Positions 1 to 64,000 of a DNA stretch of 64,000 nt are shown here, piece by piece; position 1 is the stretch's first letter; the number at the start of each line of letters is the position of its first letter. Source of the stretch: Planctomycetota bacterium (GTDB lineage: Bacteria > Planctomycetota > Planctomycetia > Pirellulales > Pirellulaceae); contig VGZC01000001.1 of assembly GCA_016872725.1 (NCBI GenBank), positions 1 through 64,000 on the forward strand. Direction: 5' to 3'. Below the pieces are notes generated by a model. The model did not search any database, was not told where the DNA came from, and saw only the letters and a program-made list of their open reading frames with translations. The translations under genes and the position numbers were made by a program.

Positions 1-12
1 GGAGGTGTGACC

Positions 13-468
13 ATGAAGTCCGTGCTTCTGACGCGCATCGTCACCGCCGCCTGTCTGGCGGTCGGGGGGTTTCTGCTGTCCTCCGATATTGCCGCCGGAG
101 AGGACAAAGAGAAGGGCGAAATGAAGGCGGAACCTCGGATCGTCAAGAAGATCCTCAAGGTGGAGTACGTGGAAGAGGAGATCAATCCGCCGAACCTGGT
201 CGTGACGGTAACCGGAGAGGTTCCCACCGGTGGGTTCAACAAGGCTAAGCTCGTCCGGGTGACCTACGTGACGCCGCCGGAGGACGGCATTCAGGATTAC
301 ATCCTGTTCGCCGTGCCGCCCACTGGCCCGGTCATCCAGGTCATTTCGCAGGTCGAAGCCAAGGATACGTGGAAGGGCTACACTAAAGAAGGCCCGTGGA
401 TCAAAGGGCTTCGGGTCCATGGGGTCGATGACGGCGTGGTCGTCAAGTTGTTCTCCAAGCCGAAGTGA
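13..468 (+). CDS. Small secreted hypothetical protein
   Basis: A 151-residue protein that I do not recognise. The start is taken at the ATG at 13 because GGAGG at 1-5 lies 7 bases upstream; the in-frame GTG at 7 is too close to that site. Residues 1 to about 29 form a signal peptide (basic start, hydrophobic core LAVGGFLL, small residues before AAGED), so export is likely. The rest is charged with beta-type stretches (NLVVTVTGEV, YILFAVPP, DGVVVKLF), suggesting a small beta-sandwich. No catalytic motif is visible. Its 5' context lies outside the window. Confidence 0.75.
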   Translation: MKSVLLTRIVTAACLAVGGFLLSSDIAAGEDKEKGEMKAEPRIVKKILKVEYVEEEINPPNLVVTVTGEVPTGGFNKAKLVRVTYVTPPEDGIQDYILFAVPPTGPVIQVISQVEAKDTWKGYTKEGPWIKGLRVHGVDDGVVVKLFSKPK

Positions 469-494
469 CTTCCGGAGCGCCGAACCAGGCGCTG

Positions 495-553
495 CAGCAG
501 ACCCCGCCTCATAGGTTGTTTCCCAGGATTCAGCCCCCGTGGCGGGGCTGCTG
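495..553 (+). terminator. Long stem-loop after the first gene
   Basis: CAGCAG-A-CCCCGCC at 495-508 pairs with GGCGGGG-CTGCTG at 541-553, leaving one bulged A and a 32-base loop. It begins 26 bases after the stop of the secreted-protein gene and could end its transcript. There is no T-run after it, so it may instead be a structured 3' end or a repeat-type element. Confidence 0.4.
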
Positions 554-637
554 AGCTGGGTCGTTCGTCGGCAGTAGCTGTCCATTCTACAAGAACTGGC
601 GTTGGTGGAAATCGGCGGGTCGGTTATCAAGTGGGGC

Positions 638-904
638 ATGGATGAGAAAGCACTGGACAATCTGCGGGAGGAGGAAAAACGCCAAGAGGCGCGGGGGCGA
701 ACCCGGAAGCGAAAGCGACCCGGCAAGGGAGTGCGGTGTGGTCGGCTTCGCACGGCGGACAAGATCGCCCTTGCCCAGCGCACGGAACAGGTGTTTCTGT
801 TCCAAGAGCTGTTGAATCAACTCACCGGCCGTCACGGCGGCGATTCCGATCGGGCGTCCCGCGAATCCGTGCTTGACGAACGGCTTCCTGTTCCGGCCGG
901 CTAG
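638..904 (+). CDS. Possible small ORF, no known family
   Basis: An 88-codon open frame between the first gene and the dispersed repeat. It starts MDEKALDNLREEE and has a very basic stretch (RGRTRKRKRPGKG), then QVFLFQELLNQL. Only a weak GTGGGG ribosome site lies directly before the ATG. Long frames are also open on the opposite strand, so this may be chance or the remains of a mobile element. The rest of 469-1085 holds nothing I can assign. Confidence 0.2.
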   Translation: MDEKALDNLREEEKRQEARGRTRKRKRPGKGVRCGRLRTADKIALAQRTEQVFLFQELLNQLTGRHGGDSDRASRESVLDERLPVPAG

Positions 905-1085
905 CCAACGAGCGTCGACCTTCTTCCTGGAACGCTTCCTGGTCCGCACTCCTCCGGTATCGCCATCCCACCGGCGCCTTGCGGCATCGCTCCACCCGCA
1001 CAGTCGGCACCGGCGTCGGGCCGCGCGGCCTTGCGCGCCGCGAGCCCGTTCCATGGTAACGCCGCGCTTGCCGCTCATCGTCTGA

Positions 1086-1313
<228 letters not shown>

Positions 1314-1317
<4 letters not shown>

Positions 1318-2495
1318 TCGCCGCCGCACAGCGATCCGAGCGCGTCGAGGAGTCGATCGATGTGTGACATTGTGTTGTAGAGATGGCACGAGACGCGGAC
1401 ATAACGCTCGCCGGCGAATTCCACGATCGGCACTTCGATTCCGTGCGATTCCCATAGGGCCCGTTGCAATCCGCGCGCGTCGCCGGGCGGAAGGGGGACG
1501 TGGGCCATCGAGGAGTACCAGCGCGGCGAGTCGGCGGTGATCGGTTTGGTTCCAAACCGCTCGACGAGTCTCCGCCTCGCGTATTGGGCGAGCTCATGGG
1601 ACCGGGCTCGGAAGGCATCGAGCCCGATCCGTTCGAGGAAGCCGATCGCGTGGGGCACGGCGAGATAGGCCGAAGGATCGCGCGTTCCCGTCCAGAGAAA
1701 CTCCTCCCACCACGCTTCCGCCTTCCGCGGCGGCAAAACGCCCCAGCTCCATTGGCACGGCTCGACGCGCTCATGCCAGCGCGGCGCGACGCGCAGGAAT
1801 CCCGAGCCGAGGGGCGCGGAGAGCCATTTGTGGCAACTGGCCGTGTAGAAATCGCAGTCGAGCGCCTTCATGTCGAGGGGAAGCTGGGCGACGGCATGCG
1901 GACCGTCGACGCACGTCGCGATACGCCGCGCGCGGGCCTCGTGGCAGATTTCGGTCACGGGGAGCGTGATGGCCGTCGGCGAGGTGATGTGGCTGACCAC
2001 GACCAGGCGCGTCCGTTCACCGGCCTCGCTCCAGATCGCTCGAGTCGCGTCTTGGGGATCGTCGCAATGCCGGGGCAATTGGGCCACCCGCACCACCGCG
2101 CCGCGCTCGTCGCACGCGCGCCGCCAGATCTTGAGCACGGCTCCGTATTCGTGGTCGTTGACCAGGACTTCGTCGCCCGGCTCGAGCGGGAACGAACGCG
2201 CGACGATGTTCATGCCGACCGTCGAGTTCTCGACAAGAGCGACGTTGGGGGGATCGTCGTTGAGGAAACGGGCGAGCGAGTCGCGCGCGTCGATCCACGC
2301 GGGCTCGAACCGCCGCGTGAAGAAATCCATCGGCTGCTCGCGCATGCGAGCCCGCCACGCGTCCTGCGCCTCGGAAACCTCGATCGGAGGCGGACCGAAC
2401 GACCCGTGGTTCAAATAGACCGTGTCGGGGCGGATGCGCCACGCGTCGGCGACGTCCCGCCAGTCCTCATCGCGATCCGGTCGACGTCCATGCAT
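1314..2495 (-). CDS. Class V aminotransferase, isopenicillin-N epimerase-like
   Basis: A 393-residue PLP enzyme of fold type I. Family signatures visible: YLNHGSFGPPP near the N-terminus, NSTVGMNIVARSF, the aspartate that binds the PLP ring nitrogen in CVDGPHAVAQLPLD, and the Schiff-base lysine in YTASCHKWLSAPLGSGFL. This is the layout of isopenicillin-N epimerase-like and cysteine desulfurase-related proteins; the substrate cannot be read from sequence. The ATG at 2495 is preceded by AGAGGG at suitable spacing; a longer frame upstream runs into the ABC permease gene and is rejected. It lies 59 bases after that permease on the same strand, so it is probably the last gene of the ABC operon. 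Its stop sits inside the dispersed repeat. Confidence 0.85.
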
Positions 2496-2554
2496 GCGTT
2501 TCGCCCTCTTGGTTCGGCAAGCCGGGAGCTTGCCCCACGGGGTGTTGTTCGCCG

Positions 2555-3322
2555 TTAGCCCTCGTCGGAGGAGACGAACTCGCGCGACTCGAGGATGATC
2601 AAGGCGAGGCCGAACGTCAGGACGAAGTACGCGACGAGCGACACCAGGTGCTGCCAGGAGGGCGCGTCGTTGAAAAACAGCCGCACTCCGGAAGGCATGC
2701 CTTCCAACCGGATCCAGTTCATCAACAGGCACCGCACATGGAATTGCACGGTGAACTGGTTGATTACGGCCGGGATCCAGCCGACAAGATATTCGAAGAC
2801 CAACGTGTAGACGAACGCGAAGACCATCGCTCTCTGGGGCATCGCGACGGCGAACACGGAATAGGCCGTGCCGCGTCCCAGCGCGGACAGGAAGGACAGA
2901 ACCACCAGCACGCCGAACACGCGCGCCGGATTCTCGGGGCGCGCGATAGGCGTGCAAATCGTCAAGGCCACCAGCGACGAACTCATCGACCAGATCAGGG
3001 CCGTGACGAGTTTCCCGATGAGCACGACGCGCCGTCCGTAGGGACGCACGGCCAAATAGACCCACGTCTTGCTTTCGAGCTCCGACTGGATGGCGGGCGA
3101 CATCCAGAGGAAGAGGCCGAGCGACGTTGTGACCTCGGTGATCAGCGCGTAGAGCAGGAACGTCCAAGCCTCCTTGGGAGGATCGGCCCCCGTCGCCCGC
3201 AGCGAAACGACGATGAACACGGGGAAGAAGGCGAGCAGCGCCCATACGCCGGAGCGCCACCAGGTCCGCGACCGGCGCAGCTCGAACAGCGTCACGGCGG
3301 CGACGCCGCGGACCAGGTTCAT
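2555..3322 (-). CDS. ABC-2 type transporter permease
   Basis: A 255-residue membrane protein with about six hydrophobic segments (GVWALLAFFPVFIVVSL, LLYALITEVTTSLGLFLW, LVALTICTPIA, VFGVLVVLSFLSAL, MVFAFVYTLVFEYLVGWI, LVAYFVLTFGLALIIL). Its ATG overlaps the stop of the upstream ATPase gene (ATGA, 3319-3322), so the two are translationally coupled and form one exporter. The motif SELESKTWVYLAVRP resembles the cytoplasmic loop of ABC-2 permeases that often reads DLRTKAL..SRP. The substrate is unknown. Confidence 0.85.
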   Translation of the reverse strand: MNLVRGVAAVTLFELRRSRTWWRSGVWALLAFFPVFIVVSLRATGADPPKEAWTFLLYALITEVTTSLGLFLWMSPAIQSELESKTWVYLAVRPYGRRVVLIGKLVTALIWSMSSSLVALTICTPIARPENPARVFGVLVVLSFLSALGRGTAYSVFAVAMPQRAMVFAFVYTLVFEYLVGWIPAVINQFTVQFHVRCLLMNWIRLEGMPSGVRLFFNDAPSWQHLVSLVAYFVLTFGLALIILESREFVSSDEG

Positions 3323-4245
3323 GCGAGTTCTCCCCGATGCAGACGGATCAGCGTATTGAAGAGCGATTGGAGCGTGTCCTCGGGCGTCCGCAATTCATGG
3401 ATAGCGATGCCCTGGCGTCGAGCGGCCTGTGGAACCGTCCGCGCGAAGCGATCCAGGTCGCGTGTGCTGACCTGCACATCGTCGCCGGAAAGCCGGACCG
3501 CTTCGACCACGCCCAGTTCGATCATGAGCCGCGCCAGCTCGGCCGGCTGGTCGCTGCTCAGGACGACGTCGCACGGGATGCCCGCCATCAGGAGCTGCAT
3601 TTCGTCGGCGGTTCCCGAGGCGAGCAGCCGTCCGCTGAGGATGAGCAGGAACGACGGGCAAATCGCCTCGACCTCGTGCAGGATGTGACTCGCCAAGATC
3701 AAGCTGCGATTCCGCCGCCATTCGCGCAGGAACTCCGTGATATCATGTCGGCCGATCGGATCGAGTCCGTTGAACGGTTCGTCGAGCACCAACAGTTCGG
3801 GGTCGTGGGCGATCGCCTGGGCCAGTTTCGTGCGTTGCCGCATGCCCTTTGAATAGCCGCCCATGAAACGGCTCATGGCGTCGGACATCCCGGTCCGTTC
3901 GAGCGCCAGCTCGGCCATCCGAGCCGCTCGGCCCGGCTCGATGCCTTGGAGTTTCAGCCCGTATTCTACCCACTCGAAGCCGCTCACGTTCGCATAAAGA
4001 ACCTCCTGCGCGGGGCAGACGCCGACGCGGCGAAACAAATCGTGGTTGTTCCACGGCGTTTCGCCGAACACGCGCACGCGGCCCAGCGTCGGACGCAACT
4101 GGCCGATGACCAGATTCAGGAACGTGGTCTTGCCCGATCCGTTCGGCCCGAGAAGTCCATAGGCTCCCGTCTCGAGTCGCAGGTCGATATCGTTCACGCC
4201 GATCACCGGGCCGTACAATTTCGTGGCGTGGATGAGGTCAATCAT
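3319..4245 (-). CDS. ABC transporter ATP-binding protein (second pair)
   Basis: A 308-residue nucleotide-binding subunit. Walker A GPNGSGKTT at about residues 33-41, signature-like GYSKGMRQRTKLAQAIAHDP, Walker B LLVLDEPFNGLDP, and the switch histidine in LILASHILHEVEAI. The region after about residue 220 is the variable C-terminal domain usual in ABC-2 exporters. It overlaps its permease by 4 bases and starts 32 bases after the first permease gene, so two ATPase/permease pairs are co-transcribed. Confidence 0.93.
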   Translation of the reverse strand: MIDLIHATKLYGPVIGVNDIDLRLETGAYGLLGPNGSGKTTFLNLVIGQLRPTLGRVRVFGETPWNNHDLFRRVGVCPAQEVLYANVSGFEWVEYGLKLQGIEPGRAARMAELALERTGMSDAMSRFMGGYSKGMRQRTKLAQAIAHDPELLVLDEPFNGLDPIGRHDITEFLREWRRNRSLILASHILHEVEAICPSFLLILSGRLLASGTADEMQLLMAGIPCDVVLSSDQPAELARLMIELGVVEAVRLSGDDVQVSTRDLDRFARTVPQAARRQGIAIHELRTPEDTLQSLFNTLIRLHRGELA

Positions 4246-4277
4246 GGAGATCGCCGTGTCGGTGGGGTATCAGGGGA

Positions 4278-5249
4278 TCAGACGCGAAGGGGCGATGTCA
4301 CGCGCCGCAGCAGAATGCCGATCGACAGGACGGTCATGATCGCGAGGGCGAGCGCCGCGGTCGTCGTTTGCTCGGGCACATGGTGCAATCCAAAAACCCA
4401 GTTCTGCACGCGGCCGAGCGTGTGGTAGATCGAGACGCACGTCCATCGCCCCGAGGCGGTCGCGAGCCCGTCGATTCCCTGCGCGGCGAAATCGCGCGCG
4501 GTCAACGCCATGAAAGCGACCCATCCGAGGATGAACGTCGCGAACCACGCGAAACCCGCGTAACGCGTTTCGCGGGTCAGGGACGAATAACAAAGGGCGA
4601 GGCTCGTTGTCGGAATGATCAACACGACCGATGCCGCGAGGATCCTCAGCGGCAAGTCCCAAGTGTGTCGGATCACGCCCAGGTCGGGCGAAAGGACGAC
4701 GCCCAGCAGATAAAGCGAAAGGGCGGGAAGCACGGTGATGAGCGAGAGATAGACGAACAGGACGGTCGCCTTCCCGAGCACATACTCCCACGTCGAAATC
4801 GGTCGCGAGAAATAGATCAAATGGGCCTTGGTCCGCAAGTCCTGCGAGATCAGGTTCGGCGAGACCAATCCCACGAGGATGACCATCAACACGCCCTGCG
4901 GATGTCGGAAGAACAGCCAGAGCAAGAGGGCCCAGAACTCGTGCCGGGCCGTTTCGAGCCCACCGGTTTCGACCGCTTCCCGCACCGCGGCGAACTCGGG
5001 AATCGATCGAAACGCGCCTCCCACCTGCCCCAGGATGATCTGTGTCGCGCCGGACTTCGCCGCGTTCTCGAACAGGAACAGGAAGATGCCGCAGTAGACG
5101 GCGGGAAGCCATGCGACGAGCAACAAACGCCGAAGCCATGTGCTGCGCCACGCCAGCCGGATCCCCATTTCGGCGATCACGGCCCACCGGCCGTAAGCCG
5201 ACCGCACGTCTCCCGACCAGCCGCAGTATCCCAGATCATACGTCGGCAT
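4278..5249 (-). CDS. ABC-2 type transporter permease (first pair)
   Basis: A 323-residue protein with about six membrane segments. The start is the ATG at 5249 (MPTYDLGY), with GGGGAG 6 bases upstream; a further ATG at 5276 lacks a ribosome site. Its start overlaps the end of the upstream ATPase gene by 14 bases. The motif NLISQDLRTKAHLIYFSRPIS is the conserved permease loop that contacts the ATPase. It probably pairs with the 5236-6183 ATPase; whether the two pairs form one heteromeric exporter or two cannot be told. Confidence 0.85.
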   Translation of the reverse strand: MPTYDLGYCGWSGDVRSAYGRWAVIAEMGIRLAWRSTWLRRLLLVAWLPAVYCGIFLFLFENAAKSGATQIILGQVGGAFRSIPEFAAVREAVETGGLETARHEFWALLLWLFFRHPQGVLMVILVGLVSPNLISQDLRTKAHLIYFSRPISTWEYVLGKATVLFVYLSLITVLPALSLYLLGVVLSPDLGVIRHTWDLPLRILAASVVLIIPTTSLALCYSSLTRETRYAGFAWFATFILGWVAFMALTARDFAAQGIDGLATASGRWTCVSIYHTLGRVQNWVFGLHHVPEQTTTAALALAIMTVLSIGILLRRVTSPLRV

Positions 5250-6183
5250 GCCGTGCTCCCCGTACCACGTCCACAAAGATCTGTTCGAGCGAATTGACCG
5301 CCGGACGCATCAGGCGAATCCCCACGTTCGATTCCTCGGCCCATCGCCAGATCGTCCCGCACGAGTTTTCATCAAGGCCCCGCACGGTCACGCCGCCGTC
5401 GGGTTCGATCACCACCGCATGGCCTTCGCCGCGAATCCGTTCGACGAAGGCCGTCGATGATCCCATCACGCGAACGAAATACGACGGCGATTCCGGACGG
5501 TTCAGGACATCAAGCCGCTCGCTGAGCCGCATTTGGCCATTCGCCATGATCACCACGTGATCGCACGTCGCCCGCACATCCGGCAGAATGTGCGTCGAAA
5601 TGAGCACGGTCTTGCCGTGCTTTTCGGCGAGGGTGCGGATGCGGGCGAGCATGATCTGCCGCTCGCGCGGATCAAGGCCCGATGTCGGTTCGTCGAGAAT
5701 CAGCAACGGAGGATCGTGGACGATGGCCTGAGCGAACTTCAGCTTCTGCCGCATGCCCGTCGAGTACGTTTCGACGGGCCGATACCGTTCCTGTTCCGTG
5801 CCGCAGAAGTCGAGTATCTCGTGCGCGCGGCGCAGCGCCTCGACCGACGGCAATCCGGAGAGTCGGGCGACCGAGCGGACCATCTCGACACCCGACAATC
5901 CCGCGATGTAGCAGTCGTCCTCGGGCATGTAGCCCACGCGGCCGCGGATCTCCCGGAACGCCGTTCCGAGCGGAAAGCCGAGGATATGGCCGGTGCCGGA
6001 CGAATGGGCGACCAGACCCAACATGACCTTGATCAAGGTCGATTTGCCCGCTCCATTCGGGCCGAGCAACCCGGTGATGCTGGGCGGCACGGTCAGCGAC
6101 ACGTCGGCGAGCGCTTGGAAGGCGCCGAAGAACTTGGAGACGTTATGGAGCTCGATCAGGTGCGGAGCGTTCGATTCGTTCAT
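5236..6183 (-). CDS. ABC transporter ATP-binding protein (first pair)
   Basis: A 315-residue ABC ATPase that opens the operon. Walker A GPNGAGKST at residues 41-49, MPEDDCYIAGLSG, signature YSTGMRQKLKFAQAIVHDP, Walker B LLILDEPTSGLDP, and H-loop VLISTHILPDV. The C-terminal third (from about 220) is the ABC-2 accessory region. The first four genes of this minus-strand block overlap or are spaced under 40 bases, so one transcript is likely, starting in 6184-6304. Confidence 0.93.
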   Translation of the reverse strand: MNESNAPHLIELHNVSKFFGAFQALADVSLTVPPSITGLLGPNGAGKSTLIKVMLGLVAHSSGTGHILGFPLGTAFREIRGRVGYMPEDDCYIAGLSGVEMVRSVARLSGLPSVEALRRAHEILDFCGTEQERYRPVETYSTGMRQKLKFAQAIVHDPPLLILDEPTSGLDPRERQIMLARIRTLAEKHGKTVLISTHILPDVRATCDHVVIMANGQMRLSERLDVLNRPESPSYFVRVMGSSTAFVERIRGEGHAVVIEPDGGVTVRGLDENSCGTIWRWAEESNVGIRLMRPAVNSLEQIFVDVVRGARHADV

Positions 6184-6304
6184 GGTGGTCGGTCCGGTTA
6201 CGCTCGTTCGCGCGCAGGACGTCCGACCGAACCGCGCGTTCGATCGGACGTCTTGTCACGCGACCCGCCGGGCGCGACCCGGCCGGTCGCGGCCCGCGCG
6301 AATT

Positions 6305-7618
6305 TCAAAAATGGACGCGGCAACGGTCCGACGTCCGCCGCTTGAACGACTCGGCGCCCTCCTTTGTGAATCGCGTTCCGTGACCGTAGACGGTCCGGAG
6401 CGACGACATCCGCTCCAAATGGGCGAACGCGCCATCGGTGACACTCGACTTCGAGAGCCAAAGGACCTGCAGGTTGTTCAATCCGCCCAGTTCGGCGAGC
6501 ATGTCGTCCGTGACATTCGAGTCATCCAGACCCAAGCTCACCAGTGTACTCAAAGTTCCCAACTGCCGCACGGCCTCGGGAGTCAGCCGAACTTCCTTGA
6601 GCGACAGGTGGGTGAGTCGGGATAGTTTCGCGAGGTGCCGGATTCCCGGACCACCGGTCCGGGTCCCCAGCAGATAGAGGTGCGTGAGATTGGAGAGATG
6701 CGTGAGCCGTTCGAGGCCGGAGTCGGTCACGGCGGTGCGGTCGAGCCAAAGGTTCTTCAAGTTCGGGAATCCGGTCAGGTGGACGAGGTCGTCGTCGGTC
6801 ATGCGCGTGTGATCGAGGCCGAGCGAAACGAGATGGGGCATCGCGCCGAGTTCGACCAGCGCGGCGCCGTTCACGGGGAGTTCCTGGAGGGACACGTGTT
6901 GGAGCCGTTCGAGGCGCCGCAGGGCGCCGAGCCCGCGTTCGGTGACGGCGGACCGGCCGAGCATCACGAACTGGAGGTCGTTGCATGCCGCGATCGCTTC
7001 CAAACCGCGGTTTCCCGTACGGGAATCCTCGATCGAAAGCCAGTTCAGCCCGCCGACGTCGCGGAGCCGATCGAGGTCCTCGTCGTTGCCGCGCCAGGTC
7101 TGGGCAACATGAACGGTCGTCCGCCCCGATTCGCCCGCTCCACGAACGGTGACGCGCGCGCCCAACCCCTCGAGAAACTCGACGGCGTCCTCGTGCACGG
7201 CGAGCCGTCTCCATCGCAGAACCTCATTCGCGTGCCGCGCGAGGGCGGCATCGGACGAGACGGTCAGATCGCGGAGCAGGGCGAGGGTCGCATCGGTGAG
7301 ATCGGCGCGGGGCGAGCGTGACCAGGCGCGCAGGATGGCGAACCCGCGGCTCCGCGCTTCGCGATCTCCTTCGCGGACGATGGCTTCAACGGAGGAGAAC
7401 GCTTCGATGCCGAGCGATTCGAGCCGTCGCGACGCGCGGACGCGAACCGCGAATCGACCATCGGTCACCTGCCGCGCGAGCATGTCGCGTTCGGACGCGG
7501 TCGTCGACGTCGGCGCTCCGTCGCGAGCCGGCGGATCGGGGTCGAAGCCGAAGGACGGCGCCGCGAGCGAAGACCATGCGGCAAGAAGAACGGCGATCGG
7601 CACGAGAATGCATCGCAT
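6305..7618 (-). CDS. Secreted leucine-rich repeat protein
   Basis: A 437-residue exported protein. Signal peptide at residues 1-25 (MRCILVPIAVLLAAWSSLAA). An alpha-helical segment with HEAT-like character covers about 45-150 (ARRLESLGIEAFSSVEAIV). From about 190 to the end there are ten or so short leucine-rich repeats of the form L..LWL..T.VTD.GL..L, such as LKNLWLDRTAVTDSGLERL and LQVLWLSKSSVTDGAF. This repeat type is common in planctomycetes and is assumed to bind proteins or surfaces. It is 4 bases downstream of the beta-CASP nuclease gene, suggesting one transcript. Confidence 0.85.
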   Translation of the reverse strand: MRCILVPIAVLLAAWSSLAAPSFGFDPDPPARDGAPTSTTASERDMLARQVTDGRFAVRVRASRRLESLGIEAFSSVEAIVREGDREARSRGFAILRAWSRSPRADLTDATLALLRDLTVSSDAALARHANEVLRWRRLAVHEDAVEFLEGLGARVTVRGAGESGRTTVHVAQTWRGNDEDLDRLRDVGGLNWLSIEDSRTGNRGLEAIAACNDLQFVMLGRSAVTERGLGALRRLERLQHVSLQELPVNGAALVELGAMPHLVSLGLDHTRMTDDDLVHLTGFPNLKNLWLDRTAVTDSGLERLTHLSNLTHLYLLGTRTGGPGIRHLAKLSRLTHLSLKEVRLTPEAVRQLGTLSTLVSLGLDDSNVTDDMLAELGGLNNLQVLWLSKSSVTDGAFAHLERMSSLRTVYGHGTRFTKEGAESFKRRTSDRCRVHF

Positions 7619-7622
7619 GGCC

Positions 7623-9068
7623 CTATTGTAGCGGAAACACCTCCTGATAGGTGGGAATCGAGGTCGGCCACCCGAAACGTTCCCGGATCACGTCGGCGAG
7701 CCCCTTCGATGCGGATTCCTCGCCATGGGTGAGGAAAACGCGATGGGGAGGACGGCGGAACGCGCCGAGCCAGCGCAGCAGGCCGCCTTGATCGGCGTGC
7801 GCGGAGAATCCCGAAATCTGGCGCACGTCGGCCCGCACGCGGAATGCGCGGCCGTGGATCCGCACTTCCGGCTCCCGGTCCACGATCCGGCGTCCCAGGG
7901 TCCCGCGGCCTTGGAAGCCGACGAACAGAATCGTGTTGCGTGAATCCTCGATCGTCCGCCGCAGATGGTGCTTGATCCGACCCTCGGTGCACATGCCCGA
8001 TGTCGACAGGATCACGCACGGCTCGTCGAACGCGTTGACCTGTTTGGATTCCTCGACGGTGCGAGCGAACCGCAGGCCCGAATAATGGAACGGCGATCGG
8101 TCCGCCTCGATGCGCGCGAGCGTCTCTTCGTCGAGGCACTCCGAAAACCGCCGGAAGATCTCGGTGACGTCGGCCGCCATGGGGCTGTCGAGGAATACGG
8201 GAAGCTCGGGGATCTTCCGGTCGTGCGCCAAACCGCTGATCAGATAGACCAGCTCCTGGGCCCGCTCGACGGCGAAAACCGGAACCACCACCTTGCCTCC
8301 GCGCGCGACCGTTTGGGCGACGACTTCGGCCAGTTGTTCGTCGACGGGCCGCTCCGTTTCGTGCATCCGATCGCCGTAGGTCGATTCAAGGACGACGTAG
8401 TCGGCGCCGTCGACGAGCGTGGGGTCGCGGATCAGCGGTTTGTCCCACTGGCCCAGATCGCCGGAGAAGAGGAATCGGCGCATGCCGGCTCCATCGCCCG
8501 CCGGCCCATTCGCATCGCCGGTTCCCACGCCGCCGCGGTGCTCGACATCGATCCGAAGCAAGGCCGATCCGAGGATATGGCCCGCGTCGAAGAACGTGAC
8601 CCGCATTCCACGATCCACTTCGAGCGGATCGTCGTACGCGACGGGCTCGAACAACCGCAGGGCGTCCTCGACGTCCGTGTCGGTGTAGAGGGGGACTTCG
8701 GGATGGGCGCCGCGGCGGCCCTCGCGCCGGTGCCGCTTGCGCTTGTATTGAACGTCTTCCATCTGGATGCGCGCGGAATCGAGCAGCATGATCCGGGCGA
8801 GGGCGGCGGTGGGCCGCGTGCAGAAGATGGGTCCGCGGAATCCCTCGGCGACCAGTTTGGGGATCAACCCGCTGTGATCGATGTGGATGTGCGTCAGAAG
8901 GAGGGCGCGGACGTTCTTCGCCGGAATCGGACACCGATTCCAGTTGCGCGCGACGTACTCCCGCTCCTGGAACAGGCCGCAGTCGATCATGACCTGGCGA
9001 CCGTCCCATTCGAGGCAATACCGGCTGCCGGTGACCTGGCGATTCGCGCCAAGGAAATGAAGTCGCAT
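7623..9068 (-). CDS. Metallo-beta-lactamase / beta-CASP RNA exonuclease-type protein
   Basis: A 481-residue enzyme of the CPSF/YSH1-like family that hydrolyses RNA phosphodiester bonds. Zinc motif HIHIDH at residues 60-65, further motifs in FFDAGHILGSALL and LFSGDLGQ, beta-CASP elements VVLESTYGDRMH, ISTSGMCTEGRIKHHL-type segment (VILSTSGMCTEG), and the C-terminal FSAHADQGGLLRWL and FLTHGEESA. All metal ligands expected of the family can be found. The start MRLHFLGANRQVTGS is typical. Confidence 0.93.
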   Translation of the reverse strand: MRLHFLGANRQVTGSRYCLEWDGRQVMIDCGLFQEREYVARNWNRCPIPAKNVRALLLTHIHIDHSGLIPKLVAEGFRGPIFCTRPTAALARIMLLDSARIQMEDVQYKRKRHRREGRRGAHPEVPLYTDTDVEDALRLFEPVAYDDPLEVDRGMRVTFFDAGHILGSALLRIDVEHRGGVGTGDANGPAGDGAGMRRFLFSGDLGQWDKPLIRDPTLVDGADYVVLESTYGDRMHETERPVDEQLAEVVAQTVARGGKVVVPVFAVERAQELVYLISGLAHDRKIPELPVFLDSPMAADVTEIFRRFSECLDEETLARIEADRSPFHYSGLRFARTVEESKQVNAFDEPCVILSTSGMCTEGRIKHHLRRTIEDSRNTILFVGFQGRGTLGRRIVDREPEVRIHGRAFRVRADVRQISGFSAHADQGGLLRWLGAFRRPPHRVFLTHGEESASKGLADVIRERFGWPTSIPTYQEVFPLQ

Positions 9069-9089
9069 GGGGCAAAGCCTCGCGGAATC

Positions 9090-11114
9090 TCAATGCACGC
9101 GCTGGCCGGGTCGACCACCCGCGTCGACGCCGAGCAAGAAGACGTCCTTGCCTCCGGGCCCGGTCGCCACGACCATCCCCTCGCTCACCCCGAAGCTCAT
9201 CGTTCGCGGGGCGAGGTTGGCGACCATGACGACGAGCCGTCCGACGAGCTGATCGGGCGTGTACGCGGCCTTGATTCCCGCGAACACGGTCCGCCGTTGA
9301 CCGCCTCCGAGACTCAAGGTGAGTTTCAGCAGCTTCTTCGCCTGCGGCACATCCTCGGCGGCCACGACCCGGGCCACGCGCAAGTCGACCTTCGCGAAAT
9401 CATCGATCGCGCACGTCGCCGCGAGTGGTTCGGCCACGAGCGGGCCATCGTCGTCCTGGTGCACGGGGTCCGGCGCTGACTCGCGACTCGCCTCAATCAT
9501 GGCGTCGACGTCCTTTCGTTCCACGCGTTTCATCAGATGTTCAAACGGCGCGACGGTCGCGCCGAGCAGGGGTTTGGAGGCGTCGCCCCACGACACGATG
9601 GGCGAGCCGAACAACCTGCCGGTCGCATCGGCGAGACGCGGCAGGACGGGGGCGAGGTACACGACGAGCTGTCGGTAGAGGTTGAGGGCGACCGAGCAGA
9701 CGTCTCGAAGCCGATCGGCTTGCGCCGGGTCGTTCCGCAGCGACCACGGCCGCGATTCCTCGACGTAGGGATTGGCCGCGTCGGCGAGCGCCACGATCGT
9801 GCGCATCGCCCGATTGTAGTCCCCCTGTTCGTACGCGTCGGCGATCTCCGCTCCCGCTTCGACTCCGCGCGCGAACAGGCCGCCGTCCTCGGGGTATCGA
9901 TCCGACAACCGCGCGCCCTCGACGAACTTCGCCGTGCGCGAAGCGAGGTTCACGATCTTGCCCACCAGGTCCGCGTTGACCTTCGTCGCGAACTCGTCGA
10001 GACTCAAGTCGAGATCATCGAGGCGCGGGCCGAGCTTCGACGCGAGATAGTATCGGAACCAACTCGGATCCAGATGCTCCAGGTAGGTGCGCGCGAGGAC
10101 GAACGTGCCGTCCCGCTTTGACATTTTCCGGCCGTCGACGGTGAGGAACCCGTGGATGTGGACGCGCGTCGGCAACTGATAGCCGGCCGTCCGAAGCATG
10201 GCCGGCCAGAACAACGTGTGGAAGTAGGTGATGTCCTTCCCGATGAAATGGTGGATCTCGGTTTCGGGATTCCGCCACCAGACATCGAGCCGTTCGCTGT
10301 GCAGGTCGCACCACTGGCGCGTCGAACCGATGTATCCGATCGGCGCGTCGAACCAGACGTACCAATAGTTTCCCGGCTGATCGGGGATCTCGAAGCCGAA
10401 ATACGGAGCCGGGCGCGACACGTCCCAATCGCGAAGTTCGTCCTGGAGGAAGTTGCCGAGCAGGTAATTGGCGACCTCGCGCTGCAGGTGCTCACCGCTT
10501 TGCGTCCATTCCGTGAGGAACGGGCGGAGTTTTTCAAGGCGGATGAAGAGCTGGCGGGACCGGCGGATCTCGGGCACCGCGCCGCTAATGGTGCTGCGCG
10601 GCTCGATCAGGTCGGTCGGCCGATAGGTGTGGCCGCACTTCTCGCAATTGTCCCCGTATTGATCGGGCGCTCCGCAGCGCGGACAGGTTCCCTTGACGAA
10701 CCGGTCGGCGAGGAACACGCCGGCCTCGGGGTCGAAGAGCTGTTGGATGTCCGCCTCGACAACCAGATGGGCCAACCGAAGGGCGCGCCAGATCTCCGAA
10801 CAGACAACACGGTTCTCGGGGCTGTTCGTGCTGCCGTAATGGTCGAACTCGATCTGGAAATCGGCGAAGTCCTGGGCGTGGCGCGCGTGCATCTCGGCGA
10901 TCAGGTCGAGCTCCGAGCGGCCCTCCTGACGCGCCCGCATCATGATCGGCGTACCGTGCGTGTCGTCCGCGCAGATGAAGATGCACCGGTGGCCTCGCAG
11001 TTTCTGGAACCGCACCCAGATATCGGTCTGGACGTATTCGAGCAGGTGGCCGATATGGATGTGGCCGTTGGCGTACGGCAACGCGGCCGTCACGAGAATC
11101 CGGCGCTGGGACAT
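9090..11114 (-). CDS. metG: Methionyl-tRNA synthetase
   Basis: A 674-residue class I synthetase that charges tRNA-Met with methionine. HIGH at residues 20-23, zinc knuckle cysteines at about 144, 147, 157 and 160, and KMSKR at 330-334 instead of the commoner KMSKS. An anticodon-binding helical domain follows, and the last ~110 residues are a Trbp111-type tRNA-binding domain ([30 protein letters not shown]) that makes the enzyme dimeric. The start [14 protein letters not shown] at 11114 has GGAG 5-6 bases upstream; longer starts at 11129 and 11138 look weaker. Confidence 0.97.
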
Positions 11115-11187
11115 GGCAACTCCGTGCATCGCGTCCATTGTGACCTAAACTTTGGCAAACGCGCCGCCGCGCCGCGAGGACGTTCGC

Positions 11188-11409
11188 ATGATGTCGAATT
11201 CGGTCGTTCTCTTCCTGGTGGTCCTGTTCTCGCTCGTGAATTTCGGAACGGGATTGACGTTGGCGGCTTTTTTCGGGAAAGGACCGTGGCGGACGAGCCG
11301 TGCCGTGCGGTTCGTTTCGGATCCGCGGATTCCGCCTCCCGGACTTCCCCGCGTCCGCCTACCCCGATTCGCGGCCAGGCACCGTTCCGAACCTACCACC
11401 GCGGGCTGA
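11188..11409 (+). CDS. Possible small membrane protein
   Basis: A 73-residue frame divergent from metG. The ATG at 11188 follows GAGGA at 11176-11180 with 7 bases between. Residues 3 to 28 are a convincing membrane segment (VVLFLVVLFSLVNFGTG), followed by FFGKGPW and a basic, proline-rich tail (PPPGLPRVRLPRF) that may be non-coding in origin. No family recognised. The ribosome site and hydrophobic segment argue for a real gene, the poor tail against. Confidence 0.4.
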   Translation: MMSNSVVLFLVVLFSLVNFGTGLTLAAFFGKGPWRTSRAVRFVSDPRIPPPGLPRVRLPRFAARHRSEPTTAG

Positions 11410-11443
11410 TCCCGTCGGCCGGACCGCACCCGCGCCGCCGCTC

Positions 11444-11908
11444 CTACCCGTTCAATTCGAAGATCGCCTCGACCTCCACCGTGATGTTGCCCGGCAGCGA
11501 TCCCATGCCGACCGCGCTCCGCGCGCCAACGCCCTTGTCGTCGCCCCAGAGGTGGCGGAAGAGGTCGCTGAACCCGTTGATGACGGCGGGCTGCGCGGTG
11601 AAGTCCGCCGTGCAATTGACCATGCCGAGCGTCTTGACGATCCGCTCGATGCGGTCTAGGTTTCCCAGCGCGGCGCGCAGCGACGCGAGGACGGCCAGTC
11701 CGGTTTGGCGGGCCGCGTCGTATCCGGCCTGCTGATCGACGTCGGTTCCGACTCGGCCCGTCAACATGGCTCCGTCCGGCTTGAGCGGGCCGTGGCCCGA
11801 GACATAGGCCATGTTGCCCGCGATCACGACCGGCTTGTAGACGCCCGCCGGCTTCGGCGCGGGCGGCAATTGCAGCTTGAGTTCGGCGAGTTTCGCTTCG
11901 ATGCTCAT
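11444..11908 (-). CDS. RidA / YjgF-family protein
   Basis: A 154-residue member of the RidA (YER057c) family, trimeric proteins that deaminate reactive enamine/imine intermediates; this longer form resembles the YjgH/TdcF-like branch. Core motifs: YVSGHGPLKPDG, ARQTGLAVLASLRAALGNLDRI, and the C-terminal VGMGSLPGNITVEVEAIFELNG. The usual catalytic arginine (SR.AV..LP) is not obvious: the matching site reads RSAVGMGSLP, so deaminase activity is uncertain. AAGGAG lies 6 bases before the ATG at 11908. Confidence 0.88.
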   Translation of the reverse strand: MSIEAKLAELKLQLPPAPKPAGVYKPVVIAGNMAYVSGHGPLKPDGAMLTGRVGTDVDQQAGYDAARQTGLAVLASLRAALGNLDRIERIVKTLGMVNCTADFTAQPAVINGFSDLFRHLWGDDKGVGARSAVGMGSLPGNITVEVEAIFELNG

Positions 11909-12029
11909 GAAAGGCTCCTTCGTTTTTCTCCGAGTGGACCGTTCTTGGGGCGGCTCCCGTCGATCGAACGCGATCCGGCGCGCGAGGCGGCGGCCCGATC
12001 CGTACGGCCCGATCCGTACGGCTCGATTC

Positions 12030-12755
12030 CTACGGCTCGATTCCCAAAAGCTCGATTTCAAAAATGAGCACGCAGTTGGGTCCGATGTCTGGCGGCGCGC
12101 CTTGGACTCCGTAGGCGAGTTCGGACGGAACCACGATGCGCCACTTGTCGCCGACCTTCATAAGCTGCAAGGCCTCGGTCCACCCGGGAATCACCTCGTT
12201 CACGCCGAACGTCGCGGGCTCGCCCGATTCAACCGAACTGTCGAACACGAGCCCGTCGATCAGCGTGCCGTGGTAGTGCGTCTTGACCTTGTCGGTCGCC
12301 TTGGGCTTGGGTCCCGTCCCTTGTTGGATGACCGTGTATTGCAGTCCGCTGTCGAGCTTCACGACGCCTTGTTTGGCCGCGTTGTCCTTCAAGAAAACCT
12401 CGCCCGCTTTCCGGTTGTTCCGCGCGAGGGCGGTCCGCGTCGCCTTCTGGTGCTCGGACATGGCGTTGAACAGCTCGGGTTCCGGCAGCTGCGGCTGCTT
12501 GCCTCCGAGCGCGTCTTGAAGGCCGTTCAGCAGCTCGGGCAGCAGAACGGTCAACCCCTGGCCGCGGAACTGCCGCCCGATCTGATAGCCGAATCCGTAG
12601 CTGGCTTTCCGCTCGACCGAATCGAGCGAGGCCTGCTTGGCGGGCGGCAAATCGTCGGCCCGCGCGACCGAGGAACCGCCCACGCCAACCAGAAGCACCA
12701 GCGCCGCGGACAGCGCTCCCGGAATCAACCCATGGTCGATCGAACCGCGTCGCAT
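12030..12755 (-). CDS. FKBP-type peptidyl-prolyl isomerase, exported
   Basis: A 241-residue FKBP of the Mip/FkpA type, folding proteins outside the cytoplasm. Signal peptide at residues 1-33 (ALSAALVLLVGVGGSSVARA). An N-terminal dimerisation helix region (ASYGFGYQIGRQFRGQG) covers about 45-115, then the FKBP domain: LDSGLQYTVIQQGTG, DKVKTHYHGTLIDG, VFDSSVESGEPATFGVNEVIPGW-type core, and YGVQGAPPDIGPNC. ATG at 12755 with GGGAGG 6 bases upstream. It ends LLGIEP near a run of direct repeats (tcgattcc / gatccgtacggc) at 11995-12060. Confidence 0.93.
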   Translation of the reverse strand: MRRGSIDHGLIPGALSAALVLLVGVGGSSVARADDLPPAKQASLDSVERKASYGFGYQIGRQFRGQGLTVLLPELLNGLQDALGGKQPQLPEPELFNAMSEHQKATRTALARNNRKAGEVFLKDNAAKQGVVKLDSGLQYTVIQQGTGPKPKATDKVKTHYHGTLIDGLVFDSSVESGEPATFGVNEVIPGWTEALQLMKVGDKWRIVVPSELAYGVQGAPPDIGPNCVLIFEIELLGIEP

Positions 12756-12890
12756 GATCGCCTCCCTCAGTCCTTGGTCATCGTCTCGGAATGCCGGTTC
12801 CCAACACCGATCTGGCCCCCCCCCGATCGGCAACGATTCGCGGTTCGCGGCGCCGCGGAGGAGACCGGCGAACGGCTGGGATTCTGGCGG

Positions 12891-12896
12891 AGTATA
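12891..12896 (-). promoter_or_regulatory. Candidate -10 box for the FKBP gene
   Basis: Read on the minus strand this is TATACT, 136 bases upstream of the FKBP start codon. No good -35 element is seen at the expected distance, so the call is tentative. Confidence 0.3.
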
Positions 12897-13158
12897 CCAC
12901 GTCGACGCGTGGTGGGCAGGATCGGTTCGCTCAATCCTTCGTGATCGTTACGACCGGAACGAAAACGCGGTTGTTTTCCGGGAAACGGACGAAAACCAAC
13001 CAAAATCGCTTGAACGCGCCGGCCGTGATTTGGTAAATCTCCAGGTGTGCGGTATGAGTCGAGCGAACGACGAGCGAGTGCTCGGGAACGACCGCCGCCA
13101 CCAATCGTGTCGGACCGAGTTCGGACCTTTTTGGGTAACGCGGAAAGGAGGGGCCAAC

Positions 13159-13257
13159 GTGTCGGATCCACCGACGGAAACACCATGGGGGTCGGGCCCT
13201 GGGCGCGATCCCCGAGCGCGGAGCTGGGGATACGAACCATTCCTTGCATTGATATAG
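13159..13257 (+). CDS. Possible 32-residue peptide gene
   Basis: A GTG at 13159 follows AAAGGAGGGG with good spacing and opens a frame for a 32-residue peptide (MSDPPTETPWGSG...EPFLALI). A strong stem-loop at 13290-13321 comes soon after the stop. The ribosome site plus hairpin suggest a short transcription unit in a region otherwise without genes (12756-13605). No homologue is known to me. Confidence 0.3.
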   Translation: MSDPPTETPWGSGPGRDPRARSWGYEPFLALI

Positions 13258-13289
13258 CGACAGGCACAACGCGTTGGATTTCACCGCGA

Positions 13290-13321
13290 ACGGCCGCCTC
13301 GATTCCCCACGAGGCGGCCGT
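13290..13321 (+). terminator. Perfect 12-bp stem-loop
   Basis: ACGGCCGCCTCG at 13290-13301 pairs exactly with CGAGGCGGCCGT at 13310-13321 around an 8-base loop. CGGCGTTTCTT follows, a weak T-run. It is probably an intrinsic terminator, possibly for the short frame at 13159-13257. Confidence 0.55.
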
Positions 13322-13550
13322 CGGCGTTTCTTGGCGCGGACCAATCGGTCGGAACCTCCCGGGGTTGGCTTCAAATAGCGCTCACGACATTCGCTGGCCG
13401 GTGAGCGACCGGTGGCATTTGGGATGCCATCCACGGGGTCCGGTCGTTTGGATGACGGTCGACGCGCCCCAAAACTCCGTCCCGCGCGGCGATTTCCCCT
13501 TCGCGCCTCCCACAGCCCGTCGTGCTCCTAACCGCTTCACGGACAGCTCC

Positions 13551-13619
13551 GTACCCGTGTGTACCCGTGTTGAATCCAAATCAGGAGTCAGGAGTCAGGA
13601 GTACATCAGGAGTCAGGAG
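13551..13619. repeat. Tandem GTACCCGTGT x2 and TCAGGAG x5
   Basis: GTACCCGTGT is repeated twice at 13551-13570. TCAGGAG occurs three times at 13581-13601 and, after TACA, twice more at 13606-13619. The repeat supplies the stop codon of the small gene at 13606-13947, so that gene's natural 3' end has been overwritten. Confidence 0.9.
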
Positions 13620-13947
13620 TGGACGGCCGACGAGGAAATCCAGCCACTTCAAGCAAGTCTTTCAGTGATACACCCTTGACTGTTTCACCAGGATAGCCTA
13701 ACGCAAGAAGGTACTCCGTAACGATTCCACGTAACCATTCGGGGCAACATGGAGCGGATGGACTCGCTATGAGGCGAACTCGCGAGTGTTCGTTCTTTAC
13801 CGCAACGTTCAAGATTCTACCCTCTGCGTCAAAGACGTATATGTCGCCGTTCATCGCATCGATTGCTTCGATGGCCAACTCCGCTTCGTCAATTGTCTCG
13901 TAGACCCGAAGATCGCGTGGCTCGTATACGACAATTGGCGTGATCAT
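13606..13947 (-). CDS. Small acidic protein, candidate immunity protein of an RHS toxin
   Basis: A 113-residue acidic protein with no recognised domain. Visible: YETIDEAELAIEAIDAMNG, DIYVFDAEGRILNVAVKN, and LRGIVTEYLLALGY. It lies directly downstream of an RHS toxin tip on the same strand, the normal place for the cognate immunity gene, and its acidity and size fit. ATG at 13947 has AAAGG 11 bases upstream; a GTG at 13959 is also possible. The last residues (STPDS) are encoded by a tandem repeat, so the C-terminus is probably altered. Codon use is less GC-rich than in flanking genes, consistent with transfer. Confidence 0.6.
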   Translation of the reverse strand: MITPIVVYEPRDLRVYETIDEAELAIEAIDAMNGDIYVFDAEGRILNVAVKNEHSRVRLIASPSAPCCPEWLRGIVTEYLLALGYPGETVKGVSLKDLLEVAGFPRRPSTPDS

Positions 13948-14015
13948 TGACGGCGACACCTTTCTGCGTACAAGTTCCGCGAGTGTGGGAGTTGCCTTGC
14001 GATAGTCGTTCGAGG

Positions 14016-14502
14016 TTACTCCCAGGGTCTGTGACGGCCGATTCCCTGGCCTGGCGGCGCTGGGTTAGAAGGACGATAATGATAGTGTGGGTACTTTCCG
14101 ATCGGATGTCCCGTTCGATTGCCAAACGGAGCGATGCGGAAGTTCTTTGCAAAAGTGAATTCGCGCCCGAGAAAATAGGCACGGGCGGCCCAAGGTACGA
14201 GAGGAACGAAGCCGAGTAGTGTTGATGCGGTAAACGTTCCATGGACAACATCCCTACTGCTTCGTCCAACTCCATATACTACACCAGTAGCTTCCTGCCG
14301 CACAGTTCGCCGAGTAATCCAACAGGTCCCAACCATTGCGAGCGGGGTGTGCGCCATAGCCGCCGACTTGCCCCCGCATAAACCGCCAGTACCAATCCTG
14401 GTACTCTCGCGACCTAGCATCCATACTCGGAGGACCGTTCCTACCTTCGCCTTCTAAGCCGCTCGGATCAACCAAGTTTACAGCCGAATTCCCCACATAG
14501 CG
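14016..14502 (-). pseudogene. RHS-family toxin tip, frameshifted remnant
   Basis: The remains of the C-terminal end of an RHS/YD-repeat polymorphic toxin. The RHS core end is seen as [16 protein letters not shown], which normally marks the boundary between shell and toxin. The frame that carries it runs to a stop at 14254-14256 (SIWSWTKQ). The toxin continues in another frame: TASTLLGFVPLVPWAARAYF, then KNFRIAPFGNRTGHP, KYPHYHYRP and PGQGIGRHRPWE, ending at 14016. One frameshift between about 14257 and 14330 separates them. The histidine-rich tail suggests a metal nuclease but this is unproven. The thousands of upstream residues of a normal RHS protein are missing. Confidence 0.75.
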
Positions 14503-14736
14503 ATGAACCTCCCGCAACTTGGTGATCGACACGTGCGTGTAGATCTGCGTGGTCGACAGGCGTGTGTGGCCGAGGAGCGCCTGGATATACCGGACGTCGG
14601 CGCCCCCTTCGAGCATCAACGTGGCCGCCGTGTGCCGGAACAGATGGCACGCGCCGGGTTTCGCGACGCCCGCCCCGCGCAGATAGGCCCGCACGATCTG
14701 CGAATGCACACGGGATACTCGATGAATCTGTGCCAA
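14503..14736 (-). pseudogene. Tyrosine recombinase C-terminal fragment fused to the RHS tip
   Basis: The last ~78 residues of an integrase/XerD-like tyrosine recombinase. Catalytic features: box [14 protein letters not shown] (His31, Arg34 of the frame), [11 protein letters not shown] with His57, and the nucleophile Tyr66 in QIYTHVS. The box I arginine and the whole N-terminal half are absent, so it cannot be active. At residue 78 (KLREVH) the frame passes straight into [15 protein letters not shown] of the RHS tip, making a chimera. This is a recombination scar. Confidence 0.8.
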
Positions 14737-14879
14737 CCATCCCCGCGGCTACTCGTCCACGACAACGACGGGCAATGCAAGGTCATCCCGCGTGGAACCC
14801 GCTTGACCGCGGGCGGGAGGACCGCCAAACTCCGGGATTCCGGTTGGAAGCGGATCGGGTCGTCGGGGAGTTCCCACTC

Positions 14880-15668
14880 GTGAAACCACGCACGCTCAAA
14901 GACCGACTGGCTTCCGGCGAATTGTGCCCGGTTTTCGCGCTAAGCCGAATCGTGCACCCGGTGGTTGTCGAGATGTTCGGACGGGCGGGCGGATACCGCG
15001 GATTCTGGCTCGATCAGGAACACGCCTCGAACACCACCGAACAGATCGCCGTGCTTGCGCTCGCCGCGCGCGCCAATGACATGGACATGATCGTCCGACT
15101 GCCGCCGACCGGCTACTGGCAGGTCACGCAGTGTCTCGAAGCGGGCGCGGGGGGTGTCATGGCGGCGCAAATCCACTCGGTCGACCAGGCCCGCGAGTTC
15201 GTCTCGTGGACTCGGTTCACTCCCGCCGGAACGCGGGGCCTCAACAACAACGGTTGCGACGCCGACTATACGCACGTGCCCCACGCTCGATTCATCGCCG
15301 AAGCCAACCAACGCGTGCTCGCCGGAATCCAGATCGAAACCACCGGAGCCCTCGAGCAGGTCGAGCCGATCGCCGCCCTGCCGGGTGTCGATCTGCTGTT
15401 TGTCGGTCCGTCCGATCTATCGATGAGTCTCGGCATCGTCGGCCAATTCCATCACGCCGTTCTGTGGGAGGCGATCGAGCGGATCGCGAACGCGTGCCGC
15501 TCGGCGGGGACCGCTTGGGGATGCGTCGCGCCTGACGCGGCGTTCGCCGAACGGGCCATCGAGTTGGGATGCCGCATGCCGACGCTCGGCAACGAGATCC
15601 TCGCTCTCCGACGGGGCGTCGATTCGCTCCGATCCACATTCGAAAAGGCGTTCCTCGCTTCGGTCTAG
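14880..15668 (+). CDS. HpcH/HpaI aldolase family protein
   Basis: A 262-residue TIM-barrel class II aldolase like those that cleave 2-keto-3-deoxy sugar acids or 4-hydroxy-2-oxo-heptanedioate to pyruvate and an aldehyde. Signatures: FWLDQEHASNTTEQ (metal/substrate loop), EAGAGGVMAAQIHS, GIQIETTGALEQVEPIAALPGVDLLFVGPSDLSMS. The usual arginine of the RP.G motif is replaced by TPAGTRGLN. Translation is taken from GTG at 14880 (VKPRTLKDRL) with GGGGAG 9 bases upstream. It is 15 bases upstream of an alcohol dehydrogenase, so the pair likely acts on one carbohydrate. Confidence 0.88.
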   Translation: MKPRTLKDRLASGELCPVFALSRIVHPVVVEMFGRAGGYRGFWLDQEHASNTTEQIAVLALAARANDMDMIVRLPPTGYWQVTQCLEAGAGGVMAAQIHSVDQAREFVSWTRFTPAGTRGLNNNGCDADYTHVPHARFIAEANQRVLAGIQIETTGALEQVEPIAALPGVDLLFVGPSDLSMSLGIVGQFHHAVLWEAIERIANACRSAGTAWGCVAPDAAFAERAIELGCRMPTLGNEILALRRGVDSLRSTFEKAFLASV

Positions 15669-15683
15669 GAGTCCAGGAAACGT

Positions 15684-16664
15684 ATGTTCGCCGGCCATAT
15701 CCCCGAACCCCGCACAATTCGGCTCATCGACATCCCCGAACCGGAACTCGGACCACGTCCGTCCGATCCCGAAGCGATGGGCGAGATCCTATTCCAGCCC
15801 GAACTCGGCTGCCTCTGCGGTTCCGATCTGCCCTATTTCGAGGGCCAATCCCCCGAATTCCCGTGCGAAGTCGGCCAATCGCTCCACGAGATCATCGGCC
15901 GAGTCGTCGCGACCAACGGAACGCGCCATCGGCCTGGTGACCGCGTGCTGTGCGTACCGGTCAGCCATCTTGGATTGTTCGAGCGATTCCGCGTCTCGCA
16001 GCACCGGGCGATCCCCATCGATCCGCGGGCGACCGACGACGAGGCTCTTCTCGCTCAACCCCTCGGAACGGTCCTCTGCGCGATGCGCAAACTCCCGAAC
16101 ATCCTGAACTGGAACGTGGTAGTCGTCGGCCAAGGACCGATGGGGCAACTTTTCAACGCCGTCCTCTCGCGACTGGGCGCGAGGGAAATCATCGCCGTCG
16201 ACCGGATCCCCGAGCGGCTCGCCGTCAGCCGGAAGATGGGAGCCACGGCGGTCGTCGATGCGCGGAGCGAGGATCCGGTGCTCGCCGTCAAGGAACAGAC
16301 CGACGGCAAGATGGCCGATCTCGTGGTCGAAGTCGTCGGGCACAAGGATCAGGTCTTCAATCTGTGCATCGATCTTTGCCGCGACTTCGGGCATATTCTC
16401 TTTTTCGGCGTCCCGCCGACGACGATCGACGGGTTGCATTGGCGGCGGCTCTTCTGGCGCAACATCGGCGTGACAACCAGCCTCGGCCCCGATTTCACGA
16501 TCGACTTCCCGCTCGCCATGCGTTGGGTCGCCGAACGGCGGATCGACGTCACTCCGCTCGTCACGCACCGCTTCCCGGTCTCGAAGATCCAGGAAGCGTT
16601 CGAGACGTTTGTCGATCGGCGGGACGGCGCGATCAAGGTTCTGGTCGACTTCCCACGCGACTGA
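15684..16664 (+). CDS. Zinc-type alcohol dehydrogenase family protein
   Basis: A 326-residue medium-chain dehydrogenase/reductase. The catalytic zinc cysteine is in LGCLCGSDLPYFEG. The usual GHE is GQSLHEIIGRV, with the histidine displaced. The structural-zinc lobe with four cysteines is absent. Rossmann fold VVVVGQGPMGQLFNAVLSRLGA with IIAVDRIPERL, so NAD(H) is likely. It follows the aldolase by 15 bases and probably oxidises or reduces a sugar-derived alcohol in the same route. Confidence 0.88.
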   Translation: MFAGHIPEPRTIRLIDIPEPELGPRPSDPEAMGEILFQPELGCLCGSDLPYFEGQSPEFPCEVGQSLHEIIGRVVATNGTRHRPGDRVLCVPVSHLGLFERFRVSQHRAIPIDPRATDDEALLAQPLGTVLCAMRKLPNILNWNVVVVGQGPMGQLFNAVLSRLGAREIIAVDRIPERLAVSRKMGATAVVDARSEDPVLAVKEQTDGKMADLVVEVVGHKDQVFNLCIDLCRDFGHILFFGVPPTTIDGLHWRRLFWRNIGVTTSLGPDFTIDFPLAMRWVAERRIDVTPLVTHRFPVSKIQEAFETFVDRRDGAIKVLVDFPRD

Positions 16665-16760
16665 CGGCTCTGGCGGATCCGTTCGCGGGCGGCATCGTCG
16701 CACTCGATTCGGACGCATGGGATCGAGCACGAGCCGCGAATCGCATTCGCACGCGGGGCG

Positions 16761-18161
16761 TCACGGTGGGAGGGCTTCGCCCGCCAGGATGCGGTCGACC
16801 AACGTGCGGGCGATCCGCCGTTTCCGGGCGTCCTCGTAGTCGGACCAGTTCTTGGTTGGTGAGAATCGGACGCGTTCGGCGCGCCGCTCCTGTTCGGGCT
16901 CGGGCTGTTCGAGCAGATCGGGGCCGGCGTCCTGGTCGGAGTCGACGGCGAGCGGCACCAGGCCCTCGGCGCCGTCGATGCCCGTTGATTCCCAGAGGTT
17001 CGTCTCGGGCAATACGGCGGCGACGAGCGATCCGTCGTCGAGCGCGAACGGTTTGGCCTCGATCAACGTCGGGAACTTGAGCCGTCCTCGACGGGCGATT
17101 TCCGCGAGCCGCTCCGAGCCGCGATGCGCGTCGCGCGAGGCGGCGACGAGCTCATCGGCCGTCGTTTCATAGATCGGCTCGAAATAGTCGAGCCGCACGA
17201 CGGCGACCGCGTTGTTGATGTAGTAGGAATCGGACGCGCGGTGCGGCGTTCCCGCGAAGGAAGGGTCCTCGGCGAGCATCCACCGGTCTCCGCGCCGTAC
17301 GAGCGCGCCACCCTTCTGGCCGGTCGGACGCTGGGAGACTTCGACGAGCATGCGGCCGGCGAGCTCGCGAGACATGCCCAGGGCGGCGAGCCAGCGGCGG
17401 TCGAGCCTCGCGGCGAAGTTGTCGATATTCCGGAGCGAAAGATAGCGCACGCCCCGCTCGATCAGGCGGGACAACGTGCCGGACGCGATCAACTGATGGA
17501 GGAACTCCCCATGTCCGGCGGGCTTTCGGCCCGGCAACGGCTCGCCGGCCCTCGCGCGCGAGACGGCGAGGACGTCATCGAGCCGTTCGGGCGGGAAATG
17601 GACCGCCGCGCGGCGCGCGTCCGCCTCCGTCGCGATCATGGTCGGTTCGAGCGGCTGCTCGAACATCCACACGCGATCGCGTTCGATTCCACGTCGGCCG
17701 GTCGCTTCGAGACGCGCCGCGATCTCGGATCGGTTCGTCTCGCTCACGAAAAGAACAACCGGCCCGCGCGCCCCGGTCGCTTCAATAACGCGCCGCACGT
17801 CGATGAGGAAGAGATCGAGGAAGTCGAGCACATCGCCGGCCCGCTCGGCGACGGGCACCAGCGCCTTGCTGGTCGGAAGTTCCGTCCGCCCAGCCGCGCT
17901 CAGCATGCGCGCGACATCGCGCGGGAGCGCGCGCAGGTCCATGCGGGAACTCGCGCCGGCCGCCAGCACGCCGAACGCGACCTCGCCCCGCGCGAGCGCA
18001 TCGGCCGCGTCGCGGGCCCATCGATCGAGGGCGTCGGGCGGAGCCGATTCGAGATGGTCGACGTCCTCGCGGCGGCTCGGCGCGAACCGACCTTCGATCG
18101 GCCGTTGGCGCAGAAGGCCTTCCCGATAACGCAGCCCTTGTTCGGTGATCTTGTTTTCCAC
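16761..18161 (-). CDS. UTP--sugar-1-phosphate uridylyltransferase (UDPGP-like)
   Basis: About 466 residues, similar to eukaryotic-type UDP-glucose or UDP-N-acetylhexosamine pyrophosphorylases, which make nucleotide sugars from UTP. Features: VAFGVLAAGASSRMD (nucleotide-binding loop), LPTSKALVPVAERAG, VLFVSETNRSEIA, WMFEQPLEPTM, PAGHGEFLHQL (uridine-binding GHG), YLSLRNIDNFAARLD and VEVSQRPTGQKGGALV. The start is uncertain: GTG at 18161 (VENKITEQGL) avoids overlap with the divergent gene at 18218, while an ATG at 18254 would add 31 non-conserved residues. Confidence 0.8.
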   Translation of the reverse strand: MENKITEQGLRYREGLLRQRPIEGRFAPSRREDVDHLESAPPDALDRWARDAADALARGEVAFGVLAAGASSRMDLRALPRDVARMLSAAGRTELPTSKALVPVAERAGDVLDFLDLFLIDVRRVIEATGARGPVVLFVSETNRSEIAARLEATGRRGIERDRVWMFEQPLEPTMIATEADARRAAVHFPPERLDDVLAVSRARAGEPLPGRKPAGHGEFLHQLIASGTLSRLIERGVRYLSLRNIDNFAARLDRRWLAALGMSRELAGRMLVEVSQRPTGQKGGALVRRGDRWMLAEDPSFAGTPHRASDSYYINNAVAVVRLDYFEPIYETTADELVAASRDAHRGSERLAEIARRGRLKFPTLIEAKPFALDDGSLVAAVLPETNLWESTGIDGAEGLVPLAVDSDQDAGPDLLEQPEPEQERRAERVRFSPTKNWSDYEDARKRRIARTLVDRILAGEALPP

Positions 18162-18217
18162 GATAATCTTCGGAGCACGAGCGGATGGTATCGAGGGAAC
18201 GGGATGGGAGACGCGTG

Positions 18218-21200
18218 ATGCAACGAATGTGGCAACGAAGGGCCGGCGATGCAAGCCGGATTGTCTCGAAATGCCGCCGTCCGGCGTGGGTGTTCATGCT
18301 CGCCGTCGCGTCGCTCGCCGGTCGCCGATCGGCCTCGGCGTTCGACGACGCGTGGCGGGCGGTCGAGATTCCGAACGCGTGGAAGACGCTGCCCGAGCAA
18401 TTCGCGAAGGAATCGAAGAACGAGGCGTGGTTCCGGTGCCGGTTCGCGGTTCCCGCCGAATGGCTCGATCGCGATTTCCTATTGATGGCGGAAGCCGCCG
18501 ACGATGCGCGGCAATATTACGTGAACGGGCGGTTGGTCGGCGGGACCGGCGCGTTTCCCCCGGCGTTCCGGAGCGGGCTGGGCGGGCCCGAGCGGTTCGC
18601 CATTCCGCGCGACGGGCTCAGCGAGGGGGACGGGAACGTTTTGGCCGTGCGGGTCTTCCTGCGCGAAGCGAGGACGAACTTCAATGTCGCCGCGCCGGTT
18701 GTCGTCGCGCGACCGCAAGCGATCCACCTCAAAGGCGCTTGGCAAATGCGTACCGGCGGCGCGGAGATGGCCCACGTGTTCGATGCGGCTGACGCGCCCC
18801 TGTTCCGCGATGCGATCGGCGCCGACCAGGCGCTCGCCACCTGGAAACGGCTCGAAGGCGATCGCGGTCCTCTGTCGATCGACGAATCGCTCGCCGGATT
18901 TCGGACGCCGGACGATCTCCAGGTGGAACTGGCGGTGGGTGAGCCGCATGTACGGCAGCCGTTGTCGATGAAGTTCGACGCCCGTGGACGGCTTTGGGTG
19001 CTCGAATACCTCCAGTATCCGAGCCCAGCCGGATTGACGACGGTGAGCCGCGACAAGTTCCTGCGCGCCGTCTACGACAAGGTGCCCAAGCCGCCGCCCC
19101 ACCATGACCACGGCGCCGACACGATCTCGATCCATGAGGACACCGACGGCGACGGACGCTACGACGCGCATCGCGTCTTCGTCGACAATTTGAACATGGC
19201 ATCGTCGTTCGCCTTCGACGCGGACGGGCTCTGGGTCCTCAATCCGCCCTACCTCCTTTTCTATCCGGACCACGATCGGGACGATCGCCCCGACGGCGAT
19301 CCCGACGTGCACCTCGAGGGATTCGGGCTCGAGGATTCCCATGCGATCGCGAACAGCCTGCGGTGGGGGAACGACGGCTGGCTCTACGCCGCTCAAGGCA
19401 GCACGGTGACCGGGCACATCCGCCGATACGGATCGAACGACCCGCCCGTCCACTCGATGGGGCAGCTCATTTGGCGCTACCATCCGCCGACACGGCGCTA
19501 CGAGGTGTTCGCGGAAGGCGGCGGAAACACATTCGGAGTGGAAATCGATTCGGCCGGTCGAGTCTTTTCCGGCCACAACGGAGGCGACACGCGCGGATTC
19601 CATTACGTGCAGGGCGGCTATTCCCAAAAAGGGTTCGGCAAACACGGCGAACTCTCGAATCCGCACGCGTACGGCTATTTCCCGCAAATGGCCCATCATT
19701 CGGTTCCGCGGTTCACGCACACGTTCCTGATCTACGAGGGAGGCGCGCTGCCCGAGGCGTATGAGGGGCTCCTGTTCGGCGTGGCGCCCCTGCTCAGCCA
19801 TGTCGTGATGAGCAAGATGGAACCCGACCGATCGTCGTACAAGACGCGCGACGTCGGACTCGCCCTCTCCACCGACGACCCGTGGTTCCGACCGGTAGAC
19901 ATCCAGTCGGGTCCCGACGGAGCGGTCTATGTGGCCGATTTCTACGAGCAGCGGATCGATCACGCGGCCCATTACCAGGGTCGCATCCACCGTGAGAGCG
20001 GTCGGATCTATCGGATTCGAGCGAAATCATCGAGTCCTTCGCGGCCGGAGAACCTCGAACGATTGTCATCGGCCGAGCTGGTCGAACGGCTTGCCGATCC
20101 GAATCGATGGCGGCGCGAAACGGCGGCCCGTCTGGTGCGTGAACGGCGCGATGCGAGCGTCGCGCCGGCGCTGCGCGAGCGGCTCGCCGCGAACCCCAGG
20201 CACGGCGCGCTCGAGTCGCTCTGGTTGCTCCATCAGTTGACCCCCGGCGGGCTCGACGAGCCGACGGTGCTCGCGTCGCTCTCGCATGCCAACCCGCTCG
20301 TCCGGATGTGGACCGTTCGTCTTGCGTGCGACGACGGCGGGATTTCGTCGCGAGTCGCCGAATCGTTGACGGCGCTCGCGGCGTCCGAGCCGGACGTCCA
20401 AGTGCGCGGTCAACTGGCGTCGAGCGCGCGGCGCGTCGGCGCGCAGCACGGGATGGCGGTCGTCGGACAGCTCGCGCGGCGCGACGAGGACGCGGCCGAT
20501 ATCCACGTGCCCTTGCTGATCTGGTGGGCGATCGAGGCGCACGCCGATCGGGACCGCGACGCGGTCCTCGCCCTCTTCGCCGACGAATCGTTTTGGAAGG
20601 CGCGGATCGTCGCCGACACGCTGCTCGAACGGATCATGCGTAGGTACGCGTCGACCGGTGCCCAAAAAGATCTGCTCACCGCCGCGCGCCTCCTGCGGCT
20701 CGCGCCCGACGACGACGCGGCCAAACGGCTCGTCGCCGGTTTCGAGAAGGCGTTCGAGGGTCGGTTGCTCGTCGGGATCCCCGCCGAACTCGCCGACGAA
20801 CTCGCTCGGCGCGGCGGAGGATCGTTGGTCCTGCGCATGCGGCAAGGGGACGCCGACGCCGCCCGCGAAGGGCTCGCCGCCGTCGTCGCCGAGTCGACTT
20901 CGCGTTCGGACCGATTGCTCTATATCCAGGTCTTCGGACAGATCCGCCACGCGCCGGCGGTCCCCGTGTTGTTGGAGATCGTCGAGAAGGCGAAGGAGGT
21001 CGAATCCAAGAACGCGGCGCTCAACGCGCTCCAGCATTTCATGGACGACGCGATCGCCGATCGCATCATCGGGCTGCACGACCAACTGCCCGACGCCGCG
21101 CGCGAACCGGCCCAAACGCTGCTCGCCAGCCGACCCGCTTGGGCCGTCGCGTTTCTCGAGGCCGTTCGAGCGGGCCGGTGCCGAGCGGCGTTGGTCGAGC

Positions 21201-21763
21201 CGTCGATGGTGAAACGCATGCAACTGATCGCCGATCCAAGAGTAGGCGAACTGACGCGCGCGGTCTGGGGTGAGCTTGCCGGATCGAGCACCGAGGAAAT
21301 GCGGGCGTCGATGGAACGATGGGAACGGGTGATCGGCGAGTCGAGCGGCAACCCGTACAACGGCAGAAAGCTCTTCGCGTCCAATTGCGGCAAATGCCAC
21401 ACGCTGTTCCGCATCGGCGGCGAAATAGGACCCGATCTGACTCCCTACCGACGCGACGATCTCAAGGGCCTGCTCGCCAATATCGTGAATCCGAGCCTTG
21501 AAATCCGCGAGGGTTTTGAGAACTATCTGCTCATCACGGCCGATGGCCGGACACTGAACGGGTTCCTTGCCGATCAGGACGCGCAAACGGTGACGCTGCG
21601 CGGAGCCGAAGGCCAATCGACGACGGTCGCGCGCGACGAGATCGAGGACTTGCGAGCGATCCCTCGATCGATCATGCCCGAGGGCGCGCTCGGCGCCTTC
21701 ACCGAACAGGAAGTGCGCGACCTGTTCGCCTACCTGCGCGCGTCGCAGCCGCTGCCCGATTGA
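18218..21763 (+). CDS. PVC-type secreted cytochrome: propeller, HEAT repeats, CxxCH
   Basis: An 1181-residue secreted protein of the planctomycete membrane-bound dehydrogenase family (TIGR02604/TIGR02603 type). Order: signal peptide (WVFMLAVASLAG); a jelly-roll sugar-binding-like domain at about 40-165 (WFRCRFAVPAEWLDRDFLL, YYVNGRLVGG); a beta-propeller dehydrogenase domain at about 230-620 (MKFDARGRLWVLEYLQYP, GDTRGFHYVQGGY); helical HEAT-type repeats to about 1030; and a single c-type heme domain with CGKCH at 1057-1061 and LTPYRRDDLKGLLANIVNP. The domain ends in IMPEGALGAFTEQEVRDLFAYL. It probably oxidises a carbohydrate and passes electrons to the heme. ATG at 18218 has GGGAG 7 bases upstream. 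Confidence 0.9.
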   Translation: MQRMWQRRAGDASRIVSKCRRPAWVFMLAVASLAGRRSASAFDDAWRAVEIPNAWKTLPEQFAKESKNEAWFRCRFAVPAEWLDRDFLLMAEAADDARQYYVNGRLVGGTGAFPPAFRSGLGGPERFAIPRDGLSEGDGNVLAVRVFLREARTNFNVAAPVVVARPQAIHLKGAWQMRTGGAEMAHVFDAADAPLFRDAIGADQALATWKRLEGDRGPLSIDESLAGFRTPDDLQVELAVGEPHVRQPLSMKFDARGRLWVLEYLQYPSPAGLTTVSRDKFLRAVYDKVPKPPPHHDHGADTISIHEDTDGDGRYDAHRVFVDNLNMASSFAFDADGLWVLNPPYLLFYPDHDRDDRPDGDPDVHLEGFGLEDSHAIANSLRWGNDGWLYAAQGSTVTGHIRRYGSNDPPVHSMGQLIWRYHPPTRRYEVFAEGGGNTFGVEIDSAGRVFSGHNGGDTRGFHYVQGGYSQKGFGKHGELSNPHAYGYFPQMAHHSVPRFTHTFLIYEGGALPEAYEGLLFGVAPLLSHVVMSKMEPDRSSYKTRDVGLALSTDDPWFRPVDIQSGPDGAVYVADFYEQRIDHAAHYQGRIHRESGRIYRIRAKSSSPSRPENLERLSSAELVERLADPNRWRRETAARLVRERRDASVAPALRERLAANPRHGALESLWLLHQLTPGGLDEPTVLASLSHANPLVRMWTVRLACDDGGISSRVAESLTALAASEPDVQVRGQLASSARRVGAQHGMAVVGQLARRDEDAADIHVPLLIWWAIEAHADRDRDAVLALFADESFWKARIVADTLLERIMRRYASTGAQKDLLTAARLLRLAPDDDAAKRLVAGFEKAFEGRLLVGIPAELADELARRGGGSLVLRMRQGDADAAREGLAAVVAESTSRSDRLLYIQVFGQIRHAPAVPVLLEIVEKAKEVESKNAALNALQHFMDDAIADRIIGLHDQLPDAAREPAQTLLASRPAWAVAFLEAVRAGRCRAALVEPSMVKRMQLIADPRVGELTRAVWGELAGSSTEEMRASMERWERVIGESSGNPYNGRKLFASNCGKCHTLFRIGGEIGPDLTPYRRDDLKGLLANIVNPSLEIREGFENYLLITADGRTLNGFLADQDAQTVTLRGAEGQSTTVARDEIEDLRAIPRSIMPEGALGAFTEQEVRDLFAYLRASQPLPD

Positions 21764-21891
21764 TGCCCGGAAGGAACCTGCTACCATCCGGGAGCTTGCG
21801 CAGCCACGCTCGCCAGAGCGTGGAGGAGCGATTGCCGGTTCGGCCACCGTCTGGCGACGAGCTGCGGCGAGGAAAGAGGGGTTGCGAGATC

Positions 21892-22902
21892 ATGGCTCTG
21901 CAGGCGGAATCGGCGCATCAAGGCACGTCCAAACCCAAGGTCGCCGTGACGCGCAAGATCCCCGCGGCGGGCCTCGATCGGATCACGGCGTCGTGCGACG
22001 CGTTCGTTTGGCCCGACCCGATGCCTCCTCCCCGCGACGCGCTGCTCCGCGCCGTCGCGGGATGCGAGGGTGTCGTCACGCTCCTCACCGACGCGGTGAA
22101 CGGCGAGTTCTTCGACGCGGCGGGGCCGCAATTGAAGGTGGTGAGCAATTTCGCGGTCGGATTCAACAATATCGATGTCGCCGAGGCGACGCGGCGCGGC
22201 GTGCGGATCGGAAATACGCCCAACGTGCTCACCGACGCGACGGCCGACATGGCGTTCGCGCTCCTGATCGCCGCCGCGCGCCGGATCGTCGAAAGCCGCG
22301 ATTATGTGCTCGCCGGGAAATGGAAAACGTGGGAGCCCGAAGGACACGTCGGCGTCGACCTGTGGGAACGCACGATCGGGATTGTCGGCATGGGCCGGAT
22401 TGGCATGGCCATGGCGCGGCGCTGCCGCGGGGGATGGGGTATGCGGATCCTCTACCACGATCGATTCGCGAATGAGCAGGTCGAGCGGGAGTTGGGCGCG
22501 CGGCGCGTCGAGATGGACGAACTGCTCGGCGAGTCCGACTTCGTGTCGGTGCATACGGACTTGAACGAAACGACGCGGGGCATGTTCAACTCGGGGGCGT
22601 TCGCGAAGATGAAACGGTCCGCCGTCTTCATCAACACGGCGCGGGGACCGCTGCACGTGCACGCCGACCTCCACGCGGCCCTGCGGGACGGAACGATCTT
22701 CGCCGCCGGGCTCGACGTCACCGATCCCGAACCGATCTCCATGAGTGACCCCCTCCTGTCACTGCCGAATTGCGTGATTGCGCCGCATATCGCGAGCGCG
22801 ACCGTATCGAGCCGCAACGGGATGGCCGAAATCGCGGCCGACAATCTGCTGCTCGGCATTCAAGGCCGGTCGCTCCGCTGTCCCGTGAACTTCCAGGCCT
22901 GA
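21892..22902 (+). CDS. D-2-hydroxyacid dehydrogenase (glycerate dehydrogenase-like)
   Basis: A 336-residue NAD-dependent dehydrogenase of the glyoxylate/hydroxypyruvate reductase type. Substrate domain: LLTDAVNGEFFDAAGPQLKVVSNFAVGFNNIDV. Rossmann motif IGIVGMGRIGMAMARR. Catalytic set: Arg in INTARGPLHVH, Glu in DPEPIS, His in CVIAPHIASAT. It would interconvert glycerate or glycolate with hydroxypyruvate or glyoxylate. The ATG at 21892 is chosen over longer frames because AGAGGGG lies upstream and homology begins at KVAVTRKIP. Confidence 0.92.
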   Translation: MALQAESAHQGTSKPKVAVTRKIPAAGLDRITASCDAFVWPDPMPPPRDALLRAVAGCEGVVTLLTDAVNGEFFDAAGPQLKVVSNFAVGFNNIDVAEATRRGVRIGNTPNVLTDATADMAFALLIAAARRIVESRDYVLAGKWKTWEPEGHVGVDLWERTIGIVGMGRIGMAMARRCRGGWGMRILYHDRFANEQVERELGARRVEMDELLGESDFVSVHTDLNETTRGMFNSGAFAKMKRSAVFINTARGPLHVHADLHAALRDGTIFAAGLDVTDPEPISMSDPLLSLPNCVIAPHIASATVSSRNGMAEIAADNLLLGIQGRSLRCPVNFQA

Positions 22903-23052
22903 TCGCCTCCAGGACGCCCCGAGGGACGCGGAGCGTGGGGCCCTGATCGGGGGGCGCGGCATGCGCGCGGATCGGCGCCTCTTGATTCGCGGGCTCCGGC
23001 GGTCCTATACTGGCGCGGGTTGCGGCCGAGGGTTCCGCTCGGGGGTGCGAGC

Positions 23053-23577
23053 ATGATTCGGCGGGTTCGGGCGATTTCGGTTTTCGAGTCGCGGCGCGCG
23101 CGGGAGACGACGCGCGCGGCGGCCGTCACCGTCCTTCTGTTTGGGTTGGCGGCGGGGTGCGGGGACCGCGGCCCGGCGAGGGTACCGGTCTTCCCGGTGC
23201 GCGGGCACGTTCTTCGTCAGGGAAAACCGGCGGTCGGCGCGCTCGTGGTGCTCCATCCCGACGTGCGCGAGGACGATCCGATGTGGGCGAGCGGCTATCC
23301 GCGCGGGGTCGTGCGCGAGGACGGTTCGTTCGCGATCAGCACCTACGACGAAGCGGATGGCGCGCCGGCGTGGCAGTACGCGGTCGTCGTGACATGGCCG
23401 GTCGGCGATGCCGATGAGGAGGGAGGCGAGGAGGGCAGCAATGCGGGGCAGAGCGAAGAGGACGCGGCCTCGCGGAGGAAGAACGCGAGCCCGTTCGAGA
23501 AACCGTTGACCACGCCGGTCAAGTTCAAGGTCGTGGAACAACCGTCCAACGAAATCCCCCGCATCGACCTGCCGTAG
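23053..23577 (+). CDS. Lipoprotein with a carboxypeptidase-regulatory-like fold
   Basis: A 174-residue protein with a twin-arginine-like basic start and lipobox LAAG-Cys36, so it should be lipid-anchored. Residues 45-125 look like the small beta-sandwich common in planctomycete lipoproteins (FPVRGHVLRQGKPAVGALVVLHP, VREDGSFAIST, YAVVVTWP). An acidic spacer (DADEEGGEEGSNAGQSEED) follows, then PLTTPVKFKVVEQPSNEIPRIDL. It is 54 bases upstream of a DUF1559 gene, a pairing often seen in planctomycetes. Confidence 0.85.
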   Translation: MIRRVRAISVFESRRARETTRAAAVTVLLFGLAAGCGDRGPARVPVFPVRGHVLRQGKPAVGALVVLHPDVREDDPMWASGYPRGVVREDGSFAISTYDEADGAPAWQYAVVVTWPVGDADEEGGEEGSNAGQSEEDAASRRKNASPFEKPLTTPVKFKVVEQPSNEIPRIDLP

Positions 23578-23631
23578 GCGTCGGTCACGCCCGCCGATCG
23601 AGGTCGATTCGCGGCAAAGGAGGAGCGATCG

Positions 23632-24597
23632 ATGAAACCGTCCGCAGCCCGAAACACCGTTCGCGGATTCACGCTCGTCGAACTGCTCGTCGTCATCGCC
23701 ATCATCGGCATCCTGGTCGCCCTGCTGTTGCCCGCGGTCCAAGCCGCGCGCGAGGCCGCTCGGCGCACCCAGTGCTCGAACAACATCCGCCAGATCGGAT
23801 TGGCCCTGCATTCGTTCCACGACGCGCGCAAGTTCTTCCCTCCGGGCTCGATCACGACGAGCACGTCGGTGGCCGCCATGGGCACGAAGAACGCGCTCGG
23901 CATCCCCATCGGCGTCGAGCATGGTTGGGCCGTGTTTATCCTGCCGTATGTGGAACAGCAGCCGCTGTACGACCAGTACCGATTCGATCTCGATTGGCGC
24001 GATCCCGGCAATCTGGGTCCGCGCGAGCAGCAGTTGTCGGTGTTCCAGTGTGCTTCGTCGCCTGGAAGAGGCCGATACGACCAGTACACTCCGACCGGTT
24101 TTTCCGCCATCCGCGCGGCACCGTCCGACTACGGCGTCAACAACGGAATCAGCACGGATTTGGGGCCGCTCAACGTGGTCGACGCCGAGTCGATCGCGTC
24201 GCCGCAGGGGGTGATGCGCGTGAACCGCCTGCAATCGTTCGCGGACATCACCGACGGCAGCAGCAATACGATGTGGATCTGCGAGGACGCCGGGCGGCCG
24301 ACCCGGTACGTGACGGGAAGGCGCGTGCTGGGGAGCGGCCGGTACAGCGGAGCCGGTTGGGCCGACGTCGACAACGAGTACATCACCCACGGATATTCAT
24401 ACGACGGCCTGACGTCGATCGGTCCGTGCCCGATCAACTGCACGAACAACAACGAGATCTACGCGTTCCATCCTCAGGGAGCCCAGTGCATGTTCGGGGA
24501 CGCGTCGGTCCGATTCCTGTCGCAGACGACCAGCATCCGGATCGTGGCCCGATTGCTCACCCGGTCCGGCCGCGAGGCCCAGACGACGATTGACTGA
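23632..24597 (+). CDS. DUF1559 prepilin-type protein
   Basis: A 321-residue type II pseudopilin-like protein of the family greatly expanded in planctomycetes. The prepilin cleavage/methylation motif [17 protein letters not shown] lies at about residues 12-28, followed by the H-x-G-type head replaced with [23 protein letters not shown]. The C-terminal [18 protein letters not shown] matches the conserved end of the family. It is presumably cleaved by a prepilin peptidase and assembled at the cell surface. AAAGGAGGAG precedes the ATG. Confidence 0.95.
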
Positions 24598-24704
24598 TCG
24601 CCGATCCCGCGTCGGGATGGCGGTGGGCATTCGCCGCCCGGGTCTTTTTGGGGCCCGAAGCGGCGGACGGAATGGTTCGCCGCTTTCCGGAGGTCTTGGG
24701 TTCC

Positions 24705-25949
24705 GTGCGATTTCTCGTTACGCTCCGCATTGCCGTGCGCGCGCTGCGCAAGAACAAGATGCGCGCCGCGCTCACGATTCTCGGCGTCGTGATCGGGATC
24801 GCGGCCGTCACGACGATGGTTTCGATCGGGCAGAGCGCGAGCCAACTCGTGCAGGGCCAGTTCGAGGCGCTCGGGACCAACGTCATCGTCATCCTGCCGG
24901 GGAGCCGGCGCGGCGCGGGGGGCGTGAGCCAGCGCGGACTCCCCACGCTCACCGCCGGCGATTCGGATGCGATCGCCGAGGAATGCGAGTCGGTGCTCGC
25001 CTCGTCCCCCATCGTCGGTACGGGCGGCCAAGCGATCTACGGCAATTCCAACTGGAGCTCGAAGCAGATCCAAGGCGTCGGCCGCGACTATCTGCTCGTC
25101 CGCAACTGGGGTCTGCGGTCCGGCGGGTTCTTCACGGAACGCGACATCGATTCGGGCAACAAGGTCTGTGTGATCGGGCATACGATCGTCGCCAAGTTGT
25201 TTCAGACGCAGAACCCGATCGACGAGATCATCCGCATCCGGAACATCCCGCTCCGCGTGATCGGCATCCTCGACAAGAAAGGGGCCAACATGGTCGGCGA
25301 GGATCAGGACGACATCATCCTGATCCCCTACACGACGGTCCGGAAGCGGATCGAGGGCACGAGTTTCGAGAACGTGCATGCGATCCTCGTGTCGGCGCGG
25401 TCGGTCACGCAGATGGCGACGGCCCAGTCCGAAATCCAGCTTTTGCTCGCCGACCGTCACAGGATCCAGGCGGGTCAACCGGCCGACTTCCAGGTGCAGA
25501 ACACGACCGAGATCGCCAACGTCCTTCAGATCATCACGGGCACGCTCACCGCCATGCTCGCCGCCATCGCCGGCGTTTCGCTCGTCGTGGGCGGCGTCGG
25601 CATCATGAACATCATGCTCGTCTCGGTAACCGAACGGACGCGGGAGATCGGGATCCGCATGGCGGTCGGCGCCCGGTCGACCGACATCCTGAGGCAGTTC
25701 CTGGTCGAGTCGGTGCTCTTGTCGTGCATCGGCGGAGCGCTCGGCTGCGCGCTGGGAATCGGCGCGTCGACCGGCATCACGGTCCTCATCAATCAGTTCA
25801 CGACGGGTACGAAATGGCCGATCGTGGTCTCGATTCCCGCGGCGGTCATCGCGATTCTCTTTTCGTCGGCGGTCGGCGTCTTCTTCGGATACTACCCCGC
25901 GCGTAAGGCGAGCCGCCTCGATCCGATCGACGCGCTGCGCTACGAGTAG
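24705..25949 (+). CDS. MacB-like ABC transporter permease without adjacent ATPase
   Basis: A 414-residue FtsX/MacB-type permease. N-terminal membrane helix VRALRKNKMRAALTILGVVIGIAAVTTM, an extracytoplasmic domain at about 45-285, and three C-terminal helices (MLAAIAGVSLVVGGVGIMNIM, LLSCIGGALGCALGIG, AAVIAILFSSAVGVFFGYYPA) ending ASRLDPIDALRYE, the family signature. GTG at 24705 is chosen: GGAGG is 11 bases upstream and the protein then begins at the conserved RFLVTLRIAVRAL; an ATG at 24672 is the alternative. No ATPase or HlyD-like partner is next to it, so its ATPase must be elsewhere. Confidence 0.85.
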   Translation: MRFLVTLRIAVRALRKNKMRAALTILGVVIGIAAVTTMVSIGQSASQLVQGQFEALGTNVIVILPGSRRGAGGVSQRGLPTLTAGDSDAIAEECESVLASSPIVGTGGQAIYGNSNWSSKQIQGVGRDYLLVRNWGLRSGGFFTERDIDSGNKVCVIGHTIVAKLFQTQNPIDEIIRIRNIPLRVIGILDKKGANMVGEDQDDIILIPYTTVRKRIEGTSFENVHAILVSARSVTQMATAQSEIQLLLADRHRIQAGQPADFQVQNTTEIANVLQIITGTLTAMLAAIAGVSLVVGGVGIMNIMLVSVTERTREIGIRMAVGARSTDILRQFLVESVLLSCIGGALGCALGIGASTGITVLINQFTTGTKWPIVVSIPAAVIAILFSSAVGVFFGYYPARKASRLDPIDALRYE

Positions 25950-25974
25950 GCGATCGTCGAGGATCGGTCCGCGA

Positions 25975-26325
25975 TCAGGCGGGCTCCGTGTTACGCGACT
26001 CGCCCGCTCCGTCGGCGCGCGGTTCGGCGAAGGCGTCGACGGGCAGGATGAGGATCTTTCCGTCGCCCATGCGGCCCGTGCGCGCCGTCTCGACGATGCG
26101 CCGCACGATCTCATCGACGCGCGCGTCGTCGACCCAGAGGTTGATCTCGACTTTGGGGAGGAATGCGAGCGAGTACTCGCTTTCGCCGTACTCGTCGAGA
26201 TAGTTCTTCTGACGCCCGAATCCCTTGACCTCCCGGACGCTCAACGCTTCCATCGGAGCCCGGTTCAGGCTCTCGAGAACCTTCTCGGCGAGGAACGGCC
26301 GGACGATGGCGACGATCTGCTTCAC
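25975..26325 (-). CDS. P-II family signalling protein
   Basis: A 116-residue PII protein that senses ATP/ADP and 2-oxoglutarate. Core: REVKGFGRQKNYLDEYGESEY with Tyr51 at the usual T-loop uridylylation position, FLPKVEINLWV with Lys58, and B-loop TGRMGDGKILILPV. The T-loop sequence (KNYLDEYGESEYSLAF) differs from that of GlnB/GlnK, suggesting another partner. It starts 11 bases after a [2Fe-2S] ferredoxin gene on the same strand, not beside amtB or glnA. Partner and role are inferred only. Confidence 0.9.
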   Translation of the reverse strand: MKQIVAIVRPFLAEKVLESLNRAPMEALSVREVKGFGRQKNYLDEYGESEYSLAFLPKVEINLWVDDARVDEIVRRIVETARTGRMGDGKILILPVDAFAEPRADGAGESRNTEPA

Positions 26326-26336
26326 GATCGGAAGAT

Positions 26337-26726
26337 CTAACTGAAAAAATTCTCGCCGAACAAGTTGAACTCGGGGCAGCTCTCCACTTCGATGTCGCCG
26401 TTCACCTTGACCATGCAGGCGAGCCGCATCGCGTCCTCATGGCCGATATAGGCCAGGCAGGGCACCGGATCGTGGAACGGCGTCTTGAACTGGAACCACT
26501 CCCGTTTCGTCAGCGGATTGGTGTTTTCCATGCCTTGGGTGATCAGGACGCGGCACGTTCCGCACATGCCTTTTCCGCCGCAATTGACGTACTTATTGAC
26601 CGACTGGCCGATGCCGTTCACTCCGCAATTGAGGTTGATTCCCGCGCCGATCGCTTCCCGGCGGAGGCAAGCGCCCTGGGGGACCTCGATTTCCTTTTTC
26701 TCTTTGACGAATTTGATCATCGGCAT
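26337..26726 (-). CDS. [2Fe-2S] ferredoxin-type protein
   Basis: A 129-residue plant/adrenodoxin-type ferredoxin. Cluster ligands are Cys49, Cys55 and Cys58 in the CGGKGMCGTC motif plus Cys104 in RLACMVKV. Extra cysteines lie at 20, 34, 90 and 117. The insertion NPLTKREWFQFKTPFHDPVPC between the third and fourth ligands is unusual in length. It should carry single electrons. It is the first gene of a pair with the PII protein. The ATG at 26726 has no good ribosome site. Confidence 0.88.
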   Translation of the reverse strand: MPMIKFVKEKKEIEVPQGACLRREAIGAGINLNCGVNGIGQSVNKYVNCGGKGMCGTCRVLITQGMENTNPLTKREWFQFKTPFHDPVPCLAYIGHEDAMRLACMVKVNGDIEVESCPEFNLFGENFFS

Positions 26727-26864
26727 GGCGGCAACCGTGGACCGTCTTGAAGGGCACTGGGGCACCCGGGCGAACGGCACGAAAACCGTTCGAGCCGTTC
26801 GCCGACAAGCGGATCATCGTAGCAAGGGAATGTCCGGAAATCCAGGCGTGGCGCGAGCCGATCC

Positions 26865-27458
26865 TTAGCGTCGATTCGAGTCGTTGCTTTTTTCCGCCTC
26901 GACACCGACGAGACGTCGGAGTCCCGTGACGAGATTCCGAAAACTCCGGGAGCGAGCGTTCTCGGCGTCAAGGCACGGTCCGATCGCTCGGGAGCCTTCG
27001 ACCGGCTGGTACGTTTGGTTCGTCAACTTCCTCAGTTCGTCCTTCGCCGAGCTGAGCCTATCCGGGTCGCGAAACTTCCGTGCGGCCTGCTGACCAGCGA
27101 TTCCGGCGATGCCTAGAGCCTGCTCCACTGCCTTCAAGTCGGCAAGGTAGAATGACTCAAGTTCCTTGCATGCGATCCGAATCAACACGCCACGATGGCC
27201 TGCCTGATTGCAGAGCTTTTCCAGCCTCTGTTTGACGACGCCGCATCGAGGATGGCCATCCTGGTCTCGCAAGACAACAAACAGAGCGTTCGGGTTTCGG
27301 TATCCTCGAAGTCGCCGGACCAATTGGCTTTCCAGGTCCTGTTTGCCCTCGAACGTGATATAGCGAGGCACCACATCGCCGGGAATCAGTTTCGGCAGGA
27401 GGCCGTCCAGTATCGCGGCGGCGGATCGCTCTTCCAGGAAAAACACGAGCTCTCTCAT
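26865..27458 (-). CDS. DUF4276 protein (TOPRIM-like), effector of an ATPase-linked module
   Basis: A 197-residue protein of the DUF4276 type. TOPRIM-like acidic residues are visible: Glu9/Glu10 in FFLEERSAAAIL and Asp65/Asp67 in VVLRDQDGHP, plus the family motif KELESFYLADL at 98-108. TOPRIM domains cut or nick nucleic acid. Its ATG overlaps the stop of the upstream ATPase gene (ATGA at 27455-27458), so the two are coupled. The closest functional analogies are ATPase + TOPRIM pairs such as PARIS and AbiL; a nuclease role is inference. Base composition is less GC-rich than the neighbours. Confidence 0.85.
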   Translation of the reverse strand: MRELVFFLEERSAAAILDGLLPKLIPGDVVPRYITFEGKQDLESQLVRRLRGYRNPNALFVVLRDQDGHPRCGVVKQRLEKLCNQAGHRGVLIRIACKELESFYLADLKAVEQALGIAGIAGQQAARKFRDPDRLSSAKDELRKLTNQTYQPVEGSRAIGPCLDAENARSRSFRNLVTGLRRLVGVEAEKSNDSNRR

Positions 27459-28645
27459 TGCGGATCGGCTCCCTCAAAGAAGCCTTGTTTCCAGAGATAA
27501 CCCATTTGATCCCCGTGGGTCATATACGCCGCGATTTGCTCATCGTCCTTGGCTCGTCGCACTTGTGAATAACCTCGGTGCTTCACAAGCCAAAGAACTT
27601 CGTCAAGTTCGCACGCGTTTAGGAAATCCGGCGAATGTGTTGAAACGAATACTTGCCCGCCGCGATTGGCATAGAGCCGGAACTCCTCCGCCAACTCAAC
27701 CATCAGTCTGGGATACAATTGGTTCTCTGGTTCCTCGACACATAACAACGGATGCGGTGCGGGGTCATGAAGCAGCACGAGGTAGGCAAACATCTTGATC
27801 GTACCGTCTGAAACATATCGGTCCAGGAATGGAGTCCTAAAGGACCCGTCTTGGAACCGCAGCGTCAAGTAGCCATCATCCATCAACCGAGGTTCGATTC
27901 CCCGGATGCCCGGCACACGCCGCACCATCGTGGATAGAATGTTGTCGAAAATAGGTCGGTGTTGTTCGTACAAATACTGGGCAACACGCGGAAGATTGTC
28001 GCCTGTCTCCGAAAGATGCTCGGACGGACCGGCGGCTTCCTTGCGTCCACGAGCGGCCTCGATATGAAAATCCGATACATGCCATGATTCGATCAGCCTG
28101 CGGAAAGCATTGGCGGCCTTGAAGCGTTCGAACTGCCCAAGTCCCTTGATTGCCAGGATGTCCGGCGCGTCGAGTCTTTGAATCTCGCGAGCGAGCGATT
28201 CATCCGGCTTGTTGAAGTCCTCTTCGTTGGTAATCGCATAGCCGTTTCCCCGCTCGAAATCGAGGAAGTGGTACGGTTTACCGTGACGTCCGCGCTTATA
28301 GCGGAGGATCTCCCGTTTGACAAAGGGGACGTCCTTCTTCGCGCCGATCTCCAGGGAGTAGGTGACGAGGCGATCCACGCCCACTATTTCCATCCGATAC
28401 TGGAGTTCGATGAGGATGGAGTCTTCTTTGGAGTCGCGACTGATGACCTCCTGAAAACGGCCTCGAGCGTCGAGAGCCTGGCGCACATTTCCTTTGAGGC
28501 AATCGTGAAGGAACCCGAACACATCGAAGAGGGTCGTCTTTCCGGAACCGTTCGCCCCGACAACGACACAGAAGTTGGGGAGTTCTCGAAGGTGCGAATT
28601 TCGAAATGTCTTGAAGTTCCTGAGACGTATCGACTCGATGTTCAT
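27455..28645 (-). CDS. AAA family ATPase, SMC/OLD-like, of a two-gene defence-type module
   Basis: A 396-residue ATPase of the AAA_15/AAA_21 (OLD, RloA-like) class. Walker A GANGSGKTT at residues 30-38, a helical insertion at about 140-240, ABC-like signature YVSDGTIKMFAYLVLL at 278-292, Walker B LLCVEEPENQLYPRL at 300-314, and H-loop VFVSTHSPDFLNA at 332-344. Such ATPases sense phage or DNA-end signals and control a nuclease partner. GGGAG lies before the ATG at 28645. It forms a coupled pair with DUF4276. Third codon positions are visibly more AT-rich than in flanking genes, suggesting transfer. Confidence 0.9.
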   Translation of the reverse strand: MNIESIRLRNFKTFRNSHLRELPNFCVVVGANGSGKTTLFDVFGFLHDCLKGNVRQALDARGRFQEVISRDSKEDSILIELQYRMEIVGVDRLVTYSLEIGAKKDVPFVKREILRYKRGRHGKPYHFLDFERGNGYAITNEEDFNKPDESLAREIQRLDAPDILAIKGLGQFERFKAANAFRRLIESWHVSDFHIEAARGRKEAAGPSEHLSETGDNLPRVAQYLYEQHRPIFDNILSTMVRRVPGIRGIEPRLMDDGYLTLRFQDGSFRTPFLDRYVSDGTIKMFAYLVLLHDPAPHPLLCVEEPENQLYPRLMVELAEEFRLYANRGGQVFVSTHSPDFLNACELDEVLWLVKHRGYSQVRRAKDDEQIAAYMTHGDQMGYLWKQGFFEGADPQ

Positions 28646-29151
28646 GGCCTTCTCCCTCTCGCCGTCTCGATGTCGTCGGCTCTTGCGTCATGCCGTCGCG
28701 TCAGATGGCTCAATCCCCATACCTTGGCGGACATGCAGACGCGCGCCGCGAGTTCGACCGGATCCTTGGTCGCGGTCGGCCGGATTCCGCATCGCGGAGA
28801 GCGACAGGAATCGCCGAATCGCATTGTAACCAAGTTTGACTCGCTCGTTCGGACGGAACCCGATGACCTGTCGGGCCTGGTCGGCGCGGGTCATTGGGTC
28901 TTGGGGGATGGGGGATGGGGGACGGACCGCATGCCCAACGAGGTCGGCTACGCCGCGTGCGCGAGGAGGCCGCAAGGCAGGGGAGAAAACCTGAGCCGAG
29001 GAACGCAAAACGGTCGAAGATGGGAGGAAGCACGGCGCGGGGGCGGCTCGCCGTGCCGGACACCCGTCCGTCGCTTTACCCGCACGCCGTTTTCTGGCAC
29101 GATGACCGTCGGCCACCGCCGACCGGCTCGCCCCGATCCCGAGAACCCTCC
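28646..29151. other. 506-base divergent intergenic region
   Basis: It separates the minus-strand ATPase module from the plus-strand genes at 29152 and must hold both promoters. A G-rich direct repeat (gggggatgggggatggggga, about 28902-28921) is the only notable feature. Frames here have no recognisable domain. Confidence 0.5.
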
Positions 29152-29406
29152 ATGAACAATCCGACGCGCCATCAGCAGAAAATCATCCGGAATTTCTACC
29201 AGAACCGCGAATCGATCGCCGTGCAGCGGGTGCAGGAACTGATCACCGAGCTGTACTTGTCGGCGGGCAAACAGCGTCAAAAACACTGGAAGAACATCGC
29301 GACCCACCTCGAGGCGCTCGGCGTTCGGCCCGACCGGATCGAGCACCTCGTCACGTCGGACAAACCCGAACTGGTCGCCAACCTGTTGCCGAAACTCATG
29401 AAGTAG
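29152..29406 (+). CDS. Small conserved planctomycete-type protein
   Basis: An 84-residue, mostly helical, basic protein: NPTRHQQKIIRNFYQNRE, AVQRVQELITELYLSAGKQRQKHWKNI, THLEALGVRPDRIEHLV. I believe related short proteins occur widely in planctomycetes, but no function is known to me. It ends 3 bases before the iron-type alcohol dehydrogenase, so they share a transcript. No strong ribosome site is seen before the ATG. Confidence 0.7.
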   Translation: MNNPTRHQQKIIRNFYQNRESIAVQRVQELITELYLSAGKQRQKHWKNIATHLEALGVRPDRIEHLVTSDKPELVANLLPKLMK

Positions 29407-29409
29407 GTC

Positions 29410-30612
29410 ATGAACGCCTGGGATTTCCACTGCGCGGGCCAACTGACGGTCGGTCGCGGCGCGATCGGTCGGTCGGGGGCGATGGCCGCTCGCCGCGGCT
29501 GGCGGCGCGTGTGGATCGCGACCGACCGCCCGTTGATCGAGGCCGGATTGGTCGACCGGGTCGCCGGGCCGCTGCGGGAGGCCGGGATCGCGATCGAGGT
29601 TTACGGCGAGGGGATGCCGGAACCGTCGATCGAACGGGCTCAAGAGGCCGCGTCGGCGGCCCGCCGATTCACGCCCGACGCGGTGCTCGGATTGGGCGGC
29701 GGCAGCAACATGGATCTGGCGAAGATTGTTTCGGTCCTGCTCGCGCACCCAGGCGGGCCGCGCGACTATCTTGGATTCGACCGCGTGCCCGGCCCGGTCG
29801 GCCCTCTCATTTGCGTTCCGACGACGGCGGGGACGGGAAGCGAGGTCTCGCATTCGGCCGTCCTGACCGACACGTCGGACCGGATGAAGGTCAGCACGCT
29901 CAGCCCGCTCCTGCGCCCCACGCTCGCGATCGTCGATCCGGCGATGACCGACGGCTGCCCTCGGCGCGTGACGGCGGACAGCGGGATCGACGCGCTCGTG
30001 CACGCGATCGAGGCCTACACGGCGACGCGCGCGGAGGACCTCGCGCTCGAACCGGGCGAGGCGATCGGATACTCGGGCGGTACGCCGCTCACCGACCCGA
30101 TCGCCGAACGGGCGATCGAGTTGGTGGGGAGGCATCTGGCGCGGGCGGTTGGGGAGCCGAACGATCGGGAAGCCCGCGACGGCATGGCGCTCGCCGCGAC
30201 ACTCGCCGGAATCGCCTTCTCGAACGCCGGCGTCGCGCTCGTCCACGCGCTCGAATACCCGATCGGCGGCGCGTTCCATTGTTCGCACGGAGCGGGCAAC
30301 GGCCTCTTGCTGCCCCATGTCATGCGGTTCAATCTGTCGGTCCGCGCGGATCGGATGGCGCGGATCGCCGCCTTGCTGGGAGTGCCCGTCGACGGCCTTC
30401 GCGTCGAGGAGGCGGCCGAGCGGGCCATCGAGGCGGTCGAGGGACTGGGAGCGGCGATCGGCATCCCCGCGCGGCTCCGCGAATTCGGTGTTCCCCGCGC
30501 GGCGCTCCCCGAAATGGCTCGCAAGGCGTTCGCCATTCGCCGCCTGCGGCTCACCAACCCGCGCGCCTGCGAGGAATCCGACCTGTTGGCCATCCTGGAG
30601 GCCGCGCACTGA
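29410..30612 (+). CDS. Iron-containing alcohol dehydrogenase
   Basis: A 400-residue group III dehydrogenase that reduces aldehydes or ketones with NAD(P)H. Dinucleotide site LGLGGGSNMDLAK; CVPTTAGTGSEVSHSAV; metal ligands Asp in DSGIDALVHAIEAY and the histidines in NAGVALVHALEYPIGGAF and CSHGAGNGLLLPHVMRFN. Substrate unknown. Upstream is the 84-residue protein, downstream dihydroorotase. Confidence 0.92.
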   Translation: MNAWDFHCAGQLTVGRGAIGRSGAMAARRGWRRVWIATDRPLIEAGLVDRVAGPLREAGIAIEVYGEGMPEPSIERAQEAASAARRFTPDAVLGLGGGSNMDLAKIVSVLLAHPGGPRDYLGFDRVPGPVGPLICVPTTAGTGSEVSHSAVLTDTSDRMKVSTLSPLLRPTLAIVDPAMTDGCPRRVTADSGIDALVHAIEAYTATRAEDLALEPGEAIGYSGGTPLTDPIAERAIELVGRHLARAVGEPNDREARDGMALAATLAGIAFSNAGVALVHALEYPIGGAFHCSHGAGNGLLLPHVMRFNLSVRADRMARIAALLGVPVDGLRVEEAAERAIEAVEGLGAAIGIPARLREFGVPRAALPEMARKAFAIRRLRLTNPRACEESDLLAILEAAH

Positions 30613-30651
30613 CGGCCCGATCGTTACGCGATCCATCGGAGACGGCGTTCG

Positions 30652-31977
30652 TTGAAGACATTGATCCGAAACGCGACGGTGGTCTTGCCCGGCGGATGCG
30701 AGCGGGTCCACGTGCTCGTCGAGGGGTCGACGATCGCGGCGATCGACGCGGCCGATCACGCGCGGGCCGACACGATCGTCGATGCGAGCGGATTGCACCT
30801 GCTTCCCGGCGTGATCGACGACCAAGTCCATTTCCGGGAACCCGGCCTGACGCATAAGGAGGACCTGCGCCACGCATCGCGGGCCTGCGCGAAAGGGGGT
30901 GTCACGTCGTTCCTCGACATGCCCAACACCAAACCGACTGCGACGAACCGGGCCGCGCTCGAAGACAAGCGAAACCGGGCGGCCGCGTCGAGCCTGGTCA
31001 ATTTCGGATTCTTTATCGGGGCGACGCCCGACAATCTGGAGGAACTTCAAGAGGCCGAGCGCGCTCCGGGGATCAAGGTGTTCCTGGGTTCGAGCACGGG
31101 GGAGCTGTTGGTCGACGACGCACAGGCCTTGGAACGGATTTTCGCCGAAACGACCTTACCGATCGCCGCGCATTGCGAGGATGAGGCGACGATCCGCGAG
31201 AATGCGTCGAGCTGGACCGGGCCGCTCGACGTCGCCGACCACTCGCGGATCCGCGACGCGCGGGCCGCATGGATCGCGACGCGGCGCGCGACCGACCTCG
31301 CGCGAAAACACGGACACCGCCTGCACGTCCTTCATCTGTCGACCGCCGCCGAACTCGACCTGCTCGCCGATCACCGCGGGAGGATCACCGCCGAGGTCTG
31401 TCCGCACCATCTGTTCTTCCATACGGGCGACTACGCGCGGCTCGGTTCGCTCGTGCAGATGAATCCGTCGTTGAAGACGGCCGAGGACAACGAGGGGCTG
31501 TGGAAGGGCCTGCTGGAAGGTACGATTCAGGTGGTCGCGACCGACCATGCGCCGCATACGCTCGAAGAGAAAGCGAGGCCCTATCCGCAATCCCCTTCGG
31601 GGCTCCCCGCCGTCGAGAATTCGCTCGCCCTGTTCCTCGATCAGGTGAATCGCGGTCGGTGCGCGATCGAACAGGTGGTTCGGTGGATGTGCGACGCGCC
31701 GGCCCGCGTTTGGGATATGGTGGGAAAGGGCCGGATCGAGGTCGGCTACGACGCCGATCTCGTACTCGTCGACCTGGCCCGGAGCGATACGATCGTGAAC
31801 GACCGGCAGGAAACCAAATGCCGGTGGAGTCCATGGCACGGAACCACGCTGCGGGGCTGGCCTGTTCGGACGTGGGTGCTCGGCCGCGAAGTATTTCGGG
31901 ATGGGCGATTCGACGAATCCGTTCGCGGCGGCGAGATTCGGTTCGACCACGCGCGCGGCGGTTACTGGGCCGGATGA
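30652..31977 (+). CDS. pyrC: Dihydroorotase
   Basis: A 441-residue amidohydrolase closing or opening dihydroorotate in pyrimidine synthesis. Metal motif [30 protein letters not shown]; the bridging lysine in [15 protein letters not shown]; metal histidines in IAAHCEDE and [14 protein letters not shown]; catalytic aspartate in [13 protein letters not shown]. This matches the long bacterial class I form, though other dihydroorotase-like hydrolases share it. The start is TTG at 30652 with GGAG at 30638-30641. Confidence 0.9.
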
Positions 31978-32038
31978 GCGGCGAAAGCGAGAAGAAAGAT
32001 GCAAGAACCCAAGAGCGTTTCGGAGAGCCGTTCCATGA

Positions 32039-32197
32039 CGCGGCGAGCTCGACGACACGCAGGAATCGAATTACCCGGCCATCATGCGGGCCATCGTCGA
32101 GACGGGACACGACGGGTATGTGGCGCAGGAGTTCATCCCGACGTGGTCCGATCCGATCGGCGCGTTGCGGCATGCGGCCATGGTCTGCGACGTGTGA
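32039..32197 (+). pseudogene. 3' remnant of a hydroxypyruvate isomerase-type gene
   Basis: This frame gives [32 protein letters not shown] and [20 protein letters not shown], then TGA. It is the conserved C-terminal end of hydroxypyruvate isomerase / AP-endonuclease-family TIM barrels, including the catalytic-glutamate strand. An in-frame stop directly precedes it, and the other ~200 residues are absent. Only the last 52 codons survive. Confidence 0.75.
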
Positions 32198-32219
32198 GGC
32201 CCCCGGAATCCGGGGGGCC
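32198..32219 (+). terminator. GC-rich stem-loop after the isomerase remnant
   Basis: GGCCCCCGG AATC CGGGGGGCC-type hairpin directly after the TGA of the remnant. The T-run is missing, but its place suggests it once ended that transcript and may now shield the gene at 32337. Confidence 0.55.
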
Positions 32220-32241
32220 TGTCCCGCCCGGTAGCCGATGC

Positions 32242-32247
32242 TATAAT
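32242..32247 (+). promoter_or_regulatory. Consensus -10 box TATAAT
   Basis: A perfect TATAAT, 90 bases upstream of the lipoprotein gene at 32337. The -35 position is poor (CTGTCC). It is probably the sigma-70-type promoter of that gene, giving a long leader. Confidence 0.45.
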
Positions 32248-32336
32248 GTGGCCCACGGGAACGCCCGCGCGGCGCGTTCCGCCGGGACCGGCGATCGCCG
32301 CCCCGGATTCCGCTATTCGAAAAAGGAGCGACTCGC

Positions 32337-32702
32337 ATGCGCCGATTTGCCGCTGTGTTGGCAATCGTCCTCGTCACGATGGTCGGGTGCGACAAGAAGA
32401 AGTCGGAACCGGCCGCCCCGAAGTCCGGAACCGAAACCAAGTCGTCATCGACCCTGTCGCCGGATGCGGCGTCCGAGCTGACGATGGTCAAACTCAAGCT
32501 GCCCGCCATGACTTGAGAGGGCTGTGTCGCTTCCGTGCGAAGCGCGCTCGAAAAGGTGCCCGAAATCACCGATATTCAGACCGATCTGGGCACCCAGATC
32601 TGCTCGTTCAAACTCGCCGATGCGAAATTCGAAATCAAGGGCAAATTGACCGAGCTGGCTGGAAACAACGAACATTTCGCGGGCTGGAGCATGATCGACT
32701 AA
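32337..32702 (+). CDS. Heavy-metal-associated lipoprotein with in-frame TGA (candidate selenoprotein)
   Basis: A 121-codon gene that keeps an intact frame on both sides of one TGA at 32514-32516 (codon 60). Residues 1-18 are a lipoprotein signal (VLVTMVG-Cys18), followed by a charged Ser/Lys linker to about 47. Then comes an HMA (MerP/CopZ-like) domain: TMVKLKLPAMT-TGA-EGCVASVRSALEKVPEI. HMA domains carry MxCxxC here; the TGA replaces the first cysteine, giving UxxC if read as selenocysteine. A stem-loop lies 3' of the TGA (32517-32549). AAAAGGAG precedes the ATG and a terminator follows at 32739. The alternative is a TGC-to-TGA mutation making a pseudogene. Confidence 0.7.
32517..32549 (+). 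promoter_or_regulatory. Candidate bacterial SECIS hairpin
   Basis: Directly after the in-frame TGA. CGCTTC (32528-32533) pairs exactly with GAAGCG (32539-32544) around the loop CGTGC, and GAG (32517-32519) can pair with CTC (32547-32549) below an internal loop. The loop begins 17 bases after the TGA and has G at its second position, as expected of bacterial SECIS elements. The structure is drawn by eye. Confidence 0.5.
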
Positions 32703-32738
32703 CGATCGATCCCGACCCAATCCGGTCCATCGATTCGA

Positions 32739-32769
32739 CCCGGGCTTCTCGTGAGGCCCGGGTTTTTTT
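32739..32769 (+). terminator. Intrinsic terminator
   Basis: CCCGGGC (32739-32745) and GCCCGGG (32756-32762) form a stem around a 10-base loop, followed by seven T. It lies 37 bases after the TAA of the HMA lipoprotein and supports that stop, not the internal TGA, as the true gene end. Confidence 0.93.
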
Positions 32770-32898
32770 GTTCCGCAGGTGGTTCGCGGAGCGAACCACG
32801 ACCTTTCGACCCATCCTCCATCCCGATCCGTTGCGCGCGTTGAGTCGCGCGAGGCGAACGAGCAGTTCCTCGAGATTGCGATAATACGCGTCTTCGGC

Positions 32899-33054
32899 CA
32901 TTCCGCAACCATCCGCTTCGCGGCGCTTGGCTCCATCATCGCCCCCTCTCCATTCGAGCACGAGCACGAGCACGAAGGCCTCCCTCGAGATTATCGCCGA
33001 ACGCGGCCATCGGGCGCCGGGCCTTCCTGACGGCGCCGTGGAATGGACAGCTAC
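32899..33054. repeat. Dispersed repeat, copy 2 (short hexamer tract)
   Basis: A 156-base near-copy of 1086-1317 in the same orientation, with only three GAGCAC units (32956-32973) and a shorter C-run. On the minus strand it again carries GATAAT (complement of 32990-32995), GGAGAGGGG and ATGATG, followed outside the repeat by unrelated sequence opening MAEDAYYRNLEELLVRLARL. The rest of 32770-33437 holds duplicated fragments and no intact gene. Confidence 0.85.
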
Positions 33055-33219
33055 CATGTGGATGGTGCGCGCACTCTTCTGTCGAATCGGATCGAGGCGC
33101 GGATGCAGGGTCTCGGCCGTTCGCCATGATCGATGGTCGGTTTGGGCGGAAGAGGGAATACGAGACCGCCAAACGACACGGCTCGATTGTACGCCGACCG
33201 CGCCCCCATGCCGAATCCG

Positions 33220-33304
33220 CGATCGGAAACGTCCAGATGCCGGCCGAACCGCCGCAGGAAAGGCGCACGCCGATTCCGAGCCATTCGTCGAGCAGGCCGA
33301 GCGT
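33220..33304. repeat. 85-bp duplicated fragment of the GH57 gene
   Basis: Identical to 34866-34950 at 84 of 85 positions (one C/T difference) and in the same orientation. In the GH57 frame it encodes LLDEWLGIDVRLSCGG-SAGIWTFPI. The two copies bracket the Fic gene, so the fragment marks a duplication or insertion event. It is too short to be functional protein. Confidence 0.93.
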
Positions 33305-33346
33305 TCGATCGCTTCACGGCCGGTGACGGAGGGCGTGTCGGCGTGT

Positions 33347-33404
33347 CTTAACTAGTAAAGCGGTCTTGACTAGTTGCGACTTTTTGGCAAGACTTCCTTA
33401 CTAG
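33347..33404 (+). promoter_or_regulatory. Triple ACTAG operator-like region before the Fic gene
   Basis: ACTAGT occurs at 33351-33356 and 33369-33374, and ACTAG at 33400-33404, with flanks suggesting a shared CTTNACTAGTT half. The region is also AT-rich for this genome. It lies 34-87 bases upstream of the Fic start, whose product has a C-terminal winged helix, so autoregulation is plausible. Confidence 0.5.
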
Positions 33405-33437
33405 CCGAATCGCCCGGTAAAGGAGGCTTGACGAGCG

Positions 33438-34595
33438 ATGCCGCGCCGAACGGGCCGATACGAAACGACGACAACCGACGGCGAGCGGGTTCGGGCATTC
33501 GTACCTGATCCCCTTCCGCCCGGCGCTCCACCGCTCGAATTGGACGGCGAACAGCGGGAATTGCTGGCCGGAGCGATGTCCGCTTTGAGTCGCCTGGAAG
33601 TGTCCGGTGTGCTTGTACCCAGCATCGACTGGTTTCTCTACGGTTTCGTGCGTAAGGAAGCGGTCCTCTCCTCGCAGATCGAGGGAACAAGGGCGACGCT
33701 GCGCGACGTGTTGACGTTCGAGGCCACCAACAAGTCCGATCGCCGGGAGGAGGTCGAAGATATCTGCAACTACGTCGACGCCCTGACGTACGCGCGCCGC
33801 GAAATACGTCGCCCCAAGGGACTGCCCCTGAGCACCCGGCTTCTCTGCCAGGCTCACAAGCGGTTGATGCGCGGCGCACGCGGCGCGGAGAAGCAACCGG
33901 GCGAATTGCGACGGTCGCGGAATTGGATTGGCGGCACTCGACCGGGCAACGCGCATTACGTGCCGCCTCCGCCCGACGACGTTCCCCAAGCGATGTCGGA
34001 ACTCGAAAGGTGGATTCACGCCGCTGACCCTTTGCCGCCGCTGATACGCGCCGGGCTCGCGCACGTGCAGTTCGAAACCATCCACCCCTTTCTGGACGGC
34101 AATGGGCGAATTGGTCGCTTGTTGATCATGTTGCTCGTCGAACACTGGGGGCTGCTGACGTCGCCTCTGCTCTATCTGAGCTTGGCGTTCAAACGACAAC
34201 GGGATGAGTACTACGCGCGCTTGACCGCCGTTCGCCGCGAAGGTGATTGGGAGGGCTGGACGTCGTACTTTCTCACCTGCGTCCGCGAGGCGGCCGATGA
34301 GGGTGTCCAGACCTCCCAGCGGCTCTTCGCGCTGCTGAACAAAGACCGACAGACATTGCCCCGGCGCCGAGGAACGACCATCCCGGCGATTCGCTTGCTG
34401 GATCAATTGCCGAAACAGCCGATCATCACGCTACCACGGGCGATGGAGACGTTGGAGACGACGAAACCAACTGCGTCCAAGGCTATTGAAGTATTGTGTG
34501 CGGCGGGAATTCTGCGGGAGATCACCGGCAAGCAGCGTGACCGGGTGTATGCGTATCGTGAATACATCAACCTGTTAACTGAAGACACCGAGTGA
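33438..34595 (+). CDS. Fic family protein with winged-helix C-terminus
   Basis: A 385-residue AMP-transferase-type protein. N-terminal Fic_N domain with the inhibitory motif SSQIEGT at 78-84, which blocks ATP binding until relieved (class II Fic). Core motif HPFLDGNGRIGR at 216-227 with catalytic His216 intact. The flap precedes it (GNAHYVPPPPDDVP). From about 300 a winged-helix domain (ITLPRAMETLETTKPTASKAIEVLCAAGIL) is likely to bind DNA. AAAGGAGG lies 11 bases before the ATG. It sits between two copies of a GH57 gene fragment and is probably acquired. Confidence 0.92.
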   Translation: MPRRTGRYETTTTDGERVRAFVPDPLPPGAPPLELDGEQRELLAGAMSALSRLEVSGVLVPSIDWFLYGFVRKEAVLSSQIEGTRATLRDVLTFEATNKSDRREEVEDICNYVDALTYARREIRRPKGLPLSTRLLCQAHKRLMRGARGAEKQPGELRRSRNWIGGTRPGNAHYVPPPPDDVPQAMSELERWIHAADPLPPLIRAGLAHVQFETIHPFLDGNGRIGRLLIMLLVEHWGLLTSPLLYLSLAFKRQRDEYYARLTAVRREGDWEGWTSYFLTCVREAADEGVQTSQRLFALLNKDRQTLPRRRGTTIPAIRLLDQLPKQPIITLPRAMETLETTKPTASKAIEVLCAAGILREITGKQRDRVYAYREYINLLTEDTE

Positions 34596-34686
34596 CGCTT
34601 GGTTCATGCTGCGTTCATCTGGCTTCGGGTTTCACGAGGGACACCAGCTCGGGTTGCCGGTGAACGGTGGACCCTTGTTCCCCCAT

Positions 34687-36855
34687 TCACGACGCGACGA
34701 TCTGTTCGAGGTGATCGAACCGATTTTCGGCGAGGCTCGTGTCCATGGCGAGCTCCATCACGACGCTCCAGCGCCCGAGCGCGTCGCCGCGGACCTGCCA
34801 GTGCGGCATCACGACCACCGATTGATGCACCAGCTCGAATCCGCCCTCCGATTGACTCACCGTCTCGATCGGAAACGTCCAGATGCCGGCCGAACCGCCG
34901 CAGGAAAGGCGCACGTCGATTCCGAGCCATTCGTCGAGCAGGCCGAGCGTCTCCTCGTCGCGCAGATCGAGGCGAGTTCCCAACGGGCCGAACCGGCGGC
35001 CGTCGGCGGCGTGGAAATACCGATCGTCGGCGCCGGCGGGCAGGCCCGCGAAATTCCATTCGACGGCGAAATGCAGCGTCCGGTCCGACGGCAGGTTCTC
35101 GAGCATATATCCGATCTGCATCGTCGACGATCCGGCGTGGAACGTCACGCCTTTCGTCAACCGAATCGGCCGTCCGTCGACGCGGCCGTCGCGGGTGAGC
35201 TGCACCTGCATACGGTCTGGGTCGCGGCGGATGCGCGCCTCGTAGGCGGCCGTCACGAAATCGCCCAACTCGAATCCGCCTTCCGCGACCTGCTGGTGCG
35301 TGATCCCCTCGGGCAGGAAATGGTCAATCAGGCTTTTCCGCGGATACGCGTCGTAGCGGACCTGTTTGTCCAGGTCGGGTTGTTTGAACACGACCCGGTC
35401 ATGGATGCTCGCGACCGCATGGTCGTTTCCGCGTGGGCCCGCCAACACCTTGCGATGATAGGCCTCGGGACGCCTCGCGAGCGTCGCGAGCAGATTGTGC
35501 GCGATCGGCCGAACGTCCAGTTCGTACATCCGTCCGCCCGCCGACGGCGCGAACCACGCGATCAACCGGTCGTTCGCGAGACGCACTTCCTGACGCTGAT
35601 CGAAGTCGAAATCCTCGGCCGACGATTCGACGAACGGAGCCGACTTTCCCATCGCCTGATCGAGCACGTTGTCGGCCTGGATCAGTTCCGAGTAGACCGC
35701 GTTCCGAAGGTGGGGCAGGTAAATGCCGCCGAACGCGCCGTGCCAGTAGCCGCAATTGCACTGACCGCGATACAGCGCGCGCTGCGCGCGATCGAAGAGG
35801 TGCGGATCGATGCCCGACTGGCGGGCCGCTTCGAGCCGGCGACTTGTTTGCATCATCCGCGCGTACATCTCATTCGCTTCGGCGTACTTCACCTTGTAGT
35901 TGCGCCAACATCCGCCTCGGACGAATGGCCGAACCCGCGGCCAGCGCGCGTCCGACTCCATCCCGTGAACCATGTCCTCGTACTCGATCTGCCGTTCGAC
36001 GGGCAACGCCCATTCGGTCATCTCGCGATAACAGCCGTCGGGGATATAGATCGAACCGCGCGGAGGCACGTTGTCCGCGGCCTCGGCCAATGTCGTCGTC
36101 GTGATCCAATCGGCGTTCGCCGCCAGTCCGTCCAGGAACGCACGCAACCAACCCCGCTCGTAGACGTGCGTCTTCGTTTCGGGCCACGTTCCGAATTTCT
36201 CGCCGTCGTCCCCGAACACGACGACCGCATCCGGCTCCCGTTCCGCGACCCCGCGCAAATAGTCGAACGTCGCGCCCGGTTCGACGAACGGAATCAAGTA
36301 CCGCAGCCGTTCACTTCCCGGAAACACCAGCAACGTCCGCCCGTTGTCCTCGGTCACGAAGGAGCCGCAGAGTTGGTCCTCGGCCCAGCCCGCATTCTTG
36401 AAATGGAAGTCGTCCAGCAGCGTGTAGCGCACGCCCGACTCGACAAGATCCGACGTCAAACAGGGCTCCCATACCCGCTCGGGCATCCACATTCCCTGGA
36501 CACACGCGCCAAGGCGTTCCTCGAGCCACGCGCGGTAGCGGCGGATCTGGCCGATCCGGTCCCGCGCCGGCAACATCGTCAGAATCGGCTCGTAGAACGG
36601 ACCGCCCAGGATTTCGATCCGGCCGCTCGCCACCAGATGGGCGAGCCGATCGACATAGTCCGCGTGGTGTTCGTCGAGCCATTCCAGCAGCGGACCACTC
36701 GTGTGCAACACCAGGCGCAAATCGGCATACGCCTCGAACAAGTCCAAGAAGGGTCGGTAACTGTCCTGATAGGCTTGCTCGAAGACCCCGTCGAAATTGC
36801 CGACCGGTTGATGATCGTGAAGGACAAGGCAGAAGCGAATCCGAGCGGTCGTCAT
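34687..36855 (-). CDS. Glycoside hydrolase family 57 alpha-amylase / 4-alpha-glucanotransferase
   Basis: A 722-residue GH57 enzyme acting on alpha-1,4-glucans. N-terminal catalytic half: RFCLVLHDHQPVGNFDG (family motif 1), EILGGPFYEPIL, GMWMPERVWEP with the catalytic glutamate (motif 3), and VVVFGDDGEKFGTWP with the acid/base aspartate (motif 4). The second half matches the DUF1925/DUF1926 beta domains of glucanotransferases. No signal peptide, so probably cytoplasmic glycogen metabolism. A fragment near its 3' end (34866-34950) is duplicated at 33220. Confidence 0.92.
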   Translation of the reverse strand: MTTARIRFCLVLHDHQPVGNFDGVFEQAYQDSYRPFLDLFEAYADLRLVLHTSGPLLEWLDEHHADYVDRLAHLVASGRIEILGGPFYEPILTMLPARDRIGQIRRYRAWLEERLGACVQGMWMPERVWEPCLTSDLVESGVRYTLLDDFHFKNAGWAEDQLCGSFVTEDNGRTLLVFPGSERLRYLIPFVEPGATFDYLRGVAEREPDAVVVFGDDGEKFGTWPETKTHVYERGWLRAFLDGLAANADWITTTTLAEAADNVPPRGSIYIPDGCYREMTEWALPVERQIEYEDMVHGMESDARWPRVRPFVRGGCWRNYKVKYAEANEMYARMMQTSRRLEAARQSGIDPHLFDRAQRALYRGQCNCGYWHGAFGGIYLPHLRNAVYSELIQADNVLDQAMGKSAPFVESSAEDFDFDQRQEVRLANDRLIAWFAPSAGGRMYELDVRPIAHNLLATLARRPEAYHRKVLAGPRGNDHAVASIHDRVVFKQPDLDKQVRYDAYPRKSLIDHFLPEGITHQQVAEGGFELGDFVTAAYEARIRRDPDRMQVQLTRDGRVDGRPIRLTKGVTFHAGSSTMQIGYMLENLPSDRTLHFAVEWNFAGLPAGADDRYFHAADGRRFGPLGTRLDLRDEETLGLLDEWLGIDVRLSCGGSAGIWTFPIETVSQSEGGFELVHQSVVVMPHWQVRGDALGRWSVVMELAMDTSLAENRFDHLEQIVAS
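34866..34950. repeat. Parental copy of the 85-bp GH57 duplication
   Basis: The segment inside the GH57 gene from which 33220-33304 was copied. It encodes the part around SCGGSAGIWTFPIE. No flanking similarity extends beyond it on either side. Confidence 0.93.
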
Positions 36856-37045
36856 GGGGTACTCACGAATCGTCGAGGCCTACGTCGGGAGCGGGCCGCG
36901 TGCGGACCAGGACCGGCGCGCCAACAAGATGCCCGCTCTTTGGGAATCGGCAACGGCACCCCGGCTTATCCAGCTTTTCCAGTCGGAAAAGTCGTCGATC
37001 GGCCGTGGCGCGGTATGCGGACCGGCACTCGGCCCATGGCGGCCA

Positions 37046-39604
37046 TCATAGGGTAGTGGGGTTCTCGGGCCAAGCGTGTTTGGGATACCGGCGGCTCAGT
37101 TCGTGCCGAACTTTCGGATAGAGATTTTTCCAGAAGGCGGACAAATCGTCGGTGATCTGGACGGGCCGCTGGTTGGGCGCGAGGATGTGCAGCACGAGTC
37201 CGATTCGGCCGCGCGCGATCCGAGGTGTCGAATGGACGCCGAACAGGTCCTGCATGCGGACGGCGAGGATGGGTGGTCGGCCGGAGTCGTCGTAGGTGAG
37301 TCGCGCGCGATGGCCGCGCGGCGATCGCCAATGCGTGGGAAGATCGCGATCGAGGATGCGCATTCGATCGGGATCGAGTTGGGCGCGGATCCACGCAAGC
37401 CAACCCTGTTCCCGCATCTGTTCCAAGGACCGGCAGCCGCGGGCCGCTTCGCGGACATGGCGGCGCAGGGTCGCGTCATCGGCCGAGGGCCACGGCTCGT
37501 TGGGAAACCAGATCCGCGCGCAGCGCCATCGAGCGAGCCATTCACGGGCTGGCGAATCGGGGCGCGGGGCCGCGAGATTCCAGGCGCCGAGCGCGGCGTC
37601 GGCGAGCAGGGCGGCGGCTTCGCCTTCGTCGGTCACGGCGGCCGGATGATCGTCGAGGACGAGGTCGCCCCAGAGGACGCGCCGCCGCGCGCCGATTCGA
37701 TCGGCGGCTCGGTCGTACTCGAGCCGCGTTTCCTCGACGCGGCCCTCGCCAATCAACCATTCCCGTCGCACTTCCGACGCGGACCGCACAAAGGCCTCAC
37801 CCTCTCCCGCGTCCACATCGAGGCAAAGGAACAGTTCGGCGTCGCAAACGCCGCTTTCGGACGCCAGCCGCGCGCCTCGGCCGCGTTCCATGACCGCTCG
37901 ACGATCGCCGGGCCCGCGGCGCCGCGCGAGCCGATCGGGGAAGGCGGCGAGCAGTGCGCGCAGGAGGCCATCGTCGGGATCATCCCGATCCTCGTCGGGG
38001 ATCGCGGCGCGCCGCCGCGTTGGGACGTCGATCGGCGGCGCGTCGCTCGCGAGTCGCCCATCGTGGCGCACGGCGTTTCGGAGCTGATCGCGCGCGCGGA
38101 GCACGCCGCGCGCGGAGCTCGCGGAAAGCGTCCCGAGCGGAAACCGGGTGGCACCTTCGGATTCAAAACGCTCAAGGCATTCGACGCGGTCGAGCAGATC
38201 GCTGCGCGTGCGATGGACGGCTTCGCGCGGGGATCGGTCGCCGCGCAGGAACGGATCGCGTTCGGTCAGCAGAGCGGCGGCGAGCGCCGCGCGATCGGCA
38301 GCTCCGCGCCGCGCGCCTTCGATCAGCAATCGGCCGACGCGCGGAGGCACGGGGAGTTCGGCGAGCGCGCGGCCGAGGGGCGTCACGGCGCGGCCGTCCC
38401 ATGCGCCGAGCCGTCGTAGGAGGTCGAAGGCGGCATCGATCGACGGGGCGGACGGCCGTTCGTACCATGGGAATTCGGCCGGTTCGACCGCGGACGCGCA
38501 CGCGAGGCGCAGCAAGGCGCGCGAGAGATCGAGCCGCGCGACCTCGGGCTCGATCCGCTCGGCGCGATCGCGGTCACGGGCCTCGGACCAAAGCCTCAGA
38601 CATCGGCCCGGCGCCGTCCGGCCGGCTCGCCCCGCGCGCTGCCCCGCCGACGAGCGCGAAATGGGAACAGTCCGCAGGCGATCGAGTCCGAGTCGAGGGT
38701 CGAATCGAAGCGACTTTTCGAGTCCACAATCGATCACGGTTGTAACACCCTCGACGGTCACCGACGTCTCGGCGACGTTGGTCGCGAGCACGACGCGCCT
38801 CCGGTCGCTGGGGTCGAGCGCCGCGCGTTGGCGTTCGAGGGGAAGGTCGCCGTAGAGTTCCACGATCGCGACGCGCCGCGAATCGCAGTCCCCGCGTACC
38901 GCGCGCTCGACTTCCTTGATCTCGCGCAGACCGGGCAGGAACACCAGCACATCACCTCGCTCATCGCGCACCGCATCCCGGACCGCGCGCGCGACGGAAG
39001 CCGACGGAGACTCGCCGTTCGCCGGCGGCCGATACTCGATCGAGACGGGATACACGTGGCCCTCCGCCCGCACCAATCGGCTCGGCCGCAAATAGGCGAC
39101 CAGCGAATCGGCGGGCAATGTCGCCGACATGACGAGCGTCCGCAGGTCCGGCCGCGCGGACGTCGACAGGGCGCGGACCATTCCGAGCGCCACGTCGCTG
39201 TCGAGCCGCCGTTCGTGGAATTCATCGAAGATCACAACGTCGGTGCCTTCGAGGAACGGGTCGTCGAGCATTTTCCGCGCGAAGATGCCTTCGGTGACGA
39301 CCAACACGCGGGTATCGGCGCGGCAGCACCGATCGAATCGAACGTGATACCCGATCTCGCGACCGACCGGTTGACCCCGCAGATCGGCCATGCGCTGCGC
39401 GGCGGCCCGCGCCGCCAGCCGGCGGGGCTCGATCATCACAATGCGGCCTCGAACGCATTGGGAATCGAGGATCGCGAGCGGAACGCACGTTGTCTTTCCC
39501 GCGCCGGTGGGCCCTTCCACGACGACGTCTTGGCGATTCCGCAGCGCCGCGACGACGTCCGGCAGCACACGCTCGATCGGTAGCGGGGACGATGGTGGGT
39601 TCAC
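37046..39604 (-). CDS. hrpB: ATP-dependent helicase HrpB
   Basis: An 852-residue DEAH-box helicase of the HrpB family. Motif I GPTGAGKTT, Ia IEPRRLAARAAA, Ib VTEGIFARKM, II DEFHERRLDSDVALG (DEFH variant of DEAH typical of HrpB), III MSATLPAD, then VLVFLPGLREIKEVER, ATNVAETSVTVEGVTTVIDCG and QRAGRAGRTAPGRCLRLW. The HA2 and C-terminal HrpB domains follow. The GTG at 39604 with a GAGGTGGG site is preferred over an ATG at 39664, which would translate a hairpin repeat. Confidence 0.93.
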   Translation of the reverse strand: MNPPSSPLPIERVLPDVVAALRNRQDVVVEGPTGAGKTTCVPLAILDSQCVRGRIVMIEPRRLAARAAAQRMADLRGQPVGREIGYHVRFDRCCRADTRVLVVTEGIFARKMLDDPFLEGTDVVIFDEFHERRLDSDVALGMVRALSTSARPDLRTLVMSATLPADSLVAYLRPSRLVRAEGHVYPVSIEYRPPANGESPSASVARAVRDAVRDERGDVLVFLPGLREIKEVERAVRGDCDSRRVAIVELYGDLPLERQRAALDPSDRRRVVLATNVAETSVTVEGVTTVIDCGLEKSLRFDPRLGLDRLRTVPISRSSAGQRAGRAGRTAPGRCLRLWSEARDRDRAERIEPEVARLDLSRALLRLACASAVEPAEFPWYERPSAPSIDAAFDLLRRLGAWDGRAVTPLGRALAELPVPPRVGRLLIEGARRGAADRAALAAALLTERDPFLRGDRSPREAVHRTRSDLLDRVECLERFESEGATRFPLGTLSASSARGVLRARDQLRNAVRHDGRLASDAPPIDVPTRRRAAIPDEDRDDPDDGLLRALLAAFPDRLARRRGPGDRRAVMERGRGARLASESGVCDAELFLCLDVDAGEGEAFVRSASEVRREWLIGEGRVEETRLEYDRAADRIGARRRVLWGDLVLDDHPAAVTDEGEAAALLADAALGAWNLAAPRPDSPAREWLARWRCARIWFPNEPWPSADDATLRRHVREAARGCRSLEQMREQGWLAWIRAQLDPDRMRILDRDLPTHWRSPRGHRARLTYDDSGRPPILAVRMQDLFGVHSTPRIARGRIGLVLHILAPNQRPVQITDDLSAFWKNLYPKVRHELSRRYPKHAWPENPTTL

Positions 39605-39646
39605 AAAGTCGCCCACCTCTCCGAGGCGAGTCGCCCGCTTGGAAAG

Positions 39647-39665
39647 CGTGTTCCGCCGCAACACG
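39647..39665. repeat. CGTGTT(N7)AACACG hairpin, copy 1
   Basis: A 6-bp palindromic stem with a GC-rich 7-base loop, just upstream of hrpB on its leader side. A second copy lies at 39732-39750 with near-identical flanks (GAAAG before it). Confidence 0.85.
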
Positions 39666-39731
39666 GCTCGGAAGCCCTCAATCGGCCGCCGAATAGTGGG
39701 TTCGTATGTGGGCTCGTATGGGACATGAAAG

Positions 39732-39750
39732 CGTGTTCCGGCGCAACACG
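39732..39750. repeat. CGTGTT(N7)AACACG hairpin, copy 2
   Basis: Second copy of the element at 39647. Between and after the copies are short tandem repeats: GTGGG(T/C)TCGTAT twice around 39694-39719 and GGAGGGGCGTGCGAC twice around 39765-39793. Confidence 0.85.
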
Positions 39751-39872
39751 CCCCGGAGGGGCGTGCGACGGAGGGGCGTGCGACAAACGCGCCATGTTGT
39801 TACAATACCGCGATCCCGCGTTACGTCCACCCGTCTGTTTCCGGCGACGCCCAGCCACGGATACCCGCCTCC

Positions 39873-40267
39873 ATGTTCCGTCATGCACTCGGGCACACGG
39901 TCCGGTTCCTGCTCGTTCTCTCCGCCGCGTGCGCGGCCCCGCGACCCGCGACGGCGCAGGGCGCGCCAAGCCCTTCTTGGAGCCGAGCGCGCAAGTGGCG
40001 GAGAACTTCCGGCTGGCGACCGCCGTGATGACCGACGGCCGAGTCTTGTCGGGGATCCCGGGAGCCGGGACGAACGCGACCGTCACGCTGCGCACGCCGA
40101 CCGGCGATCTGGTGCTGGTGCGTGACGAGATCGAATCGCTCACCGGTTCCAGCCTCAGCCTGATGCCGGACCAATTGCTTGAGCCGTTTTCTGCGGACGA
40201 GCTGGCCGATCTGTTCGCCTATTTGATGACGTCACCTCCGGGCGCGGCATCGGCAACGGGCGAATAA
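39873..40267 (+). pseudogene. Remnant of a PVC-type cytochrome: signal peptide plus C-terminal end
   Basis: The ATG at 39873 opens a clear signal peptide (HTVRFLLVLSAACAAPRPATAQG), but this frame soon stops. In another frame, from about 39955 to 40267, sequence matches the end of the planctomycete heme-binding domain: LEPSAQVAENFRLATAVMTDGR, VLVRDEIESLTGSSLSLMPDQ and LLEPFSADELADLFAYL. The CxxCH part and all upstream domains are gone. Compare IMPEGALGAFTEQEVRDLFAYL at the end of 18218-21763. A large deletion with a frame change explains it. Confidence 0.7.
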
Positions 40268-40448
40268 TCGCGCGATCCCGATCGATCGTTCGCACCCGCG
40301 CGACCATTGCGTCCGCGCCGGGTCGTACGCTTTGACGACGGTCGGCTCACGACGTATAGGAAGTAAGGCGGAAGGGTTCCGCGCCGGCGGTACCGCCGCG
40401 CCCCGGTCGCGGCGCGGAACAGGCACGACCGCACACGATGCGCAGACG

Positions 40449-41309
40449 ATGAATTCAGAGTTCGGCCAATCCCCAGCTCCCGACGTTCGGTGGGACCGGC
40501 GCCGCGCCATGCTGATCGCGCGCGGCGAGCAGTCGCGCCGCGCCGTCGCCGAACTCGCCGATCGACTCGCCCGTCTCGAGGACGCTTGCCTCGCCTTGAT
40601 CGAATCACCCCAAGGCCCCAGCGCCGCCTCGCCCGATTCGTTCGCCGATCGGTTCGAACGCTGGGCTGTTCGGCAGGCCGAGCGCCAGGAGGAACAGGCG
40701 TCCGCGCTGCGCGGGATTCAGGAGACGCTCGGCGGGTTGGCGGAATCCGTTCGCGGCGTCGGCGTGCTCCGCTCGGCCGATTCGGCCGCATCCCCATCGC
40801 GGCCGCGGCACGGCGGCCCGACGACGGAAGGCGGCTCCGGTAAGCTCTACTGGGAACAAACCAAGCGGAAGCTCATCGAACAGCTCGAGGATCCCCATCC
40901 GCCGGAGGGCGCCGGCCCTCGGTTGCGCGACGCGGACGCGGGCGAATCGACCGATCGGCTGGCGAGCCAGGACGCGGAAATCGCCGACCTCCGATCGCAG
41001 CTCGAACAGGCCTCCCGCACGGTCCAGGCGGTCGACCTCGACCCGCTGGTCCAGGAGGAACGGCAGCGATTGCGGAAACTGCAAGCCGAGTGGGAGGAAA
41101 AACTCAGGCGGTCCGAAATCGAGATCTCGATCGAACGCGCCAAACTGGCCCGCGAGCGCACGCAGCTCGAGGAACGGCTGCGAGCCGTCGCCGTAGCGCC
41201 GGAAGGGGCGAACGAACTGGAATCGGACAGGGCCGGTGGTCGGCCGAGCGACAAGGCCACGCGCGGCCGCTGGCTCGCGCGGCTCGGACTTCTGGAAGAC
41301 GCCGAGTGA
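40449..41309 (+). CDS. Coiled-coil hypothetical protein
   Basis: A 286-residue protein with no signal or membrane segment. Residues 15-60 (RRAMLIARGEQSRRAVAEL) and about 160-255 (QDAEIADLRSQLEQASRTVQ, IERAKLARERTQLEERL) look like long coiled coils. A low-complexity linker (SADSAASPSRPRHGGPTTEGG) separates them, and the C-terminus ends GRWLARLGLLEDAE. It may be a scaffold; no family recognised. Frames extend upstream to 40332, but MNSEFGQSP is the first good ATG. Confidence 0.7.
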   Translation: MNSEFGQSPAPDVRWDRRRAMLIARGEQSRRAVAELADRLARLEDACLALIESPQGPSAASPDSFADRFERWAVRQAERQEEQASALRGIQETLGGLAESVRGVGVLRSADSAASPSRPRHGGPTTEGGSGKLYWEQTKRKLIEQLEDPHPPEGAGPRLRDADAGESTDRLASQDAEIADLRSQLEQASRTVQAVDLDPLVQEERQRLRKLQAEWEEKLRRSEIEISIERAKLARERTQLEERLRAVAVAPEGANELESDRAGGRPSDKATRGRWLARLGLLEDAE

Positions 41310-41372
41310 TCCGCCGACTCCCTTAGGGTCCGCGAAAGAACTCGTTGGTCAATTCCTCCACGATCGGTTGTT

Positions 41373-41420
41373 CGTAACACGAAGCGTGAGCGAGGAATCA
41401 CAGGACAACCCTCGGCTACG
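41373..41420. repeat. Planctomycete-type interspersed repeat fragment
   Basis: CGTAACACGAAGCGTGAGCGAGGAAT followed by ACCCTCGGCTACGCGCC lies between convergent genes. Similar strings (ACACGAAGCGTGAGCGAGG) recur between genes in many planctomycete genomes as far as I recall. Only one copy is in this window, so the call rests on that memory. Confidence 0.35.
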
Positions 41421-42333
41421 CGCCGGGTTTGATGGCGAGGATGGCGCACTGGACGGCGTCGAGGATCCGTTCGGCCGTGTTGCCGACGAAGAAACCGGAG
41501 ATGCCGTGCCGACCGATCGTGCCGAGCACGAGCAGATCGGCGCCCTGGTGGGAAATGAATTTCGGAATCTGTTCGCTCGCGTCCCCGTGCAACAGGTGCA
41601 CGTTGCTCGACCGCGAACTCATTTGGAACGGATCGAGCACTTTGTCGAGCAAGACGTACTGATCGGCGAGCGTGGCGGCCTTCAAGTCCTCGAATTCCTG
41701 TTCGTTCATCCGGTCTCGCAAGACGTTTTCGCCGTAGATCGACCAAGCATACACGATATCGAGCGCCGAACACTGGGATTTGGCGAGCTCGACGGACAGG
41801 TCCAAAACACGTTGATTGAGCCGCTGATGGGTTTCCTCGAATGTCCCCGCGTCGATCGACGCGACGATGCGACGATATCGGTCAGAGGAATCCGGCTTCA
41901 CCAGCCATAAGTCGCACGGACAGAACCGGAGAAGCCGGACACTCGTCGTCCCCAAGAACGCCTCGCGGCGGCTATGCCGTCCCTTGGTGAGCCGCACGAC
42001 CAGATCGATGGTCGATCGTTCGACCTCTTCGAGGATCGCGTGCGAGGACTTGCCCCGCAGGACGCGCGCGGCCACCGCGAGCCCTTCCCGCGCCAGCGGC
42101 GCGATGAGCTGTTCGAGCCGCTCTTCCTTTTCCTCGACCAGAGCCTGCTCGAGCGCATCCACATCGACCCGGGACACGCGAGCCGACCAGCCGAAATCGG
42201 GAACGATGTCCACGACGACCAGTCGCGCTCCATTCCTACGGGCGAGATCGGACGCTTTCTCCAGCGCCGGATGGCGCGGGAAACCGGTATCCACCACCGC
42301 GAGGATGTTCTTGAACCGCTTGAACTGGGACAT
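41416..42333 (-). CDS. Tandem universal stress protein
   Basis: A 305-residue protein with two Usp domains, like UspE. Domain 1: KNILAVVDTGFPRHPALEKASDLARRNG to CDLWLVKPDS. Domain 2: RRIVASIDAGTFEE to ADLLVLGTIGRHGISGFFVGNTAERIL, which holds the ATP-binding GxxGRHG...G(N/S)xAE motif and ends CAILAIKPG. Domain 1 lacks a full glycine motif (RLTKGRHSRREAFLGTTSVRLL). Its ATG overlaps the stop of the Hsp20 gene (TAATG), giving a coupled stress operon. Confidence 0.92.
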   Translation of the reverse strand: MSQFKRFKNILAVVDTGFPRHPALEKASDLARRNGARLVVVDIVPDFGWSARVSRVDVDALEQALVEEKEERLEQLIAPLAREGLAVAARVLRGKSSHAILEEVERSTIDLVVRLTKGRHSRREAFLGTTSVRLLRFCPCDLWLVKPDSSDRYRRIVASIDAGTFEETHQRLNQRVLDLSVELAKSQCSALDIVYAWSIYGENVLRDRMNEQEFEDLKAATLADQYVLLDKVLDPFQMSSRSSNVHLLHGDASEQIPKFISHQGADLLVLGTIGRHGISGFFVGNTAERILDAVQCAILAIKPGA

Positions 42334-42794
42334 TACGACTTGACCTTGATCTTCCTGGCTTTCGCTTCCTCACTCTTGGGCATCGTAATCACCAGGACGC
42401 CGTCGCGATACTCGGCCGCGACTTCCTCCTCGTTGACCGAGCTGGGGAGCGTGACGCTTCGCGAAAACGCGCCGACGCGCCGCTCGATCCGGTGATACGT
42501 GGTTCCTTTCTTTTCCTCTTCGACCTTCCGCTCACCGAGGACGGTCAGGACGTTGCCGCTGAGCTGGATGTCGATATCGTCGGGTTTCATGCCCGGGAGA
42601 TCAAGGCGGACCTCGACCGACGTGTCATTCTCGGTAACGTCGAGGTTGGGCGCGGCGTTCACGAGCCAGTTCTCGCCGTTGCCCCACAATCGCGACAGCA
42701 TGTCCTCGAACTCATCGCGCAGGCCCAGCACGGAGTCCTTTCGGAGTGAGGGGAACAGGCCGCGCTTTTCCTTGGAACTCAATGTGCCGAACAT
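42333..42794 (-). CDS. Hsp20 / alpha-crystallin small heat-shock protein
   Basis: A 153-residue chaperone that holds unfolding proteins. The alpha-crystallin domain runs from about residue 45: NLDVTENDTSVEVRLDLPGM, VLTVLGERKVEEEKKGTTYHR, ERRVGAFSRSVTLPSSVNEEEV and YRDGVLVITMPKSEEAKARKI (IxV-like tail IKVKS). A perfect AAAGGAGGT precedes the ATG at 42794. First gene of an operon with the universal stress protein. The 570-base region 42795-43364 upstream is shared with the divergent Rieske gene; a GC-rich inverted repeat (about 43050-43087) is the only structure noted there. Confidence 0.95.
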   Translation of the reverse strand: MFGTLSSKEKRGLFPSLRKDSVLGLRDEFEDMLSRLWGNGENWLVNAAPNLDVTENDTSVEVRLDLPGMKPDDIDIQLSGNVLTVLGERKVEEEKKGTTYHRIERRVGAFSRSVTLPSSVNEEEVAAEYRDGVLVITMPKSEEAKARKIKVKS

Positions 42795-43364
42795 CGCACA
42801 CCTCCTTTCGCCCGACGGGGCGGGGACCGGGAAAGGGAAACCGAAAGACCGCACGTTCTTCCACCGATTCGCTGCCCCCGGCGTCCGCGACGCGCGGCAC
42901 CCGGCATGGTCCCGGTCGATCCACTGCCCCCGGGGATGGCCCCGCGTCGCGAACCCAAGCCGCGCGATAGAAAGTGCAAATCATGGACCACTCGCATGCT
43001 CGTGCGCGTGCCGATGTCGGTGTCGTCCGCTTGAGCGATCGAATGCCCACCGCGCGCGCGTCTCCGCGCGCTCGTCAGCGCGCGCGGGGGAGGATCGGAC
43101 AGTGCGGTCCGTCCGTTCGGTGAAAAAAAGTCGGTCGGCGGCCCTGCGTCGATCGGCCGCAGGCCTCGCGAAATGATCGGGGATTCCCGAGCCGAACGGA
43201 GGTCGATCACCTGGATAAGGTTGGTCTTGTCCGCGCGCGATGCGCGGCGTTGGCCTACATATTGCCAAAGGGAACGTGCGAACCGGTCGAGGGACATCGG
43301 TTTCCGCGTTTGTGGGGCGGAACGACGTATCGGCCGGTGAGCGGGTCGGGGAGCGGCGAGCATC

Positions 43365-43937
43365 ATGGCGGAACACGGCGAGGCGCGGGGGCGCGTGTCG
43401 GACGGCGGCGAGCCGGACGGCGGCGAGCCGAACGGAAGGCGATTGTTCCTGCGCGCGGCGATGGGCGGCGGATTGGCCGCCGGGTACGGAACGTTCGCCA
43501 TGATGGCGGGCAAGTTCCTCTATTCGGGCGGCGGGTCGGCCGTCGGTTGGCAATTCGTCGCGACGGTCGACAGCGTGGGGATCGGCGAATCGATCGCCTA
43601 TGCCGCGCCGAACGGAGCGAAACTGGTCGTCACGCGACAGTCGGAGGGCGAAACGGCCGACTGCTTCACGGCCCTGTCAAGCGTTTGCCCGCATTTGGGC
43701 TGCCAGGTCCACTGGGAACCCCAGAACGAACGGTTTTTCTGTCCGTGCCACAACGGAGCCTTTGACCGGGAAGGCAATCCGACCGAAGGGCCGCCGTTGG
43801 CCGCGCGGCAGATCCTCACCCGGTTCCCGCTGAAGGTGGAAAACGGCCTCTTGTATGTCGAAACTCCGCTGACGACACTCGCCGACGCGGGGGATGCGGA
43901 GGTCCGGGGCGCGGCGCCGGGAGGTCCGATCGGATGA
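43365..43937 (+). CDS. Rieske [2Fe-2S] protein of a bc-type complex
   Basis: A 190-residue quinol-oxidase-complex subunit. A charged N-terminus precedes RRLFLRAAMGGGLAAG, a Tat-type signal/anchor (residues 25-52). Cluster box I CPHLGC (Cys108, His110, Cys113) and box II CPCHNGAFD (Cys126, Cys128, His129). It takes electrons from quinol at the outer face of the membrane. Its stop overlaps the cytochrome b start (ATGA at 43934-43937). GGGAG precedes the ATG. Confidence 0.95.
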   Translation: MAEHGEARGRVSDGGEPDGGEPNGRRLFLRAAMGGGLAAGYGTFAMMAGKFLYSGGGSAVGWQFVATVDSVGIGESIAYAAPNGAKLVVTRQSEGETADCFTALSSVCPHLGCQVHWEPQNERFFCPCHNGAFDREGNPTEGPPLAARQILTRFPLKVENGLLYVETPLTTLADAGDAEVRGAAPGGPIG

Positions 43938-44986
43938 TGACGAGACTGGCCGCATGGTGGCGTGAGCGGGTTCCGGTGAGCGGCGTGCAACTGCGCGAAC
44001 TGACGAACGAACCGGTGCCGAACCATCTCAAGAAATGGTGGTTCGCGCTGGGCGGCACACCCGCGTATCTGTTCGTCGTGCAGATCGTCACCGGCATCCT
44101 GCTCGCCTTCTACTACCAGCCCGCACCGTCCACGGCGTACGAGTCGATCCGGTTCATCACGCAGGACGTCGCGTACGGCTGGTATTTCCGCAGTCTGCAC
44201 AAATGGGGCGCGACGTTCATGATCGCGGCCGTCATCCTGCACCAGATGCGGGTCTATTTCACGTGCGCGTATCGGCGGCCCCGCGAGCTGAACTGGGTGA
44301 TCGGCATGTGCCTCCTGATGACGACCCTGCTCACCGGATTCACCGGATACAGTCTGGTGTACGAGCAATTGAGTTACTGGGGCGCGCAGGTGGCGGCGAA
44401 CATCAGCAACGCCGTGCCGGTCGTCGGGGGCGTGGCCAAGCACATGCTGCTGGGCGGCGAGGTGTACAACGAGCGGACCCTGCCGCGGCTGTACATCCTG
44501 CACGCGGCCGTGCTGCCGACGACGATCGTTCTGCTCGTCATCGTCCACGTCGCGTTCATCCGGGTCCACGGCGTGACCGAGTTGCGGTTTCCCGACGAGG
44601 ACGTTGCGAAGCCGTCGCACTACGACTTCTTTCCCGACCATCTCTACACGGAACTGAGCATCGGCCTGGTCCTGATGATCCTGCTGAGCGCCGTATCGAC
44701 GATCTTCCCGGCGATGATAGGTCCGAAGGCCGATCCGTTGACGACGCCCGAGGTCATCAAGCCCGAGTGGTTTTTCTACGTGTCGTTCCGTTGGTTGAAG
44801 CTGTTTTCGCTGACGTTCGCCGTCTTGAGCACGGGCTTCATCGTGCTGGCGATGTTCGCCTGGCCGTGGATCGACTCGGCCCTAAGGCGTCTGACGGGCA
44901 GCGACGACGCGAGCGTGTACATCGGAATCGTGGCCACTTTCCTGCTCGTCGGCCTCACCGTCTGGGAGGCGGTCGTCGAGCATTAG
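43934..44986 (+). CDS. Cytochrome b (fused long form)
   Basis: A 350-residue diheme membrane subunit. Heme histidines lie on the second and fourth helices (SLHKWGATFMIAAVILHQMRVY; LPRLYILHAAVLPTTIVLLVIVHVAFIRVHG). The quinol-site motif PEWFFY is at PEVIKPEWFFYVSFRW. About eight helices, so it joins the b6-like N-part and the subunit IV-like part as in bc1 enzymes, but shorter. Its neighbours are Rieske upstream and an octaheme cytochrome 21 bases downstream, in place of a cytochrome c1. Confidence 0.95.
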   Translation: MMTRLAAWWRERVPVSGVQLRELTNEPVPNHLKKWWFALGGTPAYLFVVQIVTGILLAFYYQPAPSTAYESIRFITQDVAYGWYFRSLHKWGATFMIAAVILHQMRVYFTCAYRRPRELNWVIGMCLLMTTLLTGFTGYSLVYEQLSYWGAQVAANISNAVPVVGGVAKHMLLGGEVYNERTLPRLYILHAAVLPTTIVLLVIVHVAFIRVHGVTELRFPDEDVAKPSHYDFFPDHLYTELSIGLVLMILLSAVSTIFPAMIGPKADPLTTPEVIKPEWFFYVSFRWLKLFSLTFAVLSTGFIVLAMFAWPWIDSALRRLTGSDDASVYIGIVATFLLVGLTVWEAVVEH

Positions 44987-45007
44987 CGGGAACGAAGAGA
45001 GCGCGTT

Positions 45008-46609
45008 ATGACGTTACGAATGAAGCAGGCGTTGATCGCCGCGTTGGGCCTCTTGTTCATGGTGTCGTTGATCTTCGTCCAGTGGATGGAGGTCGCTCGG
45101 CGCCGCGAGGAGGCGGGGGTCTCGGTCAAGCGGGTCCACGCGCCCGCGTCGTCGGCCGCGTGCGTCGAATGCCACGCCAAGGTGTCGACGGGGATCATCG
45201 ACCATTGGAAGGGGAGCACGCACGCCGAGAAGGGCGTCGGGTGCGTCGAGTGCCATCAGGCGGGCGACGCGGACGTCGACGCGTTCCAACACTATGGAGC
45301 GACGATCGCGACGATCGTGACGCCCAAGGACTGTTCTCGCTGTCACCGCACCGAGGCCGACGAGTTCATGGCGAGCCACCACGCGAAAGCCGGCAATATC
45401 CTCGCCTCGCTCGACAATTTCCTCGCCGAAACGGTCGAAGGGGCGCGTGAGCCGTTCAGTCCCCATTCGCCGACACTCGGCCGAAACATCACGATGGTGA
45501 ACGGGATGGCGAGCGCCGAGTCGGGTTGCAAACAGTGCCACGGCGCGAAGATCGCGCTCGAGTCGACCGACGGCGCGCTCATCACGGTCGACGATCTGAA
45601 GCCGAACGAGGATGGAATCCCGACGGCGCGGGATGTGGCGGCGCGCGTCAAACGGAACGAGGAGGGCCGACCGATGCTCCATTCGAGCAGTTGGCCGAAT
45701 ACGGGGATCGGAAGGCTCAACCTCGACGGGTCCCGCGGGTCGTGTTCGGCGTGCCATTCGCGGCACGATTTCTCGCCGCGCCGAGCCCGCCAACCGGAAA
45801 ACTGCGGCAAGTGCCATCTCGGTCCCGACCATCCGCAGAAGGAGGTCTACGAGGAATCGAAGCACGGGGTCGCGTACCGCGATTTGTTCCAGCAGATGAA
45901 TCTCGACGCCAAGGACTGGGTGCTCGGCGTCGACTACTCCCAGGCTCCCACCTGCGCGACGTGCCACATGTCGGGCCACAGCCGAAACGGCGGAAAGATC
46001 ACGCACGATCCGGGCCGCCGCATCTCGTGGACGAATCGGCCGCCGGTGAGCTTGGTGATGGATACCGACGCGCGCGGCGCGGTGGTGAAGACCGCCGATC
46101 CGGAGAAGCGGCGCGAGGAGGTCAAGAGCACGTGGCAGGAGAAGCGAGACCAGATGACCCAGGTGTGCACGCATTGCCACGCGCAGAACTACGTGACGGC
46201 GTTCTACCGGCAATACGACGATTTCGTCCTCAACTACAACGAGAAGTTCGCGAAGCCCGGTCAGCAGTTGATGGCCGCGCTCCGCCAAGCCAAGCTGATC
46301 ACCGACAAGGAGTTCGACGAGGAAATCGAATGGACATGGTTCTATCTGTGGCACCACGAGGGCCGCAGAGCGCGGCACGGCGCGTCGATGATGGCGCCCG
46401 ACTACGCGCACTGGCACGGGATGTATGAAGTGGCCGAGCGGTTCTACGTCGAGATGATTCCCCAGGCGCGGGAGCTGGCGCGGCACGCCGAATCGGAAGG
46501 CAAGACGGAAGAGGCGAAGACCGTTCTGACGGTCATCGACGCGATCCTCGCCCGGCCCGAACACGCGTGGTTCGAATCCCAAAAAGCGGAGAAGGCGGCG
46601 ACCCCGTAG
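45008..46609 (+). CDS. Octaheme c-type cytochrome, HAO-like
   Basis: A 533-residue protein with an uncleaved N-terminal membrane helix (residues 7-25) and eight CxxCH sites: 52-56, 79-83, 109-113, 174-178, 246-250, 266-270, 316-320 and 387-391. The DHWKGSTHAEKGVGCVECH pattern and the helical C-terminal third match the hydroxylamine oxidoreductase/octaheme nitrite or tetrathionate reductase group. It may be catalytic (N or S compound) or only carry electrons. Placed as third subunit with Rieske and cytochrome b, it resembles the Rieske/b complexes with HAO-like subunits known from anammox planctomycetes. Confidence 0.92.
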   Translation: MTLRMKQALIAALGLLFMVSLIFVQWMEVARRREEAGVSVKRVHAPASSAACVECHAKVSTGIIDHWKGSTHAEKGVGCVECHQAGDADVDAFQHYGATIATIVTPKDCSRCHRTEADEFMASHHAKAGNILASLDNFLAETVEGAREPFSPHSPTLGRNITMVNGMASAESGCKQCHGAKIALESTDGALITVDDLKPNEDGIPTARDVAARVKRNEEGRPMLHSSSWPNTGIGRLNLDGSRGSCSACHSRHDFSPRRARQPENCGKCHLGPDHPQKEVYEESKHGVAYRDLFQQMNLDAKDWVLGVDYSQAPTCATCHMSGHSRNGGKITHDPGRRISWTNRPPVSLVMDTDARGAVVKTADPEKRREEVKSTWQEKRDQMTQVCTHCHAQNYVTAFYRQYDDFVLNYNEKFAKPGQQLMAALRQAKLITDKEFDEEIEWTWFYLWHHEGRRARHGASMMAPDYAHWHGMYEVAERFYVEMIPQARELARHAESEGKTEEAKTVLTVIDAILARPEHAWFESQKAEKAATP

Positions 46610-46720
46610 GCGATCGCGCAGGCCAACGCCGCAGGCCACGGCGCAGGCGACCGCGCGCGAGTCGTCCGGCGGCATTCGGTACGCAGCCGGGTGGGTCGAA
46701 CGGCCATCGATCGTCGCCCG

Positions 46721-48649
46721 TCAGGGTTCGTCGGCGCCCCGCATGCCCAACTGGCCCATTTTTCGGTAGAGGTTGGCCCGATGGAGGCCCATTTGCTTGG
46801 CCGCCGCGCTGATGTTGCCTCCCGCTTGCTCGATGCGCCGTTCGATGAACGCGATCTGGAACGCGGCCGTGGCGTCGGCGAGCGTCTGGTCCTCGTCGCG
46901 GCGCGGGGGCGCGGCGGACGAGGGGAGGGATGCGCCGAGCGGGACGAGGTCGCGCGCGTCGATCGGATCGGAACCGTGCAGATAGGCGAGTCGTTCGATG
47001 AGATTGCGGAGCTCGCGGACATTGCCGGGCCAGCGGTGTTCGAGCAACCGCCGACGCGCGGCGGGCGTGAGTCGCGGTGGTGTTCGGTTCGCGCGGCGAC
47101 TGAACTCGTCGAGAAAATGGTCGGCGAGCAACAGGCAGTCATCTCCCCGGTCCCGCAGCGCGGGTAGCTGGAGCGAGACGACGTTCAGCCGGAAGAAGAG
47201 GTCCTCGCGGAAACGCTTTTCGGCGACGAGCGCGCCGAGCTCGCGATTGGTGGACGCGATGATGCGGGCATCGGTGGCGATCGATCGCGTTCCGCCGACC
47301 CGAACGACCGTTTTGTCCTCGATCACGCGCAGCAGTTTGGCTTGTCCCGCGAGGCTCAGGTCGCCGATTTCGTCGAGCAGGAGCGTTCCGCCGGCCGCCA
47401 ATTCGAATTTGCCGGGATGGCTTTCCCTCGCGTCGGTGAACGCGCCGCGCTCGTGCCCGAACAATTCGCTCTCGAGGAGCGATTCGGCGATCGCCGCGCA
47501 ATTGACCGCGATCATCGGCTCGCGCCGCCGGCGGCTCTGATAGTGGATCATCCGGCTCACGATTTCCTTGCCCGTTCCGTTCTCGCCGAGCACGAGCACG
47601 GCGAGGTCGGTGTCGGCGACCCGTTCGATGACGGCCCGCAGGTTCTCGATCGTCGGGTGGTTTCCGACGAGTGCGACGCCCGCGGCCGCCTGATCGGCGA
47701 GCTGGTCGCGCGCGTGCAGCAGGCGTTCATAGTTCCGCGTGTTGGCGAGCGCGATGGAAGCATGCCGGGCGAGTTCGACGAGCAGGTTGACGTCGTCGTC
47801 GCTGAATCGCCCGTCCCGCTTGTTGATCAGCTCGAAGGCGCCGAACATCTCGCCGTTCGCGCCTTGGAGGGGAACGCACACGAGCGACTCGGTGTGGAAA
47901 TTCAGTTTCCGGTCGACGGCCCGATCGATGGCGCGCGGATCGTCGTCCGCGTTGATCCGGAGCGGCTCACCCTTCCGCAACACCTGCCCGACGACTCCTC
48001 GATCGTCGGGAATACGAAGGTCGTCGCCGGCGACGCCGAGCGACGGGCGGCCGATCAACGTATGTCGCGTCCGATCCCAAAGGAAGATGCTCGCGCGCTC
48101 GCAGTTCACGAGCCGAGTCGCCGCTTCGGCCATTCGGTTGAGCAAGCGGTCGGTTTCGAGCGTCTGTTGCCAATCGGCGACGATGGCGAGGATGGTTTCG
48201 AGCCGCTGCGCGCGTTGATGGACGGCGCTTTCCGCGAACCATCGGCGATGCGCGTCGGCGAGCAGTTCGGCGATCGCCCGGACCGTGTCCGCGTCCAGAG
48301 GAATCGACGGCTGGTGGATCAGGAGGGCGGCCGACGCGCCGTTCCACCGCAACGGCGCGATCCACGCGTCGGCCGTCCGCAGAACGGTCTCGCGGTCGAG
48401 CGATTCGGCGATGAGCGGTTCGGAGGGATCGGGTCCGCGGCCCCGAGCCGATTCGACCGTCCATCGCCCCGAAACGCCCACGATCAGCGCGACGCCCTCG
48501 GCGCGAGCCGTCTCGCGAAGCACGTCCAATGCCGCATTCGCCGATCGGAGCGGATCGGGCGTCGCCGAGCCGCCGATCGAAACGAGGCGTCGGGCGAATT
48601 GATCGGCGAGCGTGCCGGACGGGGATGGAGAGACGCTCGAAGTCATCAT
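46721..48649 (-). CDS. GAF-domain sigma-54 activator with GAFTDA loop
   Basis: A 642-residue NtrC-type regulator. An N-terminal region and GAF domain cover about 145-315 (LVNCERASIFLWDRTRHTL, VCVPLQGANGEMFGAFELIN). The AAA+ domain starts at about 325: Walker A GENGTGKE 355-362, the sigma-54 loop reads GAFTDA (402-407) instead of GAFTGA, Walker B GGTLLLDEIGDL, RFREDLFFRLNV, and RWPGNVRELRN. A Fis-type helix-turn-helix ends it (GGNISAAAKQMGLHRANLYRKM). It faces the octaheme gene convergently. The GAF ligand is unknown. Confidence 0.92.
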   Translation of the reverse strand: MMTSSVSPSPSGTLADQFARRLVSIGGSATPDPLRSANAALDVLRETARAEGVALIVGVSGRWTVESARGRGPDPSEPLIAESLDRETVLRTADAWIAPLRWNGASAALLIHQPSIPLDADTVRAIAELLADAHRRWFAESAVHQRAQRLETILAIVADWQQTLETDRLLNRMAEAATRLVNCERASIFLWDRTRHTLIGRPSLGVAGDDLRIPDDRGVVGQVLRKGEPLRINADDDPRAIDRAVDRKLNFHTESLVCVPLQGANGEMFGAFELINKRDGRFSDDDVNLLVELARHASIALANTRNYERLLHARDQLADQAAAGVALVGNHPTIENLRAVIERVADTDLAVLVLGENGTGKEIVSRMIHYQSRRRREPMIAVNCAAIAESLLESELFGHERGAFTDARESHPGKFELAAGGTLLLDEIGDLSLAGQAKLLRVIEDKTVVRVGGTRSIATDARIIASTNRELGALVAEKRFREDLFFRLNVVSLQLPALRDRGDDCLLLADHFLDEFSRRANRTPPRLTPAARRRLLEHRWPGNVRELRNLIERLAYLHGSDPIDARDLVPLGASLPSSAAPPRRDEDQTLADATAAFQIAFIERRIEQAGGNISAAAKQMGLHRANLYRKMGQLGMRGADEP

Positions 48650-48807
48650 CGCGCGACGGCGGCCGCCCCGTGAGGCTTACTTGTGGGACTCACCTTGTCA
48701 CACTATAAGAGATTGTCCATCGCGGCACAAACCGCGGGGACCGGCGGCGGAGGGCCGCCTTGGCACCGGGATCCGGCGGGAATCGCACGAACGGCGGAGC
48801 GAACGGC

Positions 48808-49632
48808 ATGGGGTATTTTGAGGGAAAGACGGGCCTGATTCTCGGAGTCGCCAACGATCGGTCGATCGCATGGGCCGTCGCGCAGGAGATCATGGCTCAG
48901 GGAGGCGCGTGCGGGTTCAGCCATCTGCCCGATCGGCCCGACGACGAAAAGCAGAAGAACAGGCGGCGGGTCACCAAATGCACCGATGGCCAGCCGCTCG
49001 CCAAGTTCGTCCTGCCGCTCGACGTCCAGCGCGACGAGGACATCGCGCGGTTCATGGAACATGCGGGTCGCGAGTTCGGCAAGATCGATTTCCTCCTGCA
49101 TTCGATCGCGTTCGCCGATCGGGACGACCTGACGCGCGACACGATCGAGGCGAGCCGGTCCGGTTTCAAGATGGCGATGGAGATCAGCGCCTACAGTTTG
49201 CTCGCCGTCGCCCGCGCCGCGCGACCCCTGCTCCGCGAGGAAGCGTCGATCCTGACGATGACGTACTTCGGCGGCGAGAAGTGCGTGCCCGGGTACAACG
49301 TCATGGGCGTTTGCAAAGCGGCACTCGACGCCTGCGTCCGGTATTTGACGTATGAGCTCGGACCAAGCCGGATCCGCGTCAACGCCGTCAGCGCCGGACC
49401 GCTCAAGACGCTCGCCGGTTCGGCTGCCGGAGTCGGCGACATGTTGTCGCTGTACGAGAAGGTGGCGCCGCTCGGACGCAACGTGACGCACGAGGAAGTG
49501 GGTCGGGCCGGCGCGTTCCTGCTCTCGCCCCTCGCGAGCGGCATCACGGGCGAAATCCTGCACGTCGACGCCGGCTACAACGTCATGGGCTCCCCAGGCC
49601 GACTGCTCAATTTGCTCCGACCCCAAGCCTGA
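48808..49632 (+). CDS. fabI: Enoyl-[acyl-carrier-protein] reductase
   Basis: A 274-residue NADH-dependent reductase for the last step of fatty-acid elongation. GVANDRSIAWAVAQ nucleotide loop; LLHSIAFADRDDL; catalytic Tyr-x6-Lys in GYNVMGVCKAALDA preceded by TYFGGEKCVPG; RVNAVSAGPLKTLAGSAAG; and GAFLLSPLASGITGEILHVDAGYNVMG. ATG at 48808 with GGAG 8 bases upstream; an earlier in-frame codon at 48760 adds non-conserved residues. The insertion QKNRRRVTKCTDGQ near residue 45 is slightly longer than usual. Confidence 0.95.
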   Translation: MGYFEGKTGLILGVANDRSIAWAVAQEIMAQGGACGFSHLPDRPDDEKQKNRRRVTKCTDGQPLAKFVLPLDVQRDEDIARFMEHAGREFGKIDFLLHSIAFADRDDLTRDTIEASRSGFKMAMEISAYSLLAVARAARPLLREEASILTMTYFGGEKCVPGYNVMGVCKAALDACVRYLTYELGPSRIRVNAVSAGPLKTLAGSAAGVGDMLSLYEKVAPLGRNVTHEEVGRAGAFLLSPLASGITGEILHVDAGYNVMGSPGRLLNLLRPQA

Positions 49633-49669
49633 CGCGGCCGTTCGGATCGAGCCCCGTTCGGATCGGGCC

Positions 49670-50743
49670 TCATCGCCGGATGGTCGGCTCGAACGGAACG
49701 GCCGTTCGGACCGGTTCGAGCGTGATCGGCTCGAACGTCTCGGCGGCCGGTGGTCGGGATGTCGCGCGGACCCGGTTCCCGCGGCGGTCGGAGGCCAGTT
49801 CGCGTTCCGCGTCGATCGCGGACGTGGATCGCCGCGTTTCGTCGCGACGCCGCGCGTACCAGCTCGCGGCGCTCCCGTTCGAGTCGCGGAGCGCGACGGC
49901 GGGCGACGCGGAATCGGGCCGACGATCGGCGATGCCTTCGCCTTCTTCCGCCGATCGGCCGAGGTCGGTCGGCGCCGAAACCGTTTGTTCCGCGCGGCGC
50001 GCGATCGGCGGGCTGCCCTCGCCCACCCAGCGGAGCCATCGGGCCTGCAGGTCGGCGAGGCTCGAATAGCCGTAGTGCGCGTGCGTGGCGCGCGTCCAAT
50101 TGCCCGATCGCATCCCGTCGCCGACGTACGCGAGGAATTCTTGCTTGCCGCCCTGCGCGATGAGGAACCGAGCGAGGGAATACCCTTGGGAATACAACGG
50201 AAGGATGTCGCGAGGATAGTCCTGCATGGCGAACATGTCGTTGAACGCGATCCCGCGCGTCGGTTGCGACGTCAGGAACTCGACCAGCAAATGGTCCTGC
50301 TTGCGTCGTTCGGAATCGTGTTCGACGGTCGTGCACGCGCCTTCATCGGCCCATCGCGGAAGGGGGCGGCCAAAATGACTTGCGAAAATCGTGTGCGTGA
50401 TTTCGTGCGGCAGAACGCTGTCGAGCACGCGCTCGCGCGAGCCTTGCACGATCATTTCCCAGCCGCGCGGCCGACCGCCCGTGAAATAGAAACTTGTCTG
50501 ACCGCCGGCCGGGAGATGCGAGCCGACGACGGCTTGGATCGGACACGGTTCATCCCACCGGGGCAGTTCGGTGCCGAGCCATTCGAGGGCCAGGTCGCGA
50601 CGCAGGTGCTCGGCCGCATCGCCCATTTCCACCGCCAGCTCGGCCGTCGGCGCCGACACGATGAAGTTCTCCGTGCGATGGTTCGCCGCCAAAGAAACCA
50701 GGGCGATCCCCACCACCCAAACGCGCGCGCAGCGAGCTTCCAT
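49670..50743 (-). CDS. Secreted zinc metallopeptidase-like protein (gluzincin, MA clan)
   Basis: A 357-residue exported protein. Signal peptide at 1-20 (WVVGIALVSLAANH). The zinc motif HEITH is in VLPHEITHTIFASHF, with the downstream glutamate in RWADEGACTTVEHD, as in gluzincins. YSQGYSLARFLIAQGGKQEFL follows. From about 240 the protein is low-complexity and charged, probably disordered or wall-associated. A strong AAGGAGG precedes the ATG at 50743. The 300 bases upstream (50744-51043) hold no gene. Confidence 0.85.
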   Translation of the reverse strand: MEARCARVWVVGIALVSLAANHRTENFIVSAPTAELAVEMGDAAEHLRRDLALEWLGTELPRWDEPCPIQAVVGSHLPAGGQTSFYFTGGRPRGWEMIVQGSRERVLDSVLPHEITHTIFASHFGRPLPRWADEGACTTVEHDSERRKQDHLLVEFLTSQPTRGIAFNDMFAMQDYPRDILPLYSQGYSLARFLIAQGGKQEFLAYVGDGMRSGNWTRATHAHYGYSSLADLQARWLRWVGEGSPPIARRAEQTVSAPTDLGRSAEEGEGIADRRPDSASPAVALRDSNGSAASWYARRRDETRRSTSAIDAERELASDRRGNRVRATSRPPAAETFEPITLEPVRTAVPFEPTIRR

Positions 50744-51043
50744 GCTCCCGGCCTCCTTGTCCCGAAAGTCCCGCGAGTCCATCCGCGGCGTTTCCCGCGG
50801 GTCGCTAGAGCAAATTCGGGACCGCGGCGTTCGTCGGCCGGGCGATTCAGGCGGCAAGCCGTTGATGGATAACCGCTTGGCGACGCGCCCGATCGCTGTC
50901 CGCCTTGCGAATGGGGCGAACCGCGCGGTAGGAATTGCAATCGCGAGCCGAATCTTGCAATCCGCCTCAAGCGCCGAGCCTTCCAAAACGGACGCGGGCG
51001 CGGATCGGGCCGATCGCACCGACACGACCGTCGATCGGGTCGC

Positions 51044-52240
51044 TCATTCCGTGTCGCCGAGCCATGCCCGCAATTCGGCAAGGGCGGCCGGACAGCGGGA
51101 TGCGATCTCATTGACCTCGAATCGATCGTCCGGCTTCACATAGAGCTCGGCGGGACCCGCGTCGGGGCGCCTCAAGTGCCACGCGCCCGTGCGCACGGCC
51201 GACTCGTGGTCGCCGATTGCGAGGACATGCGATCGGGCGAGGCGTTGGTCGTCGCGCATGACCGGCCACAAGTCGAGTCCACCGAGGGATGGTTCCGTTT
51301 GAGGTCCGATCCGAGGCACCGGCGGAACGTCCCACCAGGCACAAAGTGTCGGAAAGAGATCGGCGGGCTGGACCAGCGCGTCGCTCCGAGCCATCGCTCC
51401 GAGTCGATCGGGGGATCGGATCAGCAGGGGCACATGGAGCTGTTCGCCATAGAGGGCGGGACAATCCGAACCGACTCGGCCGTGTTCGCCGAGCGGATAG
51501 CCGCGCGGCGACGTCACGACCAGGAGGGTTGATCGGGATGCCGGGAGTTCGTCGAAGGCATCGAGGAATGCTCCGAGGCAGGCGTCGAGCGCGAGGAGCT
51601 GCGCGCCGTAGGCGCGGGTCAATCCAAAAAGCACATCGGGATCGGTCTGGGGGTCGAGTCGCATGTGGGGAGGCGCGACGAATGTCGGCGGATCGGGGTC
51701 CTCGTCGTCGGTCAACCGCTTTCTCCACAAGTACGGCGCGTCCCACGGCCCATCGAGGGCGCGGGCATGAAACCAAAGGAGGCCGGGTTCCGAGTCGATC
51801 CGACCGAGCTGCTCGACGGCCGCCGCGAAGAACCGCCCAAGCGACGTTTCTTCCACCGCGTCGCAGGCGCGGCGCTCCGTGTCGTCGCCGGGCGTGAGCA
51901 TTTCGATGGTCGCAAACCGAGCGGACTCGGCGAACGCGGCGACGCGCGCGTCGTCCGTGACCAGCCGCGACGCCAAACCGCGCTCGGCAAGCCGTTCGGC
52001 CAGCGAAGGGAGCCGCTCGCCGATCACACCGGGATGCGTAGTTGATTGGCCATGCCAATACGCATGGTGGATCGCATCGAGTCGTGTGGAATGGGCCAGC
52101 GCGCCATCAAAGAGGAAGGCCTCGGCGGCAAGTCGATTCCACGCGGGCATATCGAGCCACGTATTGCCGTAGGCGCTCAAATAGGCCGTGGAGACCCGGT
52201 CGAGCACGACCACGACCGCGTTTCGAATCATGTCGTTCAT
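51044..52240 (-). CDS. Sulfatase-like protein lacking the formylglycine motif
   Basis: A 398-residue protein with the alkaline-phosphatase/sulfatase fold: NAVVVVLDRVSTAYLSAYGN (first metal strand, altered), TLLVVTSPRGYPLGEHGR, QLHVPLLIRSPDRLG and VQPADLFPTLCAWW. Where sulfatases have C/S-x-P-S-R, it reads AHSTRLDAIHHAYWHG, so the residue converted to formylglycine is missing. The first metal aspartates are also reduced. It is probably a non-catalytic or phosphoesterase relative. No signal peptide. The 375 bases to the divergent PlsC gene (52241-52615) hold no gene. Confidence 0.8.
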   Translation of the reverse strand: MNDMIRNAVVVVLDRVSTAYLSAYGNTWLDMPAWNRLAAEAFLFDGALAHSTRLDAIHHAYWHGQSTTHPGVIGERLPSLAERLAERGLASRLVTDDARVAAFAESARFATIEMLTPGDDTERRACDAVEETSLGRFFAAAVEQLGRIDSEPGLLWFHARALDGPWDAPYLWRKRLTDDEDPDPPTFVAPPHMRLDPQTDPDVLFGLTRAYGAQLLALDACLGAFLDAFDELPASRSTLLVVTSPRGYPLGEHGRVGSDCPALYGEQLHVPLLIRSPDRLGAMARSDALVQPADLFPTLCAWWDVPPVPRIGPQTEPSLGGLDLWPVMRDDQRLARSHVLAIGDHESAVRTGAWHLRRPDAGPAELYVKPDDRFEVNEIASRCPAALAELRAWLGDTE

Positions 52241-52615
52241 GTCGCCGCCAGGGAACTCATTCCGCGCAACCCCTTGGGGAAAGCATCTTGCTTGCCGCGC
52301 CGTGTCGTAAACGAATCGGCCAACGCGCTCCAAGCCGCCCACAAGGGTCCGGTCGATTGTACGATACGGACGGGTCTTTCGTGCGGCGTTCGGATGGGGA
52401 ATAGGAGTTTCGAACCGGGGGGCGGGATTTCCAATCGCGACGCGCGGACCGCCGACCGGTTGCGGACGGCTCTACACGCGGGTCGGTCCAAGTTACGATG
52501 GAGCGGCGCGGGCCGGCGCGTGTCGAGCGGCCGGCGCGACCGGCCGTGGGGGCGCGGCGCGTACGTGGGAAGAGGCGGCGCGGGGCCGAAACCCCGGCGC
52601 CGCGCATCGGGGCTG

Positions 52616-53233
52616 ATGGCGCGTAGCATGCGAGTCACGGCATACGTCCTGACGGTCTTGGCCAAGTTGCTCAGCGGGGCCAGCGTCCGTTGGGTGGACT
52701 GCCAACCCGATCCATGCCAGCGCGTCTATTTCGCCAACCACACAAGCCATTTGGACGCCCTCGTGCTCTGGTCGTCGCTTCCCAAGGAGGTGCGCGCCGT
52801 CACGCGGCCGGTGGCCGCTCGAGACTACTGGGAAAAGAACGCCATCCGACGCCATATCGCCAAGACCTTTCATGCGCTGCTGATCGACCGCGACAATATC
52901 AAGGTCCATCAGAGCCCCGTCGAGGCGATGCTGCGCGAGATGGGAAACGCCTATTCACTGATCGTCTTTCCCGAGGGCGGTCGGAATGTCGGGGAGGATC
53001 TCGGCGAGTTCAAGAGCGGGATCTACTATCTCGCGAAGAAGCGGCCCGACCTGGAGTTCGTTCCCGTGTATATGGACAATCTGAACCGGATCCTGCCGCG
53101 GGGCGAGTTCCTGCCGGTTCCCTTGCTGAGCTGCATCACGATCGGCGCGCCGATCTGGCTCGAAACGGGTGAACCGAAGACCGAGTTCCTGCGGAGGGCG
53201 AGGGAGGCCGTTCGGCGTTTGAAGGACCGATGA
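52616..53233 (+). CDS. 1-acylglycerol-3-phosphate acyltransferase (PlsC-like)
   Basis: A 205-residue membrane-associated acyltransferase. Motif I NHTSHLDALVLW (H-x4-D), motif II region RDYWEKNAIRRHIAKTFHALLIDRD, motif III IVFPEGGRNVGEDLGEFKSG, and motif IV FVPVYMDNLNRILPRG. It would transfer an acyl chain to lysophosphatidate. Gene 143 bases upstream of a CdsA-like gene on the same strand; the two enzymes catalyse consecutive steps. The ATG at 52616 is the first good start; one at 52628 is possible. Confidence 0.9.
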   Translation: MARSMRVTAYVLTVLAKLLSGASVRWVDCQPDPCQRVYFANHTSHLDALVLWSSLPKEVRAVTRPVAARDYWEKNAIRRHIAKTFHALLIDRDNIKVHQSPVEAMLREMGNAYSLIVFPEGGRNVGEDLGEFKSGIYYLAKKRPDLEFVPVYMDNLNRILPRGEFLPVPLLSCITIGAPIWLETGEPKTEFLRRAREAVRRLKDR

Positions 53234-53376
53234 ACCCCAACGTCGTGGTCCGTTCCGCGAGCCACCGAACGATCGCACGACTTGGATGCCGGAGCAGTTT
53301 GATCGCGAAACGACCAACGACAAGAACGACCATGTCGTAAACCGCTGCGAAACCACGGGAACAGGATCCATCCACG

Positions 53377-54375
53377 ATGATGCCCATCGTCGGCTACCCG
53401 CCCCTCCTGGCGCTCAGCCTTCAAACGAAGTGGCTGCTCGGAGTCGTGCTCGGCGCGCTCGCCGTGCTCTACGCCGTCGGCCAGGTCATGCGGCGGCAGC
53501 CCGAGGGAACGGTCCATCCGGCGATGATCCGGCGATTCAACGAGCGCATCCGCATGTGGTGGCTCATGCTCGCGATCCTCGCGAGCGGCATGATTCTCGG
53601 CCAAATCGCGTGCCTGGTGTTGTTCTTCGGAGTTTCGTTTTGGGCGCTCCGCGAGTTCATCACGATGACTCCGACGCGGCGAAGCGACCACCGCACGCTC
53701 TTTTGGGTCTTCTTCGTGTTCACGCCGCTGCAGTATGTCCTGGTCGGATGCGGCCAGGAGTATTACGACCTGTACAGCATCATGATCCCCGTCTTCGCAT
53801 CGTTGTTCATTCCGGCGCGCATCGCCGTTTCGAACGACCCCAAGCGGTTTCTCGAGCGGTCCGCGAAGATCCAGGCGGGCCTTCTCATTTGCGTCTACGC
53901 GATCAGTTTCGCGCCCGCCATCCTGACCTTGGATTTCGCCGATTGGGACGGCGCGAACGAGGACTTGCTCTTGTTCTTCGTTGTCCTCGTTCAGGTCAAC
54001 GACATCCTGCAATACGGCTGGGGGAAGCTCTTGGGCCGTCATTTGATCGCGCCGTCGATCAACGCGAGCCGCACCTGGGAAGGGCTCGTCGGAGGCCTCG
54101 TCAGTTCCACGTTGCTCGGAATCCTCTTCTACTGGATTACTCCGTTCCGCATCTGGGAGGCCGGTCTGATCGCCATGGTGACCGGCCTCATGGGGTTCGC
54201 GGGCGGGATCACGATGTCGGCCATCAAGCGGGACCGGGGGGTCATGGACTACGGGACCCTCGTGCAGGGACACGCGGGGCTCCTCGACCGCATCGACTCG
54301 CTCTGCTTCGCCGCGCCCGTCTTCTATCAACTGTCCCGACTTTGCCAGGGCGTCGCGCAGGCGCCCGGAACGTGA
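53377..54375 (+). CDS. cdsA: Phosphatidate cytidylyltransferase (CdsA-like)
   Basis: A 332-residue polytopic enzyme that makes CDP-diacylglycerol from phosphatidate and CTP. About eight membrane helices. Family signature near the C-terminus: SAIKRDRGVMDYGTLVQGHAGLLDRIDSL spans residues ~278-306 with the KR...D...GH.G..DR.D residues; here Ala replaces the second Gly of GHGG. Mid-protein PSINASRTWEGLVGG is also typical. Second gene of a lipid pair with PlsC. Confidence 0.92.
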   Translation: MMPIVGYPPLLALSLQTKWLLGVVLGALAVLYAVGQVMRRQPEGTVHPAMIRRFNERIRMWWLMLAILASGMILGQIACLVLFFGVSFWALREFITMTPTRRSDHRTLFWVFFVFTPLQYVLVGCGQEYYDLYSIMIPVFASLFIPARIAVSNDPKRFLERSAKIQAGLLICVYAISFAPAILTLDFADWDGANEDLLLFFVVLVQVNDILQYGWGKLLGRHLIAPSINASRTWEGLVGGLVSSTLLGILFYWITPFRIWEAGLIAMVTGLMGFAGGITMSAIKRDRGVMDYGTLVQGHAGLLDRIDSLCFAAPVFYQLSRLCQGVAQAPGT

Positions 54376-54565
54376 GTCGGCGCCGTGCAGCCCGCACCCG
54401 CTCAGGATGGCGTTTTGGGTGGTTTGGGGGCGTTGGTGGGTCGCATGGAAAACGGGATGGCCGTCGCGGCCCGACGCTGGTTATAATGCCCCGCTTGTTG
54501 GCCGCGACAGGAGGTCGCGGTGCGCCCGGAACGGCTCCGCGCGGACCGGGCGGCGGCGGGGTTTG

Positions 54566-57500
54566 ATGCGTTATCCATCCGAGCGATCCATGCCGGGACA
54601 CGGAAGTCCTCGATCGGCACGATCCGAACCGACGCGGCGCGTGGGCCGTGATCGTCCCGCTCCGTTCGTTCGTCGGGTCGCGCCGGGCCTGCTCGCCGTC
54701 GCGATCGTCGCCGGTTCGCTTCGCGCCGACGACGGGATCGACTTGCGGCTTCGCGTCGCGTGGGGAGCCGGCGCGCCGACGCAATGGACCGGACGCCTTT
54801 CGGTCACCGACGGCGAGCTGAGTGAAGTCGCCGACCTGGGTTTGGCCGCCGATTCCCCCGGTTCCAAGGTCGTGGTCGACGGCGAGCTTCGGATACGGCA
54901 GGCGAGTCCGGCGACGTTTGACGGATTCGATGTGCGTGTTCGAGGGCAGGCGAACGCCCGAGTGCTCTTGGAATTGGAGCCGACGGACCGAGCGTCGCCG
55001 CCGGTCCGCATCGATCGTCCGGTGACCGATTTCCTCGCCGACGTCGATCATCGGCCGGTGGACGAACGAGGCAATACGTGCCTGATTCGCCGCGCGCCGG
55101 GTGACGCGCTGCGCGTCGATCTTGAGCGGGGCAATCTGATCTTCGCGCCCGGCGAGCGGCTCAAGCTGGTCGTGCGGCCGCACGAGCTCGGTTTGGAACC
55201 CGATGTCGCGCTCCGTCTGCGGGTCCACATCACGCCGGCTCGATATGGCCAGGAGCTTTGGGCAACCCAGCCGCACGTTCGCGCCGACGGCGAAGGCCGC
55301 GTGGCGCCGATTACAATCGAGGAAATCCCGTTGCCCGAGGACGAAGGGGTCTACGATCTCGTCTTGGCCATGTATCGGCGGTCCCGCATCGATGTTCCCG
55401 TTTGGCGCAACGCGCCGATCGTCGAGCGTCGCATTCAGGTCGTCGTGCTGGGGGATCGGTCGATCCCCGTCGATTCAACGCCGTGGAAAGAGGACCGGGT
55501 CATCGATCCGGTGAACCCGGGTTGGCGCGCGTGGGCCGTCAAGCTCCCGGGTATTTCGCTCTTGCCTGGCATCGACCAAAACCAACCCTTGACGAACGGC
55601 GACATGAAGACGGTGGCCGTCGCGGGCGCGACGATGCGGGAATTGGGGACCGGGAATTGGCAGGCGATCCCCATCCCGATCGCCCATCCACACACGCCCC
55701 ACATCCTGGAAGTCGAATACGCCGCTCATCTGCCCCAGGCGCTGGGGATCAGCATCCTCGAACCGAACGCGGCCGGCGTCGTGGGGCGCACGGGAATCGA
55801 CTCGGCGGTTTGGGTGCGGCCGCAACTGGTTCAGTCCGAACCGGGCATCGGCCGGCACCGGATCGTCTTCTGGCCGCGAACCGAAGCGCCCCTCGTTCTG
55901 CTCACCAACCAACGGCGCGATGGGCCCGCCGTGTTCGGGAAGATCCGCCTGTTGCGCGGGCCGGCCACCTTGCCGCCCGCGTTCCCCGCGATGGACTCGG
56001 AACGCATGGCCATCGCGTACCTCGATCAGCCCTGGTTCGCGGAGAATTTCGCGGTCGGCGGTGTCTTGGATTCCAATGCGACTGCGAATGCGGATTCGAA
56101 TGCCGATTCGAGTGGTTCGCAAGTCCTCGACGACTGGTGGAAGTATTACGAAGGCGCGTGTCGGCTCGCCGAATACCTTCGGTACGCCGGTTACAACGGC
56201 GCGACGATCTGCGTCGCTCGGGAGGCGAGCGGCCTGTATCCCAGCGCGATCTGGCCGTTCACTCCGAAGTTCGACAGCGGCGCATTCCTCTCGTCGGCCC
56301 AGGATCCGATGCGCAAGGACGTTCTCGAGATGCTCTTTCGGATCTTCGATCGCGAGGGCCTTCAGCTCATACCGGCCGTCCATTTCTCGGGCCGCGCCGA
56401 GTCGCTCGAAGGGCTGCGTCGGGGGACGGCGTCGGACGCCGAGGGCCTGATGCTCGTGGACGGAAGGGGCCGCCGATCGGTCCGCGACTACAATCCGCTC
56501 GATCCCCGCGTGCAACGGTTCATGGTGGATGTCGTGGACGAGTTGGCCGAGCGATACGGCGCGCACGGGTCGTTCGCCGGCGTCGCCGTCCAACTGGCGC
56601 CCGATTCGTATTCGATCCTGCCCGACGCGTCGTGGGGAATGGACCGGCGGACATTCGACCGGTTCCGCAAGTCGCTCGGAAGCTCGACGATCGAATCGGA
56701 CACCCTGTTCCGCGACGACCAGCTGGCGGCGAGCTGGCTGTCGTGGCGAAGCGGCGAGCTCGCGAGCCTGCATGCGCGGATGCGGGCGGCCATCGAGGCC
56801 CGTCGACCGGGCGCGCGGCTTTGGTTTGCGTCGAGCGAGATGTTCCAGGGCCGCGCGAGCCGGCGCATGCTTCAACCCACACTCACTCCCAACCACACCG
56901 CGCCGGTCAGCGAGGCTGCCGCTCAAATCGGCATCGATGCGGCCCTGTACCGGCGCATGCCGGGCGTCACGCTGCTCCGGCCGCAGCGGGACCGCATGAG
57001 CCTCGACGTGAATGAACGGGCCGTCGACGATCTGCTGGAAAGCGCGCCCGAGATCGCCGCGTATTTCGGTCCGACCGGCGACGAAGGCGCGTCGCGGCCT
57101 GACGGAGGATCGGCGTTCTTCCACGAGCCGCGTTTCACGCGGTGGCCGTCGTTCGACGCCGTAAGCCCGTTCGGGCCCGATCGGACGACGACCGAGCTGT
57201 TCACGCACGCGGTTCCGGCGGGTCCTGAGAATCGGCGGCGTTGGATCGCGGCGCTTATGTCGGACGACCCGAGGACGGTTTTCGACGGCGGACCCCTCTT
57301 GCCGCTCGGACAGGAAGACCTCCTTCGCCCCGTCCTCGAAGTCTTCCGACAACTTCCGCGCGAGCCGTTCGAGCCGGTGACGCCCCGTTCGGCGGGCAAT
57401 ACGCAGCCGCTCGTCGTTCGGTCCCTCCAGCGCGGCGATCGCACGTGCTTCTATCTCGTGAACGATTCGCCGTGGCCGGTCGAGGGAACCATCGAGATCG

Positions 57501-58519
57501 AGGGCCCGGCCGACATGGCGCTCGAACCGATCGGCGGCCGTTCGTGGCCCCCCCCCGTCACGCGCGGTTCGCAACGCGTTTGGGCCATCGCCCTCGAACC
57601 GTACGATCTGGTCGCCGCGTGGCTGACGAGTCCCAGGGGACGCGTCGTCGACTGGCAGGCTCGGTTGCCCGACAAGGTGATTCCCGAGTTGTCCGGGCGC
57701 ATCCGCGACGTGAATGCGCGAGCCACCGCCGCGCTCGCGCGCAAACCGCTGGCGGCGCCGATCAACGCCGATTTCGACCGGTCCGCCCCACCCGGTGAAA
57801 TCCCCGGTTGGCGATTCAAGACCGGAAAAGGCCTCCAAGTCCGACTCGACCCGACCGACCGGTCCGGAGGCGCCGCTTCGCTCCACGTGCGAAGCGAGGG
57901 GGACGTGGCTTGGGTCCGCAGCGAGCCGTTCCCGGTTCCCGAGTCGGGCCGCCTCTACGCGCTGGTCCGGCTCAAGGTGGCCGACCCGAGTCGGCAGCCG
58001 AACCTGCGCGTCGTGCTCGACGATGATCGCGATTTCTATTGGCCGTTGTCGGTCGGCGCCGCCGCCGGCGCGGCGCGTTTGCCCGGTGAATGGACCGAGG
58101 ACTTCCTGTTCCCGTTCGAGCATCTTCCCACCGGTTCGGTCCAGCAGGTACGGATCGGCTTCGACCTGATGGGAGCGGGCGACGTGTGGATCGACGATAT
58201 CCAGCTCTTCGACATGTGGATCCAGCGCGAGGAGCGGAACGCGCTGTTGATCGCGACGGGCCTGGCGACCAAGAATCTCGAACGCCACGCCAACGTCACC
58301 TATTGCCGGCGGTTCCTGGAAGGCTATTGGCCGCAGTTCCTGATGGCGTTCACCTCGCCGTCGCCCGAGCGCATCGCATCGGCGCCCGCCGCGCGCGCGG
58401 CGACGCGATCGGCCGAACCGGCATCGCCGCGCCCGGCGGCGGCTCCTCCCAAGTCGACCTGGGAACAGATGCGGGAAAAGGTGCCCAAAGTCCCGTTCAG
58501 GGTTCCGTTCCGAAGTTGA
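54566..58519 (+). CDS. Very large secreted glycosidase-like protein
   Basis: A 1317-residue exported protein. An unusually long basic start precedes the signal core (GLLAVAIVAGSLRADDG, residues ~40-55). Residues 60-480 are beta-rich. A Ser/Asn/Ala/Asp linker (SNATANADSNADSSGS, from about 504) leads into a TIM-barrel-like part at 520-900: YLRYAGYNGATICVA, FRIFDREGLQLIPAVHFSG, FMVDVVDELAERYGAHGSFAG, similar to GHL10/family-10-like glycosidases. C-terminal beta domains follow, ending SWEQMREKVPKV-type helix. I cannot assign catalytic residues. Its last 23 bases overlap the convergent HD fragment. Confidence 0.75.
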   Translation: MRYPSERSMPGHGSPRSARSEPTRRVGRDRPAPFVRRVAPGLLAVAIVAGSLRADDGIDLRLRVAWGAGAPTQWTGRLSVTDGELSEVADLGLAADSPGSKVVVDGELRIRQASPATFDGFDVRVRGQANARVLLELEPTDRASPPVRIDRPVTDFLADVDHRPVDERGNTCLIRRAPGDALRVDLERGNLIFAPGERLKLVVRPHELGLEPDVALRLRVHITPARYGQELWATQPHVRADGEGRVAPITIEEIPLPEDEGVYDLVLAMYRRSRIDVPVWRNAPIVERRIQVVVLGDRSIPVDSTPWKEDRVIDPVNPGWRAWAVKLPGISLLPGIDQNQPLTNGDMKTVAVAGATMRELGTGNWQAIPIPIAHPHTPHILEVEYAAHLPQALGISILEPNAAGVVGRTGIDSAVWVRPQLVQSEPGIGRHRIVFWPRTEAPLVLLTNQRRDGPAVFGKIRLLRGPATLPPAFPAMDSERMAIAYLDQPWFAENFAVGGVLDSNATANADSNADSSGSQVLDDWWKYYEGACRLAEYLRYAGYNGATICVAREASGLYPSAIWPFTPKFDSGAFLSSAQDPMRKDVLEMLFRIFDREGLQLIPAVHFSGRAESLEGLRRGTASDAEGLMLVDGRGRRSVRDYNPLDPRVQRFMVDVVDELAERYGAHGSFAGVAVQLAPDSYSILPDASWGMDRRTFDRFRKSLGSSTIESDTLFRDDQLAASWLSWRSGELASLHARMRAAIEARRPGARLWFASSEMFQGRASRRMLQPTLTPNHTAPVSEAAAQIGIDAALYRRMPGVTLLRPQRDRMSLDVNERAVDDLLESAPEIAAYFGPTGDEGASRPDGGSAFFHEPRFTRWPSFDAVSPFGPDRTTTELFTHAVPAGPENRRRWIAALMSDDPRTVFDGGPLLPLGQEDLLRPVLEVFRQLPREPFEPVTPRSAGNTQPLVVRSLQRGDRTCFYLVNDSPWPVEGTIEIEGPADMALEPIGGRSWPPPVTRGSQRVWAIALEPYDLVAAWLTSPRGRVVDWQARLPDKVIPELSGRIRDVNARATAALARKPLAAPINADFDRSAPPGEIPGWRFKTGKGLQVRLDPTDRSGGAASLHVRSEGDVAWVRSEPFPVPESGRLYALVRLKVADPSRQPNLRVVLDDDRDFYWPLSVGAAAGAARLPGEWTEDFLFPFEHLPTGSVQQVRIGFDLMGAGDVWIDDIQLFDMWIQREERNALLIATGLATKNLERHANVTYCRRFLEGYWPQFLMAFTSPSPERIASAPAARAATRSAEPASPRPAAAPPKSTWEQMREKVPKVPFRVPFRS

Positions 58520-58700
58520 GCCGAGCCATCGCCTGGATGTCGAAATCATGCAACAGGCCGACGATGCGCCCTCTTTCAACGTCCTCGCCCCAGCGCTCGG
58601 CGTACGCCCCCATGCCCCCTTCGACGGCCATCATGTGGCGACGCAGGCTTTCGCTGATCGTGTATTCGTGCATCAAGGCGAGCGCGTCGCGTCGATCCAT
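58497..58700 (-). pseudogene. Truncated HD-domain protein
   Basis: A 67-codon frame matching the N-terminus of HD-superfamily phosphohydrolases: MDRRDALALMHEYTISESLRRH and GRIVGLLHDFDIQAM. The first metal residues are present (His in LRRHM, HD in LLHDFD), but the protein ends just after the HD pair, where the family normally runs another ~120 residues. The break lies at the end of the convergent glycosidase-like gene. A truncation by rearrangement is likely. Confidence 0.7.
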
Positions 58701-58748
58701 GTCGCGTGTTTCCCGTGCGCCGGCAACGCGGCGCGTCGAGCCGGCGGA

Positions 58749-60482
58749 TCAGGTTTCCAGGAGGTTGCGACGGGGAACGTCGGGTTTCTCCTTGGTGTCC
58801 TGTTTCTCGCGCCACGGTTTCGCCGCCTTGTAGCTGTCGAGCTCCTTCTGGAGCTGTTCCTTGACGGTGCCTTCGCCGAGCTCGACGGCCTTGGACGACC
58901 AGCGGACGGCCGTCTCGAAATCGCCCGTTTCGGCGTATCCCGACGCGAGCGTGCTCAGGATATGGGCCTCCTTGAATTCGGTCAGTTCGCACGCCTTCGT
59001 TCCGAGCTCGATCGACCGTTTGCCGTCGCGGAGCTGGTCCTCGGGTGAAGTGGCGAGGACCCAAGCGAGGTTGTTGAGTATCCCGCTTTCATCGGGTTTC
59101 AGTTCGAGTGCCCTCGTGAAGTCCTGAATCGCCTCGGCGTGCTTGCCGATGCTCAACAGGGCATCGCCCCGCGACCGCAGGGCCCGCCAGTTTCCCTTGT
59201 CTTCCTCGACGATCTCCGTGAGCATCTTGATCGCCTTGCGGGGCCGGTCGCCCGCGTTGTGATAGGCGGCCGTCTGGAGCCGGAAGTCGACGTTCTTCGG
59301 ATCGTTTTGGATCAGGAGTTCCATGTCGCGTACGGCGTCATCGTATTTCTGCTCGGACGCGTGCACGCGGCTTCGCAGGAGAATGCCGGCGACGAGCCCC
59401 GGGCGGATCTGCAGCGCGCGATCGACGTCCGCGCGGGCCGCCTTCGCGTCAACGCGAAACAGGTGGATCTCGGCGCGGAACAGCAGAGCGCTCACGTCCT
59501 TCGGATCGGCTTCCAGCGCCTGGTTGAGGTCGGTGAGCGCGGCGTCGGCGTTTTCGCGCGATGCGTGCAGCCGGGCTCGGAGCAGGTATCCCTGGGTCGA
59601 TTTCGGGTTGAGCTCGATGCCGCGGCGGATCGCCTCGAGCGCCGAGTCGAATTGGCCCTCGATGTTCGCCATCGCTTCACCAAGCGCCAGGTGGTACGCC
59701 GCGTTCTCCTCGTCCGCTTGGATCAACGCGCGGAACGCGTCGGCCGCCTCGGCGTATTTGCCTTGATCGAAGAGCATGGCGGCGCGGAGCTGTTTGGGTT
59801 GGGGGTTGTCGGGAGTCAATTCGGCCGCCTTGTCGAGATCGGCGAGCTGATCTTCGGGCTTTTCCCGGAACCGGGCGCGCGCGAGGTAGGCTTCGGCGAG
59901 CTGAGGCGGATTTTCGGCGAGGAGTTCGATCGCCTTGTTCGCCGCGCGCAGCCCCTGCGTGCGATCGCCGGCCGGCAGGAGACAGAGTTTGTAGATGAGC
60001 GGGTAGGCTTCGGTGAGTTTGGGGACGTGTTCGATCGCCTTTTCGAGGTCATTGAGGGCGATTTCGCGGAGTTGCTGCCAGCGCGGATCGGGTCGAGCCC
60101 GATCGACGACGGCGGCCGCGATGCCGTTCGCTTTCTGGAAGAGGCACGAGGCGGCGATCTGGTGCGCCAGTTCGGCGTCCTCCTCGCCCAATCCCTCGCG
60201 CAGCGCCCGTTCGCACAGCGCGATGGTCTCGTCGAGATCGCGGATCGACCGCGCTCGGAGCTGCAACGTCATGGCGCGCTGCAACTGTTCCCGTCCCGCA
60301 TCGGGCGCCGCCTCCTGTGCCCATCCGGGTGATGCGTCCCCGATCGTAGCCAAGCCGATCGGCGCGCCGGCGAGCAGCATTCCGGCGGCAACCAGGGCGC
60401 GCGGAACGACCCCGGCGCGCACCGACGAGAACCTCGAATGACACGCCGAGAAACGGCCCGAGGCGAATTGCTTGCGATTCAT
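58749..60482 (-). CDS. Exported TPR-repeat protein
   Basis: A 577-residue protein with a signal peptide (residues ~25-55, VPRALVAAGMLLAGAPIGLA) and about twelve tetratricopeptide repeats from 80 to 545. Clear units include AYHLALGEAMANIEGQFDSALEA, GYLLRARLHASRENADAALTDLNQAL and LRSRGDALLSIGKHAEAIQDFTRALEL. The end is charged (SYKAAKPWREKQDTKEKP). It should be a protein-interaction scaffold outside the cytoplasm. GGAAGG lies before the ATG at 60482. Confidence 0.9.
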   Translation of the reverse strand: MNRKQFASGRFSACHSRFSSVRAGVVPRALVAAGMLLAGAPIGLATIGDASPGWAQEAAPDAGREQLQRAMTLQLRARSIRDLDETIALCERALREGLGEEDAELAHQIAASCLFQKANGIAAAVVDRARPDPRWQQLREIALNDLEKAIEHVPKLTEAYPLIYKLCLLPAGDRTQGLRAANKAIELLAENPPQLAEAYLARARFREKPEDQLADLDKAAELTPDNPQPKQLRAAMLFDQGKYAEAADAFRALIQADEENAAYHLALGEAMANIEGQFDSALEAIRRGIELNPKSTQGYLLRARLHASRENADAALTDLNQALEADPKDVSALLFRAEIHLFRVDAKAARADVDRALQIRPGLVAGILLRSRVHASEQKYDDAVRDMELLIQNDPKNVDFRLQTAAYHNAGDRPRKAIKMLTEIVEEDKGNWRALRSRGDALLSIGKHAEAIQDFTRALELKPDESGILNNLAWVLATSPEDQLRDGKRSIELGTKACELTEFKEAHILSTLASGYAETGDFETAVRWSSKAVELGEGTVKEQLQKELDSYKAAKPWREKQDTKEKPDVPRRNLLET

Positions 60483-60594
60483 GCCTTCCACCATGCCCGG
60501 TCGACCAGGAGCCCAACGGTGTCCGCGCGGACGACCCGCCCTTCTTACGTCCGTCGGGCTTTGCGGTCATTATGTCGCATGGCCGCGGCGGACG

Positions 60595-62169
60595 CTATCC
60601 GAGTTGGCCTTGGGTCCAAACTCCGTCCACCCACCGCCACGCGCCGGTCGGGTTGGCATCGCGGAGCGAGGGCGGCAGCCGATGGTCGCGGACTCCGTCA
60701 TAACATTCGAGCGCACCGAAGCGGCGCAGCGACGCGGGGATGCCGACGGCCGTGAATCCCGGATGGCCGGTCGCCGGAAACGGGCCTCCGTGCTGCATGG
60801 CCGGACTGACCGCGACGCCCGTCGGCATCTTGTCGTTGAGCAACCTCCCGACGTGACGCCGGAGCGCGGGCGCGAGCGCGTCGTAGAGCGATTCGTCTTC
60901 GCCGTTCCGCGCGGAATAGACACAGCCGGTGAGATTCCCGTCGAGTACGTCGATCACATGTTTGGCTTCGGCCGCGTCGTGCGCGACGACGACGAGCGAC
61001 GCATTGCCAAACGCTTCGGTCTGAAGCTCGGCCGGCCGTTCCAGGAACGCCGCGCCCGTGACGCGCATGAGCGTGTTCGCGAGGCTGTACCCCGCCGAGA
61101 CGCTCGACGCATTGCCCACCACCGTATGGGCGCCCGCCCGCACCCACGTCCCGAGACTCGACACCAACGTCCGGCCCACGCCTTCCGACAAAAGGGTGCC
61201 CGACGGCGCCGCGCGGAACCGTTCCGCCGCCCGCTCGATGAACCGTTCCGATTCACTTCCTTCCAGGACGAGGATCAGACCGGGATTCGTGCAGAATTGG
61301 CCCGTCCCCATCAGGCAGCTCGCGGTGAACTCGTCGACGATCGCGTCGAGCCGTTCGCGGAGCGCGCCGGGAAGGACGACGACCGGATTGATGCTCGACA
61401 GTTCCGCGTAGAATGGTCGCCCCGCCGCGTCGGCGGCCCGTTTGAGGGCGAGGCCCGAATGGCGTCCGCCCGTATAGGCCGATGCGCCGACGCGCCGATC
61501 GGAAACGAGCCGTTCGCCGTCCGAGTGGCTCAGCCGGTAGACCAATTGCACGGCGGAATGGGGCATACCCGTCTCGAGCGCCGCGACAAACGCCTCTTCG
61601 GCGAACAGCCGAGTCGTGGAGGGGTGCGAGGAATGGCCTTTGGCGAGGACCGGGTTGCCCGCCGCGATCGCCGCCGCGAAGTCGCCGCCCGAGACGCTCC
61701 CGAACGCGAACGGAAAATTGTTGGGGCCGAACACGCAGACCGGTCCGATCGGCGCGAGGTGGGAGCGGATCTTCCGCGCGCGATCGATCGTCGGCATGGC
61801 CCAGGAGCCGTCCCGCGCGGCGGCGGCGGCCTGGCGGAGCTGGTCGGTCGTGCGGGGAAGCTCGACGTCCGCCAGTCGAGGCGAAACGGGATAGCCCGTC
61901 TCCCCGCTCGCCGTCTCCGCCAGCTCCTCCTTGCGCGACTCGATCCGCCGAGCGTACTCGTCGAGGAACGCGGCGCGCGTTTCGGACGGAAGCCGCCGCA
62001 GATCGGCCGCCGCGTGGCTCGCCGCGCGAAGGGCCTCGTCGCAATCCTCCCACCGGCTCACCGGATACTCGCCCGGAAGGGACTCGCCCGTCCGAGGATC
62101 GACGGCGTGGAACGTCCCCGCCTCGCGCGCCGGCCTCCATTGGCCCGCAATCAACACCGGATGTGACAT
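60595..62169 (-). CDS. Aldehyde dehydrogenase, 2-oxoglutarate semialdehyde type
   Basis: A 524-residue NAD(P)-dependent dehydrogenase. PIGPVCVFGPNNFPFAFG (cofactor loop), GNPVLAKGHSSHPSTT, ELSSINPVVVLPGAL with the general-base glutamate, and catalytic cysteine in GTGQFCTNPGL. The FPFAFG and SSINP signatures match alpha-ketoglutaric semialdehyde dehydrogenases of pentose and sugar-acid oxidation. GAGGTG lies 9 bases before the ATG at 62169. Next to an FAH-family gene and a sodium symporter. Confidence 0.9.
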   Translation of the reverse strand: MSHPVLIAGQWRPAREAGTFHAVDPRTGESLPGEYPVSRWEDCDEALRAASHAAADLRRLPSETRAAFLDEYARRIESRKEELAETASGETGYPVSPRLADVELPRTTDQLRQAAAAARDGSWAMPTIDRARKIRSHLAPIGPVCVFGPNNFPFAFGSVSGGDFAAAIAAGNPVLAKGHSSHPSTTRLFAEEAFVAALETGMPHSAVQLVYRLSHSDGERLVSDRRVGASAYTGGRHSGLALKRAADAAGRPFYAELSSINPVVVLPGALRERLDAIVDEFTASCLMGTGQFCTNPGLILVLEGSESERFIERAAERFRAAPSGTLLSEGVGRTLVSSLGTWVRAGAHTVVGNASSVSAGYSLANTLMRVTGAAFLERPAELQTEAFGNASLVVVAHDAAEAKHVIDVLDGNLTGCVYSARNGEDESLYDALAPALRRHVGRLLNDKMPTGVAVSPAMQHGGPFPATGHPGFTAVGIPASLRRFGALECYDGVRDHRLPPSLRDANPTGAWRWVDGVWTQGQLG

Positions 62170-62271
62170 GAATCGGACACCTCGTCGGAACACGCCCCCC
62201 GGAACCCATCCCCGGTCCGACCGAACGAACCGCGGCCGCAATACCCCGTCGCCGTCGCACCCTCCCGCGCC

Positions 62272-63150
62272 TCAATCGAGGGCAATCGTCGGACTGTCCT
62301 GCACGATCGGATTGCGAAGCTCGCCGATGCCGTCCACGTGGATCACCACGACGTCTCCGGGTTCGAGCGTGAAGGAACTGTCGGGAACGATCCCCGTGCC
62401 GGTGAGCAGGAACGCGCCGTGCGGGAACCGGTTGTCGCGGCCGAGCCATCCGACCAGGTCCTCGAAAGTCCTCGCCATCCGCGCGATGGTCGTATGGCCG
62501 GAGAAGGCCGTCGCGTTATGCCGGATGATCCGCATGCCGATCCCGATCGCGTCCCGATCGGGCATCCCCTCGGGAAGCGTGACGCACGGGCCGAGCCCGC
62601 AGCATTGGTTGTGGACTTTGGCTTGGGGCAGATAGAGCGGGTTCTCGCCCTCGATGTCGCGGGAACTCATGTCGTTCCCGATCGTGTAGCCCGCGATCCG
62701 GAGTCGCGAGGTAAGGACGAGCGCGAGTTCGGGCTCGGGGACGCTCCACTTCGCGTCGGCGCGGATCCGAAGCGGCTCGCCGGGCCCCGACACGCGATGC
62801 GGCGTCGCTTTGAAGAACAACTCGGGTCGCGGTGATCGGTAGACGCGATCGTAACAGGATGCCGCCGCCTCCGATTCCTCCATCCGCGCCGCCTGGCTGC
62901 GCTGGTATGTCACGCCCGCCGCCCAGACCTCCTGTTGGTCGATCGGAGGAAGCAGGTGGACATCCGCGCGCCGAAGCCGGTGCGCATCGAGCCGGTGGGA
63001 GAAGATCGTGTCGACGGGATCGGCCGATTCGAGGATCCGGTCGAGGGCAATTCCGGCGCCGTGCGGGTCGCCGATCGGGACGATATGGTCGTCCTCGAGA
63101 ACTCCGCATCCAGTCGATCCATCGGGCGACCGGTATTTGACAAGTTTCAT
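62272..63150 (-). CDS. Fumarylacetoacetate hydrolase family protein
   Basis: A 292-residue FAH-fold enzyme. Metal-binding motif [32 protein letters not shown] (split: EPELALVL and [12 protein letters not shown]) with the acidic ligands. [29 protein letters not shown] and [22 protein letters not shown] follow. Placed beside the semialdehyde dehydrogenase it is probably the 2-keto-3-deoxy-pentonate dehydratase of a non-phosphorylative pathway rather than true fumarylacetoacetase. Confidence 0.88.
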
Positions 63151-63217
63151 GCCTCACGCTCCCGCAACGCCGGAAACGGAACGCGGCTCGCGACGGCGCG
63201 CCGCTCCGCGGGCCTCA

Positions 63218-64000
63218 TCATTGCGCATGGAAGTACTTCCGCACAAGGTGTGCCGGCGGCGGCGAGGTCAGCGGCGTGATGACCAGCGCGGCCGCGAACG
63301 AGACGATCAACCCCACGAGGATCGGATCCATGTTCCAGATCTCGTACGGCTTATAAAAACTGCCGTTCCAGTACCAACCCGCCAGGTACATGCCCAGATG
63401 CGATACGAAGCCCGCCAGCATCCCGGCCATGCACCCCGCGCGGTTCGCTCGGGGCCAGTAGATGGTGAAGACGATCGGCGCCAGGAAACAGGCCGCCAAG
63501 CCGCTCCCCGAATAGACGATGATGTCCTGGAGGAATTGGGGCGGGTGGATCGCGCCGAGCAGCGCGGCGAGCCCGATCACCAACGTCACGAGATGGCTCA
63601 TGCGCCGGATCGACGATTCGGACACGTTCGGATTCACGTTCCGCTGGTAGATGTCCCGGACAAACGCCGACGAGACCACGAGGAGATAGCTGTCGACGGT
63701 CGACATCACGGCCGCGAACGGCGCGGCGATCAGCAGGCCCGCGAGCCACGCGTGGCCGATCGACTCGGTCAACAAGACGGCCATCCTCGGCATCACCCGG
63801 TCCGATTCCAGGTCCATTCCGGGCATCAGCAACCGAGCGCAGCAGAAGATCATCACAAGGGGGAGGTAAATCAGCGAGAAATAGACGGTCACCGTGATGA
63901 CCGCTCGGCGAAAGGTCACCGTGTTCTTGAACGCCATCAGGCGGAGCATCAGGCCGGGGTGGCCCGATCCGGCGATCGCCCACATGAAGAAGAACGAGAT
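63218..64000 (-). CDS. Sodium:solute symporter family protein, partial
   Basis: The last ~260 residues of an SSS-type symporter; the 5' end lies beyond the window. Membrane helices include AVITVTVYFSLIYLPLVMIFCC, AWLAGLLIAAPFAAVMSTVDSYLLVVSSAFVRDIY (family signature region with the Ser/Thr sodium site), HLVTLVIGLAALLGAI, GSGLAACFLAPIVFTIYW and VGLIVSFAAALVITPL. It is probably the sugar-acid importer of the neighbouring catabolic genes. Confidence 0.9.
   Translation of the reverse strand: MSFFFMWAIAGSGHPGLMLRLMAFKNTVTFRRAVITVTVYFSLIYLPLVMIFCCARLLMPGMDLESDRVMPRMAVLLTESIGHAWLAGLLIAAPFAAVMSTVDSYLLVVSSAFVRDIYQRNVNPNVSESSIRRMSHLVTLVIGLAALLGAIHPPQFLQDIIVYSGSGLAACFLAPIVFTIYWPRANRAGCMAGMLAGFVSHLGMYLAGWYWNGSFYKPYEIWNMDPILVGLIVSFAAALVITPLTSPPPAHLVRKYFHAQ

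Follow-up and report, generated by a model that had tools for sequence, protein, structure and literature searches.

The window analysed here, a stretch of 64,000 nucleotides, contains a frame of 122 codons at 32337-32702 with a sole in-frame TGA, which has 59 residues before it and 61 after it (Table 1). The original prediction described this frame as coherent on both sides of the TGA, and its counts and coordinates proved correct. It also placed the TGA at the first cysteine of an HMA motif, and the translation does read MT-U-EGC there, with U standing for the first cysteine of the HMA pattern MTCxxC. The product begins with a putative lipoprotein signal peptide, the lipobox Gly-Cys of which is invariant in all 15 rows of an alignment of homologous proteins (the lipobox pattern is found in 12 of the 15), and from this sequence we infer a lipid-anchored lipoprotein. 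The lipobox is joined to the HMA domain by a linker enriched in Lys, Ser, Thr, Ala and Pro.

Table 1. Features of the predicted selenoprotein gene and its flanks, in window positions.
Feature	Position	Strand	Remarks
TATAAT box	32242..32247	+	89 bases before ATG; no matching -35
Ribosome-binding site AAGGAG	32323..32328	+	8 bases before ATG
Predicted selenoprotein CDS	32337..32702	+	121 residues including U60; ends in TAA; TGA shared with homologues
Putative lipoprotein signal peptide, lipobox MVGC (residues 15-18, Cys18)	32337..32390	+	from the sequence
HMA domain	32493..32654	+	residues 53-106; PF00403 39.1 bits, cut-off 24.8
TGA codon, probable selenocysteine U60	32514..32516	+	first ligand position of MTUxxC
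Second motif cysteine, Cys63	32523..32525	+	invariant, 15/15 rows of the homologue protein alignment
Putative SECIS hairpin	32528..32544	+	6 pairs, 5-base loop, G at second loop position
Third cysteine, Cys89	32601..32603	+	start of strand 3; such a Cys in 14/19 clade members
Loop histidine of NxH motif, His113	32673..32675	+	16/17 Sec and 0/2 Cys forms of the 19-row clade
Intrinsic terminator	32737..32764	+	12 pairs plus T run

The ribosome-binding site and the intrinsic terminator that had been predicted for the gene were both found. The predicted TATAAT box is present as a sequence, but a sigma-70 promoter scan of 32100-32850 returned 0 sites, which means that the box has no accepted -35 partner. 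The gene's neighbours are that of an amidohydrolase (30652-31977) on one side and that of a Fic-family protein (33438-34595) on the other. Elsewhere in the window, a DUF1559 gene lies at 23632-24597 (PF07596, 188.5 bits), and this family is typical of planctomycetes. A 3' piece of a GH57 gene appears to have been copied downstream of the selenoprotein gene, as 33220-33304 and 34866-34950 share 85 bases with 98.8% identity. The segment 32891-33054 matches 1078-1317 in two alignments, 85 bases at 93% and 104 bases at 91% identity, and is perhaps a small repeat element. By eye, 32040-32198 looks like a degraded remnant of the 3' end of a gene of the sugar isomerase type.

The genome to which the window belongs (5.24 Mb, 100 contigs, 95.8% complete) was searched for the machinery of selenocysteine insertion. 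All four of the genes selA, selB, selC and selD are present, so that an objection to the original prediction based on the absence of selB and selC fails. Contig 2 carries selB, which exceeds its cut-off of 242.25 with 354.6 bits, and selA directly downstream of it (C2:92186-93547, 556.9 bits). The tRNA-Sec gene, selC, lies at C3:32769-32864 (67.2 bits) and was called by ARAGORN as SeC with the anticodon tca, and selD lies at C19:20463-21389 (349.7 bits) and carries an in-frame TGA of its own in SCAGUAGK. A further probable selenoprotein frame at C37:11340-11669 (L109) has an in-frame TGA in SLUHGPTE; from this motif we take it to be formate or formylmethanofuran dehydrogenase-like. The TGA codons in selD and in this frame suggest that UGA is translated as selenocysteine in further genes of this organism.

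We searched for homologues in 296 genomes of the order, 63 of which had matches, and kept TGA-bearing matches from 16 of the 296, the own genome included. At the level of the phylum, 61 of 392 genomes had matches at 1e-9 in a profile search, some of them with a TGA. The codon at the first motif position was TGA in all 25 of the TGA-bearing genes that were fetched (23 genomes, own included), so that the alignment of homologues called for by the original prediction places the TGA at the same codon in all of these genes, and Cys forms were found in L028, L030 and L058. The motif is spaced U-x-x-C in 21 of the 25 genes and U-x-x-x-C in the other four (L048, L067, L069 and L077). These counts exclude a TGA match of 23.4 bits within a 1290-residue frame (G066:C379), count G085 as a TGA genome from its search row alone, and leave aside 10 further TGA rows of the phylum search (G614, a second row of G671, G489, G479, G325, G452, G596, G308, G518, which has two TGA, and G402). 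Two other loci, L009 and L010, the only ones to come from a contig scan of relatives, were dropped, as they matched solely through the lipoprotein leader and linker. A search of plasmids gave four weak Azospirillum matches covering 38% of the query.

The selB gene was found above the cut-off in all 24 TGA-form genomes tested (16/16 in a first set and 8/8 in a second), compared with 5 of 26 genomes in which no TGA form was found (0/14 in the first set and 5/12 in the second). The resulting Fisher P of 1e-9 is only a guide, because the controls were hand-picked and eight of the first 14 were already known to lack selA when they were picked. A less biased figure is that for selA over the whole order sample: its cut-off was exceeded in 82 of the 296, among them 14 of the 16 genomes with a TGA form (P 5e-7), and the two TGA-form genomes without selA are 81% and 62% complete. 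Three genomes (G258, G078 and G093) are above the selA cut-off yet have no selB match at 1e-50, so selA is an imperfect marker and its cut-off admits selA-like genes. The part of the gene behind the TGA showed a median dN/dS of 0.31 among 14 Sec loci (54 usable of 91 pairs), a rough value, since most of the synonymous distances displayed are above 1.

Some homologues are parts of larger proteins. L029 (1498-2421) is a fusion of the Sec-HMA part with a YceI domain behind a signal-like leader, and in L093 (6057-6815) and L097 (5578-6327) the Sec-HMA part is fused to an N-terminal part with a signal-like leader, which in L097 is weakly LTXXQ-like (18.1 bits, below the cut-off of 24.3). We also compared the neighbourhoods of 21 loci, the own locus and 20 homologue stretches, and found no conserved pathway neighbour, although this is a weak test in that several stretches are short. 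The largest cluster of neighbours, found at 4 loci, is made up of frames that run antisense to the selenoprotein gene itself, and two clusters of 3 loci each are, by eye, sulfatases and PQQ-type propeller proteins. Neither this comparison nor a scan of the own neighbours yielded a metal gene that would support a metal role.

The original prediction proposed a SECIS hairpin behind the TGA. Its arms, CGCTTC (32528-32533) and GAAGCG (32539-32544), enclose the loop CGTGC, and the stem and the loop begin 11 and 17 bases from the TGA, respectively. Considered in this gene only, the hairpin is unremarkable: its free-energy z-score against shuffles is -0.84, its P value against synonymous-codon versions of the same peptide is 0.157, and folding of 32511-32560 by minimum energy yields another, longer structure that lacks the 6-pair stem. 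The hairpin becomes convincing only through comparison with homologues. From 16 homologues in the same register, RNAalifold returned, unaided, precisely the stem that had been proposed. In this alignment 92.7% of the cells are paired, both sides have changed in 4 of the 6 pairs (1 of 500 shuffles was as high), the covariation score was reached by 0 of 500 shuffles, and sliding the partner by 1-3 columns lowered the pairing to 34-53%.

The hairpin was significant against synonymous shuffles (P <0.05) in 13 of 23 Sec loci and in 2 of 30 Cys loci, with median P values of 0.046 and 0.59, respectively (Mann-Whitney P 6e-7); such pooled P values overstate independence, as the homologues are related. 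In the remaining 10 of the 23 Sec loci P was 0.05 or above. No convincing hairpin was seen in L067 and L081, that of L032 is weak, and the best score of L029 is in another register. Among the U-x-x-x-C loci, three of the four have a downstream hairpin of 6 to 9 pairs (P 0.036, 0.005 and 0.086), L067 being the one without. The 16 aligned loci were drawn from the 23 by leaving out L035 and L064, in which the hairpin lies 5 bases further on, L081, which has no clear hairpin, and the U-x-x-x-C loci L048, L067, L069 and L077; L093 and L097 are in neither set. The Cys set comprises 30 of the 36 Cys loci fetched (L041, L047, L070, L072, L074 and L078 were unused). A bacterial SECIS is defined in PMC1088965 as a stem-loop just downstream of the UGA with a small apical loop containing a G, and at the family level the predicted hairpin has these properties.

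Sec and Cys forms appear to be exchangeable within the family. Two genomes of one genus (L028 and L030) lack selB and carry Cys at the U60 site. They fall within a clade of 19 rows (support 100/99), the remaining 17 rows of which are Sec forms, in a tree of 75 columns and 43 chosen rows; its root is unfixed, and we used it only for this starred clade and for counting changes. Nested among Sec forms and from genomes without selB, the two sequences fit a replacement of Sec by Cys in a lineage that lost the machinery. Sec and Cys labels must switch 8 times to fit the tree of 43 rows, with 5 or more of the switches forced by starred branches, so the exchange has probably been repeated. The homologues L058 and L069, from two genomes of one genus, differ by one base at the site (TGT in L058, TGA in L069) and share an identical 9-pair hairpin. 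L058 is one of the two Cys loci with a significant hairpin, which may be a recent relic, because its genome retains selB.

With the sel machinery in the genome, the TGA at the same codon in homologues and a hairpin that covaries across the family, the original reading of a candidate selenoprotein is supported, and we regard it as very likely that 32337-32702 encodes a selenoprotein. In the proposed mechanism, SelA, SelB, SelC and SelD would decode the UGA as selenocysteine, and the hairpin 11 bases past it, within the coding sequence, would direct the insertion. The product would be an extracytoplasmic lipoprotein of 121 residues with one HMA domain and with U-x-x-C on its metal-binding loop.

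The HMA domain is recognised by PF00403 in all 15 rows of the homologue alignment (E 0.01). The structure model has a 10-residue mean pLDDT of 95-98 over residues 51-120, shows a beta-alpha-beta-beta-alpha-beta fold in the prediction and resembles copper and mercury carrier domains, 8rnz being the highest-scoring PDB entry (Z 10.5 over 77 residues). We are confident, on the strength of this model, that the second half of the protein would adopt an HMA fold. The metal-loop pattern M-x-(C/U)-x-x-C occurs in 14 of the 15 rows, the 15th having one extra residue, and U60 and C63 presumably lie on the loop of the fold that holds the metal. In the 19-row clade, the loop before strand 4 has a histidine in nearly all Sec forms, and in the two Cys forms it has lysine instead (Table 1). 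A histidine in the same loop binds copper in a cyanobacterial chaperone with an HMA fold, and we regard this parallel as a lead.

The HMA fold, the cysteine and histidine of the loops and the fusions would suit a protein that carries or scavenges soft metal ions on the outside of the cell membrane. The protein may capture and hand over a soft metal ion there, e.g. Cu(I) or Hg(II), and selenium in place of sulfur might give tighter binding or easier re-reduction. We lean slightly towards metal binding as the main role. A serious rival, if a rather unlikely one, is that the selenoprotein uses U-x-x-C as a redox pair in thiol-disulfide or peroxide chemistry. The third cysteine, present in most members of the clade, could resolve a selenenyl-sulfide, the homologue fused to a YceI domain would also suit a redox function, and most uncharacterised selenoproteins are considered likely to be redox proteins in a 2026 review (PMC13188914). 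However, the fold is that of HMA, the metal-loop pattern is kept with its spacing in all but one of the aligned rows, and the histidine ahead of strand 4 suits a metal site. Most known selenoproteins are redox proteins. Selenocysteine has been suggested as a metal ligand for some families, a matter that needs study according to the same review.

The other explanations concern the decoding of the UGA itself. It might be a regulated fork, with a 59-residue lipoprotein made at low selenium and the full protein made when selenium is available, so that the gene would act as a selenium sensor. UGA decoding by SelB is selenium-dependent in bacteria, and termination at the UGA could leave the lipid-anchored linker as a stable short protein, but this linker varies in length and sequence, which gives no hint of a function of its own, and we consider such a fork very unlikely. 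A true stop that leaves a 59-residue lipoprotein, through a nonsense mutation, a sequencing error or pseudogene formation, is still less probable. Before any comparison, a lone TGA within a frame of a single draft genome would be expected from a point mutation or an error; the same codon in independent genomes refutes this for the family, the accompanying selB in every TGA-form genome tested speaks against it, and the part behind the TGA, which is most of the HMA domain, changes more synonymously than by amino acid. Readthrough of UGA does occur in bacteria, but a SelB-independent reading as tryptophan or some other standard amino acid can practically be dismissed here, since close homologues that lack the TGA (L028, L030 and L058) carry Cys instead, the hairpin tracks TGA and not Cys, and the adjacent amidohydrolase gene uses TGA as an ordinary stop.

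Returning to the selenoprotein with a metal role, we tentatively propose a family of selenium metallochaperones. It would consist mostly of lipid-anchored extracytoplasmic HMA proteins that bind a soft metal through Sec, Cys and the loop His, would be spread in the phylum beyond the own class in U-x-x-C and U-x-x-x-C versions, would include secreted fusions with YceI-like and LTXXQ-like parts, and would change from Sec to Cys upon loss of selB.

The product reached the cut-off of no family in a scan of NCBIfam. Table 1 of a 2026 review (PMC13188914) lists 119 selenoprotein families or subfamilies, the metal-related entries of which include MerT-type mercuric transport, a UxxC cation ATPase and a UxxU metal-binding protein, among others; a stand-alone HMA lipoprotein with UxxC does not appear in that table. 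Within the available portions of PMC9312934, PMC12013277, PMC5029168 and PMC1794560 we found no matching protein, and the part of PMC4807772 dealing with the selenoproteins of two planctomycetes includes FdhA and FmdB. Searches of the open-licence literature for selenoproteins with HMA, MerP, copper chaperones or planctomycetes likewise returned no description of such a protein. It is thus very probably a selenoprotein of known fold in a setting absent from the inventories examined, namely a lipid-anchored stand-alone HMA domain, and it would add to the little-described selenoproteins of Planctomycetota. A gene caller that halts at the TGA would presumably annotate no more than the leader and linker of the lipoprotein, leaving out the HMA domain. 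The small size of the protein and its natural Cys versions, including even the one-base pair of L058 and L069, would allow a direct test of what selenium contributes to metal binding.

Among known systems, the CopZ/Atx1 copper chaperones are cytoplasmic and use cysteine only. They share the HMA fold and the CxxC loop with the product (6ff2 matched the HMA model with a Z of 9.5, and 1sb6 was matched by the profile at 2.6e-4), but its scores with NF033795 (20.4 bits, cut-off 91) and NF033794 (20.7 bits, cut-off 95) are both below the cut-offs. Two selenoprotein families curated by NCBI, the UxxU metal-binding NF041115 and the MerT/CopZ fusion-like heavy metal transport NF045683, align weakly to the HMA part. 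The product scored 19.1 bits against a cut-off of 95 for NF041115 and 15.4 against 375 for NF045683, and the better of two homologues tried reached 34.9 and 25.8 bits, respectively; the product is a member of neither family. Members of NF041115 have two Sec according to the review table (PMC13188914), and NF045683 is by its name a fusion. The UxxC cation ATPase in that table also has UxxC in metal transport, but it is a membrane pump, whereas the protein described here is a small stand-alone lipoprotein.

A further parallel is MerP (TIGR02052; PDB 1afi and 1osd), in which a single HMA domain likewise lies outside the cytoplasm and bears the metal motif on the loop that follows strand 1. A profile of the homologue alignment matched MerP in the PDB at 8.4e-14, and 1osd aligned to the model with a Z of 10.0 over 72 residues. 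However, the product scored only 30.2 bits with TIGR02052 against a cut-off of 92.55, and in place of a mer operon its scanned neighbours are the amidohydrolase, the Fic protein and a GH57 enzyme, with no mer gene among them. A marine survey of 2008 (PMC2398784) tabulates 2 Sec sequences as 'Mercuric transport protein MerP' and names no motif for them; these entries may or may not belong to the family described here. Unlike MerP, the product of 32337-32702 has a lipobox, a linker and, in the predicted protein, Sec for the first Cys.
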